This document shows, piece after piece, positions 1 to 36,518 of a DNA stretch of 36,518 nucleotides. The stretch's first letter is position 1. Every line of letters begins with the position of its first letter. The position numbers were made by a program, and so were the translations under genes. Source of the DNA: a virus; IMG/VR virus record IMGVR_UViG_3300044609_000696, positions 1 through 36,518 of that record; one strand, given 5' to 3'. Under the pieces are notes generated by a model. That model had not been told where the DNA came from and ran no database searches. It was given only the letters and a program-made list of their open reading frames with translations.

Positions 1-379
1 TGAGCTTGACGCTAATGGTGCTGCGACCGGGCGCCACGGAATCGACGGAGGGTGGGCCGTCATAGCGCCAGCGCAGTCCGCTGGCCGTTTCTCCCAGGTA
101 GCTGGCGAGGTTGCTGCCCGCGCCCGCCAAGCCATCGTTGGCGGTGAACGTCACCCAGTTGTCACCGACGTTCTGCTGCTCGTAGTTCTGCAGGATCTCG
201 GCGGTGCGATCGTCGCTCACGTTCGCGAACTCCAGGCTCAGCTCTGACTTGCTGCGCCGGTTGCCGTAGCGCAGGATTGAGACGGCACCGTTCAGCGCCT
301 CGAACTCGTTCTTCGGATAGCTGCCGGGGCTGTACTTGCGGCCGGTTGGCTTGATATTCGGGAAGGCGATTGCCGGCAT
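1..379 (-). CDS. Tail protein, 3' end cut by the window
   Basis: This reading frame is open from an ATG at 379 to the left edge, giving 126 residues with no stop seen. It begins MPAIAFPNIKPTGRKYSPG. Its start codon directly follows the stop codon of the J-like gene, so it is the next gene of the tail operon. The visible part is mostly beta-type and polar, without a membrane segment. I do not recognise a family with certainty. Position after a J-like gene suggests a tail-tip accessory or fibre-related protein. The reading frame is well supported by its contiguity with the operon and by coding composition; the function is inferred from place only. Confidence 0.7.
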   Translation of the reverse strand, partial: MPAIAFPNIKPTGRKYSPGSYPKNEFEALNGAVSILRYGNRRSKSELSLEFANVSDDRTAEILQNYEQQNVGDNWVTFTANDGLAGAGSNLASYLGETASGLRWRYDGPPSVDSVAPGRSTISVKL

Positions 380-3300
380 CTAGGCACCCTCCTCGACGAA
401 ATGGCTGTCATCCCAGTCTACGACTGCCAACGAGCCCGCATCTGTCAGTGGCTGGTGGGAGCCAGAGATGGTGACGAAGCCCTCCTCGCCCATGGCCAAG
501 GTTTCCACCTTGTAGAGCCTGCTGCTGGTAGTGGTATTCGCCAGGGTGAACACCGTGCCCCAAAACGCCGCATCAGTGCAGGAGCCATTGGCCACTGCGA
601 TGGTGCCTTCCTTCACGCCCTCGGTGCCAGGCACCCAGTAGATGATCCGCTGATCGCCATCGGGCAGGGGTTCAGCGGAATTGATCTTGCCGTCGAGGCC
701 GATGGTGCCATTGCTGAACCGGCTGGTGTGCGTCACCTCTGAGACGAAGCGGAAGTAGGCACCAGGCTCCAGGCCCATGGCCGCCTGCGGTGTGGTTTCA
801 AAGGTGAGACCGTGGTTCACCTTCTGCCGCAACTTCAACGCAGTGCGAGCGAAGGTGCGGGCCTGGGCAATGCTGGTGCAGAACAGGCTGAGATCAAAGT
901 CCTCCTCGGGGTCGCGATCGCTGCCGCCCTGGCCATCACTCAGACGGATCGACAAGGCACGGGTGCGCGAAAAGCCGTTCTCTGTCTCCTGCCGCCACTT
1001 CACCACCGCTTTGAACAACTGCCGCTCCTCGGGGCTCAGCCACGCCACCTTTAGGTCGCGAATGTTGCCATCGGTGAACAGGGCGCTGATCTTCGGCTTG
1101 GCAGCGCGATCTAGCTTGTAGCTGCTGTCCTGGGGGAAGCTGGGCACCAGGCTGAACTGCCCACCCAGGATGGTGAAGTCCAACAGGCAGTAGCCGGCCT
1201 GCTCATAGATCCACTGGCGCAGGTTGAGTGGTTCGCTGATCACGCCATCCCAGGTGAACTGGTTGGCATGGCACCAGCGAGCTGCCTGCTGCATCCGTTC
1301 GCGGCTCACAGCCTGGCGGCCCACCGAAGCACCGGCGCCAATGCGCTTGTCCACCAGCAGGGTGTAGGCGATCTCAGCGAGGTTGTTGCTGGCGGCCACC
1401 AGCTGCCCTTCGGCCACGGGGTTGCCGCTGTCGTCGATCAGGCGTTCGATCTCCACGCCCTGTTTGATGTAGGCGCTGAGCTGCTGGAAGCTGGCCCATT
1501 CCTTGGTGGAGTTCAGCCGGAGGCCGACGTAGCTGAGCCCGTCGTACTGAACAGCGTTCTGCCTGACCTGCTCATTTACATACACCACTTCATGCTCTGG
1601 GCCGTCAAAGTGACTGCTGTTCTCTGCGTCGTAGATCTTGTAATCAGCGATCACATCAAACGGGTTTAGATTCTCGGAAGGAACAAACACCCGCTCCTCG
1701 ACTCGCTGGTAGGCCCACTTATCGATTGCGTAGGTCGCCACACTGCCACCCCAGGGCACGGGGGCGTTACCCATATACCTTCCACGCTCGTATCTGTATT
1801 GGGTGACAGGGCCAAACCAGCCGCCGGGATACACAGAAAAGACTTCTCCCAGGTTCACTGGCTTGCCATCCACATAATTGAAAACGAGACCGGCATAGTC
1901 GTAGCTATAGGTCATATACGCTCGGTAACCGAATCCGAAGGCGCTCCAGCCTGCGTAGTACAGCTCCCCAACCTTCCGCCAGCGCCACACTGTTCGTGTC
2001 GTCCAGGTGCCGGCTTCACCCTTGCGATACCAGTCAGGGTTGGACAGCGGGACGCTGCCGAGGTTCACCCGACGCCCTGAGAACGACACTGACAGGCCAT
2101 CCTGCCAATACTGACTGGCGCTCCCTGGGCACAGCTCAAAGACATCCCGGCCCTGCCAGCCTGCGTAAACCCACGCCCCTGGGTAGGGCTTCAGGCGGAA
2201 CTCATACTGCCCCCGTGGATGCTCGATGCGAATGAAGTTGTACTGAGCGGTGGGTGTTCTCCCGTCTACATAGAAAAGGATCCCGCCACTCAGGTCACGC
2301 CATTCGCCGGTCTCGCCAAGCTTCCGCCATTCCAGGCGGAAGAAACTCATTCGCCGGTTGTAGCGGCTCAGGCTGCCAAGTGTGATGCTGCCGTTGTCGT
2401 TCTGGTAGGCGTTAATCGTATTGTCGTCTGGTTCGCTATTAACATTCGGGAAGCCATTGATTTGCCTCCAGACAGTTGACTTGATGCCGAGTTCAGTCAG
2501 GTCGCAATCGCGGGAGTTGGCAATCGTGGCCAGCGCAACCCTTTGCACCACGAAGCCGTAAGGCTGATTGTCAGGCGACCAGGCATTCGCCACCACCACC
2601 GGACCAGTCTCAAGGCAGCGGAACGTGAAGTGCTTGCGCCGGCCAATCAACCACGGCTCGGTGAACTCCTGTGATTCCAGGACGGCCAGGGCGCCACCGA
2701 CCATATACGAATCGCCCACCTGCAGCTGCTCATCTGCAGCGGCCCGCTCATCCTCGGTGGAGGCGTTCACATCATCGAGGCCCCATGGCGCAAACCTGCC
2801 GGGATCCTCCTGGCTCTCGGCAATGACGTAACGACACTTCTGACCCGGTTGCAACCACCCCCCACCCGAGTCGCTTTGGTACACCGCAGCGAAGGTGGGG
2901 AAGTTGGTACGGATCTTGGCTCGCTTGTCGTTATCCGCGTTCCTCTGCCGCTGCTCAGCGTCCTTCCCCGTCAGCACCAACTCATAGGGCACCCGGAAGA
3001 TGCTGGCGTTCGGCATGGGCCGGTACAGCCCAAACTGCGTTTGCGTGGATGGGGTGCGTGTCGCGCTGAACCACGGCTGCCAGCCACCACTGGCATTGGC
3101 GAACACCGCCAGGATGTCATTGGGTGAGGGGTCAGCTTCGATCGCCCCCGAGGAGTAGCGGTCGGACTCCGCCAGGCGCCCACCATCGGGCCGGTAGTAG
3201 AGGCCGATCTTCGACTCGGTGTAGTTCTTCAGGGTCTGGTCGCCGATGGCATAGCCAACGAAGTCAGGCCGCTGGGCGAGCCGGCCCAGGGACAGCAGCA

Positions 3301-3841
3301 TGGCCGCCTTGAGTTGCTGACCAGTGCCGCGGCTGAGCAGTTGCGACCACAGGAGCATGGCGTTGACCCGTACACCGCCCAGGTCGCCAACCCGCTTGGC
3401 GAACACCACCGGGATGGTCTCTCCCAGGACGGCTACATCCTGAACACCGCTGAATCCCTCGCTCTGCAGGTAGCGCTTGGCACTGGTCTGGTCTGCAGTG
3501 CGGAGCTGTGGCGGAGTCTTCTGCTTCTCGCTGGACGGCTTGGGCGCCAGCAATGCGCCGATGGCTGACACTGCAATGCCAACCGCCAGGCTGATCACAA
3601 TCGGGATCAGGAAACCAGCCTGTGCGTCGGGCACCCCGGCCAGGTCGTACTCCTCTGCTCGCTTGCCGTTGTAGGCATCACTGAGCTGCTGGAAGTAGAA
3701 ATACTCCTCAGCGGTAATGCCGAGGGCCTCGCAAAGTTCTACCTCGAACGGCAGTAAACAGCGATGACTACCAGCCCCTCTCTGGGGGACCAGCGCACCG
3801 TCGCATCCGTCCCGTAGTTCAGCCATCCCTGCGACCACCAA
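380..3841 (-). CDS. Host-specificity / tail tip protein, lambda J-like
   Basis: A very large protein (up to 1153 residues), placed after an NlpC-type and an L-like gene, as lambda J follows K and L. Near the N-terminus a hydrophobic glycine/alanine stretch (about residues 76-96, FLIPIVISLAVGIAV) resembles the segment seen near the N-terminus of many J/TipJ proteins. The C-terminal third (about 800-1150) has the look of the baseplate-hub part of J proteins, with many Trp/Tyr/Gly beta repeats in the middle. It would form the tail tip and contact the host surface. The start is uncertain: from 3841 it overlaps the upstream gene by 103 bases, and recognisable sequence begins only near residue 30 (LLPFEVELCEALG), so a later non-ATG start near 3755 is possible. 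Its stop is immediately followed by the next gene's ATG. Confidence 0.85.
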   Translation of the reverse strand: MVVAGMAELRDGCDGALVPQRGAGSHRCLLPFEVELCEALGITAEEYFYFQQLSDAYNGKRAEEYDLAGVPDAQAGFLIPIVISLAVGIAVSAIGALLAPKPSSEKQKTPPQLRTADQTSAKRYLQSEGFSGVQDVAVLGETIPVVFAKRVGDLGGVRVNAMLLWSQLLSRGTGQQLKAAMLLSLGRLAQRPDFVGYAIGDQTLKNYTESKIGLYYRPDGGRLAESDRYSSGAIEADPSPNDILAVFANASGGWQPWFSATRTPSTQTQFGLYRPMPNASIFRVPYELVLTGKDAEQRQRNADNDKRAKIRTNFPTFAAVYQSDSGGGWLQPGQKCRYVIAESQEDPGRFAPWGLDDVNASTEDERAAADEQLQVGDSYMVGGALAVLESQEFTEPWLIGRRKHFTFRCLETGPVVVANAWSPDNQPYGFVVQRVALATIANSRDCDLTELGIKSTVWRQINGFPNVNSEPDDNTINAYQNDNGSITLGSLSRYNRRMSFFRLEWRKLGETGEWRDLSGGILFYVDGRTPTAQYNFIRIEHPRGQYEFRLKPYPGAWVYAGWQGRDVFELCPGSASQYWQDGLSVSFSGRRVNLGSVPLSNPDWYRKGEAGTWTTRTVWRWRKVGELYYAGWSAFGFGYRAYMTYSYDYAGLVFNYVDGKPVNLGEVFSVYPGGWFGPVTQYRYERGRYMGNAPVPWGGSVATYAIDKWAYQRVEERVFVPSENLNPFDVIADYKIYDAENSSHFDGPEHEVVYVNEQVRQNAVQYDGLSYVGLRLNSTKEWASFQQLSAYIKQGVEIERLIDDSGNPVAEGQLVAASNNLAEIAYTLLVDKRIGAGASVGRQAVSRERMQQAARWCHANQFTWDGVISEPLNLRQWIYEQAGYCLLDFTILGGQFSLVPSFPQDSSYKLDRAAKPKISALFTDGNIRDLKVAWLSPEERQLFKAVVKWRQETENGFSRTRALSIRLSDGQGGSDRDPEEDFDLSLFCTSIAQARTFARTALKLRQKVNHGLTFETTPQAAMGLEPGAYFRFVSEVTHTSRFSNGTIGLDGKINSAEPLPDGDQRIIYWVPGTEGVKEGTIAVANGSCTDAAFWGTVFTLANTTTSSRLYKVETLAMGEEGFVTISGSHQPLTDAGSLAVVDWDDSHFVEEGA

Positions 3842-4119
3842 ACTGCAAGGCCCAGACCATTGGCGGGTGCCTCACACAACCCCACAGAACCCACTCTAGG
3901 CGTCTCTACCTTGCGGCCCCATAGCTCCAATTGCTCGGGGAACACGTTCCAATCACCCTTGGCCAATCGCGCATACCAGCTTCGTTTGCCAACAGGGAAC
4001 CAGATGCCCTCGTGGGCCAGAACAGTTCGCGCAAGCCCAATGCAATCTGTGGCTCGGTGCAGGACTGGATCGGCGCCGTAGCGAAACGGCATCCCAATCA
4101 ACTGGTGGGGCTCCATCAC
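3739..4119 (-). CDS. NlpC/P60-like tail assembly protein (lambda K-like)
   Basis: A 126-residue protein whose N-terminal part (PFRYGADPVLHRATDCIGL) fits the NlpC/P60 cysteine peptidase motif, with the presumed catalytic Cys in TDCIGL at about residue 27. These proteins sit in the tail tip and cut peptidoglycan cross-links during assembly or DNA entry. The expected catalytic His followed by hydrophobic residues is not obvious: the matching stretch reads NGLGLAVWW, so activity is doubtful. It overlaps the upstream L-like gene by four bases (ATGA) and the downstream J-like reading frame by up to 103 bases, which argues for translational coupling. Confidence 0.8.
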   Translation of the reverse strand: MMEPHQLIGMPFRYGADPVLHRATDCIGLARTVLAHEGIWFPVGKRSWYARLAKGDWNVFPEQLELWGRKVETPRVGSVGLCEAPANGLGLAVWWSQGWLNYGTDATVRWSPREGLVVIAVYCRSR

Positions 4120-4586
4120 AGATTCTGTATCTGCCCAGAGCTGGGAAGGCTGCCCACCAGTTTGCTGGTTAGACCCCTGGTAGGGGCGGACGCACCCACC
4201 GCATCAATGCCGCTACTCAGCAACACATCCACCTGCACCGGGTCGTAGGACTGGGCTGCTGCGACCCAATACTCCCGGCTCAGCACCCGTCCCACTTCCC
4301 AAGTCTCAGGGTTCATGGAGCAGCTGATCACCTCGACGTTCCACTTGCGCTCGACGGCCTGCGTGGTGATGTTCATGGCCAGCTTGTTGCTGGCCAACAC
4401 CAGGCTGGCCTCCAGGTTGTCGCCGGTGCGGTTTTTCGTGGCGCCGGCATAGAGGAACGACAGGAAGGGGAAGTCCTGATCTTCCAGGCGAATGACCTGG
4501 CCGACCTTGCCGTTCTGATAGCGACCCTGGTTTACGCCATTGGCGTCGGTGATCCTGAGAAAGACGGTGAGTGCTACGACAGCCAT
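4116..4586 (-). CDS. Minor tail protein, lambda L-like
   Basis: A 156-residue protein between the tape measure and the NlpC-type gene, the place of lambda L. Visible features are FPFLSFLYAGATKN near residue 40, a long beta-rich centre, and RVLSREYWVAAAQSYDP near residue 105. Late genes of this type link tape measure and tail tip. I assign it by synteny and general composition rather than by a diagnostic motif. It overlaps the next gene by four bases. About 690 bases separate its start from the tape-measure stop, and that gap is filled by an antisense homing endonuclease. Confidence 0.65.
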   Translation of the reverse strand: MAVVALTVFLRITDANGVNQGRYQNGKVGQVIRLEDQDFPFLSFLYAGATKNRTGDNLEASLVLASNKLAMNITTQAVERKWNVEVISCSMNPETWEVGRVLSREYWVAAAQSYDPVQVDVLLSSGIDAVGASAPTRGLTSKLVGSLPSSGQIQNL

Positions 4587-4625
4587 CAGATCCGCTGTAG
4601 AATTGCGTTGTTAGCGGCAGTTCCC

Positions 4626-5288
4626 GTGAGCAGGGCGGGTGTAGATCGAACCGGCCAGCGATTCGGCTCAATCGTAGTCACAGGCAGGGCTGAAAGACCC
4701 GAAGGGCTTCGCAGCCAAAAAGGCTGGTGGTGGAGCTATCTGTGTGATTGCGGCAGAACTGGTCAAGCCAGAGGTGCTGACGTTGTACTGAAAACATCCT
4801 GCCCGACCTGTGCAAAGGTCCGTTCGCGCAGAACCACCCACGGGATGAGAGGGACCCCCATCTACAACGCCTGGTGCAACATGCTGGGCCGATGCACCAA
4901 CCCAAACCACAAGAGCTTTCACTACTACGGGGGGAGGGGGATTGGCGTCGCCCCTGCCTGGAAATCGTTTGAGCGGTTCTGCGCCGATGTTCCGCCGATG
5001 CCCGAAGGGCGATACCAGCTCGATAGGATCGACAACGAGAAAGGGTACGAGCCTGGAAATGTCCGCTGGGTCACACCTCGCCAGAACTCCCGAAACCGCA
5101 GAAGCAATACCCTGATCGCCTGGCAAGGCAAGGCCCAGTGCATTGCCGACTGGGCCGACGAAACAGGTATCCCCTACACCGCGCTCAAGCAGCGCTTTCG
5201 CAATGGGTGGAGTGTCGATGAAGCTCTGACGACACCTTGGGTGCCATTAAGCCAGCGCAAAGGATTCCGCAGACCATCAGCGGGCTAA
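4626..5288 (+). CDS. Free-standing HNH homing endonuclease
   Basis: A rightward gene inside a leftward late operon. About residues 8-60 show the pattern common to phage HNH/AP2-type homing endonucleases: TGQRFGSIVV, then aromatic residues and CDCG followed by CPTC. The centre has YNAWCNMLGRCTNP and YYGGRGI, followed by the nuclease core LDRIDNEKGYEPGNVRWVT with NSRNRRSN. The C-terminus looks like a small helical DNA-binding part. Such enzymes cut homologous phage genomes lacking the insert and so spread their own gene. I chose the GTG at 4626; an in-frame TTG at 4608 would add six residues. The last 12 bases overlap the end of the convergent tape-measure gene. No Shine-Dalgarno site is visible. 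Confidence 0.85.
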   Translation: MSRAGVDRTGQRFGSIVVTGRAERPEGLRSQKGWWWSYLCDCGRTGQARGADVVLKTSCPTCAKVRSRRTTHGMRGTPIYNAWCNMLGRCTNPNHKSFHYYGGRGIGVAPAWKSFERFCADVPPMPEGRYQLDRIDNEKGYEPGNVRWVTPRQNSRNRRSNTLIAWQGKAQCIADWADETGIPYTALKQRFRNGWSVDEALTTPWVPLSQRKGFRRPSAG

Positions 5289-8200
5289 GCCAACCCTGGC
5301 CCGCTGTGACCTCGAATTGCGCAGGTCACCGAACACCCGGCGGTGGCCGGCTGCAGCACCCTGCTCAGCGGCCTGGCGCATCCCGGCCTGGAAGGTCGCC
5401 TCGTCCACGTAGCGGACGGAGTTGACCTCAGTGACCCGGTAGCTCACGTCGATCGTGCTGACGCCGCCAGTCTCACCGCCACCACCGGATTCGCCGCTGC
5501 CGGGGATCACAGCGCTGCCACGGCTGCCGGCGCTGTAACGCTGCATTGCCGCGCTCATCTTCGACTCAGGGATCACATACTCGTTCTCGCCGCCTTCGCC
5601 GATCACGGCGTTGGTGGTGCCGGTGACGAAGCCGCCCTCGGCGAACTTGATGCCCTCATAGGCCCCAGCCAGGCCGCCGCTGCCACCAAGACCGCCCAGA
5701 TCGAGGCTGCTGCTGCCAACGCCAAAGCTGCCCCCGCTGAAATCGCCGAACCCGCCGCCGGTGATGCTGGCGTTGCCGCTGAACAGTCCGCCGCTGCCGC
5801 CAGTCAGGATCCCCAGCGCCTTCATGATCAGCGCCTTGGCGATCATCTGCGTCGCCATCTGGATGAACGACTCGCCGATGTTCTTGAACATCTGGCTGAA
5901 CGCCTGCTCCACTGTCATGGTGCCGCTGATCACGCCGCTTATGGCATTGCTCATGGCACTGCCCAGCTCGCTCTCAACCGTGCCCGCCAGGCTCACGATC
6001 ATGCCCTGCGTGTCGCCAAGCTCCTGGCGCATCTGCGCCACCTTGTCGGCGATCTTCCTGCTGTTGGTGATCTGCTGCGTCAGCCTGGCCTCTTCGTTCA
6101 GGCCCTCGAGCAGCTCGGGCTGTTGGGCGATCTGCTCGTTGATCTGGTCGAGCAGCTTCTGGCGTTCAACCCTGGTCTCCTCGGTGATGCCCTTTTCGTC
6201 CAGTGCGTTCTGCGCTTGCACTTTTTGAATCTCGAGCCCTTTGGCCGAGTTCTCGATCAGCTTTTCGTTCGCGGCCTGCTGCGCCGCCAGCTCAGGCGTG
6301 ACACCAGAGCGCATCAGCTCCAGGGTCCTCAGGTCGATCTGGTTTTTCTCCTTCGCTGATTTCAGCTGAGAGTCCTGCTCTAGAACGATTCCGTTGGCAG
6401 CGTCCCTGATCCGGCTTGTCAGCTCCAGCTCCTGCTGCTTCTTCAGGGCCAGCTCTGTAGAAGCCTCGATCTCCTTCAGCCGATCGGTCTCCTTCTCCAG
6501 CGCGGGGCTGGTGGTGGGGATGCTCCCAGTTGGCACGATGTTGTTGGCCGCCACCGCGGCGGGCGCACTGGTACCGCTCGCCACTGCGGCCGGGGCAGCG
6601 GGTCCCGCGGCCGCTGCTGCTGTAGCCGGCTTCTGAGCGCTCGGGTCGGGAACGTAGTCGTTGCCGTCCCACACCACCGGCAGGCCCCTCTCGATCGCCT
6701 TCTGGCCGATAGGCCGCCCCGGTACGCGGTTTGGCCCCTGCTGTGGACCCACGGCGCTCCCGATCCTCAGCCCCATCGCATTCAGTGGAGAGGATGCAGC
6801 AGGGTTGTTGAAGATCCCCCCCGCGCCGGTCAGGCTGCTCGCTGCGGCGGGGTTGTAGAAGATCCCGCCGGGGCCTGTTGGGTTCGCGGCCTGTTGGGCT
6901 CTGCCTGCAAAGTTCTTCTCCGCTGCTTGAATCGCCCGCGCCGCAGCTGGCCGCCAGCGCCGTTGTGCATTGGCGCCACTGCCGGGAGTCGTGCCATTCA
7001 GGTCGGCACTCTTCGCCCATGGGTTGCCGCCTAGAACCGTGGCGTAAGCCTGCTCAGGGGTCATCCCCGGCTTGAAACCACGGTTCTTCCAATACTTATC
7101 GAGCAGCCGCATCTGATCGACGGCGCCCATCTTCCGGATCGAGTTGTGATCGACCCCCAGTTCGCGAGCTGTGCCGCGCATGATCTGGAATAGGCCGTGG
7201 CCACGATCGCCACCGCCAACATCTGGCCCCCGCGCCGCCGTGTTGCCGCTGCTCTCGAACATCACCAGGGAAGCAGTCGTCCCCTGGGGCAGCTTGTATT
7301 TTTTGTCCAGCTCGCTGGTGGCCCGCAGCAGTTCTGGGCTCCACTGCGAAAAGTCCCCGCCGCTCTGCGTTCCGCCGGCACCACCAGACAGGCTCCCTGT
7401 TGCCACCGCCTCGTTCGCCGTGTTGATCGCCTGCGTGATCTGCTGCCCAACGCTGGCGCCTGCTGCCTTGAGGATCTCAGCTGATTCGAGCGCACCCTTC
7501 TTCATCAGGTCGCCAACTGCCTGCCCCGCTTGCCGGAGGATCCCGCCGGTCTGCCGGCTGTAGGCCAGCTGCATTTCACCCATCACCCGCTCTGATTCGC
7601 GCTTGAAATCAGTCAGCCGGCGCTCCAGTTCGATCCTGCGCGTGGTGGCGTTGAACTCGATCTCGGCCCGCTTCCTCGCGGCCTCTTCTTTGTCCACCTC
7701 AACAGCCCGCGCCGCCTCCAGAGCGGTCGTATCGCCGCCACTGATGCGAGCGCTGAGAATCTGGCTGTCGATCTGCCCCAGCCTCTCTTTGCTGGCGTTG
7801 GATGCCTGCAACTGGGCCAGCTTGAACTCCTCACCCCGCCGTTCATCGGCGAGCGTGCGCTCCATGTCGGCGATCTTCTCCAGCTGCTGCCGCCTGAAAT
7901 CAGCGACCTGTTCTTCGTAGCCCAGCCGCGCCTCGGCCAGGCTCCGCTCGGTGTCCAGGTTGAGTTTCTTGACCTTCTCCGCGGTCTCTTCGGCCACCTT
8001 CCTGGCCGCAGCTTCTGCATCCTGCTTGGCCTTCATCGCAGCGCTGGCCGCTAGCTGCAACCGTTCCCTCTCGTTCGCTGCATCCGCCGCCGCCGGATCC
8101 TTCTTCTTTGATCGACCCGCCGCGGCCAATAGGGTCGTTGGGCCGCCAATCCAGGCGTTGTTTTCAAAGAACTGGTTCGTCGCCTTCAGCAGCCAGGCGA

Positions 8201-9386
8201 TCTCATTCACCAGTGCGCCAACAGGACCATCCTTCAGGCCCTGCATCGCGTCACCGATGGCATCAGTCACGACGATCACGCCATCGAGCACCTCGGTGAT
8301 GCCCTCGATCGCGCTGATGATCGCGGGCGCTGCCGCCGTGCCGATCTTCTGCTGCAGCTTCTCCCAGCTGCCCTGCATCTGCTGCAGGGTCCGATCGAGA
8401 TCAGTGCCGCCCTTCTCGGCGCCCTTGTAAAAGCTCGCCCCCTCCTTCGTCAGATCCTGCAGTGCGCGGACGACGATCGGGTAGGTGATCTTCCCCTCCT
8501 CGGCCATTTTCATGACTTCGGCGGTGGTCTTGCCCGTCGTTTTCGCCAGGGCATCAAAGATCGGGATGCCCGCCATCCCGAACTGCTTCAGGTCAACGGT
8601 GTAAGCCTTGCCCAGGCTGCTGATCTGGGCGAAGTTGACCGCGAACCGCTGCAGCTTCTCGTTGTCGCCCAGAGCGAGATCGCCCAGCATCTTCGTGGCG
8701 GCGCCAGCGTTCTTCGCTTCAATGCCATATGCGGCCATCGTTTTCGTGGCCTCCAGCAGGCCAGGCAGCCCCAGGCTGGTGTTATCGGCCGTCCGCTGGA
8801 GGCTGGCGATGATCTGGTTCGTAACTGCTATGTCTTTCGTGAACAGCGTCAGCTGTTGCCGGTTGCGGTCGATCTCGTTGGTGAACTTCACCGCCACGCC
8901 GGTCACCGCAGCCACGGCCACTGCTGCACCCACCGCTGCAGTTGCCACCGCGCCCAGTGCCATGGCGCTCGCGCCGCTGGCTGACGCCATGCCGGTAGCG
9001 CCAGCCTCCATCCCCTTCATCTGCTGCTGAAGGTCGCCGATCTCCCGCTTCAGCGCCTCGCCGCCGATCCCGCCCTTGGCACCGAGCTGGATCTGCTTCC
9101 GATTGATCAGCGCCTGAATAGCGGCAATCTCAGCACCCATCGCTCGGTATTGCTGAGTCGTCGCCTGCGCCTGGGCCTGCGCATCACGCAGCCCGCGGTT
9201 CAAGGTGATGATCCCGTTTGCTGCCGCGCCAAGGCGGCCAGGGAGCACCCCGACCGCTGAATTGAGCACGTCGATCTTCGTGCCCTCGACCGTGCGCTTT
9301 AGCTCCTCGGCCTGCTTGTTGAACTGCTGTAGCTGCTGAGCACCCTTCGCCCTGAACTCAATATCGACGGCAAAGGTTGTGCTCAC
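5277..9386 (-). CDS. Tape measure protein with lytic transglycosylase domain
   Basis: The longest gene (1369 residues), directly after the G/GT chaperone pair, as expected. In order it shows an N-terminal coiled coil (about 15-140), an Ala/Val-rich hydrophobic segment (about 140-172), and a conserved tape-measure domain with FGMAGIPIFDALAKTTGKT and TYPIVVRALQDL (about 180-350). A long Lys/Glu/Arg coiled coil (about 430-620) follows. A transglycosylase-like domain (about 685-800) has MFESSGN as the probable catalytic Glu region and GHGLFQIMRGTA after it. A low-complexity Ala/Pro linker leads to a lambda-H-like C-terminal hydrophobic region (about 1165-1220). Start is GTG at 9386. It sets tail length, is expelled at infection, and can locally open the cell wall. 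Confidence 0.93.
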   Translation of the reverse strand: MSTTFAVDIEFRAKGAQQLQQFNKQAEELKRTVEGTKIDVLNSAVGVLPGRLGAAANGIITLNRGLRDAQAQAQATTQQYRAMGAEIAAIQALINRKQIQLGAKGGIGGEALKREIGDLQQQMKGMEAGATGMASASGASAMALGAVATAAVGAAVAVAAVTGVAVKFTNEIDRNRQQLTLFTKDIAVTNQIIASLQRTADNTSLGLPGLLEATKTMAAYGIEAKNAGAATKMLGDLALGDNEKLQRFAVNFAQISSLGKAYTVDLKQFGMAGIPIFDALAKTTGKTTAEVMKMAEEGKITYPIVVRALQDLTKEGASFYKGAEKGGTDLDRTLQQMQGSWEKLQQKIGTAAAPAIISAIEGITEVLDGVIVVTDAIGDAMQGLKDGPVGALVNEIAWLLKATNQFFENNAWIGGPTTLLAAAGRSKKKDPAAADAANERERLQLAASAAMKAKQDAEAAARKVAEETAEKVKKLNLDTERSLAEARLGYEEQVADFRRQQLEKIADMERTLADERRGEEFKLAQLQASNASKERLGQIDSQILSARISGGDTTALEAARAVEVDKEEAARKRAEIEFNATTRRIELERRLTDFKRESERVMGEMQLAYSRQTGGILRQAGQAVGDLMKKGALESAEILKAAGASVGQQITQAINTANEAVATGSLSGGAGGTQSGGDFSQWSPELLRATSELDKKYKLPQGTTASLVMFESSGNTAARGPDVGGGDRGHGLFQIMRGTARELGVDHNSIRKMGAVDQMRLLDKYWKNRGFKPGMTPEQAYATVLGGNPWAKSADLNGTTPGSGANAQRRWRPAAARAIQAAEKNFAGRAQQAANPTGPGGIFYNPAAASSLTGAGGIFNNPAASSPLNAMGLRIGSAVGPQQGPNRVPGRPIGQKAIERGLPVVWDGNDYVPDPSAQKPATAAAAAGPAAPAAVASGTSAPAAVAANNIVPTGSIPTTSPALEKETDRLKEIEASTELALKKQQELELTSRIRDAANGIVLEQDSQLKSAKEKNQIDLRTLELMRSGVTPELAAQQAANEKLIENSAKGLEIQKVQAQNALDEKGITEETRVERQKLLDQINEQIAQQPELLEGLNEEARLTQQITNSRKIADKVAQMRQELGDTQGMIVSLAGTVESELGSAMSNAISGVISGTMTVEQAFSQMFKNIGESFIQMATQMIAKALIMKALGILTGGSGGLFSGNASITGGGFGDFSGGSFGVGSSSLDLGGLGGSGGLAGAYEGIKFAEGGFVTGTTNAVIGEGGENEYVIPESKMSAAMQRYSAGSRGSAVIPGSGESGGGGETGGVSTIDVSYRVTEVNSVRYVDEATFQAGMRQAAEQGAAAGHRRVFGDLRNSRSQRARVGLAR

Positions 9387-9413
9387 TGCCTGTCACGCTT
9401 CCATCGCAGCAGT

Positions 9414-9629
9414 CTATCGGCGGCTCTTGGCCTTCTCCATCGCGGCCCGCTCACGATCGGCCCGCTCTGAATAGAAGGCGTGCCACAGAAGCAGCTCCTG
9501 TGGCGTCACCGATTCGCGTAGCTCAGAGAGCGTCTTCCCCAGCTTCTCCGCTACCACCATTTGCAGCATCAGCTCTCCGTCCGCGGCGAGTTCCTTCTGC
9601 AGGGCTTTTGAGATCGGTGGCGTCCTCAA
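9414..9629 (-). CDS. Tail assembly chaperone, T part (expressed by frameshift from G)
   Basis: This frame overlaps the end of the G gene and ends 28 bases before the tape measure. It reads SVTPQELLLWHAFYSERADRE near its centre, matching the T-part pattern of siphovirus chaperones (a TP-x-EL-x-x-W-x-A-x-Y type motif). Its only own start is a TTG without a ribosome site, so it is probably made as a G-T fusion. Relative to G the frame is +1 (or -2), not the -1 shift of lambda. A candidate slip site lies at 9606-9612. The G-T fusion normally binds the tape measure and recruits tail-tube subunits. Confidence 0.8.
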   Translation of the reverse strand: MRTPPISKALQKELAADGELMLQMVVAEKLGKTLSELRESVTPQELLLWHAFYSERADRERAAMEKAKSRR

Positions 9630-9948
9630 CGCCAGCCGCTTCGCTGTCGGCCTCGACGAACACCTTCACCTGGAGCTGTTCAAGCAGCTCGGCGGGTAGT
9701 TCGTTCTTCAGCTCAGCAACCTGGCCCAGGGCGAACATGGCGCGGCCGTTCTCATCGCGGCACTTCTGGATCATCAGCGTCAAGGCCACCTCATCGGGCT
9801 TGCGTGCATCCTTCTGGGCCTTCTCTCTTTCGGCCAGGGTCAGAGGTGTCGTGTAGAACTCGAACACCTCACCATTGGGCAGGTCGATGGTGCGGCGGCG
9901 TGGAGACATGTCCACAGCAGCCTTCAACCTGGCGAGAGCGTTTTTCAT
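9523..9948 (-). CDS. Tail assembly chaperone, G part
   Basis: A 141-residue protein read from the ATG at 9948, chosen because AGGGG lies seven bases upstream; the frame is open further to 9996 but that part looks untranslated. It starts MKNALARLKAAVDMSPRRR, continues IDLPNGEVFEFYTTPLTLAERE, and ends in a Gly/Ala/Glu/Arg-rich tail typical of unshifted G products. It lies between the major tail region and the tape measure, and the T frame overlaps its last 100 bases. Its role is to coat and keep the tape measure soluble until tail-tube assembly. Most ribosomes should stop at 9523 and only a minority shift into T. Confidence 0.82.
   Translation of the reverse strand: MKNALARLKAAVDMSPRRRTIDLPNGEVFEFYTTPLTLAEREKAQKDARKPDEVALTLMIQKCRDENGRAMFALGQVAELKNELPAELLEQLQVKVFVEADSEAAGVEDATDLKSPAEGTRRGRRADAANGGSGEAGEDAL
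9606..9612 (-). other. Candidate programmed frameshift site CTC-AAA-A
   Basis: Inside the G/T overlap the message reads CTC AAA AGC in the G frame. Four adenines let the Lys tRNA move from AAA to an identical AAA one base downstream, which puts the ribosome in the T frame (next codons GCC CTG CAG). The fusion would join G through ...DATDLK to ALQKELAAD.... This is the only homopolymer of four or more bases that I noticed in the overlap at a place giving in-frame pairing before and after the slip. A -2 mechanism at another site cannot be excluded. Confidence 0.45.
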
Positions 9949-9984
9949 CTTGATACCCCTGGGCATCAATAGCTTAATGGCACA

Positions 9985-10016
9985 GAAAAGCCGCAACCCA
10001 GGGGAGGGATGCGGCT
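9985..10016 (-). terminator. Intrinsic terminator after the Pro/Ala/Glu-rich gene
   Basis: On the minus strand GCCGCATCCC pairs with GGGTTGCGGC across a short CT-rich loop (one mismatch), followed by TTTT. It lies between the Pro/Ala/Glu-rich gene and the start of the G gene. It probably reduces, rather than stops, transcription into the tape-measure genes, because no strong promoter is seen between it and G. Confidence 0.6.
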
Positions 10017-10020
10017 AATC

Positions 10021-10041
10021 CGGTCGAGTGACTTGCTCGAC
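10021..10041. other. Perfect 7-bp hairpin next to terminator
   Basis: GGTCGAG and CTCGACC flank a seven-base loop and form a perfect inverted repeat, just upstream (in the direction of transcription) of the terminator at 9985-10016. It may be an RNA processing or stabilising hairpin for the 3' end of the upstream message, or an operator. The sequence alone does not decide. Confidence 0.4.
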
Positions 10042-10059
10042 CTATAGAGAGTAGCCGTA

Positions 10060-10974
10060 CTAAATGACAGGCTCCTCAGCAGGGGCAGCAGGCTCCTCGA
10101 CCGCAGGCTCAGTAGCGGCAGGCTCTTCTGCCACAGGCTCAGCCGCAGGGGTCTCCACCACGGGCTCGGTAGCGGCAGGCTCCTCAACAGGGGCCTCGGC
10201 CACAGGCTCCTCGGTTACCACTGCAGGCTCCTCAACAGCAGCAGGCTCCTCGGTAGGCGCCTCAGCGGCAGGCTCGGTGATCACCTCAGCGGCAGGCTCT
10301 TCGGTCACCACGGCGGGCCCCTCAATGGGGACCTCAGCCACGGGTTCGGCCACAGGCTCCTCAACAGCGGCGGGCGCCTCAGCGGGAACCTCGGCAGCCG
10401 GCTGCTCGACCACAGGCTCTGAGACCACCTCAGTGGGCGCCTCTGCCACGGGCTCCTGTACGGCGGCAGGTTCAGCTACCGGCTCCTCGGCTGCAACCGG
10501 CTCTGCAACCACCTCAGCTGTAGGCTCCCCTGCCACAGTTGGCTCGGGCATCGGGCAGGCGGGTTCCTCAGCCACCACCTCGGCGGGAGGCTCGGTGACG
10601 ATCGGCTCCTCGGGCAGGGTCTGATCAGTGCCCTGGGGAACCTCGGGGGTGACCGTTTCAGGCTCGGGGGTCACCTCTGGCATCACGCCTTCGGGCTCGA
10701 CGCTCGGAACGGTCGGGGTCACCGGTTCACCCGCCGGGTCGAGCACCCGGATATTGCTGGTCTTGAAGCCTTCGGTTGGGTCGATCAGCTCCACATCGCC
10801 GCCCAGGGGCATCTCGCTGCAGGTGTCCCGGAAGTTCAGGAAGTCCCGGAACCGCTTCGATGTGCTCGTTGCCTCGGCCTTCAGCCGTTCCCAGATCACA
10901 TGCAGTTCGTGGTCCCTGGCAGCGTCCGTCATCTCAAAGTCAATAGCACCAGCCCATTCTGCCTGCGCAGCCAT
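10060..10974 (-). CDS. Pro/Ala/Glu/Val-rich repeat protein of the tail operon
   Basis: A 304-residue protein from the ATG at 10974; an ATG 15 bases upstream lies inside a hairpin loop and is less likely. The first ~90 residues look folded (AEWAGAIDFEMTDAARDHE, then RFRDFLNFRDTCSEMPLGG). From about residue 95 to the end it is an imperfect repeat of short units such as EEPVAE and VVTEEPAAE, strongly acidic and probably unfolded. It sits between the major tail gene and the chaperones, a place often taken by tail decoration or tube-associated proteins. I do not recognise the N-terminal domain. Codon use follows the neighbours, and the complementary strand is open by mirror effect only. Confidence 0.75.
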   Translation of the reverse strand: MAAQAEWAGAIDFEMTDAARDHELHVIWERLKAEATSTSKRFRDFLNFRDTCSEMPLGGDVELIDPTEGFKTSNIRVLDPAGEPVTPTVPSVEPEGVMPEVTPEPETVTPEVPQGTDQTLPEEPIVTEPPAEVVAEEPACPMPEPTVAGEPTAEVVAEPVAAEEPVAEPAAVQEPVAEAPTEVVSEPVVEQPAAEVPAEAPAAVEEPVAEPVAEVPIEGPAVVTEEPAAEVITEPAAEAPTEEPAAVEEPAVVTEEPVAEAPVEEPAATEPVVETPAAEPVAEEPAATEPAVEEPAAPAEEPVI

Positions 10975-10975
10975 G

Positions 10976-10998
10976 AAAAAGCCCCGCACATGGCGGGG
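10976..10998 (-). terminator. Intrinsic terminator after major tail gene, abutting the next start
   Basis: On the minus strand GCCCCGC and GCGGGGC form a G+C stem with a short loop, followed by TTTTT, then C and the ATG at 10974. It ends the abundant major-tail message. The GGGG of the stem is also the only Shine-Dalgarno-like sequence before the next gene, so the same hairpin could both terminate transcription and hide the ribosome site on readthrough RNA. Confidence 0.7.
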
Positions 10999-11021
10999 CG
11001 GGGCGGCTTGTGGCCTTCAGG

Positions 11022-11822
11022 TCACAGCTCGATGCCAAGAAGCGCGCTGGGTTGGCCGCTGATGCTGTAGCTCAGCTCAGCGGTGGTGGCGTCGTCCGGT
11101 GTCACCGACAGCGACATGGAGGTGATGCTGATCGGAGCCTGCACAAAGATCGACTTGGAATCGTCGGGTGCAGTGCCGGCCGCATTCGCCACATGGTTCA
11201 CATACAGCTTCACCTCGGCGCCGGACTGACTGCGCAGCATGACGTTGGCCAGCAGGCGATTAGCCAGGCTGGTCTGATCGTCAGTGAACATCACCGTCAT
11301 TGAACCAGTGCCAGAGGCGAATCCGGCCTGGACGCGACGGAACTGGGCGTACTTATTGCTCCCGCCGCCGAGGCCGCAGGGGAGGGTGGTGACATCCAAT
11401 TCTTCACGAGTCAGTTCCAAGCTGAACTGCTTCACTTGACAGACAGTGCCGAACTCGGCGAAGTCGATCTTGATGTGTGACTTTGCCCCCACGGTGTCAG
11501 CGGTGCCGGTCCCGCCATCGCCGTTCAAGGTGATGGGGGCGTAGGTGGCGTCGCCTTCAGCGGCCACAGTGATGCTTGTGGACGTGGTGGCAACAATCAC
11601 GTAGGTAGCACCAGCGCTAAGCGCAGTGTCCAGCTTGCCGGCTCCTTCTTCAGTGAACACGACAGGATCGCCGACTTGATAGTCGTGATCACTGGGCACA
11701 CCGATTTCGGTCCCAGCCTGGAAATCACTCCAGTCAGAGAGGCAGAATTGCGTCCCGGCAGGCTGGAAGTAAATAGCGCCTTCTTGTCCAGTTAGCGAAC
11801 TAGAGCTGCATGAAATGGCCAC
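11022..11822 (-). CDS. Major tail (tube) protein
   Basis: A 266-residue beta-rich protein, the size and place of a siphovirus tail-tube subunit, with a strong terminator right behind it. The N-terminal half carries an insert with a domain-like stretch (about 40-105, VGDPVVFTEEGAGKL and ATYVIVATTSTSITVAAEG). The C-terminal half (FSLELTREELDVTTLP, then GTGSMTVMF and PISITSMSLSVTPDDAT) fits the tube fold seen in lambda-V-like proteins. It polymerises around the tape measure. The 90 bases upstream hold a long hairpin. Assignment is by synteny, size and composition. Confidence 0.8.
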   Translation of the reverse strand: MAISCSSSSLTGQEGAIYFQPAGTQFCLSDWSDFQAGTEIGVPSDHDYQVGDPVVFTEEGAGKLDTALSAGATYVIVATTSTSITVAAEGDATYAPITLNGDGGTGTADTVGAKSHIKIDFAEFGTVCQVKQFSLELTREELDVTTLPCGLGGGSNKYAQFRRVQAGFASGTGSMTVMFTDDQTSLANRLLANVMLRSQSGAEVKLYVNHVANAAGTAPDDSKSIFVQAPISITSMSLSVTPDDATTAELSYSISGQPSALLGIEL

Positions 11823-11879
11823 GGGTCTGAGTAGACAAACGACAGATGGGGGCGCTGCCGTCAGGTCGGGGGCAACCAG

Positions 11880-11905
11880 ACGCCTACGGGCACGGCCCTA
11901 GGCGT
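11880..11905. repeat. Long inverted repeat upstream of the major tail gene
   Basis: ACGCCTA-GGGC and GCCC-g-TAGGCGT form an 11-bp stem with one bulged base and a three-base loop. It lies in the leader between the tail-terminator gene and the major tail gene, and no T-run follows on the minus strand. It may be a processing or stabilising hairpin for the major-tail message. Confidence 0.5.
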
Positions 11906-11912
11906 ACTAAGT

Positions 11913-12341
11913 CTACGCAGCCGTAGCGGTAAAGGAACAACTCATCGCGTGGCAGTGGTGTGGCCGCTGGTCTGGCGCAATCGTCCTGGGTCCCTCGATG
12001 TTCTGCACCCGTGGCCGGTTCGCGGTCTGTGGCGCACGGTTCAGCCCAACCCACGCCCGCAATACCTCGGCGGCGATGTCTTCACCGGGCCGGCTGCCGC
12101 GTTGCTTCGGTGTGTAGATGTTGGCCATCAGCGAGCCCCTGATCAGCTCGACAGCGCAGCCGACCGTTTCGGTAGCGGTCTGCTCAAAGCTGAGCGACAC
12201 CACGGCGTAGGCCGTTGCCGCATCCGGTGGTGTCTCCTGCACCCCATCGAAGAACACCAGATCAGCCGGGACTCCCGCCAGCCGCAGTGCGTCGTAGGTG
12301 ACCCGCTCAAAAATCCCTCGGATCTGCTGGAAGCTGCTCAT
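11913..12341 (-). CDS. Tail terminator-like protein
   Basis: A 142-residue protein read from the ATG at 12341, which overlaps the upstream stop by four bases; the longer open frame to 12422 is rejected. It starts MSSFQQIRGIFERVTYDALR, contains a central beta region AAAYAVVSL-like (DAATAYAVVSLSFEQT) and VELIRGSLMANIYTP. This fits the short alpha/beta proteins that cap the tail tube before head joining (gpU class). It lies immediately before the major tail gene, as in lambda-type phages. The family call is from synteny and general shape. Confidence 0.65.
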   Translation of the reverse strand: MSSFQQIRGIFERVTYDALRLAGVPADLVFFDGVQETPPDAATAYAVVSLSFEQTATETVGCAVELIRGSLMANIYTPKQRGSRPGEDIAAEVLRAWVGLNRAPQTANRPRVQNIEGPRTIAPDQRPHHCHAMSCSFTATAA

Positions 12342-12745
12342 AGCCCGTAACGCTCCTGAATCACCCTGGTGGCCGCAGCCTGGATCTGAGGGATCCGCTT
12401 GTTGCGGAAGGTGGTGAACCATGTCCTGGGTTGGCTCACCACGTTGCCCTCGATCGCCACGCTCTGCGCATACGGCAATGCGTTCTGCAGTCGGTAGCGC
12501 TTCTCGCTGTCAACCTGCAGGTTCATGGCATCAGTCCGTGGCTCGTTGGCGCCCTCGGCCGCCACTTCACCAGTGCCTGGCCCCTCTGATGCGAACCAGC
12601 TGGAGCGGAAGCGGCCCGTGTCCACTGGTGACACGGCAGCACTGCCCAGCTCGGCCTGCACCGTGATCAGTGTCTCGGCCACTAGGGCATCCATCGCCTT
12701 CTTCAGGTGGCGCTCGAGATCCTTTGGGTTCGTGAATCTGGGCAT
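12338..12745 (-). CDS. Neck / tail completion protein (HK97 gp10-like)
   Basis: A 135-residue protein beginning MPRFTNPKDLERHLKKAMDA. It contains the typical SPVDTGRFRSSW segment near residue 40, a pattern seen in gp10-like and Z-like tail completion proteins. The end is helical (RIPQIQAAATRVIQERYGL). It overlaps both neighbours by one to four bases. It helps join tail to head. Confidence is good on class because of the VDTGRFRSSW motif and the position. Confidence 0.78.
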   Translation of the reverse strand: MPRFTNPKDLERHLKKAMDALVAETLITVQAELGSAAVSPVDTGRFRSSWFASEGPGTGEVAAEGANEPRTDAMNLQVDSEKRYRLQNALPYAQSVAIEGNVVSQPRTWFTTFRNKRIPQIQAAATRVIQERYGL

Positions 12746-13113
12746 CAGGTGCGCAACCTCAGTTTGTAGGCGTAATTGGTGGGGCCTGATCCGTAGTGCG
12801 GCTCCACCGCCACGATCCGCCAGGTGCGATCCAGATACAGCACCGTGTCGGCCGTGGTCGGCAACACCGGCAACGTGGTCGAGTCAAACCACATCTCTGC
12901 CGTCCACTCCTCTGCCGTGCCACCCCCTTCCACGCGGGCTGTCTTCAGCACCGCCGCGCCGCAGGGGTAGCGAACCTCCTCTGTCACCACCTCCCCCGTC
13001 TCGGGGTTGTAGGCCGTGCCGCCACGCATCACGAACACCACTTCGGTCTCGCGGAAGGCGTTCACCAGCTCGTTGGCCAGGGGCAGTGCCCAGCTGTCCT
13101 GCGGGGCGCTCAT
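12745..13113 (-). CDS. Head closure-like protein
   Basis: A 122-residue protein from the ATG at 13113, which overlaps the upstream gene's stop by four bases; the open frame extends to 13191 but this start is better supported. The sequence is beta-rich (EVVFVMRGGTAYNPETGEVV, then TVLYLDRTWRIVAVEPHY), like SPP1 gp16 / HK97 gp7-type stoppers. These seal the portal-adaptor after packaging. The call is by order (adaptor, closure, completion, tail terminator) and shape. Confidence 0.65.
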   Translation of the reverse strand: MSAPQDSWALPLANELVNAFRETEVVFVMRGGTAYNPETGEVVTEEVRYPCGAAVLKTARVEGGGTAEEWTAEMWFDSTTLPVLPTTADTVLYLDRTWRIVAVEPHYGSGPTNYAYKLRLRT

Positions 13114-13673
13114 GACCGAACCCTCCCGATGATCCGGCTGCTGCCCGTTCCGGTCTTCGCAACCCAGCAATTCAGCATGTCCGCCAACCACGGCAACTTC
13201 TGCAGCAGCGTCGGCTGACCGGCGGTGGCGCTGCTCGTGGTGGTGCTGCCCTTGTCCCTCGGGTCGTAGAAGGTCTGCGACAGATCGCCCAGTGTCTGGC
13301 TCTGAATCGGCCCACGATCACTGGTCTGCGCCACGCCGACACCACCCGTCAGCAGTGCCGGGTTACTGCCCAGCTGCAGCGCCAGCTCTGCCTGCGCCTG
13401 GCGCACCTGCGCCGGCACCATGTCACACGTTGCATCCTCACAGCAACAGGTCGCCCCCTGTCTCGGCCAGGCCAGGTATCGCCCCGCCACGCAGCATGTG
13501 CCTACCCAGGGCAATGTGTTCAGCCACCTGGCCGCTTCTCGCAGCGCTGCCTCCTGGTTGGCCACTTCCGTCCAGTCGTCGGCCATCAGGCCACCAGAGA
13601 AATAGGCCGTGGCCTCCTCCAGCGAGATGTAGCTGTCAGCAGCTGGATCAGTGAGCGATGTATTGAGGGCCAT
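13110..13673 (-). CDS. Head-tail connector / adaptor (DnaT-like family)
   Basis: A 187-residue protein starting MALNTSLTDPAADSYISLEE. The N-terminal part (SYISLEEATAYF, QEAALREAARWLNTLPWVG, LAWPR) is the pattern of a connector family often labelled putative DnaT-like ssDNA-binding protein in phage annotations. That label is misleading here, since synteny makes it a head adaptor sitting under the portal. A Cys-rich patch (ATCCCEDATCD) in the middle is unusual and might bind a metal. It is the first gene after the capsid terminator and the antisense HNH gene. GTAGACT lies 22 bases upstream of its start. Confidence 0.72.
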   Translation of the reverse strand: MALNTSLTDPAADSYISLEEATAYFSGGLMADDWTEVANQEAALREAARWLNTLPWVGTCCVAGRYLAWPRQGATCCCEDATCDMVPAQVRQAQAELALQLGSNPALLTGGVGVAQTSDRGPIQSQTLGDLSQTFYDPRDKGSTTTSSATAGQPTLLQKLPWLADMLNCWVAKTGTGSSRIIGRVRS

Positions 13674-13713
13674 GCTGCGCCTGAACCGTGGCCCAAGTCT
13701 ACGGAGCCTTGCG

Positions 13714-13738
13714 CCTGCGGAGGGGTATACCCTATGAT
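13714..13738 (+). promoter_or_regulatory. Dispersed element copy and promoter before the HNH gene
   Basis: CCTGCGGAGGGGTATACCC (13714-13732) matches the dispersed consensus CCTACGCAGGGGTTGACCC at 15 of 19 positions and contains the palindrome GGGTATACCC. TATGAT at 13733-13738, with TTGCGC 18 bases upstream, forms a plausible promoter whose -10 box lies only six bases before the ATG at 13745. Confidence 0.45.
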
Positions 13739-13744
13739 ACAGGG

Positions 13745-14446
13745 ATGGAACTCATCACCCTCCAGCAGGCCCGCAAGCAAGGGCTAAAGCGTTATTTCAC
13801 CGGCAAGCCTTGCAAATACGGGCACCTGTCAGAGCGGCTGGCCTCCACGAAGAACTGCATTGAGTGCAATCAGATTCGCAAGCGAGACGCCTACAGGGCA
13901 GACCCTGCAGCCGCGAATGCAGCCAGCAAAGCTCGGCGCGATGCCAACCCCGAAAGAGAGAAAGCAAAGCGAGAGGCCAACAAAGAACGCAGAGCCAAAA
14001 CACGGAAAGACTGGTACGAGGCCAATAAAAAAAGCGCCCGTGAATACTCGAAAGCGTATAGCCTGGCTAATCGCGACAAGATTTACGCTCGTGAAAAGGC
14101 CCGACGCGAAAGCGATCCCGCGTACCTCATCAGAAACAGGCTGAGGGCGCGGGTATTTCAAGCGATCAAAAAGTGCGGAACCGCCAAGACTGCATTTACC
14201 CAAGACCTTCTTGGCTGCACTTACGAGGATGCGCGGAGGCACATTGCATCGCAGTTCCTGCCAGGCATGAGCTGGAAGAACCACGGCAAATGGGAAATTG
14301 ACCACATCAGGCCCTGCGCCAGTTTTGACCTGACCGACCCCGAACAGCAGCGCCAGTGCTTCCACTACACCAACCTCCAGCCGCTCTGGTGGCAAGAAAA
14401 CCGCAGCAAAGGCGACAGCCTTGACTGGCAGCCCATCGCCGCATAA
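13745..14446 (+). CDS. Free-standing HNH homing endonuclease
   Basis: A 233-residue protein inserted antisense between the capsid and the connector genes. It begins MELITLQQARKQGLKRYFTG, with a zinc-finger-like pair (CKYGH and CIECNQIRKRDAYR), then a long Lys/Arg/Ala helical linker (about 60-135). The nuclease core is WEIDHIRPCASFDLTDPEQQ followed by HYTNLQPLWWQENRSKGD, the common His-Asn-His pattern of phage homing enzymes. I start at 13745 because a promoter-like TATGAT lies just upstream; the frame is open to 13688. Its stop TAA falls in the T-run of the opposing capsid terminator, so insertion left that terminator intact. Confidence 0.88.
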   Translation: MELITLQQARKQGLKRYFTGKPCKYGHLSERLASTKNCIECNQIRKRDAYRADPAAANAASKARRDANPEREKAKREANKERRAKTRKDWYEANKKSAREYSKAYSLANRDKIYAREKARRESDPAYLIRNRLRARVFQAIKKCGTAKTAFTQDLLGCTYEDARRHIASQFLPGMSWKNHGKWEIDHIRPCASFDLTDPEQQRQCFHYTNLQPLWWQENRSKGDSLDWQPIAA

Positions 14447-14468
14447 AAAAAGGGGGCCGTAGCCCCCC
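14445..14468 (-). terminator. Intrinsic terminator after the major capsid gene
   Basis: On the minus strand GGGGGCTACGGCCCCC forms a perfect stem with a four-base loop, followed by seven T. It lies just behind the major capsid gene and should uncouple abundant capsid transcription from the connector and tail genes. Confidence 0.85.
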
Positions 14469-14492
14469 TGGTGTCCCTTTCCACCTACTCGA

Positions 14493-15539
14493 TCAAGAGT
14501 AAGGCGACTTGCACTGAAGCTTCACCAACGGGATCAGCTTCCGATCCCATACCAGGCCGTACTTCGCAGCATCAGCCAGTTCGATGTTGCCGGGGTTGTC
14601 CTCAGGGGCGATCCAGCTGGAGCCCATTACATGATACCCATACGAGTAACGCATAGACACCACATCTTGGAAGGACAAAATGTTAAAATCTGAACGCGTT
14701 TCGAGTGCCTGCTGCACACCTTCCTGTACGACGCCAGGGCCAAACAGGTAGCTGGTATACACGGTCTGATCGCCGGTGCCGGTAACAGGCAGTAGCGAGT
14801 CCATGATGACACGAAGGCCAGCAAAGGTCGCGACTTTTGTATCTGTTACATTGACCCCACCGCCGGACCAGTTGATTGATCCGCCGGTGTTGAAGGTTGC
14901 GGTCGAGAAGACCAGCATGCCAAGGCTTTCTAAGTGAAAATATACATTGGGGTGCAATGCAATCACGCTCAGATCCTCACCACGCTCGCCCAGGACGGAC
15001 TTGGCGCGGATCACGGCAGAGGCGCTGATGTACTCGGCGCCGCCGGTGCCAGCAGACACATCGACGGTGTTATCGGCCAGTGCAGTGCCGAACAGGCCAG
15101 TCAGCTGAGACAGCAGGGTGGCAGTGCGGTTGCGGTCGATCACGCTGGCCATGTAGCCCATGATCGCGGCCATGGGATCGGCGCCGCTGGCTTGCTTGCT
15201 GAGTTCATCAGCAGCGAAGCTGAGACCACGGTGGATCAAGGTGGCGATACCAGCGTTGGCCTGGATCTTGCGGGGGGTCAGATAACCCTTTCCGCTGTCA
15301 CCCCAGGTCGCGTTTGATTCCATGCGCTCTTCAAATGGAGCGGGAGGAATAAACCCAGGCACAGTGGTGCGCACACCACCGCTGGAGGCGTCCAGGGCGG
15401 CGTTGCGGCTGATTACACCCGACTTCACGAACGCACAGCGCTCGTATACCTCTTGCATAAGGTATTGAGTGAAGTTGGGAACTGTAATCAGGTCGGAGGC
15501 AAAGGTGCCTCCGGAGTAATTTTGGTAGGTCGCTGCCAT
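14493..15539 (-). CDS. Major capsid protein
   Basis: A 348-residue protein after the scaffold gene and before a strong terminator, as expected for the main shell subunit. It begins MAATYQNYSGGTFASDLITV, has a Gly/Pro loop (VRTTVPGFIPPAPF), a long helix region (TLIHRGLSFAADELSKQ, then MAAIMGYMASVIDRNR), and the segment VIALHPNVYFHLESLGM typical of the A-domain of HK97-fold capsids. No separate maturation protease is seen upstream, and the neighbouring coiled-coil gene probably acts as free scaffold. Start is ATG at 15539 without a clear ribosome site. Confidence 0.88.
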   Translation of the reverse strand: MAATYQNYSGGTFASDLITVPNFTQYLMQEVYERCAFVKSGVISRNAALDASSGGVRTTVPGFIPPAPFEERMESNATWGDSGKGYLTPRKIQANAGIATLIHRGLSFAADELSKQASGADPMAAIMGYMASVIDRNRTATLLSQLTGLFGTALADNTVDVSAGTGGAEYISASAVIRAKSVLGERGEDLSVIALHPNVYFHLESLGMLVFSTATFNTGGSINWSGGGVNVTDTKVATFAGLRVIMDSLLPVTGTGDQTVYTSYLFGPGVVQEGVQQALETRSDFNILSFQDVVSMRYSYGYHVMGSSWIAPEDNPGNIELADAAKYGLVWDRKLIPLVKLQCKSPYS

Positions 15540-15568
15540 GTTGGCTCAGGTGAAAGAGGTTACCGTGT

Positions 15569-16300
15569 TCAACCCTTGATTGCCTCAGCCTTCAGGGCCG
15601 CAGCAAGTTCAGGGTTTTCCCTCTCCAGGCGCAGCGCTTCCGTCAGGTTGCGGGTCTGTGCTCTGTAGGGGTTCGTCATGCCAGGGGCGATGCTCGCGCT
15701 CGCCGCTGCACCCATGCCCCTCGCGCCACTGGCGGAGAAGTATTGCTCCCAACCGGAGTTTGGCTGCTTCAGAGAACTCAGGTATTGATCCAGTGGTATC
15801 GCAGCGCCCCCGCTCAATACCGCTGGCTTACCGTCGATCTCCTTCAGCTGCGTCTGGGTTTGCAGCAGGGTCAGAACGTGCTCGGGGTTCAATGCGTTGG
15901 CCTGCCCGATCTGCGCAAGCGCAGCGGTCTTCAGGCGTTCGGCATTGAACTGCTGATCTTTGTCTGCCAGGGCAGATTCCAGTTCAGCGATCCGAGCTTC
16001 CAGACCCTTGTTTCTGGCCTCCGATTCCTCCCACAGAGACTTCCACTCGCCTTGATCGGCGAGCTGCGTCTTCCGTGCCGTTGTCTGCTTCGACTCCAGA
16101 TCACGCAAGGCTTTCTCGGTTGCGGCCAGACGCTCGTTGAGTTCCTGGTTCGACTTCCCTTTCTTGAGGTTGTCGGCCTGGACCAGCTCTAGCTTCGCCT
16201 TGATTGCCTCGACTTCGCTGTTGTCGATCGCAACAGGCTGCTCTGCCACGGGCAGAGCGGGATCCATCACGGAAGGATCGCCTGCGTTTGCTTCAGACAT
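15569..16300 (-). CDS. Capsid scaffold protein
   Basis: A 243-residue acidic, helical protein. A long coiled coil covers about residues 28-125 (KAKLELVQADNLKKGKSNQE, LESALADKDQQFNAERLK), then a Gly/Ala-rich stretch, and the C-terminus is a charged helix (LTEALRLERENPELAAALK). Placed directly before the capsid gene, it fits siphovirus scaffolds that guide shell assembly through a C-terminal capsid-binding helix. No protease residues are evident. A perfect 20-bp palindrome lies 34 bases upstream of its ATG. Confidence 0.85.
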   Translation of the reverse strand: MSEANAGDPSVMDPALPVAEQPVAIDNSEVEAIKAKLELVQADNLKKGKSNQELNERLAATEKALRDLESKQTTARKTQLADQGEWKSLWEESEARNKGLEARIAELESALADKDQQFNAERLKTAALAQIGQANALNPEHVLTLLQTQTQLKEIDGKPAVLSGGAAIPLDQYLSSLKQPNSGWEQYFSASGARGMGAAASASIAPGMTNPYRAQTRNLTEALRLERENPELAAALKAEAIKG

Positions 16301-16334
16301 GCAATGAATAGAGGTAACGCAACCATGTTACGCA

Positions 16335-16354
16335 CTATTCCTGCGCAGGAATAG
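16335..16354. promoter_or_regulatory. Perfect 20-bp palindrome, element-like operator
   Basis: CTATTCCTGCGCAGGAATAG is a perfect palindrome in the gap before the scaffold gene. Its centre CCTGCGCAGG is shared with the dispersed element found upstream of many genes in this window. A dimeric regulator binding here could control the scaffold and capsid genes. Confidence 0.5.
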
Positions 16355-16363
16355 CAGCACCAA

Positions 16364-16561
16364 TCAGGCGGGAGCTGTTGACTCATCCACGGTGGCAGCA
16401 GGCTCCTTCGGGGGGATGGTGGGCCAGTTGGGAGTCGCAGCCAGGGTGGCGGCATACGGATCAGCCGCAAACCAGCTAGGGGTAACCACCTCAGGCACAG
16501 TTACCGCTTCCTCTACCGGCGCAGCAGTTTCGGGTGCGGTGGTGGCAGATGTCTTGGCCAT
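16364..16561 (-). CDS. Small Ala/Thr/Pro-rich protein of the head operon
   Basis: A 65-residue acidic, low-complexity protein (MAKTSATTAPETAAPVEEAV at the start). It lies between the 122-residue protein and the scaffold with normal spacing on both sides, and its composition is close to the surrounding genes. I do not recognise a family. It could be a decoration or assembly accessory, or a remnant. The frame is plausible because it fills an otherwise empty gap in a compact operon. Confidence 0.5.
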   Translation of the reverse strand: MAKTSATTAPETAAPVEEAVTVPEVVTPSWFAADPYAATLAATPNWPTIPPKEPAATVDESTAPA

Positions 16562-16587
16562 TGCCGATGCTCAGGGATAGAACCAGC

Positions 16588-16956
16588 TTAAGAAGGGCCC
16601 AAGCCGAAGATCGCCAGCCTCCGCTGCAGATCACTCTGATCAGCCTGATGTATCCGCTCCGCTGTGCCACGGGCCACACGGCACAACGATCTGAATGTCT
16701 GCCTGAGATCACCCACGAGGTTCGGATCCCGCCCCGCATTCACATACGCCAGCACCGTGGCCAGATCACCATGAAAGGCCCGCTCAGCCTCCTCCCATTC
16801 CATGAACGGATAGGCCCTGCGCACCTGTTGCTGATACCAGGGCACGCGATTGGCCACTTTGATGCCGCCCATGCTGAAGGCACGCCAACCGGTTGGCTTC
16901 CGCTCTTCGTACAACCGGCGGGCTTCCGCCAGTGCCTGTTCGGCCGTGATCCCCAT
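16588..16956 (-). CDS. Small head-operon protein of unknown function
   Basis: A 122-residue protein, mostly helical, with an Arg/Glu-rich composition (AEQALAEARRLYEERKPTGW, then YPFMEWEEAERAFHGDLATV). It begins nine bases after the stop of the MuF-like gene, so it belongs to the same transcript. No catalytic motif or membrane segment is visible. I do not recognise the family; a head-assembly accessory is the simplest guess from place. Confidence 0.65.
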   Translation of the reverse strand: MGITAEQALAEARRLYEERKPTGWRAFSMGGIKVANRVPWYQQQVRRAYPFMEWEEAERAFHGDLATVLAYVNAGRDPNLVGDLRQTFRSLCRVARGTAERIHQADQSDLQRRLAIFGLGPS

Positions 16957-16965
16957 CAGCGCAGA

Positions 16966-18273
16966 TTAGTTGCCTCGAACTGGCTTCGGTGCTGTTGACC
17001 CAGGCGGCAGCGGGTCGCCCAGCAGCTTCCTCACCGCGCCCTGTGGGTTGTTCTCATATTTCCCGCCAGGGGCCACCAGCTTGTTGAACGCCGGGGCCTG
17101 CTTCCCCAGCACCATCCGCCGGCTGTGCTCGTTGGTGTTCTTCAGCATGTCCCCCGCCGTGGTCTGCCCCGGCCCCAGATCCCTCCTCCTCACCCACTGC
17201 TGCTGGCCGTCGATCTTCATCGGCCGCTTGTAGGCGTTCTCCCCCGTATACCCGGCAGGTGGTGGGAGCTTCTTCCCCCGCTTGTCGTACTGAACCGGCG
17301 TGGCCTCGAGGAAGCTGCCGCTGGCCGGCCCGCCCTCCTCCTCGAGTAGCTCGCTGGTTGCGGTGATCGGCAGGATCTTGCACCGGCAGCTGAAGTGAGC
17401 GGGCCAGGCATGTGGCGGACTGCTCCTCTCTTTGAACTTCACCCCATCCAACGGGGCACACACCGGGCACAGCCTGGTGTCATTACTCGAATCCCACCAC
17501 CAGCGAAACCCGCTCTTCGTCTCAGGCAGCAGTTCAGCATTCGCCTCATAGAACGCATCGTGTGCTGACTGGCTGGCCTCTGCCATCGAGGTGCGCACCA
17601 GCGCCTCGGTCATCGCCCATCCCTTCCGGCCAGGGCCGAGCGGCCCCACCTCCCGCATGATCTCTTCGTTCGTCTGCCCGAGCAGGAACCCTGCCCGCAG
17701 GTGACGCTCGACCTGGGCCGCCTGCGCCTGTTGCCACTTGGGGAGCAGATCCTCGAGCCCGTATTTACTGCCACCAGGGCTCAGCACCTTGAACCCCGTC
17801 TCTCTGGCCGCTGCAACGACCTGTTGCCTGGTGATGCTCGGGCTCATGAACCCATCGCTTACCGCGCTTGTCACGTTGAACCCTGGGTATTCGCCGCTCA
17901 CCTTCACCGTCTCGCCCTTCACCGTCTCACCCGTGATGGCCACCGGCTTGTTGCCCTCAGGCTCGATCCCTCCGGCCGTCAAATACTGCTGGGCGTTCCT
18001 GATCCCCTCCTCGAATGCCTTCGCCTGTTCGCCAGGAAGGATCTGGTAGATCCGATCGGCGACAGGCTTGAACTGCGCCTCGATCGTGGCCAGCTGCGTC
18101 TGGAGCCAGAGCTGCCGTTCAACGCTCAGCCCTGGCATCGACTCCAGCAGGAAGGTGATCCGGCCGATCGCTTGCTTGTACGCCGGCAGGATCTGCTTCA
18201 GCGCATCGTCGCTCAATCCCTTGAGAACAAACTGATCCCTGGTTGCAACGAACAGCTGCTCTTCGGTCTGCAT
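16966..18273 (-). CDS. MuF-type head morphogenesis protein (SPP1 gp7-like)
   Basis: A 435-residue protein. The N-terminal part is helical. The MuF domain lies about residues 210-300, with LVRTSMAEASQSAHDAFYEA, the WWWDSSNDTRLCPVCAPLDG metal-site pattern, and PPHAWPAHFSCRCKILP. These Cys/His motifs are diagnostic for the family. Such proteins bind the portal and enter the capsid in few copies, and some carry toxin domains at the C-terminus. Here the C-terminal ~110 residues are Lys/Arg/Pro-rich (YDKRGKKLPPPAGYTGEN) and I see no known toxin motif. It overlaps the portal stop by one base (TGATG). Confidence 0.9.
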   Translation of the reverse strand: MQTEEQLFVATRDQFVLKGLSDDALKQILPAYKQAIGRITFLLESMPGLSVERQLWLQTQLATIEAQFKPVADRIYQILPGEQAKAFEEGIRNAQQYLTAGGIEPEGNKPVAITGETVKGETVKVSGEYPGFNVTSAVSDGFMSPSITRQQVVAAARETGFKVLSPGGSKYGLEDLLPKWQQAQAAQVERHLRAGFLLGQTNEEIMREVGPLGPGRKGWAMTEALVRTSMAEASQSAHDAFYEANAELLPETKSGFRWWWDSSNDTRLCPVCAPLDGVKFKERSSPPHAWPAHFSCRCKILPITATSELLEEEGGPASGSFLEATPVQYDKRGKKLPPPAGYTGENAYKRPMKIDGQQQWVRRRDLGPGQTTAGDMLKNTNEHSRRMVLGKQAPAFNKLVAPGGKYENNPQGAVRKLLGDPLPPGSTAPKPVRGN

Positions 18274-19811
18274 CAGCCCTTAGGCGGACCCGGCTTCGCG
18301 GCCGGGGGCTTCGGGGCATACGCAGCAGCAACCTGAGCCTGGCCCTCAACCATCGCCAGGTCGTGATCCATGCTCTTCTGTTGCTCCAGCTCGGCCGCAG
18401 CCATGATCTCCTCCGGCTCCATGTCGTCTGGCAAGATTTCGCCCCGCTTCAGTAGCTCCAGGGCCGTCTCCTGATCCAGCAGGCCAGAGGTGAACAGGGC
18501 ATTGATCGCTGAGATCTCCTGCCCCTCCATCGCCGCTACATCGAAGTCGCGATCGAGACTCACCACGGGAGCCTGCACACCAGCGAACTCAGCCGCCCAG
18601 TCCAGCGACTGCTGCAGCGTCTGCTCCAGATCCTTACTGATCAACGCCAGCATGCTGTTGCTGTCCACACGGTCCAGCGACTTGCTCAGGCCGCTCTCTG
18701 CCGTGTTCTTCTGCTTCGTCAGTGTGGCAATGCCCAGGGTGCTGATCTCCTCGGCCAGGGCCTCCAGCTCGGCACGCTGTGCGTCGAATGCACTGCTGGC
18801 CGGCTCGACGTAGAACGCATCGCCCTCAGGTGGGAGCACCAGGGCGTTGTTCACGCTCAACCCGGCCGGGTCGCTCAGGTCGTCCCAACCCTTCAGCACC
18901 AGCATCGGCTGCGCCGCGATGTGCAGCGCATGGATCAAATCAGCATGCCGCTGGTAGTGCGTCAGGTTCAGGTGGGCGATGTCCAGCAGTGGCGGTTTGC
19001 TATGCAGCGTTCCCATCTTTCCGCCGTAAGTCACAGACAGCGGCACCTCGCTCAGGCTGGTCTGCCCTGACTCGATCAGCGTCCAGCCGGTGGTATCCAG
19101 GTCCTCCCACAGCTCGTACCCGCCGGGGGTCAACACCCTCACCTGTTCGACGTATTTCAGGCCATAGCGGCCATCGGCCTTGGCAATGTTCTCCCTGATC
19201 CGCACCTGTTGGATCTTGCCCATGTGCTCACGGGCATCGTGTCGCCAGCCGAGGATGTTCCACGGTGCCACCGCCACGAAGTACGGCTTCAGCTCGGCCA
19301 TCGTCTGGTCCCGCAGCGTCACCACACCCTCGGCCTTCGGGAAATCCGTCAGCCAGCCCGAGTGTCCGTAGGCAATGCTCGTGGCCAGCTGGTTGCGCAG
19401 GAACTCCTCGAGATCCGTGCCCTGCCGGTCCACATTCCCGCGCCACTCCTCCCAGAACGTCTCATCGCCGCCCTCGAACACCACCGGCTTGCGGAGGATC
19501 AGGCCGATCGCGGTGCGGATCACCCTGGAGAAATATGGGCTGAACACACTGCGGGCCACCCGGCCCTTCCACGCATCCTCCTGTTCCCGTGGTTGGCGAG
19601 GCAGATACCTGATCGCGTTGTCCCGCAGGTATTGGGTGCCCTCCAGGCATGCGCGAATAGGTGCCCACCATTGACTCATCTGCCAATACAGCGGATCAAC
19701 CGAACTGGGGTCATCAACGCTCTGCGTACTGATGCCACCCGATACGCCGAACTGCGTAGGGTTACCAGCCCAGCCCTGTGCCTGGTTGGCAGTCCAGATC
19801 TCATTCGCCAT
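18273..19811 (-). CDS. Portal protein (DUF4055-like)
   Basis: A 512-residue protein between terminase and MuF genes, the usual portal place. Visible segments are WAPIRACLEGTQYLRDNAIR, YLPRQPREQEDAWKGRVARS, YFSRVIRTAIGLILRKPVVF, and YGHSGWLTDFPKAEG. A long helical C-terminal half (AQRAELEALAEEISTLGIAT) precedes a Pro/Ala/Lys-rich tail. This pattern fits the DUF4055 branch of portals. Twelve copies would form the DNA channel at one capsid vertex. Its start overlaps the 45-residue upstream gene by 11 bases. Confidence 0.88.
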   Translation of the reverse strand: MANEIWTANQAQGWAGNPTQFGVSGGISTQSVDDPSSVDPLYWQMSQWWAPIRACLEGTQYLRDNAIRYLPRQPREQEDAWKGRVARSVFSPYFSRVIRTAIGLILRKPVVFEGGDETFWEEWRGNVDRQGTDLEEFLRNQLATSIAYGHSGWLTDFPKAEGVVTLRDQTMAELKPYFVAVAPWNILGWRHDAREHMGKIQQVRIRENIAKADGRYGLKYVEQVRVLTPGGYELWEDLDTTGWTLIESGQTSLSEVPLSVTYGGKMGTLHSKPPLLDIAHLNLTHYQRHADLIHALHIAAQPMLVLKGWDDLSDPAGLSVNNALVLPPEGDAFYVEPASSAFDAQRAELEALAEEISTLGIATLTKQKNTAESGLSKSLDRVDSNSMLALISKDLEQTLQQSLDWAAEFAGVQAPVVSLDRDFDVAAMEGQEISAINALFTSGLLDQETALELLKRGEILPDDMEPEEIMAAAELEQQKSMDHDLAMVEGQAQVAAAYAPKPPAAKPGPPKG

Positions 19812-19938
19812 CAGACTTCACCAGTTTCGGGCGAGAGCGCTTCAGTTCAGGTTGAGCATCAGGCTGTTGAACCTCAACCTGCTCGGGTTCGGGTTCACCT
19901 GGATAGCTCCCGCCTTCACTGACCGGCCAGACAGCCAT
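19801..19938 (-). CDS. Small acidic protein between terminase and portal
   Basis: A 45-residue protein that overlaps the portal start by 11 bases and would couple its translation to it. It begins MAVWPVSEGGSYPGEPEPEQ and ends in a basic patch (LKRSRPKLVK). A copy of the dispersed element (CTACGCAGGAATAGGG, 19941-19956) ends four bases before the ATG and may supply the ribosome site. The product is unknown; the tight overlap and fill of a compact operon support it being real. Confidence 0.55.
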   Translation of the reverse strand: MAVWPVSEGGSYPGEPEPEQVEVQQPDAQPELKRSRPKLVKSDGE

Positions 19939-19940
19939 TG

Positions 19941-19969
19941 CCCTATTCCTGCGTAGCAACAGTCTACGA
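19941..19969 (-). promoter_or_regulatory. Element copy with GTAGACT before the portal unit
   Basis: On the minus strand GTAGACT is followed by GTTGCTACGCAGGAATAGGG and then CA-ATG. The second part is a variant of the dispersed CCTACGCAGGGG element. GTAGACT lies 22 bases before the ATG, the same distance as in front of the connector gene at 13673. Confidence 0.4.
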
Positions 19970-19976
19970 GTGGTGA

Positions 19977-21386
19977 TCAGTACACCCTGGGCGGCATTGA
20001 TACGAGGCCGCTGCGTCTGTTGTGCCCCCTGGTCTGCCAGGCCGTGATCCCAGCCAGTTGCCAGATCGCGTATCCGAGGGCATCCATCTGACCGGACAGG
20101 TCATCAGGGCCACCATCGCCCTTCTCCGGTTGTTGGGTGTCCTGGTCGTAGGGCTGTTGCTCCAGGCCCTTCAGCATGCCCTTACAGCTGGGGTGGACGA
20201 ACAACCGCCGCTCACCCTTGGCATTCAGGATCAGGCTGTTCAGTGCCAGCACCCGATCGCGGATGAACGGGTTGCTGCCCTGCACCTGCATGCGGATGCC
20301 CGCCTGTTTCAGCAGGCCGAAATCTGAAATGCCGGCATTCTTCGTGCTGCGGCTCTGGCTGCTGGCGTCAGGGCAGACGATCAGCTGGCCGTGATCAACC
20401 CATGGCTGGTAGTGCTGCCTGATGCACTCGATCACAGCCGGCGTGTCCCTGGCGATGTGTTCGGCGATGACGTGAACACCATCGCTCTGTTGTACGCAGA
20501 CGGCCAGCCAGCAGCGATCCACGTTCAGGTCCAACCCGAGGAACAGGGTGTCGCGTTCAGAGGGCTCGCTGATGGTGGAGGCGTTCAGGTCACGGCTGAA
20601 CTCTGGATACACCCTGGACTGAGTGAGCAGTGTGAACTCACCATTCAGGTACGCCTCGAGGAGGTTGGGCGGGTAGTTCTCCCGCATGCCGTCGATGAAG
20701 TCAGCGGGGAGGTATGGGTTGTCTGTGCTCTTAGCCCTGTAGATGGCACGATCTGCCTTGTCACCCTCTTCAACGAACAGGGAATACATCAGGCCGAAAC
20801 CCTCAGGCGTGGAGAACATGCCCAGCTGTCTGCGGTTGCCAGCACGAAGACGACCCAGGAACTTCTCTACTGCCCGCCTGGCGATCTCAGTTTTTGAAGT
20901 GTCGATCTCCTCAGCACCGATGAAGCTGGCGTTAATGCCGATGATGCGCTGCCAATTTTCCATGCTGCGGCAGAGAACCACGACCGGGCCCAGGGGGAGC
21001 ATCACCTTGAACTCAGGTAATGGGCTGGCCCTGTACTCGAAGGGGATGCCCAGCTCAGTCCAGTAATCCTCAAGGCTGCGGATAACCACGTCGCGCACCA
21101 GTGGGCCTGTTGGTGCGAAGAGGATGCCCGTGGTGTTGGGGTTATCGAGGGCGAGGCATGTAGTCCAGGCACACATCGTTCGGGTTTTTCCAGCCCCGTA
21201 GCCCGCACAAAAAGCGATGATCCGGTGGGTGTCGTCCTGGCAGATGGGGCGCTGATAGGGGAGGAGGCCAGCCAGGACCCGCTGCCTGATCTCTTCAGCT
21301 TCGTCGATGCTGCCGGTGGTGGTCTGAATGAGTTGAACGGGTGGTTCGAGGAGGGAACCACCAGCGCAACGATCGAGGAGGGTCAC
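19977..21386 (-). CDS. terL: Terminase large subunit
   Basis: A 469-residue DNA-packaging motor. The ATPase half has FCAGYGAGKTRTMCAW (Walker A, about residues 50-65), SFIGAEEID as Walker B with its catalytic Glu (about 155-163), and FSTPEGF as the coupling motif. The nuclease half has GLDLNVDRCWLAV, CPDASSQSRSTK and a final QMDALGYAIWQ, supplying the acidic residues of the RNase H-like site. It cuts and pumps DNA through the portal. It overlaps the small subunit by four bases. Confidence 0.95.
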   Translation of the reverse strand: MTLLDRCAGGSLLEPPVQLIQTTTGSIDEAEEIRQRVLAGLLPYQRPICQDDTHRIIAFCAGYGAGKTRTMCAWTTCLALDNPNTTGILFAPTGPLVRDVVIRSLEDYWTELGIPFEYRASPLPEFKVMLPLGPVVVLCRSMENWQRIIGINASFIGAEEIDTSKTEIARRAVEKFLGRLRAGNRRQLGMFSTPEGFGLMYSLFVEEGDKADRAIYRAKSTDNPYLPADFIDGMRENYPPNLLEAYLNGEFTLLTQSRVYPEFSRDLNASTISEPSERDTLFLGLDLNVDRCWLAVCVQQSDGVHVIAEHIARDTPAVIECIRQHYQPWVDHGQLIVCPDASSQSRSTKNAGISDFGLLKQAGIRMQVQGSNPFIRDRVLALNSLILNAKGERRLFVHPSCKGMLKGLEQQPYDQDTQQPEKGDGGPDDLSGQMDALGYAIWQLAGITAWQTRGHNRRSGLVSMPPRVY

Positions 21387-21709
21387 TTGTCAGCGAGACC
21401 TGTGAGTTCAGCCTGAAGGCGGATGGCATTGAGAGCGACCTGCATCTGCCCCTTCTTCTCGGCCTGTTGACGAATGGAGCGAATACCACCGAGGAGTTCA
21501 GAGAGGAACGCGGGACGTGCCATCTCGCAGTCCTTTTCCAGCATTTCGTAGGCACGGGCAAGATAGATCTCGGCCATGCGCTCCTTGATTCCCCAGGAAT
21601 CTGTAGCGAAGCGCAGTATTTCCGTGCGTGATTTCCCCTCGCACAGCATCCCGTAGACGGCCTGTGCGCGAAGGAGGGATTCGGCTGCAGTGCTTCGTTG
21701 CCCTGCCAT
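21383..21709 (-). CDS. Terminase small subunit-like protein
   Basis: A 108-residue helical protein directly before and overlapping the large terminase gene. The N-terminal half looks like a helix-turn-helix module (QAVYGMLCEGKSRTEILRFA, then WGIKERMAEIYLARAYEML). The rest is a helical oligomerisation region (LLGGIRSIRQQAEKKGQ, then QVALNAIRLQAELTGL). This fits small terminases that recognise the packaging site. The site itself often lies in or near this gene, but I could not identify it. Confidence 0.8.
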   Translation of the reverse strand: MAGQRSTAAESLLRAQAVYGMLCEGKSRTEILRFATDSWGIKERMAEIYLARAYEMLEKDCEMARPAFLSELLGGIRSIRQQAEKKGQMQVALNAIRLQAELTGLADK

Positions 21710-21728
21710 GTAACAAATTGAAGTGCTG

Positions 21729-22157
21729 TCAGGTTAGTGGTGTGATGGTGATGAGAGCGCCTTGGGGCTCGTCACCAACGCAGTAGCGCTTGGAAGCGTT
21801 GACGGTGACGACTTGGCGATCGTCGTCGTAAACGACGCCTGTGAGGGAATCAAGGGTTGAGCGCTGGAGCTTGTCGATGTCTCCGGCGCGTGCGGAGGTG
21901 CAGTGCTGCGGGGCTGAGGGCTTGACGCCACGCTTGCCGATGTGGCCTGCGGGCCGCTTGAAACGGAAGACGACGGACAGGGACATGGGGAGCGTGGTGT
22001 CCCAATCAGGTGGGAGGCAGGCGAGGGCTGCGTGCTTGCAGTCGGTGCGCCAGGGGCGGACGGCCTTGGATGATTCAACGAGGATGCCGTTACCAAGTGA
22101 TTTTTTCGATCCCTGCGGAGCAGGCAAGCCATAAACCACAAATGTGAGGCTATTCAT
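21729..22157 (-). CDS. rusA: RusA-like Holliday junction resolvase
   Basis: A 142-residue protein with the RusA pattern: FVVYGLPAPQGSKKSLGNG at the start, then AGDIDKLQRSTLDSLTGVVYDDDRQVV, whose conserved Asp residues bind metal at the dimer centre, and a final NASKRYC. RusA cuts four-way junctions made during phage recombination or replication, and with packaging it can resolve branched DNA. It lies just ahead of the terminase genes and overlaps the preceding gene by four bases. Confidence 0.88.
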   Translation of the reverse strand: MNSLTFVVYGLPAPQGSKKSLGNGILVESSKAVRPWRTDCKHAALACLPPDWDTTLPMSLSVVFRFKRPAGHIGKRGVKPSAPQHCTSARAGDIDKLQRSTLDSLTGVVYDDDRQVVTVNASKRYCVGDEPQGALITITPLT

Positions 22158-22465
22158 GCCTCGGGCTTGGCAGGCTTGATGGTCCAGGAGCTGCTGACCT
22201 TCTTGGTGGCGATGCCGTCGAGGACTTCGAGTTCCTGGAGCTGCTTGACAGCCGGCGAATAGGCGTAGGTGGTGCGAGTGGTGAGGGTTGCGGAGCCGAA
22301 GGTGGTGGAGAGCTTGTCTGGGATGTTGCCGGCTTCTAGGTGCTGAGAGAGCTGGGCTTTGTAGTCGTCGATGAAGGATTGGGTGGTCTTGATGAAGGCT
22401 TGTGCCTCGGTGATGAGACGGATGAGATCTTCTGGTGGCGTGAGGGGGCTAGGGGCGGCGGTCAT
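22154..22465 (-). CDS. Small helical protein, unknown
   Basis: A 103-residue protein overlapping RusA by four bases and the upstream small gene by 17. The first half is helical (EDLIRLITEAQAFIKTTQSF, then DDYKAQLSQHLEAGN); the second half has FGSATLTTRTTYAYSP and ends in a Lys-rich tail with VSSSWTIKPAK. This looks like small phage proteins encoded beside recombination genes, but I do not recognise a named family. The overlaps on both sides make the reading frame secure. Confidence 0.7.
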   Translation of the reverse strand: MTAAPSPLTPPEDLIRLITEAQAFIKTTQSFIDDYKAQLSQHLEAGNIPDKLSTTFGSATLTTRTTYAYSPAVKQLQELEVLDGIATKKVSSSWTIKPAKPEA

Positions 22466-22649
22466 GGCGTGCGGGGTCGAGGGCTAAGCAGCGGGACAAG
22501 TGATGGACGCAGTTGGCGTGGACGAAGGGGTCGCTGAGGTAATCAACCCAGAGGTCAGTGGGCGGGTAGTAGGTGGTCTCGATGCCGTCGTCCTCTGAGA
22601 GGCCGCTGTGCGGGGCAGGAGCAGCGTCCTGAGCCTCTTCAGGTGTCAT
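22449..22649 (-). CDS. Small acidic protein, unknown
   Basis: A 66-residue protein from the ATG at 22649: MTPEEAQDAAPAPHSGLSED at the start, then YYPPTDLWVDYLSDPFVHAN and a His/Arg-rich end. The frame stays open up to 22967, but the upstream part competes with a better small gene and with the nuclease gene's end. The start lies four bases after the preceding small gene's stop, and its end overlaps the next gene by 17 bases. Function unknown. Confidence 0.5.
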   Translation of the reverse strand: MTPEEAQDAAPAPHSGLSEDDGIETTYYPPTDLWVDYLSDPFVHANCVHHLSRCLALDPARHDRRP

Positions 22650-22653
22650 GGGC

Positions 22654-22815
22654 CTAGGGGCCTGTCCAGAGGGCCTGTGCAGAGCCCTGCGCAGGGCTAT
22701 GGCCAACAGGTACAGGGCGATGAGGGTTGTTGCGGCCGTGCTCGATAGCAGCGAGAGCAAGCGCGAGGCCAAGGAGGAAGCCAAAGGTGTTGGCCTTGTG
22801 GGGTAGGCGAAGCAT
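22654..22815 (-). CDS. Small membrane protein, unknown
   Basis: A 53-residue protein starting MLRLPHKANTFGFLLGLALA, which gives one likely membrane helix (about residues 10-24), followed by a polar Pro/His-rich tail. A dispersed element copy (22861-22875) lies 45 bases upstream, which supports the start of a transcription unit here. An alternative frame (start 22829) runs through the same stretch, so the call is only moderate. Confidence 0.4.
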   Translation of the reverse strand: MLRLPHKANTFGFLLGLALALAAIEHGRNNPHRPVPVGHSPAQGSAQALWTGP

Positions 22816-22860
22816 GGGGATGGGGCCATGGGAGGGCGGAGACGGGCCAACAGTGCCAGA

Positions 22861-22875
22861 GGGTCAACCCCTAGG
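22861..22875 (-). promoter_or_regulatory. Dispersed element copy
   Basis: CCTAGGGGTTGACCC on the minus strand. Together with flanks it shares 18 identical bases with the copy at 30536-30552, although the surrounding genes are unrelated. It sits about 45 bases before the small membrane protein gene. Confidence 0.55.
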
Positions 22876-22902
22876 CAAGGGTATGGCTTGAGGGCGTAGC
22901 AA

Positions 22903-23523
22903 TCAGAAATCAGGCTGTAGCAGCTGGTAGGCGTCCCAGCAGTCAACCCAAGCCCCGAGGCACTCATCAGGCTCGTTGGCGATCAGGTTGACGGCACCGG
23001 GGCCAGCCACGAAGGTCACGCACTTGTCGATCGTGAGCTGCGGGTGGTGGTCGATAGCCATGGCCAGGTATGCCCCCAGCTGTTCCTTGGCCGGCTTGCG
23101 GCTCTTGGCTGCAGGAGCGCTGCCCACGGTCTTCAGGTCACCGAGCACCAGGGAGCCGCGTGCGGTGCGCAGCAGGAAGTCGAAGCTGCCGGCCAGGCTC
23201 TTGCGCTCATCGCACAGGCGGTATTCGACCGCGAGCACCTCAGCCCCATCCCACAACGGGTGGGCAAGCATCGGCGTGATCCAGTCGGCGTAGTCGCCAG
23301 GGTCGGGCTGCTCTTCGCCCAGCAGGTGCGCCTCTAGAGCGGCGTGAACAGCCAAGCCACGAGGCAGCCAGGTGTCCTTGGTGGCGTCGATGCGTTCACG
23401 GGTCTTGGCGGGCATGTCATGGCCCACCACGCCGGTCACGCTCCGGGCCAGCCAGTTGCCGTTCAGCCGATAACGGTGCAGGGGATCAGGGAAAAACTCA
23501 AGGCCAGGGATGGGGGGCAGCAT
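22903..23523 (-). CDS. PD-(D/E)XK nuclease, RecB/Cas4-like
   Basis: A 206-residue protein with the order of motifs of phage RecB-like nucleases: an N-terminal His in VHAALEAHLLGEE, then LAGSFDFLLRTARGSL giving the metal-binding Asp, LVLGDLKTVGS as the D-x-K core, and AKEQLGAYLAMAID as the Q-x-x-x-Y motif. It probably processes DNA ends together with the phage annealing protein, although that gene lies 8 kb away. It starts at the stop of the preceding gene (TGATG, one-base overlap). Confidence 0.85.
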   Translation of the reverse strand: MLPPIPGLEFFPDPLHRYRLNGNWLARSVTGVVGHDMPAKTRERIDATKDTWLPRGLAVHAALEAHLLGEEQPDPGDYADWITPMLAHPLWDGAEVLAVEYRLCDERKSLAGSFDFLLRTARGSLVLGDLKTVGSAPAAKSRKPAKEQLGAYLAMAIDHHPQLTIDKCVTFVAGPGAVNLIANEPDECLGAWVDCWDAYQLLQPDF

Positions 23524-23837
23524 CAGAACGCAAACTCCTCTGCCGGTGCTGGCAGCTCAGGGGTCAGGGGCAAGTCGAGAGGCTCGGCAGGGGTAGCGCC
23601 CTCGACTGGGGTGAAATCCCGAGGATCAGAAACCTGAACGACTGGCTCAGGGTCAGAGACGCGCAGCAAGTTGACGTACTCGGGCTGTGGGTATTTCGGG
23701 TGGTTGAGGCGGAAGGTCTTGGCGTTCTCCTGCCAACCCATTGACGGGGTATCGAGTTGCTCGACGGTGACGTAGCCGCTGGCGACCATGCGACGCAACA
23801 GGATGCGCACCTCGGCGAGGTCAAAGGCCTTTTTCAC
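23523..23837 (-). CDS. Unknown protein with winged-helix-like start and Pro-rich tail
   Basis: A 104-residue protein from a GTG at 23837 that overlaps the upstream gene's stop (GTGA). The N-terminal part (FDLAEVRILLRRMVASGYVT, VEQLDTPSM) has the look of a small helical DNA-binding or partner domain. The C-terminal 45 residues are Pro/Glu-rich and end in FAF. It is coupled to the nuclease gene downstream, so it may be its partner. I do not recognise a family. Confidence 0.65.
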   Translation of the reverse strand: MKKAFDLAEVRILLRRMVASGYVTVEQLDTPSMGWQENAKTFRLNHPKYPQPEYVNLLRVSDPEPVVQVSDPRDFTPVEGATPAEPLDLPLTPELPAPAEEFAF

Positions 23838-24418
23838 AGCACCCCCTGCAGCACGGGGTTGGTGGTGGGGCCGTCCTCGTCAACGAAACGGCCACCGCTG
23901 AACACGCGGGCGGCAGGGTGCTTGTGCTCGGCCTGCGCAGGGGTAGCGCCCTTGGGCGCCTTGAACTGCTCGTAGAGGCGAACAGAGATGCCTTTCCAGA
24001 GGCCATTGCTTGCAAGCCTCAGCTGCTCTTCAACGACCGCATCGCCGTAGAGCTTCTGAAGCTTCTCCAGCTCGGTCATCAAAAGCTTCCAGCCCTGCTC
24101 GCTCTTGCTCCCCCTCTTGACCCTCCAAAACTCCTCGATCAATTCCTGGTGCTTAAGGAGCGATGGGTGTATTGATTTAGGTTTTAAAGAAGTTTTAGAA
24201 GAAGAAGAAGAATTAGAAGCCCTGCGGGCGGCTGGTTCTGCCATTATTTGGGGCATCGGGTCGCTTGTCAAGGGCTGCCAGCCTGTGGCGATGGCGTGTT
24301 TGATGAGAAGCCGCGCCACACCTTGCTTTGTGAGGATCCCTTCGGTTTGTGAAGCGAGCGCCTCAAGGTGCAGGTTCTCCTCCTCGCTGATCCTGATGTT
24401 TAGCTGCTGTGAAGCCAT
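23834..24418 (-). CDS. Ribbon-helix-helix protein with C-terminal helical domain
   Basis: A 194-residue protein. Residues 1-50 (ASQQLNIRISEEENLHLEAL, then GVARLLIKHAIATGW) fit a ribbon-helix-helix DNA-binding fold. A Ser/Lys linker (SNSSSSSKTSLKPKS) leads to a helical part (LIEEFWRVKRGSKSEQGWKL) and an unstructured end. It is the first gene after the terminator at 24482-24503 and begins the nuclease operon. A promoter-like TTGCGC, 17 bases, TACGCT lies upstream and overlaps an element copy, so it may regulate its own operon. Confidence 0.72.
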   Translation of the reverse strand: MASQQLNIRISEEENLHLEALASQTEGILTKQGVARLLIKHAIATGWQPLTSDPMPQIMAEPAARRASNSSSSSKTSLKPKSIHPSLLKHQELIEEFWRVKRGSKSEQGWKLLMTELEKLQKLYGDAVVEEQLRLASNGLWKGISVRLYEQFKAPKGATPAQAEHKHPAARVFSGGRFVDEDGPTTNPVLQGVL

Positions 24419-24442
24419 GGGGTAGCTCGTTGCTAGCTCAGC

Positions 24443-24472
24443 GTAGCGGGGCCGCTAGCCCTGCGCAACCGT
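24443..24472 (-). promoter_or_regulatory. Candidate promoter overlapping an element copy
   Basis: On the minus strand TTGCGC and TACGCT are separated by 17 bases. The spacer with the -35 box reads TTGCGCAGGGCTAGCGGCC, a variant of the dispersed CTACGCAGGGGTAGCGCC element. It precedes the RHH/nuclease operon that starts at 24418. Confidence 0.4.
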
Positions 24473-24481
24473 GTGGCCATG

Positions 24482-24503
24482 AAAAAAGGGGCCCTCAGGC
24501 CCC
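24482..24503 (-). terminator. Intrinsic terminator of the helicase operon
   Basis: GGGGCC and GGCCCC form a perfect stem with a four-base loop, followed on the minus strand by six T. The stop codon of the last operon gene lies in its loop. It ends the leftward transcript that starts near 28.6 kb. Confidence 0.8.
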
Positions 24504-24683
24504 GGTGATGTCCGCCATCTCGCTCAGCGTTCGACCGATCTCTGCCAGTGCTGTCGCCATCGCTTCGGTCGCCTTTTCGGTGTTCCGGGTGCGGTATTGG
24601 CTCCACACATACCAAGACCAGAACGCCTTGGTAGCTGAGATCCGCATCCTCAGCCCGCCGAGATGTTTAAGGGTGTCGCTCAT
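24495..24683 (-). CDS. Small helical protein at operon end, unknown
   Basis: A 62-residue protein from the ATG at 24683, which lies inside the end of the upstream RHH gene (17-base overlap). It starts MSDTLKHLGGLRMRISATKA, has an aromatic patch (FWSWYVWSQY) and a helical acidic end (ATEAMATALAEIGRTLSEMA). The longer frame up to 24776 is rejected because it would cover the RHH gene. It is the last gene before the terminator. Function unknown. Confidence 0.6.
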   Translation of the reverse strand: MSDTLKHLGGLRMRISATKAFWSWYVWSQYRTRNTEKATEAMATALAEIGRTLSEMADITGA

Positions 24684-24825
24684 GGCCAAGCCAATAAGCG
24701 ATGGCTTCGCGCAATAGCTGCGACATCGTGACATCTCTCGATTCAGCCTCTCGCTCCAAGGCGGACAAGGCTTCATCGCTGATCAGGGTCTGCACGAGGT
24801 TCTTCCGCTTCCGCTTAACAGGCAT
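24667..24825 (-). CDS. Small ribbon-helix-helix protein
   Basis: A 52-residue protein: a basic start (MPVKRKRKNLVQTLISDEAL), then LEREAESRDVTMSQLLREAI and AYWLGHERHP. The pattern of a beta strand followed by two helices with a Ser-x-Leu-Leu-x-Glu-Ala core is that of CopG/Arc-like repressors. It overlaps the 300-residue HTH gene by 11 bases and the following gene by 17. As the fourth gene of the helicase operon it could repress that operon or act with the HTH protein. No toxin-like partner is evident next to it. Confidence 0.72.
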   Translation of the reverse strand: MPVKRKRKNLVQTLISDEALSALEREAESRDVTMSQLLREAIAYWLGHERHP

Positions 24826-25717
24826 CGCGCAACTCCAGCTCACGGTTGATCAGCGCTTCGGCCACAGTCTTGAGCCACCCGAGGTCATTGCCAAAGTCGC
24901 GGAGGATGGTGGCGGCGGCCTTCTCGGGGGACCTAGGCAGGCAGAGCGATGGCTGTTCTATGCCAGCCTCTACCGCCAGCTTCCGCAGGGATTCGCCTGC
25001 CTGAATGCGCTCCTCCATGCCGTCGATCTGCAGGAGCTTCTCGACGCGGCGCAGGGCCAGCGTGCTGGGTGGGGGGTTGGTTGTATCTCCGTTTTGCTGA
25101 ACGGCTTTACAACTAGCCTTGGCGACTGCCTGCTGTGTCACCCCCGCAGCATCCGCAACCTCCTGCTGCGTGAGCTTCTCGCCCTTCTCCACCTTCGCCT
25201 CCAGCTCCTGCCGCTTCTCCGGCTCCATCCGCTCGCCGTACAGGTCGAGCATCTCCTGGCCCACGGCCACGAAGTGATCGCGGCGCTTCTCGAACCGACT
25301 GACGACGCGGCAGGCGTCTTCATAGTTCAGCTCCGTCAGAAGCTCGGGGTAGTGCGTCTTGATCAGCTCGTAGCGGTGCTCCAGTTCGATGAACGCCGCA
25401 ATCGGCTCCCCAAAGATCGTGGTCCACCACTCTTCAAACGATGAAGGCGGGCTGCCCTCCTTGGGCCTGAGGTCGCCCCAGGCGCCTGTCTCCTTAACGT
25501 CTCTTGCCAGTTCGTACACACTGGCCCAAGTTGAACCTACCGACAACGCCAGGGTCTTCGCCACCGATGTCAGGTAGTTAGCTGAGTCCTCAGGGTCCTG
25601 GAACTTCAGCGCCTCTGCCCTAAACACGCCCTCTGCACTGGCCGTGCTGAAAGCTGCGTTCTTACCGTGCGCTCGTCCTTGGATGGTGGGCTGGGAGTTG
25701 AAAAGCTCGTAGCTCAT
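24815..25717 (-). CDS. Helix-turn-helix protein of the helicase operon
   Basis: A 300-residue, mostly helical protein. A clear helix-turn-helix lies at about residues 182-203 (KLTQQEVADAAGVTQQAVAK). A second weaker one may lie near 253-268 (SLRKLAVEAGIEQPSL). The N-terminal 180 residues have an aromatic patch (FEEWWTTIFGEPIAAF) and charged helices. The arrangement recalls ParB/KorB-like or plasmid regulatory proteins, but the ParB nuclease motif is absent. It overlaps the helicase C-lobe gene by four bases, so the two are coupled and may work together on DNA. Confidence 0.7.
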   Translation of the reverse strand: MSYELFNSQPTIQGRAHGKNAAFSTASAEGVFRAEALKFQDPEDSANYLTSVAKTLALSVGSTWASVYELARDVKETGAWGDLRPKEGSPPSSFEEWWTTIFGEPIAAFIELEHRYELIKTHYPELLTELNYEDACRVVSRFEKRRDHFVAVGQEMLDLYGERMEPEKRQELEAKVEKGEKLTQQEVADAAGVTQQAVAKASCKAVQQNGDTTNPPPSTLALRRVEKLLQIDGMEERIQAGESLRKLAVEAGIEQPSLCLPRSPEKAAATILRDFGNDLGWLKTVAEALINRELELRDAC

Positions 25718-27564
25718 AGCCCCATGCCTCGCTTCAGGTCAGGCGCGTACTCGGCGAACATCTGAGCGGTGACATGGCGCACCAGCGCAGGAACCATGTC
25801 AGGGAAGTCAAAACGTGCCAGCTCGTGCTCGGTCGGCAGCACCCTGTTGGCAACGCTTAGGCGGCGCCCGAAACACATGTCCAGAACCTCGCTCATCTTG
25901 TTTTGGACAACCGCATAAACACGGCCTGTTTCCATCCCACCCAGCCTTCCGTAGCCATCTCGGAACATGGATCGGCAAGCATTTTTGTCGTATCCACCAG
26001 GCCGCAGGTTGTTGACTACACCATCAACCAAGGTGCGACGCTTAACAGCCCACTCTCGCTCTCGCTCTGCTTCTGATGTGATGTCGATCTCGTGGTCGCA
26101 GTTCCTATCCCGAGCATCTTGAATGGCTTCACGCGCCATCGTCTCAATCGCGCCATCGTCCTGCACTTGACCGCTTACCACCTTGTCGAAGGTGCCAATC
26201 AGGCTTGTCTGCCCTGGGCATTCAACGCGCAGCAGCGCAAGCAGCTCTTTGCCCTTTTCCAAGACCTCAGCTTTTTCGTAAATGCCAATCCTGGGCGGGG
26301 TGAGCAACCTTGCAGGAGCTGGCTCCGCCCGACCCTCCCGCTGCAAGACGCGAGTTGCGCCACTCTCCTCAATGCGCTCTTTCAGCTTTTCGGCTGATTC
26401 CCTGACTCCCTCGACCATGCGTTCTTTGATGTCAACAGGGTCAGCGCCAGCAGTGATTTCAGCGATGCGCCTTGATGCCACTTGCTCTACCGCAACGATT
26501 GCGCGGCTTGTCAGGTCCTCGCGGACAACAGTGGCCTCGGGATCTTGATCCGTAGGCTCGGGCCATTCAATGCCGTCATCCTCCATGTCCCGCCCAAGGA
26601 TTTCGGCCACCTTCACCTTGTCGTGATGGGTTAGTCCTTTGATCTCATCAGCGACTGTATCCTCTGGCGAGTCGCTTTCCATTAACGACGCAAGTGTCGG
26701 CATCTGCCCGATGAACTCATCGGGGTCCATCATGTATTTGTAAGAGTTGAAAACCGCAAGCATGTTGGAAGGAATCGCAAAAGCCTCATGGATGAACACC
26801 TTGGGCTGATCCAACTCAATGGGAGGCACCACATAAATGCCATTGCCGTCATGCCGCACAACGGCGCGGTCACAGCGGCCGCGAGCTTGCACGCCAAGTG
26901 CAACAGACGAGCAGTTCTGTGCGATGCCTTCACGCACCGCATACCTGTTTGAAATGCACTCCCTGCACAGATCAACGACAATCAACAGCCGAATCGGTGA
27001 CGCGGCCCAGTTCGGCTGCCCTGATGTGTCCTTAACGTGAAGGGCCCGGAACTCCTCAATGCTGCAGCCGTTTGGGTAGCGCTCAGCCGCTATCCGCCAG
27101 GGATGCTTCTCGTCGCCAATATTGCCATAGGTCTGATAGGCGCCTGTTGACACGCAGGCGTGGTAGCCCAGCTCAACTGGGTACTCAGCGCGGTTCCTAT
27201 GCAGCCAGTCGTTAATGCTTGCCTCAACTCGTCGCGCAGTCTCAGCTGTTTCCACCCGAAGGACGCCGTGCGCTGGATACCAAAGCGCTGGGCTACATGC
27301 AGCGGCGTCTCTGAAATCCGAAAGCTCGCGCAGTGTCACGCTCAGGCTTTCAATCTGATCGCACTGGCGCATGTCCCGCAACATGCTAATGCCGACCTCC
27401 CTAGGGCAAACCAGGTCCTTGCCAGCGTCGGGATCGTTTTTGTAGAAGTCTTTTGTCTCCTGCTTGTTTAGAACGGTTTCCTGTCCTGCCTGAGAGTTCT
27501 TCCGTTCACGACCGCCAACAAGATGCACGAGGCGATGAGAGTTTTTTTGGTTAAGCAGAATCAT
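25714..27564 (-). CDS. SF2 helicase second lobe as a separate protein
   Basis: A 616-residue protein. Residues 190-233 fit motifs V and VI of SF2 helicases: IRLLIVVDLCRECISNRYAV, then ALGVQARGRCDRAVV with the Q-x-x-G-R-x-x-R arginine-finger pattern. There is no Walker A or DEAH box in this protein; they lie in the gene just upstream, which ends eight bases before this start. Together they make one complete helicase, split between the two RecA lobes. The C-terminal 350 residues are helical and charged, with no nuclease motif I can name. The frame is also open for 16 codons before the ATG, so a fusion by frameshift is conceivable. Confidence 0.75.
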   Translation of the reverse strand: MILLNQKNSHRLVHLVGGRERKNSQAGQETVLNKQETKDFYKNDPDAGKDLVCPREVGISMLRDMRQCDQIESLSVTLRELSDFRDAAACSPALWYPAHGVLRVETAETARRVEASINDWLHRNRAEYPVELGYHACVSTGAYQTYGNIGDEKHPWRIAAERYPNGCSIEEFRALHVKDTSGQPNWAASPIRLLIVVDLCRECISNRYAVREGIAQNCSSVALGVQARGRCDRAVVRHDGNGIYVVPPIELDQPKVFIHEAFAIPSNMLAVFNSYKYMMDPDEFIGQMPTLASLMESDSPEDTVADEIKGLTHHDKVKVAEILGRDMEDDGIEWPEPTDQDPEATVVREDLTSRAIVAVEQVASRRIAEITAGADPVDIKERMVEGVRESAEKLKERIEESGATRVLQREGRAEPAPARLLTPPRIGIYEKAEVLEKGKELLALLRVECPGQTSLIGTFDKVVSGQVQDDGAIETMAREAIQDARDRNCDHEIDITSEAEREREWAVKRRTLVDGVVNNLRPGGYDKNACRSMFRDGYGRLGGMETGRVYAVVQNKMSEVLDMCFGRRLSVANRVLPTEHELARFDFPDMVPALVRHVTAQMFAEYAPDLKRGMGL

Positions 27565-27572
27565 GGTGATAA

Positions 27573-28565
27573 TTAGTAGCCAGGGACGAATGAAAGGCCT
27601 AAGCGGTCGGGATCAAGGAATGCAGCTTTGGTGGAGTATTCGGCGTCTGCTTCAGCTTTTGTCCACTTATCCACGCAAACCATCCGACCCAGTGGGTTGC
27701 CATTCGCATCCACTGGTGTGGCTGTCATTGCAAAGAACCATGAATTGCGAGCTAGCTGAGCAAACTCACTCAGTCGCTTTGTGGCGAAGTGGGCTTCGTC
27801 TGAGACGATCAAATCAAAGTTGTTGAAGGCTGCGGAGAGTGCTTCTGGGCTCATTGTGTTCAGTGTGGCTACGCACGCCACTACCACATCCGCCTTGAGG
27901 ATCTCTTTGTTCCTGAAGTGCTCGTCGGACGACGCTTTGGACACCTTTGGCTTGGGTACGCCCAGGTACTTGTGAACGTCGTCAGCAATGCCGCGCACAA
28001 GCTGAGTGCGGTACTGGTCTTTGGGGGTCAGCACCAGAATCTTTCGGACGCGCTTGTAGTGCTCACCCAGCTCACGCAGACGAATCCTGTTCAACCCATA
28101 GGCAAGTGCGTGTATGCCTAGGGTCTTGCCCGTCCCCGTGTGCCAGACAACGGTATAGATCGCGCCAGAAGTCGAGAAGAACGGTCCCGAAAACCATTCG
28201 CTGTAATACGGATCGTCGGGCTTGCCCATGGCGAGCCTGCGCTGCGGAACGCGAAGTTGCTTGAGCTGCGCAGACGAAAGCTGGCGATCCCAAAAGCAAC
28301 TGCCGTGCTTCAGGCTCGGATCAGGACGGTTGTACTTCTTGCTGTTGCAGGGCCTGCAAAGGATTTGCCAGTTGCTGGGGTCGTTGATCAGCTTTAGGTC
28401 AAGGCTCTGAGGAACGAGGTGATCAACCGTGAGGTTCATCTCAGTGCCGCAATGAGCACAGGCCGGAGAAGAGAGCCCTGCGAGCCAGGCGTTGAAGACC
28501 TTCCTCCTGGTACACCACGTCGGGAAGCTGACCTGATGGGGAATCAACTCATGCACAAGGGTCAT
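27573..28565 (-). CDS. HNH nuclease fused to SF2 helicase first lobe
   Basis: A 330-residue protein. Residues 36-75 form an HNH zinc domain: CAHCG, then LTVDHLVPQSL, then NWQILCRPCNSKK. Residues 140-150 hold Walker A (VVWHTGTGKTLG), 251-260 the DEAH box (DLIVSDEAHF), and 281-284 motif III (TATP). The chain stops soon after (FVPGY), before motifs IV-VI, which are in the next gene. Such nuclease-helicase combinations occur in restriction-like and phage replication enzymes. It is the first gene of a leftward operon and diverges from small rightward genes across a 59-base gap with an element copy. No primase or polymerase accompanies it. Confidence 0.82.
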   Translation of the reverse strand: MTLVHELIPHQVSFPTWCTRRKVFNAWLAGLSSPACAHCGTEMNLTVDHLVPQSLDLKLINDPSNWQILCRPCNSKKYNRPDPSLKHGSCFWDRQLSSAQLKQLRVPQRRLAMGKPDDPYYSEWFSGPFFSTSGAIYTVVWHTGTGKTLGIHALAYGLNRIRLRELGEHYKRVRKILVLTPKDQYRTQLVRGIADDVHKYLGVPKPKVSKASSDEHFRNKEILKADVVVACVATLNTMSPEALSAAFNNFDLIVSDEAHFATKRLSEFAQLARNSWFFAMTATPVDANGNPLGRMVCVDKWTKAEADAEYSTKAAFLDPDRLGLSFVPGY

Positions 28566-28594
28566 AGAAGTGATGACCCTTGAACGGTAGCATG

Positions 28595-28613
28595 CCTACG
28601 CAGGGGTAGCGCC
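28595..28613 (+). promoter_or_regulatory. Dispersed element copy in divergent gap
   Basis: CCTACGCAGGGGTAGCGCC lies between the divergent HNH-helicase operon and the rightward 60-residue gene. With flanks it matches the copy at 34141-34158 (opposite strand) at 20 of 23 positions. Next to it GGGTCAT and ATGACCC form an inverted repeat over the helicase start codon region. Confidence 0.55.
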
Positions 28614-28624
28614 AGGCTGGGGGC

Positions 28625-28807
28625 ATGAACTGGACACAGCTCCTCGACCCCGCCAACGGTGGCCCCGGCGAATCCCCCGGTTACCAGGAGGCGCTAGCCG
28701 CCATCCGCGCCAAGCCCTACGCCCGCGCAGTGCGCAAGGCCAAGGGGAAGACAGAGAAGAAGCCAGCGCAATTCCCTGCGCTGAAGCACGCGGCAACACC
28801 TGATTGA
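28625..28807 (+). CDS. Small basic protein, unknown
   Basis: A 60-residue protein starting MNWTQLLDPANGGPGESPGY and ending in a Lys/Arg-rich stretch (KAKGKTEKKPAQFPALKHA). It begins 11 bases after an element copy, and GGGGG before the ATG may serve as ribosome site. Basic charge suggests nucleic-acid binding or a small antagonist protein, but no family is recognised. Confidence 0.55.
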   Translation: MNWTQLLDPANGGPGESPGYQEALAAIRAKPYARAVRKAKGKTEKKPAQFPALKHAATPD

Positions 28808-28846
28808 CAGATCGTTACAATTAGGTTGACCCAAAGCAGGAGCGCC

Positions 28847-29005
28847 ATGCTCTCCTCCACAGCGGCCAACATCAAACAAAAACGCCGCCAGCTGGTGACT
28901 GACGGCGTTCATGACCCTTTTGAGTTATTGGCTCAGGCTCTCGTCAGGAACGAGGAGCTGGCCGAGCAGGTGGCGATGCTGCAGCGCATCGTCAATCGGC
29001 GCTGA
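28847..29005 (+). CDS. Small helical protein, unknown
   Basis: A 52-residue protein with a good ribosome site (AGGAG, six bases before ATG). It starts MLSSTAANIKQKRRQLVTDG and continues DPFELLAQALVRNEELAEQ, ending in a basic helix (AMLQRIVNRR). The shape is that of a small all-helical phage regulator. Its stop TGA and the stop of the convergent secreted-protein gene together form the palindrome TGATCA, so the two genes abut exactly. Confidence 0.6.
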   Translation: MLSSTAANIKQKRRQLVTDGVHDPFELLAQALVRNEELAEQVAMLQRIVNRR

Positions 29006-29305
29006 TCAATTGCCGAGCATCGAGAACGCAGGCGCAACGCACCAGCCGTGCCTGCAAGGCCAGATGGTGACCTCTATCTGCTTGCCATCTGCTGGGTGGA
29101 ACCAGTGGCCTGTGCCAACGCGGTTGCCAGTGCTGGTTTCCTTGAAGGGGCCGCAGCAGGGAGCAGAGGGGTCGGGGCGCCAGCCGTTGTTGATCAGCTG
29201 TTGGCGATAGGTGGCGTAAGGGATGTCCGTGCCAGGGATTTCAGACGCCAGCGCAGGGGCGGCGAAAGCGAGGAGGGCAGCGGCACAGGCGAGAAGTTTT
29301 TTCAT
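29006..29305 (-). CDS. Secreted small protein with signal peptide
   Basis: A 99-residue protein from the ATG at 29305, chosen because it gives a standard signal peptide (MKKLLACAAALLAFAAPALA, cut after ALA). The mature part has YATYRQQLINNGWRPD, then CCGPF, WFHP and CRHGWCVAPAF, with four Cys that could form disulfides in the periplasm. The upstream open frame to 29362 would bury the signal and is rejected. It lies nine bases behind another membrane protein gene and probably shares its transcript. A lysogenic-conversion role is possible but only inferred from export and place. Confidence 0.75.
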   Translation of the reverse strand: MKKLLACAAALLAFAAPALASEIPGTDIPYATYRQQLINNGWRPDPSAPCCGPFKETSTGNRVGTGHWFHPADGKQIEVTIWPCRHGWCVAPAFSMLGN

Positions 29306-29313
29306 GGCGGTGC

Positions 29314-29694
29314 TCAGTTGGTGATCAGGGCAGCGGTGACATAGCCATCGGCCAAGGTGCATTTGGCGTAGCTGTCGTTGTATCCGCCAAAGCCGTTGCG
29401 GGCTCGGAAGTGCATCAGGCCCCAGCCGTCTTGGCTTTCGTCCCCGGCGTACTGGATTTGCTGGAAGGAGTCGGGATCGCGCAGCAGAGACTTCACGGCC
29501 TGCTCGCAGGCGTAGCGGCTAACGCTGTTGTCGGGCGCGGCAGGGGCGTCTGGCAGGTTGCTTGTGAAGGAAGCGGCTGCCACGGTCATCACAAGACCGA
29601 CAACAGCGGCCACTCCCACCAGGGGGAGGCGGCTGTTGCCCTGGGCCTTGAAGGCGCGTTCGCGCTGGGCGTTGGCGAGTTCGGTGTTGTCCAT
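29314..29694 (-). CDS. Membrane-anchored periplasmic protein, unknown
   Basis: A 126-residue protein: a short basic cytoplasmic start, one membrane helix (about residues 24-44, LPLVGVAAVVGLVMTVAAAS), then a periplasmic part with YACEQAVKSLLRDPDSFQQI and FRARNGFGGYNDSYAKC. The two Cys are placed to pair. This resembles small exported proteins found near phage and plasmid accessory genes. With the next gene it forms a two-gene leftward unit carrying envelope proteins. Element copies lie upstream at 29713-29725 and 29742-29757. Confidence 0.72.
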   Translation of the reverse strand: MDNTELANAQRERAFKAQGNSRLPLVGVAAVVGLVMTVAAASFTSNLPDAPAAPDNSVSRYACEQAVKSLLRDPDSFQQIQYAGDESQDGWGLMHFRARNGFGGYNDSYAKCTLADGYVTAALITN

Positions 29695-29712
29695 TGGTGT
29701 CGGGTGACCTGC

Positions 29713-29757
29713 GGGGTAGACCCCTCCGATACGCGAATCATGCCCCTACCCCTGCGC
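29713..29757 (-). promoter_or_regulatory. Two element copies before the envelope genes
   Basis: On the minus strand GCGCAGGGGTAGGGGC (29742-29757) and AGGGGTCTACCCC (29713-29725) both match parts of the dispersed element. The second ends 19 bases before the ATG at 29694. Confidence 0.45.
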
Positions 29758-29807
29758 ACGCGTCAAGGGATGCAACCCTCGCTTTATGAAAAGTCACGCA
29801 GGGGTCA

Positions 29808-30059
29808 GTGCCACGCTGGGGCAGTCACCACCCCCCGCCTGTGCCCGCCGATCAGCGCCAGCTCAACGTCCCCCTGCCCACCCCACTGGTTGAGGCGGTG
29901 AAGGCCAGGGCCGCAGAGGAGGGCGTCACCATGGGCGAACTGGTAGAGCGGCTGCTCACTGCAGCCATGGAAGGCTGGGAGCCGGCGCCGGGCATCGCGG
30001 ACCAGCTGGCGGACCACGAGGCAAGGCTCAGGCAGCTCGAGGAGCGCCTGGGGCTATAG
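29808..30059 (+). CDS. Ribbon-helix-helix protein with coiled-coil end
   Basis: An 83-residue protein from a GTG at 29808; a second in-frame GTG at 29841 would give 72 residues and starts right at the conserved part. That part reads RQLNVPLPTPLVEAVKARAA, then GVTMGELVERLLTAAMEGW, a strand-helix-helix pattern of RHH regulators. The end (LADHEARLRQLEERLGL) is a short coiled coil. An element copy (29795-29810) overlaps the first start and supplies CAGGGG as ribosome site. Its own element may be its operator. Confidence 0.65.
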   Translation: MPRWGSHHPPPVPADQRQLNVPLPTPLVEAVKARAAEEGVTMGELVERLLTAAMEGWEPAPGIADQLADHEARLRQLEERLGL

Positions 30060-30063
30060 ACGG

Positions 30064-30092
30064 GGCTTGCGTATAAGCCGCCTAGAAGGCTT
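30064..30092. other. Alternative hairpins GGCTT / AAGCC / GGCTT
   Basis: Three segments, GGCTT (30064-30068), AAGCC (30075-30079) and GGCTT (30088-30092), lie between two small RHH genes. The middle one can pair with either side, so two mutually exclusive hairpins exist. No T-run follows. This could be a weak attenuator or a processing site. Confidence 0.35.
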
Positions 30093-30103
30093 AGATATAT
30101 CCC

Positions 30104-30121
30104 GCGTCAAGGGTTGACCCC
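30104..30121 (+). promoter_or_regulatory. Element copy directly before a start codon
   Basis: GCGTCAAGGGTTGACCCC ends at the base before the ATG at 30122. The AAGGG could act as ribosome site and the GGGTTGACCC palindrome as an operator. Confidence 0.45.
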
Positions 30122-30277
30122 ATGAATAGCGATTACTGGCGGCGCGGCAGTCAGCGCCTATCGGCCACCGTCCCTGCCTCAGTCCTGCAGCAGCTCGAAG
30201 CCAGGGCCATGCAGGAAGGGCGCAGCCTCAGCAATCTCGTGGCGATGCTTCTGGAGCGGTCGCTTGAGCGGCGCTAG
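30122..30277 (+). CDS. Small ribbon-helix-helix protein
   Basis: A 51-residue protein: MNSDYWRRGSQRLSATVPAS, then VLQQLEARAMQEGRSLSNLV and AMLLERSLERR. This is a textbook short CopG/Arc pattern, with a strand (RLSATVP) followed by two helices. It begins right after an element copy. Its stop codon shares the palindrome CTAG with the stop of the convergent membrane HTH gene (four-base overlap). Confidence 0.75.
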   Translation: MNSDYWRRGSQRLSATVPASVLQQLEARAMQEGRSLSNLVAMLLERSLERR

Positions 30278-30507
30278 GCCGTTGCCCACCTCCGCACGGT
30301 GGAGGGGCTGACGCCGTAGCGGTCGGCGATGTTGGCCCAGGTATTGCCCCGCTGGCGCAAGCGGCCAATGCGAGAAGCGCGGCTCTCAGTGGCCCAGAGC
30401 AGCAGGTGAATGGGCAGGAGCAGCAGCACTGCAGCCCATGCCAGAAGGCAGGTGGTGGTCATTGTCGGGAATGCTGTGGTGGTGACAGGCGGCGCCGTAG
30501 CTGCCAT
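30274..30507 (-). CDS. Membrane-anchored helix-turn-helix protein
   Basis: A 77-residue protein. One membrane helix covers about residues 19-39 (CLLAWAAVLLLLPIHLLLWA). Right after it comes RIGRLRQRGNTWANIADRYG and VSPSTVRRWA, a resolvase/homeodomain-like helix-turn-helix. So the DNA-binding domain would face the cytoplasm, tied to the membrane. It diverges from the XRE-like gene at 30650, and two element copies lie in the 142-base gap, one 28 bases before its start. TGTATAG at about 30526-30532 on the minus strand is a possible extended -10 box. Confidence 0.65.
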   Translation of the reverse strand: MAATAPPVTTTAFPTMTTTCLLAWAAVLLLLPIHLLLWATESRASRIGRLRQRGNTWANIADRYGVSPSTVRRWATA

Positions 30508-30535
30508 CTCCTGTTCACCGCTTCACTATACACCA

Positions 30536-30550
30536 GGGTCAACCCCTAGG
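30536..30550 (-). promoter_or_regulatory. Element copy, candidate operator of the membrane HTH gene
   Basis: CCTAGGGGTTGACCC on the minus strand, with an extended -10-like TATAGT a few bases downstream. Identical with flanks over 18 bases to the copy at 22861. Confidence 0.55.
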
Positions 30551-30609
30551 CAGCCAGGCGAAGACTGCAGCAGTGACGCTGCACCTATGCAGCGCATGAT
30601 GCCAATTCC

Positions 30610-30625
30610 GGGGTAGACCCCTAGG
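30610..30625. promoter_or_regulatory. Element copy in the divergent control region
   Basis: GGGGTAGACCCCTAGG on the plus strand, containing the near-palindrome GGGGTAGACCCC. It lies 24 bases before the XRE-like gene and 60 bases from the copy at 30536-30550. Two copies in one divergent gap is the arrangement of a phage operator region. Confidence 0.55.
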
Positions 30626-30649
30626 TTGGGCAGAGCATCACTCGTAGCC

Positions 30650-31327
30650 ATGGCAGGAATCCCCGCCGAATATCAGGCATATCGCAACGACCTGGGCAAG
30701 GCCATCGCCCGCTGGATGAAATCAAACAGCTGGTCGCAGCAGACCTTCCACGACTGGGCCGTCGCCGCGGGCAGCGAAGGGCCTTGGAATAGCCAGGTAT
30801 CCCTGTGGCAGCGCGGAAAGCTTGACCCCAAGTCTCATTTCTGGGTGGGAGTGGGCCGCTTCAATGCCGCTGTTGCCGCACAGGACTTCCCCTATGCCAC
30901 CAGCCGGAGCCTGCGCGATCGCCTCACTAACGCCGAGCCGTTCCTCACCGCCGATGGCAGGCAGGCCAGCGCCGCAGACTTCTTCGCCATGTTTATTGGC
31001 GAGCAACCCATCAACGACTGCTACCTGACCCCCGAGCCCGAGCCCGTTCTCACCGACGCGGACGGCAAAGCACTCAGTGAGCTGTGCCGCGATGCTTTCC
31101 GTCGTACCGCCACCAGCCAGATGTTCAGCCCTAAGGAGGCGTGGGACAGCCTGGCCCCACACTGCAGCACCATGAGCAGCGAAGAGATTGCCCGCTTCCG
31201 TGAGGTGCTGGCCGGCTGGTCGGACTGGAGCGGCGAGGAGGCTACTGCGCTGTCGGCACCGGGTCAGCGGAGCAAGCCTGCGCGGGCGCTGGATAACTGG
31301 GGTGGCGGTCTTGCAATTTCTGCATAG
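30650..31327 (+). CDS. XRE-like protein, candidate phage repressor
   Basis: A 225-residue protein from the ATG at 30650; a TTG at 30626 lies on top of an element copy and is rejected. The N-terminal 70 residues (LGKAIARWMKSNSWSQQTFH, WAVAAGSEGPW, QVSLWQRGKLDPKSHFWVGV) have the spacing of an XRE-type helix-turn-helix. The C-terminal part is unfamiliar (FFAMFIGEQPINDCY, RFREVLAGWSDWSGEEA) and lacks the Ala-Gly cleavage site and Ser/Lys dyad of LexA-type repressors. Divergent from another DNA-binding gene across two operator-like copies, it is the best candidate for the lysogeny regulator. That role is inferred. Confidence 0.65.
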   Translation: MAGIPAEYQAYRNDLGKAIARWMKSNSWSQQTFHDWAVAAGSEGPWNSQVSLWQRGKLDPKSHFWVGVGRFNAAVAAQDFPYATSRSLRDRLTNAEPFLTADGRQASAADFFAMFIGEQPINDCYLTPEPEPVLTDADGKALSELCRDAFRRTATSQMFSPKEAWDSLAPHCSTMSSEEIARFREVLAGWSDWSGEEATALSAPGQRSKPARALDNWGGGLAISA

Positions 31328-31336
31328 CTTCTGGCT

Positions 31337-31377
31337 CCTACGCAGGGGTTGACCCTTCTGCAAAACAGGCATAGGGT
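31337..31377 (+). promoter_or_regulatory. Best element copy with promoter for the ERF operon
   Basis: CCTACGCAGGGGTTGACCC (31337-31355) is the fullest copy of the dispersed element. TTGACC (31349-31354) inside it, a 17-base spacer and TAGGGT (31372-31377) form a plausible promoter for the recombination and sigma-factor operon starting at 31401. A protein bound to the element would cover the -35 box. Confidence 0.5.
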
Positions 31378-31400
31378 GCCGGGGCACACCTGCAGCGCCA

Positions 31401-31616
31401 ATGCCGCAACGAGTCACTCGTGCAGAATCCGCCGACCTCTTCTTCAAGGCGGCCACCTTCATCGAGGCCATCGACACAGCCATCGACGAAGCCGACGCCC
31501 TCATCACTTCCATTGCTGAAACCATCAGCTGGGAGTCGTTCACCCCAGATCAACGCGCATCCCTTGCCCAGTGGCATGGCGGCGTGCGCGAAGCCCGCCA
31601 AGCCCTACGCAAATGA
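31401..31616 (+). CDS. Small helical protein at start of ERF operon
   Basis: A 71-residue protein, acidic and helical: MPQRVTRAESADLFFKAATF, then IDTAIDEADALITSIAETIS, and a basic end. Its stop overlaps the ERF start (ATGA). It may be a partner of the annealing protein. Family not recognised. Confidence 0.65.
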   Translation: MPQRVTRAESADLFFKAATFIEAIDTAIDEADALITSIAETISWESFTPDQRASLAQWHGGVREARQALRK

Positions 31617-32320
31617 CTGAATCACAGATTGCAGGCGCCCTGGCCAAGTTCCACAAGGCAGTCGGCACCATCCACAAGAACAGCAAGGCCCAGTACGGCA
31701 ACTTTGCCTCCCTGGCCGATGTGCTCAGCGCAATCTCCGGCCCCCTGTCTGAATCCGGTCTTGCCGTGACCCAGACCTTTATCCCTACGGAGGGCTGCAC
31801 GCTGCTCCGCACCACCATTCGCCACACCGGCGGCGAACTGGTTGAGAGCGATGTGCCGCTGATCGAGGTAAAGGGGCGCAACGCCCTTCACGACTGGGGT
31901 GGTGCCGTCACCTATCAGCGCCGCTTTGCCCTGTTGGCAGCCCTCAACCTTGCCCCTGGCATGGAAGAGGACACCGACGGCGACAGTGCTGACGACAAGC
32001 CCGCACCAGCCCCCTCAAAGGCACCAGCGTCTAAAGCTGTGAAGGCAGCCCCTACCCCTACGCAGGATGCTGCTAAGCCACAGGGGTCTGCGCCCGCTAC
32101 TCCTTCTGTGGTCCCACCGATCGACCCCGCTGAACGGAAGGAAATCCTCAACCTCGTGCAGGAAATGATGAAATCCAACCGCACGGCCTTCGATCGCTTC
32201 GTCGCCGAATACAAGGCCGCATTCAACGTCCCTGCCGACACGAAGATCAGCGACCACTTCCAGGAGCAACAGCACGCGGAGTTCGCCCAGCAGTTCTTCG
32301 CTTCCCTCCCTCCATCCTGA
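31613..32320 (+). CDS. erf: ERF-family single-strand annealing protein
   Basis: A 235-residue protein from the ATG at 31613 (overlapping the preceding stop). Residues 1-115 show the ERF pattern: IAGALAKFHKAVGTIHKNSK, YGNFASLADVLSAISGPLSE, GLAVTQTF, and GAVTYQRRFALLAALNLAPG. A Pro/Ala/Lys linker (about 120-165) follows, and then a helical C-terminal domain (RKEILNLVQEMMKSNRTAF). ERF proteins anneal complementary single strands and help circularise phage DNA. The next genes follow with overlaps, including an SSB-like protein that may work with it. Confidence 0.9.
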   Translation: MTESQIAGALAKFHKAVGTIHKNSKAQYGNFASLADVLSAISGPLSESGLAVTQTFIPTEGCTLLRTTIRHTGGELVESDVPLIEVKGRNALHDWGGAVTYQRRFALLAALNLAPGMEEDTDGDSADDKPAPAPSKAPASKAVKAAPTPTQDAAKPQGSAPATPSVVPPIDPAERKEILNLVQEMMKSNRTAFDRFVAEYKAAFNVPADTKISDHFQEQQHAEFAQQFFASLPPS

Positions 32321-32535
32321 TGAGCCCCTACCTCGAACTTGCCCTCGCAACCCTTGAGGATCTACGCGATGACCTTCACACCAGAGGAAACAAAGCCTTC
32401 TTCGACTCCCGCTTTGTCACAGCTGTTGATTTCGGCCAGCAGGAATCTACGGTGCGCAACTGCCTCGCCCTCCTGCGCACCCTCGCCGCAGCGCACCCGC
32501 TACCTGCTGAAGATCTCGAGCGGGTGGCTGGCTGA
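32320..32535 (+). CDS. Small protein of the ERF operon, unknown
   Basis: A 71-residue protein starting on the stop of ERF (TGATG). It reads MSPYLELALATLEDLRDDLH, then FVTAVDFGQQESTVRNCLAL, and is mostly helical. No motif recognised. Overlap with ERF supports it. Confidence 0.65.
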   Translation: MSPYLELALATLEDLRDDLHTRGNKAFFDSRFVTAVDFGQQESTVRNCLALLRTLAAAHPLPAEDLERVAG

Positions 32536-32545
32536 TCACAGCCTC

Positions 32546-32722
32546 GTGTCGGATGCCAGCCAGGTTTCAACAGCCTCTCAGTCCGACGCCCTCTGCTTTG
32601 CTTCCATTGACGCAGCGCTGATCCGCGCACGGCAGCTGGCTGATCTCTTCCCTGAGATCACCGTTGATGCGGTCCCGGTTGGCTACCCCCTCGGCCATTC
32701 ACTGATGCGCCGCCGTGGATGA
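32546..32722 (+). CDS. Small protein of the ERF operon, unknown
   Basis: A 58-residue protein from a GTG at 32546: MSDASQVSTASQSDALCFAS, then IDAALIRARQLADLFPEITV and a short basic end. It fills the gap between the previous gene and the RHH gene and overlaps the latter by eight bases. The frame is open further upstream, but there it mirrors the preceding gene, so I use the first start after that gene's stop. Function unknown. Confidence 0.45.
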   Translation: MSDASQVSTASQSDALCFASIDAALIRARQLADLFPEITVDAVPVGYPLGHSLMRRRG

Positions 32723-32957
32723 TCAGCAATTCCACCAGCACATGGCTGACCTCTACAACCAGCAGGCACGCACCACGCCAGCGCCACGCCCTGCTGGCGT
32801 CGACCCCCAGGAATGGAAGAACCGGCACCTAGTCAGCGCCAAGCTGCCCGCCGGTCTTTACTCCGATTTCATGGCCTTCTGCCGGCAACACAACTTCAGT
32901 GTCAACACCGGCATCAAGGCAATCCTGTCCCACCACTTCACCAAAGCAAATGGCTGA
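32715..32957 (+). CDS. Ribbon-helix-helix-like protein
   Basis: An 80-residue protein from a GTG at 32715. The second half (RHLVSAKLPAGLYSDFMAFC, then RQHNFSVNTGIKAILSHHFT) has the strand-helix-helix order of RHH regulators. The first half is polar and probably flexible. It overlaps the SSB-like gene by eight bases. It could regulate the operon in which it lies. Confidence 0.62.
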   Translation: MDDQQFHQHMADLYNQQARTTPAPRPAGVDPQEWKNRHLVSAKLPAGLYSDFMAFCRQHNFSVNTGIKAILSHHFTKANG

Positions 32958-33240
32958 CTTCGCCCCCGACGCCTTCACCCTGTTCACCACCTTCAACAAG
33001 TCCAAGCTGGAAGGCAAGACCGACGAATACTGGGCCAAGAGCGAGTGGCCCATTGATCAGATCAACGCCCTCCACGCCTGGGCCAACAGCCAGACCTCTA
33101 CCACCACCAACCAGAAGGGCGAGGTCTGCGTCACCGTGAATCAGAAGCTGCTGCCCCGCACCAGCAAGGCCGGTAATGACTACCTGCTCGGCATCACCTC
33201 TGATGCCAAGCCCGCCAACAACAGCGACATGCCCTTCTGA
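32950..33240 (+). CDS. Small protein with SSB-like acidic tail
   Basis: A 96-residue protein from the ATG at 32950: MADFAPDAFTLFTTFNKSKL, WPIDQINALHAWANSQ, QKGEVCVTVNQKLLPRTSKA, YLLGITSDAKPANNSDMPF. The C-terminal NNSDMPF is close to the D-D-I-P-F tip by which bacterial SSB recruits partner proteins. The body is too short for a full classical OB fold but could be a compact one. In an ERF operon a single-strand binding or SSB-mimic role is plausible. It overlaps the RHH gene upstream and the sigma gene downstream (TGATG). Confidence 0.62.
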   Translation: MADFAPDAFTLFTTFNKSKLEGKTDEYWAKSEWPIDQINALHAWANSQTSTTTNQKGEVCVTVNQKLLPRTSKAGNDYLLGITSDAKPANNSDMPF

Positions 33241-34157
33241 TGTCTGCCACCCGCGACAGCATCGGCTGGTTCCTTGACCACGCCGGTCGTATCCCTCTCC
33301 TCACCAACGAGGAAGAGATCATCTTGGGCCGCAAGGTCCAAGATCTGCAGGCCCTCCTCGCTGAAAAGCCAGAAGGGCCCTACTCCAAAGAGGAAACCAT
33401 CACCCTCCGCCGTGGCAAGCGTGCCAAGGAGCGCATGGTGAACGCCAACCTCCGCCTGGTGGTGAGCGTTGCCAAGCGCTACCTACACGCTGCCCAGCAC
33501 CTTGAACTGGCTGATCTGGTACAGGAGGGCATGTTCGGCCTGATCCGTGGCGTCGAGAAGTTCGACCCTGAGCGTGGCTACAAGGCGTCCACCTACCTCT
33601 ACTGGTGGATTCGCCAGGGCATCAGCCGCGCCCTCAGCCAGCAGGATCGGAACATCCGCCTGCCCATCAACGCGATTGAGTGCCTCAACAAGGTGCGGAA
33701 CCTCATCCCCGCGTTCTGTGCCGAACACGGCAGGCCCCCCACTCCACAGGAGTGCGCTGATCATTGCGAGGTCCAGCTGCACATCATGCAGCACTACCTC
33801 AAGCACGCTCAGCGGCCTAGCAGCCTCAACGGCACAATCAAGACCAGTAACAACTCCTCAGTGCAGCCTGAGCTGATGGAAATGATTCGCGCTCTTGGCC
33901 CTGAGCCGATGGAGGTGCTTGAGGTTGACGATGGGATCACCAACCTGGACGGATGGCTCGAGCACCTCTCTGATCGTGAGCGCGAAATCCTTTCTCATCG
34001 CTATGGGCTAGATGGAAAGGGTGGAATGTCACAGACCAGCACAGGCAAGATCCTTGGCGTTTCCCGCCAAGCGGTGCAGCAGGCGGAAGCCAAGGCGTTG
34101 AATCGCCTTCGCCTCCACGCTGGCCTTTCTGGCCGCCTAGCCCCTACCGCTGCGTAG
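33240..34157 (+). CDS. Phage-encoded sigma-70 factor, cyanobacterial group-2-like
   Basis: A 305-residue sigma factor. Region 1.2 is DSIGWFLDHAGRIPLLTNEE; regions 2.1-2.4 run from NLRLVVSVAKRYLHAAQHLE through DLVQEGMFGLIRGVEKFDPE to YLYWWIRQGISRALSQQ and IRLPINAI. Region 3 follows, and region 4 is LSDREREILSHRYGLDG then SRQAVQQAEAKALNRLR. Compared with host primary sigma, region 4.2 has Ala and Gln at positions usually Arg-Val-Arg, which touch the -35 box. So its promoter choice may differ. It ends the ERF operon and could switch host polymerase to late genes. Region 1.1 is absent, as in group-2 sigmas. Confidence 0.92.
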   Translation: MSATRDSIGWFLDHAGRIPLLTNEEEIILGRKVQDLQALLAEKPEGPYSKEETITLRRGKRAKERMVNANLRLVVSVAKRYLHAAQHLELADLVQEGMFGLIRGVEKFDPERGYKASTYLYWWIRQGISRALSQQDRNIRLPINAIECLNKVRNLIPAFCAEHGRPPTPQECADHCEVQLHIMQHYLKHAQRPSSLNGTIKTSNNSSVQPELMEMIRALGPEPMEVLEVDDGITNLDGWLEHLSDREREILSHRYGLDGKGGMSQTSTGKILGVSRQAVQQAEAKALNRLRLHAGLSGRLAPTAA

Positions 34158-34158
34158 G
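34141..34158 (-). promoter_or_regulatory. Element copy at the sigma / recombinase junction
   Basis: On the minus strand CCTACGCAGCGGTAGGGG lies over the last codons of the sigma gene and 20 bases before the convergent recombinase stop. It is the only copy not in front of a gene, and might be a marker of an attachment or end region instead. Confidence 0.4.
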
Positions 34159-34177
34159 CATGACGGCACGCGAAGCG

Positions 34178-35449
34178 CTACGACGGATCGCGGCTCGCGC
34201 CCTGGCGCAAGACGACTTTGACCGTGCTGGGATCCCCGACATAGAGGATCTCGTCAACGAACTCGAGCAAGAGTGCCCGCAGCTCTTCTTCGTCCGCCAG
34301 GTCAAGGACACCAGGCCGAGCCAACACGGCCGCCAAGCCCTCCCAGTTCGGCGCTGACGGCAAGGGGGTCTGCAGCTGCTGTTGCAGATCCCTGATTGCC
34401 CCCTCCAGCCCTGATCGCCCTCGCGCCTGCTTCTCCAGCAGGTCGGCCAGGTCATCCTGCATTTCAAGTTGCTGCTGCGTCACCACTGGCTGGGGTGGCG
34501 TGGCGGCAATTTTTGCCATTTCGGCATGGCAGTGCATCAGCGCGGCAATCGCCTGATCTCTGATTTTCCACTCCGCCAGGCCGCGTCCATACCACTGGCA
34601 GTGGAGGTTGGTGCATTTCAACCGTGGCTTCCCCGCGGCCATCGTGTAGTGGAGCCAGCGCTGGCACGATTGACAGCGCACCAAGCCAGACAGCAACCGC
34701 TTGCGGCGTGGGGCTCTTGTTCCTTTTTCGCGCCTGCGTTCGATCACGGCCATCGCGTCGGCATACTCCTGTGCGGTGATCAGCGCCTCCACCTGCATCG
34801 CTTGGCCGGCAACGATGCCCCGCAGGATCGGATTACTGGCCCACCTGCGGATGCCACGGGTAGACCAGTCGTAATCGTTCAGCCGCACCGTTTTGGATAG
34901 GTTGAACTCGCTGGCCTGGAGCCGCCGCCACAGCAGCTGGGCCTCGGCGAACTCAACAGGATGTGGCACCACATACTGCCCGTCGTAGGCATAGCCGAAA
35001 GGGACGCGGCCACAGGCGTAGTAGCCCGCCGCCTTGCGGCGCTGCAGGCCGTTCTTGATGTTGATGGCCTTGATCTGGCTATCAACCTCGTTGATCGTGG
35101 CCATCACGCCGGTCATCAACCGGGCAGCTGGATCGGCAATGTCGCCAGGGGTGCCGTCGAGGAACTGGACCTCAACCCGCTTGCGGCTGCAGATCCTCAG
35201 AAAGCCGGTGACATCTTCACGGCGAGACAGGCGCGACTGGCTGACGGCAATGACCTTGGTGACACGACCCGCGGCCACCAGGGCCTGCAACTCATCCCAG
35301 CCTGGGCGGCGACTGCCTTCGCGAAATGCGGAACCACGCTCCTGGATGACCCGCTGGCAGCCCGCTGCGGCCAGCTGCTCGACCTGAGCTTCGATGGAAA
35401 TGGCCTGCTCGTCGGATCGAGTGGAAACGCGGGCGTAGCCAACGATCAC
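34178..35449 (-). CDS. Serine recombinase / phage integrase, XisF-like
   Basis: A 423-residue large serine recombinase from a GTG at 35449. The catalytic domain (1-140) has GYARVST with the nucleophile Ser9, then SQSRLSRREDVTGFLR and AARLMTGVMATINEVDS. The recombinase domain follows (GYYACGRVPFGYAYDGQYVV, then RGIRRWASNPILRGIVAG). A zinc ribbon lies at about 265-290 (CQSCQRWLHY, then LKCTNLHCQWYG), with a coiled coil at the C-terminus (about 315-365). It resembles cyanobacterial XisF-type excisases and would integrate or excise the phage. It is convergent with the sigma gene; the attachment site should lie close to one end of the gene. Confidence 0.92.
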   Translation of the reverse strand: MIVGYARVSTRSDEQAISIEAQVEQLAAAGCQRVIQERGSAFREGSRRPGWDELQALVAAGRVTKVIAVSQSRLSRREDVTGFLRICSRKRVEVQFLDGTPGDIADPAARLMTGVMATINEVDSQIKAINIKNGLQRRKAAGYYACGRVPFGYAYDGQYVVPHPVEFAEAQLLWRRLQASEFNLSKTVRLNDYDWSTRGIRRWASNPILRGIVAGQAMQVEALITAQEYADAMAVIERRREKGTRAPRRKRLLSGLVRCQSCQRWLHYTMAAGKPRLKCTNLHCQWYGRGLAEWKIRDQAIAALMHCHAEMAKIAATPPQPVVTQQQLEMQDDLADLLEKQARGRSGLEGAIRDLQQQLQTPLPSAPNWEGLAAVLARPGVLDLADEEELRALLLEFVDEILYVGDPSTVKVVLRQGASRDPS

Positions 35450-35522
35450 GGGCGGCAGGGCGGTTTGCGCTTATAGTACTTAGGGGCACTTCTGATTGGA
35501 GAAGGCCCTTAAAGCACTAGCC
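35450..35522. promoter_or_regulatory. Divergent control region of the recombinase; candidate attP location
   Basis: This 73-base gap separates the recombinase from a rightward operon. It contains TTATAGTACTTA, with the palindrome AGTACT and, on the minus strand, a -10-like ACTATAAG about 20 bases before the recombinase start. No good -35 box is seen. Large serine recombinases often keep attP beside their gene, so this gap is a natural candidate, but I see no proof. Confidence 0.35.
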
Positions 35523-35711
35523 ATGAGAATGACACTTCAGCTGGGCGATGGGCTCGCACCAAGGATGCTGGTCCCCTGCCCCCGTTGCGCCAAGCGGCAC
35601 AGGGTTCTTCAGCGTGCTGAAGGCACACTGCTCGATCAGATCCGCTGCTCTCAGGCCAAGGAGCTGATCGTGGTGGGCATCGAGGGTCGGTTCCTTCCTC
35701 AGAAGAACTGA
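35523..35711 (+). CDS. Small zinc-ribbon-like protein
   Basis: A 62-residue protein from the ATG at 35523 (a TTG at 35496 is possible). It has CPRCAKRHRVLQ followed later by IRCSQAKELI, a C-x-x-C then single Cys pattern that may bind zinc. It is followed after one base by the DUF3310 gene. Function unknown. Confidence 0.6.
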   Translation: MRMTLQLGDGLAPRMLVPCPRCAKRHRVLQRAEGTLLDQIRCSQAKELIVVGIEGRFLPQKN

Positions 35712-35712
35712 C

Positions 35713-35931
35713 ATGGCCGATCCAATCAATCCCGACCACTATCGCCAGGGTTCGGTCGAGTGCATCGAAGCCATCCGCGCTGCCCTTGGCGCTGACGGCT
35801 TCCGCGCCTACTGCAAAGGCCAAGTGCTGAAGTATCTATGGCGGGCCGATTTCAAACACGACGATCCCAAGACCGACCTGGGTAAGGCGAACTGGTACAT
35901 GCAACGGCTGCTGCAGGAGGCCGAGCGTTGA
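35713..35931 (+). CDS. DUF3310 family protein
   Basis: A 72-residue protein with the whole DUF3310 pattern: INPDHYRQGSVECIEAIRAA, then FRAYCKGQVLKYLWRADFKH and a K-x-x-W-Y-x-x-R-L end. This small domain is common in phages, alone or joined to nucleotide-metabolism enzymes, and its molecular role is not settled. It overlaps the next gene's TTG start. Confidence 0.88.
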   Translation: MADPINPDHYRQGSVECIEAIRAALGADGFRAYCKGQVLKYLWRADFKHDDPKTDLGKANWYMQRLLQEAER

Positions 35932-36257
35932 AGAGGGAGACGTTCGAGACCAGGGGGCTGCGCATCGAAACCTCCCTCGACTGGTCGGGCAGGTTCTACA
36001 TCGCTTGGCGTCCCAACGTCAGCATGTTTTTCCGTGATCGCAAGGCCCTCATCAAGTGGGCCGGGTATCCGGTGAAGACCCCGACACGGGACAGCCTGAT
36101 GTCTTGGCTTGACTCTCTTGATGCCGCTGACAGCGCTGTTAAAGGGGAGTCGCTCAACATTGAACAGGACGATGCGCTGTTAAAGGCCACAGGCTTCGGG
36201 CCTGAATGTCACCTGGACGAATCGGATCCAAATCATTCGACCAGGACCGTGATCTAA
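35928..36257 (+). CDS. Unknown protein after DUF3310
   Basis: A 109-residue protein from a TTG at 35928, supported by GGAGG seven bases upstream and by overlap with the DUF3310 stop (TTGA). It starts MKRETFETRGLRIETSLDWS, with GRFYIAWRPNVSMFFRDRKA, and ends in an acidic and Thr-rich tail. Mixed alpha/beta, no known motif. Confidence 0.65.
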   Translation: MKRETFETRGLRIETSLDWSGRFYIAWRPNVSMFFRDRKALIKWAGYPVKTPTRDSLMSWLDSLDAADSAVKGESLNIEQDDALLKATGFGPECHLDESDPNHSTRTVI

Positions 36258-36279
36258 ACACCTGCGGCGGGCTCTCCTG

Positions 36280-36291
36280 CCCCTGCGTAGG
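36280..36291. promoter_or_regulatory. Element copy before the endolysin gene
   Basis: CCCCTGCGTAGG on the plus strand is the CCTACGCAGGGG core in reverse. It lies 21 bases before the endolysin ATG; AGGAAA follows and may be the ribosome site. Confidence 0.4.
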
Positions 36292-36312
36292 CTTAGGAAA
36301 GACTCTTGATTC

Positions 36313-36518
36313 ATGAAAACCAGCCAGGCGGGGATCGACCTGATCAAAGAGTTCGAGGGCTGCGAACTCACCGCATACGTTTGCCCCGCCGGTGTTCTCA
36401 CCATCGGCTACGGCTCTACTGGTTCCCACGTCACCCCCGGCAAGACGATCACAGAAGCCGAGGCCGAGGCCCTGCTGCTCAAAGACCTCACCCGCTTTGA
36501 GAAGGCCGTCAACGAACT
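36313..36518 (+). CDS. Endolysin, GH24 lysozyme (3' end cut by the window)
   Basis: The first 68 residues of a phage lysozyme. MKTSQAGIDLIKEFEGCELT gives the catalytic Glu in FEG, followed by AYVCPAGVLTIGYGSTG with Cys and Thr at the positions of the T4/P22-type active site, then ITEAEAEALLLKDLTRFEKA. This is the RrrD/P22 gp19-like branch. No signal or SAR membrane segment is seen at the N-terminus, so a holin would be needed, and none is visible within the window. It breaks the host wall at the end of infection. Confidence 0.9.
   Translation, partial: MKTSQAGIDLIKEFEGCELTAYVCPAGVLTIGYGSTGSHVTPGKTITEAEAEALLLKDLTRFEKAVNE

Follow-up and report, generated by a model that had tools for sequence, protein, structure and literature searches.

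In the C1 regulon of phage P1, operators occur singly at many operons across the genome and are asymmetric 17-bp sites. The CI switches of lambda and P22 combine an XRE DNA-binding fold with palindromic operators in a divergent gap, these operators forming tripartite OR/OL clusters, with a repressor that has a self-cleaving C-terminal domain and a conserved Cro-like divergent partner. In mycobacteriophage L5 and its Cluster A relatives, one repressor, gp71, serves an operator at Pleft, which overlaps the early promoter, and ~24 stoperators that are dispersed, mostly intergenic, asymmetric 13-mers oriented one way with respect to transcription (PMC5712189, PMC9283540); the L5 relative D29, a repressor-deletion derivative, has lost the repressor gene and retained well-conserved stoperators (PMC5712189). 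For cyanobacteria, mitomycin C is reported to induce viruses from natural populations and integrase-bearing siphoviruses exist, S-LBS1 being a carrier of an integrase, and no inducible prophages were found in Synechococcus and Prochlorococcus isolates (PMC6157547).

The locus described here lies in the window, which is an entire IMG/VR virus record (36,518 bases). Like L5 and the Cluster A phages, it appears to have one repressor, many dispersed and mostly intergenic sites and an operator overlapping the early promoter, and one close relative of the window, G012, is like D29 in keeping the sites with no repressor gene found. Unlike those of L5, the sites number about six per genome and lie in core promoters, and the protein matches no library family (no PHROG or NCBIfam hit in the searches bearing on homology to gp71). 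Because the sites are palindromic 12-mers rather than asymmetric, the circuit falls outside the L5 system; the same palindromic character separates it from P1, with which it shares single operators dispersed over many operons. By analogy, it may nonetheless work as immunity systems with dispersed operators do in L5 or P1. With the lambda/P22 type it shares an XRE fold (predicted here), palindromic operators in a divergent gap and, likely, autoregulation. It differs from that type in that the operators are dispersed singly with no tripartite clusters, no self-cleaving C-terminal domain is detected and there is no conserved Cro-like partner, the divergent gene varying among relatives. Two features of temperate circuits are present, a repeated operator overlapping early promoters and an integration module. 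The elements of the region are:

30650–31327, plus strand: XRE-like gene, 225 aa, candidate immunity repressor, with homologues in 8 other viral records
30274–30462, minus strand: membrane-HTH protein, likely 62 aa; the ORF extends to the ATG at 30507 (PF13384, E 2.3e-7)
22860–22871: operator AGGGTCAACCCC, ahead of the leftward operon that runs towards RusA, TerS and TerL
29713–29724: operator GGGGTAGACCCC, upstream of leftward membrane/secreted protein genes; promoter not convincing
30110–30121: operator AGGGTTGACCCC, immediately 5′ of the ATG of the 51-aa RHH gene; promoter not convincing
30535–30546: operator AGGGTCAACCCC, occupying the leftward promoter's spacer
30610–30621: operator GGGGTAGACCCC, upstream of the XRE-like gene (putative autoregulation); every relative has a site there, that of L037 being weak (2 mismatches)
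31345–31356: operator GGGGTTGACCCT, containing the early-operon −35; found in 8 of 9 XRE-bearing loci
30525–30553, minus strand: leftward promoter-like site CTGCCT-N17-TATAGT (CTGCCT 30553–30548, TATAGT 30530–30525)
31349–31377, plus strand: early-operon promoter TTGACC-N17-TAGGGT, with the same offset and N16–17 spacing in 8/8 loci tested

The earlier note on this DNA had seen two operator-like copies in a gap (30508–30649) between divergent XRE-like (30650–31327, plus) and HTH (30274–30507, minus) genes, and a third copy past the XRE-like gene, before the ERF operon. Both genes and all three copies (30535–30546, 30610–30621 and 31345–31356) are present, and three further copies, at 22860, 29713 and 30110, had been missed. 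The repeated element is a 12-bp near-palindrome, GGGGTNNACCCC. Between 29600 and 31450 five copies match it to within one mismatch, whereas 2000 dinucleotide shuffles average 0.10 such matches and never exceed 3, and it ranks first among the 1024 possible 5+2+5 palindromes in that region. Over the whole window with two mismatches allowed, the excess is modest (36 versus 22), so the signal is local. Six of the ten window matches with at most one mismatch are intergenic, intergenic DNA making up ~9%, and the copies inside coding sequence are probably due to chance. A host LexA site was considered and rejected, the element being unlike the cyanobacterial LexA box. Elsewhere in the window, GGGGTATACCCT at 13722–13733 lies 12–23 nt 5′ of the in-frame ATG (13745) of a plus-strand ORF among minus-strand structural genes and is possibly a seventh operator.

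The XRE-like protein and alignments built from it, used as queries against viral contigs, yielded eight further records, all partial (L002/L032, L030, L031, L033, L034, L035, L036 and L037), with a common gene order, subject to local variation, of XRE-like, small 71-aa-type, ERF-like, RHH-like, SSB-like and sigma genes. When the switch regions of these eight relatives were pooled, leaving the window out, the same palindrome again came first, with 25 matches against 6 for the best unrelated motif. The nine XRE-bearing records together hold 46 matches against 9 for a reversed control, whereas seven isolate cyanosiphoviruses in which a search for the XRE-like gene found none (S-CBS1, S-CBS3, KBS-S-2A, PSS2, P-HS2, S-H1 and MED4-117; 328 kb) hold 1 against 4. 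The motif recurs upstream of the XRE-like gene in the relatives and before the ERF/SSB-like/sigma operon in 7/8, L036 being the one without the early-operon site, and the 22860 site is kept at the homologous place in L002 (102), L030 (3509) and L060/G012 (7068). A separate pattern scan of viral contigs for paired operators gave 25 contigs; besides L028, which is the L002 contig, only L024 shared any of the tested genes, and the rest were set aside as chance hits. L024, a cyanophage-like contig, carries four GGGGTTTACCCC-like palindromes within 136 bp (L024:520-655) inside a fragment of a RepA-like helicase gene; these may be repeats of an origin or sites for a repressor there.

The window's large terminase is closest to those of the cyanobacterial siphoviruses P-HS2/MED4-184, KBS-S-2A and S-H1 (40–42% identity), its RusA to that of S-CBS3 (52%) and its sigma factor to those of S-CBS1 and S-CBS3 (39–40%), relatives that suggest a picocyanobacterial host. 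The Synechococcus siphoviruses S-CBS1, S-CBS3, KBS-S-2A and S-LBS1 have related gene content (TerL, RusA and a cyanobacterial-type sigma factor), and ERF-like, RHH and membrane-HTH genes occur in S-CBS3 as well. Unlike the window, the three of these that were searched (S-CBS1, S-CBS3 and KBS-S-2A) have no operators, no XRE-like gene and no detected integrase.

The operators are embedded in promoters in two ways. At the early operon the −35 hexamer lies inside the operator, at an identical offset in 8/8 loci tested. The window, L030, L031, L035 and L042 have TTGACC, 17 bp, then TAGGGT or TATGGT, and the AT-richer group of L033, L034 and L037 has TTGACC, 16 bp, then TAATAT. At several leftward promoters the operator instead fills the 17-bp spacer, a geometry found again in L031 (TTGCGC-N17-TATAGT), L035, L042 (TTGACG-N17-TATAGT) and L054. 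In either placement a bound protein would be positioned to block RNA polymerase. A promoter search at the XRE-like gene's own site and at those at 22860, 29713 and 30110 gave nothing better than the control.

The XRE-like identity given to the 225-aa protein in the earlier note receives no support from Pfam, PHROG, NCBIfam or PDB sequences, but the predicted structure agrees with it. An AF2 model (pLDDT 89, 7-sequence alignment) places an XRE fold in residues ~5–120, and the structural neighbours of this N-terminal domain are nearly all XRE proteins (C.BclI, Z 6.5; C.AhdI, 6.2; HigA, 6.2), with P22 c2 at 4.8 and lambda CI at 4.2. As Z values below 8 are weak, the model supports a five-helix XRE/lambda-repressor-like HTH domain at the fold level, and because they are modest it is evidence of fold and not of function; a Foldseek comparison of the model with PDB and BFVD returned nothing below E 0.001. 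The HTH residues SQQ..HD, NSQ and RG are invariant in 9/9 XRE-like sequences, across two divergent groups that have a common operator, as expected if all nine proteins read the same half-site. The C-terminal 100 residues have only five invariant positions among the nine sequences and gave no Foldseek match under E 0.001. A second HTH there was considered and rejected, the weak XRE-like similarities (best Z 4.3) being too low. The region is predicted to be all-helical and Pfam detects no S24/LexA peptidase, in agreement with the earlier remark that a LexA-type self-cleavage domain is absent, so induction by RecA-stimulated self-cleavage is unlikely. The XRE-like protein is most likely the operator binder of the window phage.

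We consider it probable that the window phage is a temperate cyanobacterial siphovirus and that the XRE-like protein serves as its immunity repressor, controlling its own gene and silencing dispersed operons. The computed basis of this reading consists of the conserved sites, their overlap with promoters, their co-occurrence with the XRE gene and an integrase, and the predicted XRE fold; from these we infer binding, dimerisation, repression and lysogeny, as well as the order of events and the role of the sigma factor. The lysis-lysogeny switch that had been read from the layout is well supported as a repressor/operator switch, though one wider than the gap, with at least six sites at early, accessory and late operons, and is not supported as a two-partner, membrane-tied arrangement. 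The genes that would be governed by it, and the integrase, are:

22449–22829, minus strand: small membrane protein, first gene behind operator 22860
29314–29694, minus strand: 126-aa membrane protein behind operator 29713
30122–30277, plus strand: 51-aa ribbon-helix-helix (RHH) protein, putative regulon member (RHH_5, E 7.9e-12)
31401–31616, plus strand: 71-aa conserved first gene of the early operon
31613–32320, plus strand: ERF single-strand annealing protein (PF04404, E 3.7e-13)
32715–32957, plus strand: 80-aa RHH-like protein of the early operon, conserved with the operon and a rival candidate for operator binder
32950–33240, plus strand: putative SSB-like small protein with an acidic DMPF tail
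33240–34157, plus strand: phage sigma factor of cyanobacterial RpoD/SigA type (Pfam sigma-70 regions), ending the early operon
34178–35449, minus strand: serine recombinase/integrase (PF00239, E 1.7e-23; phrog_95 integrase, E 1.3e-36)

An XRE-like dimer would bind GGGGTNNACCCC sites that either lie across the −35 or occupy the −35/−10 spacer, and would thereby silence the early operon (71-aa gene, ERF, RHH, SSB-like and sigma factor), the leftward accessory genes, the membrane-HTH gene included, and the operon leading to RusA/TerS/TerL; operators flank its own gene. When repression is lost, recombination functions and the phage sigma factor would be expressed, and the latter would then help drive late genes, so that it could couple early derepression to late transcription. 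The adjacent integrase would support integration. The sigma gene is conserved in all relatives, and its product matches TIGR02997 with E 1.5e-79, below that model's cut-off. In L036 the 51-aa RHH gene and the membrane-HTH gene form one leftward operon.

Several other observations concern the gene content of the window. The first genes behind the leftward operators at 22860, 29713 and 30535 all encode small membrane or secreted-looking proteins. RHH or RHH-like proteins are encoded at 29808–30059, 30122–30277, 32715–32957 and 23834–24418, and the 51-aa protein among them resembles the YlcI/YnfO family, below cut-off. On the minus strand, 27573–28565 encodes an HNH nuclease domain fused to the N-terminal part of a DEAD/ResIII helicase that looks cut short, and 10060–10989, in the structural gene block, encodes a 309-aa protein with a Pro/Glu/Val/Ala repeat over its C-terminal two thirds.

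An integrase is present near the sigma gene in 8/9 XRE-bearing records, of the serine type in the window, L002, L030, L031 and L035 and of the tyrosine type in L033, L034 and L037; none was found within the 16.6-kb contig of L036. The serine and tyrosine types are split between two groups that have the same repressor circuit, and the L030 record has a second, tyrosine-type match at G002:C1:15273-15713. The same Pfam search detected no integrase in the seven XRE-less isolates, but it misses some phages, since PSS2, one of the seven, is reported to encode an integrase (PMC6157547). KBS2A is reported to be without integration elements (PMC3751600).

The alternative that survives best is that the XRE-like protein is a Cro-like or early lytic autoregulator, with lysogeny maintained by another repressor or with no stable lysogeny at all. 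The gene lies upstream of the early operon and is co-directional with it, two scans of genome contigs found no lysogen and no prophage copy of the gene, and T7-like cyanophages integrate without stable lysogeny and have no repressor homologues (PMC8776855). We nevertheless regard it as unlikely, for the sites also lie at accessory and late operons, the XRE gene co-occurs with integrases of two types and no other conserved repressor candidate was found in the loci. A tblastn search of 50,697 phage records gave no match to the XRE-like protein.

Our identification of the XRE-like protein as the binder must also accommodate G012 (L042 plus L060), which keeps the operators and in whose 17.2 kb no XRE homologue was found. 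Its early-operon and membrane-HTH promoters, each with an operator, directly face each other. By analogy with D29 the repressor may have been lost naturally; the gene could also be in the missing part, or another protein could bind. Because G012 keeps operators with no XRE gene, a repressor-loss variant or another binder must be allowed. RHH proteins bind short palindromes, and the 80-aa RHH-like protein, whose gene is in every operator-bearing locus including the XRE-less G012, is the most likely candidate for another phage protein that binds the operators, the XRE-like protein then having a different role. That the operators flank the XRE gene and not the RHH gene, and that the similar-looking gp32 of S-CBS3 occupies the same position in a genome without operators, make such an assignment quite improbable.

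The membrane-HTH protein had been described in the earlier note as a 77-residue protein with a membrane helix and a C-terminal HTH, and as an unusual partner that might tie the switch to the membrane. Helix and HTH are both there, the latter as a homeodomain-like PF13384 match above cut-off and the former as one strongly hydrophobic N-terminal helix, preceded by no positive charge and followed by six to eight; the length is not, because the family alignment puts the start at the ATG at 30462, giving ~62 aa. The role as switch partner is not supported by the relatives, in most of which the divergent gene differs. The membrane-HTH gene adjoins the XRE gene in only 3/9 loci (window, L002 and L036); the divergent leftward gene has a signal-peptide-like start in L030 and L035, encodes an HTH_17 protein in L037 and encodes a 130-aa protein, followed by a RepA-like gene, in L033/L034. 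The family is common, moreover, at places without operators: a scan found it in 19 viral loci, most with no operator or a stray single match, and no XRE gene was found in the operator-poor loci tested, S-CBS3 (gp41) included. These comparisons suggest that the protein is probably cargo of the regulon and not a conserved partner, and a membrane-linked lysis-lysogeny decision is unlikely.

There is a small chance that the membrane-HTH protein recognises the same operators, or the repressor, such that the circuit is read out at the membrane and that in phages like L042 it has replaced the soluble repressor. That it is a partner regulator at these sites, coupling the decision to membrane state, is highly improbable: its gene does follow an operator in the window, L002, L036, L042 and L054, and in L042, where no XRE gene intervenes, two operators are all that separates it from the early operon opposite, but it is missing at this place in 6/9 XRE-bearing loci, and the ~15 other family loci, S-CBS3 gp41 included, have at most scattered single operator matches. 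A speculative role, by analogy, would be to tether phage DNA to the membrane. Phage phi29 p16.7 has a homeodomain-like C-terminal region. This membrane protein interacts with ssDNA and also with the terminal protein (PMC4974454), and like the membrane-HTH protein it is small, with one membrane helix and a C-terminal nucleic-acid-binding region, although the membrane-HTH protein is much shorter (~62 aa) and a replication role for it is unsupported. Finally, that the motif is a promoter part read by the phage sigma factor and no repressor site is scarcely credible, for although motifs coincide with promoters and every operon includes the sigma gene, the motif forms a palindrome and is differently placed relative to −35/−10 in the early-operon and leftward promoter classes, and S-CBS1, S-CBS3 and KBS-S-2A have the sigma gene and no motifs.

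Dispersed, promoter-embedded palindromic operators that accompany a conserved XRE-like repressor candidate are thus well supported by sequence comparison. The XRE-like family has no match in Pfam, PHROGs or NCBIfam and could provide a new marker for temperate potential. Lysogeny has long been puzzling in small unicellular cyanobacteria; with a conserved repressor candidate and its defined operators available from nine viral records, the question of dormancy becomes directly testable.
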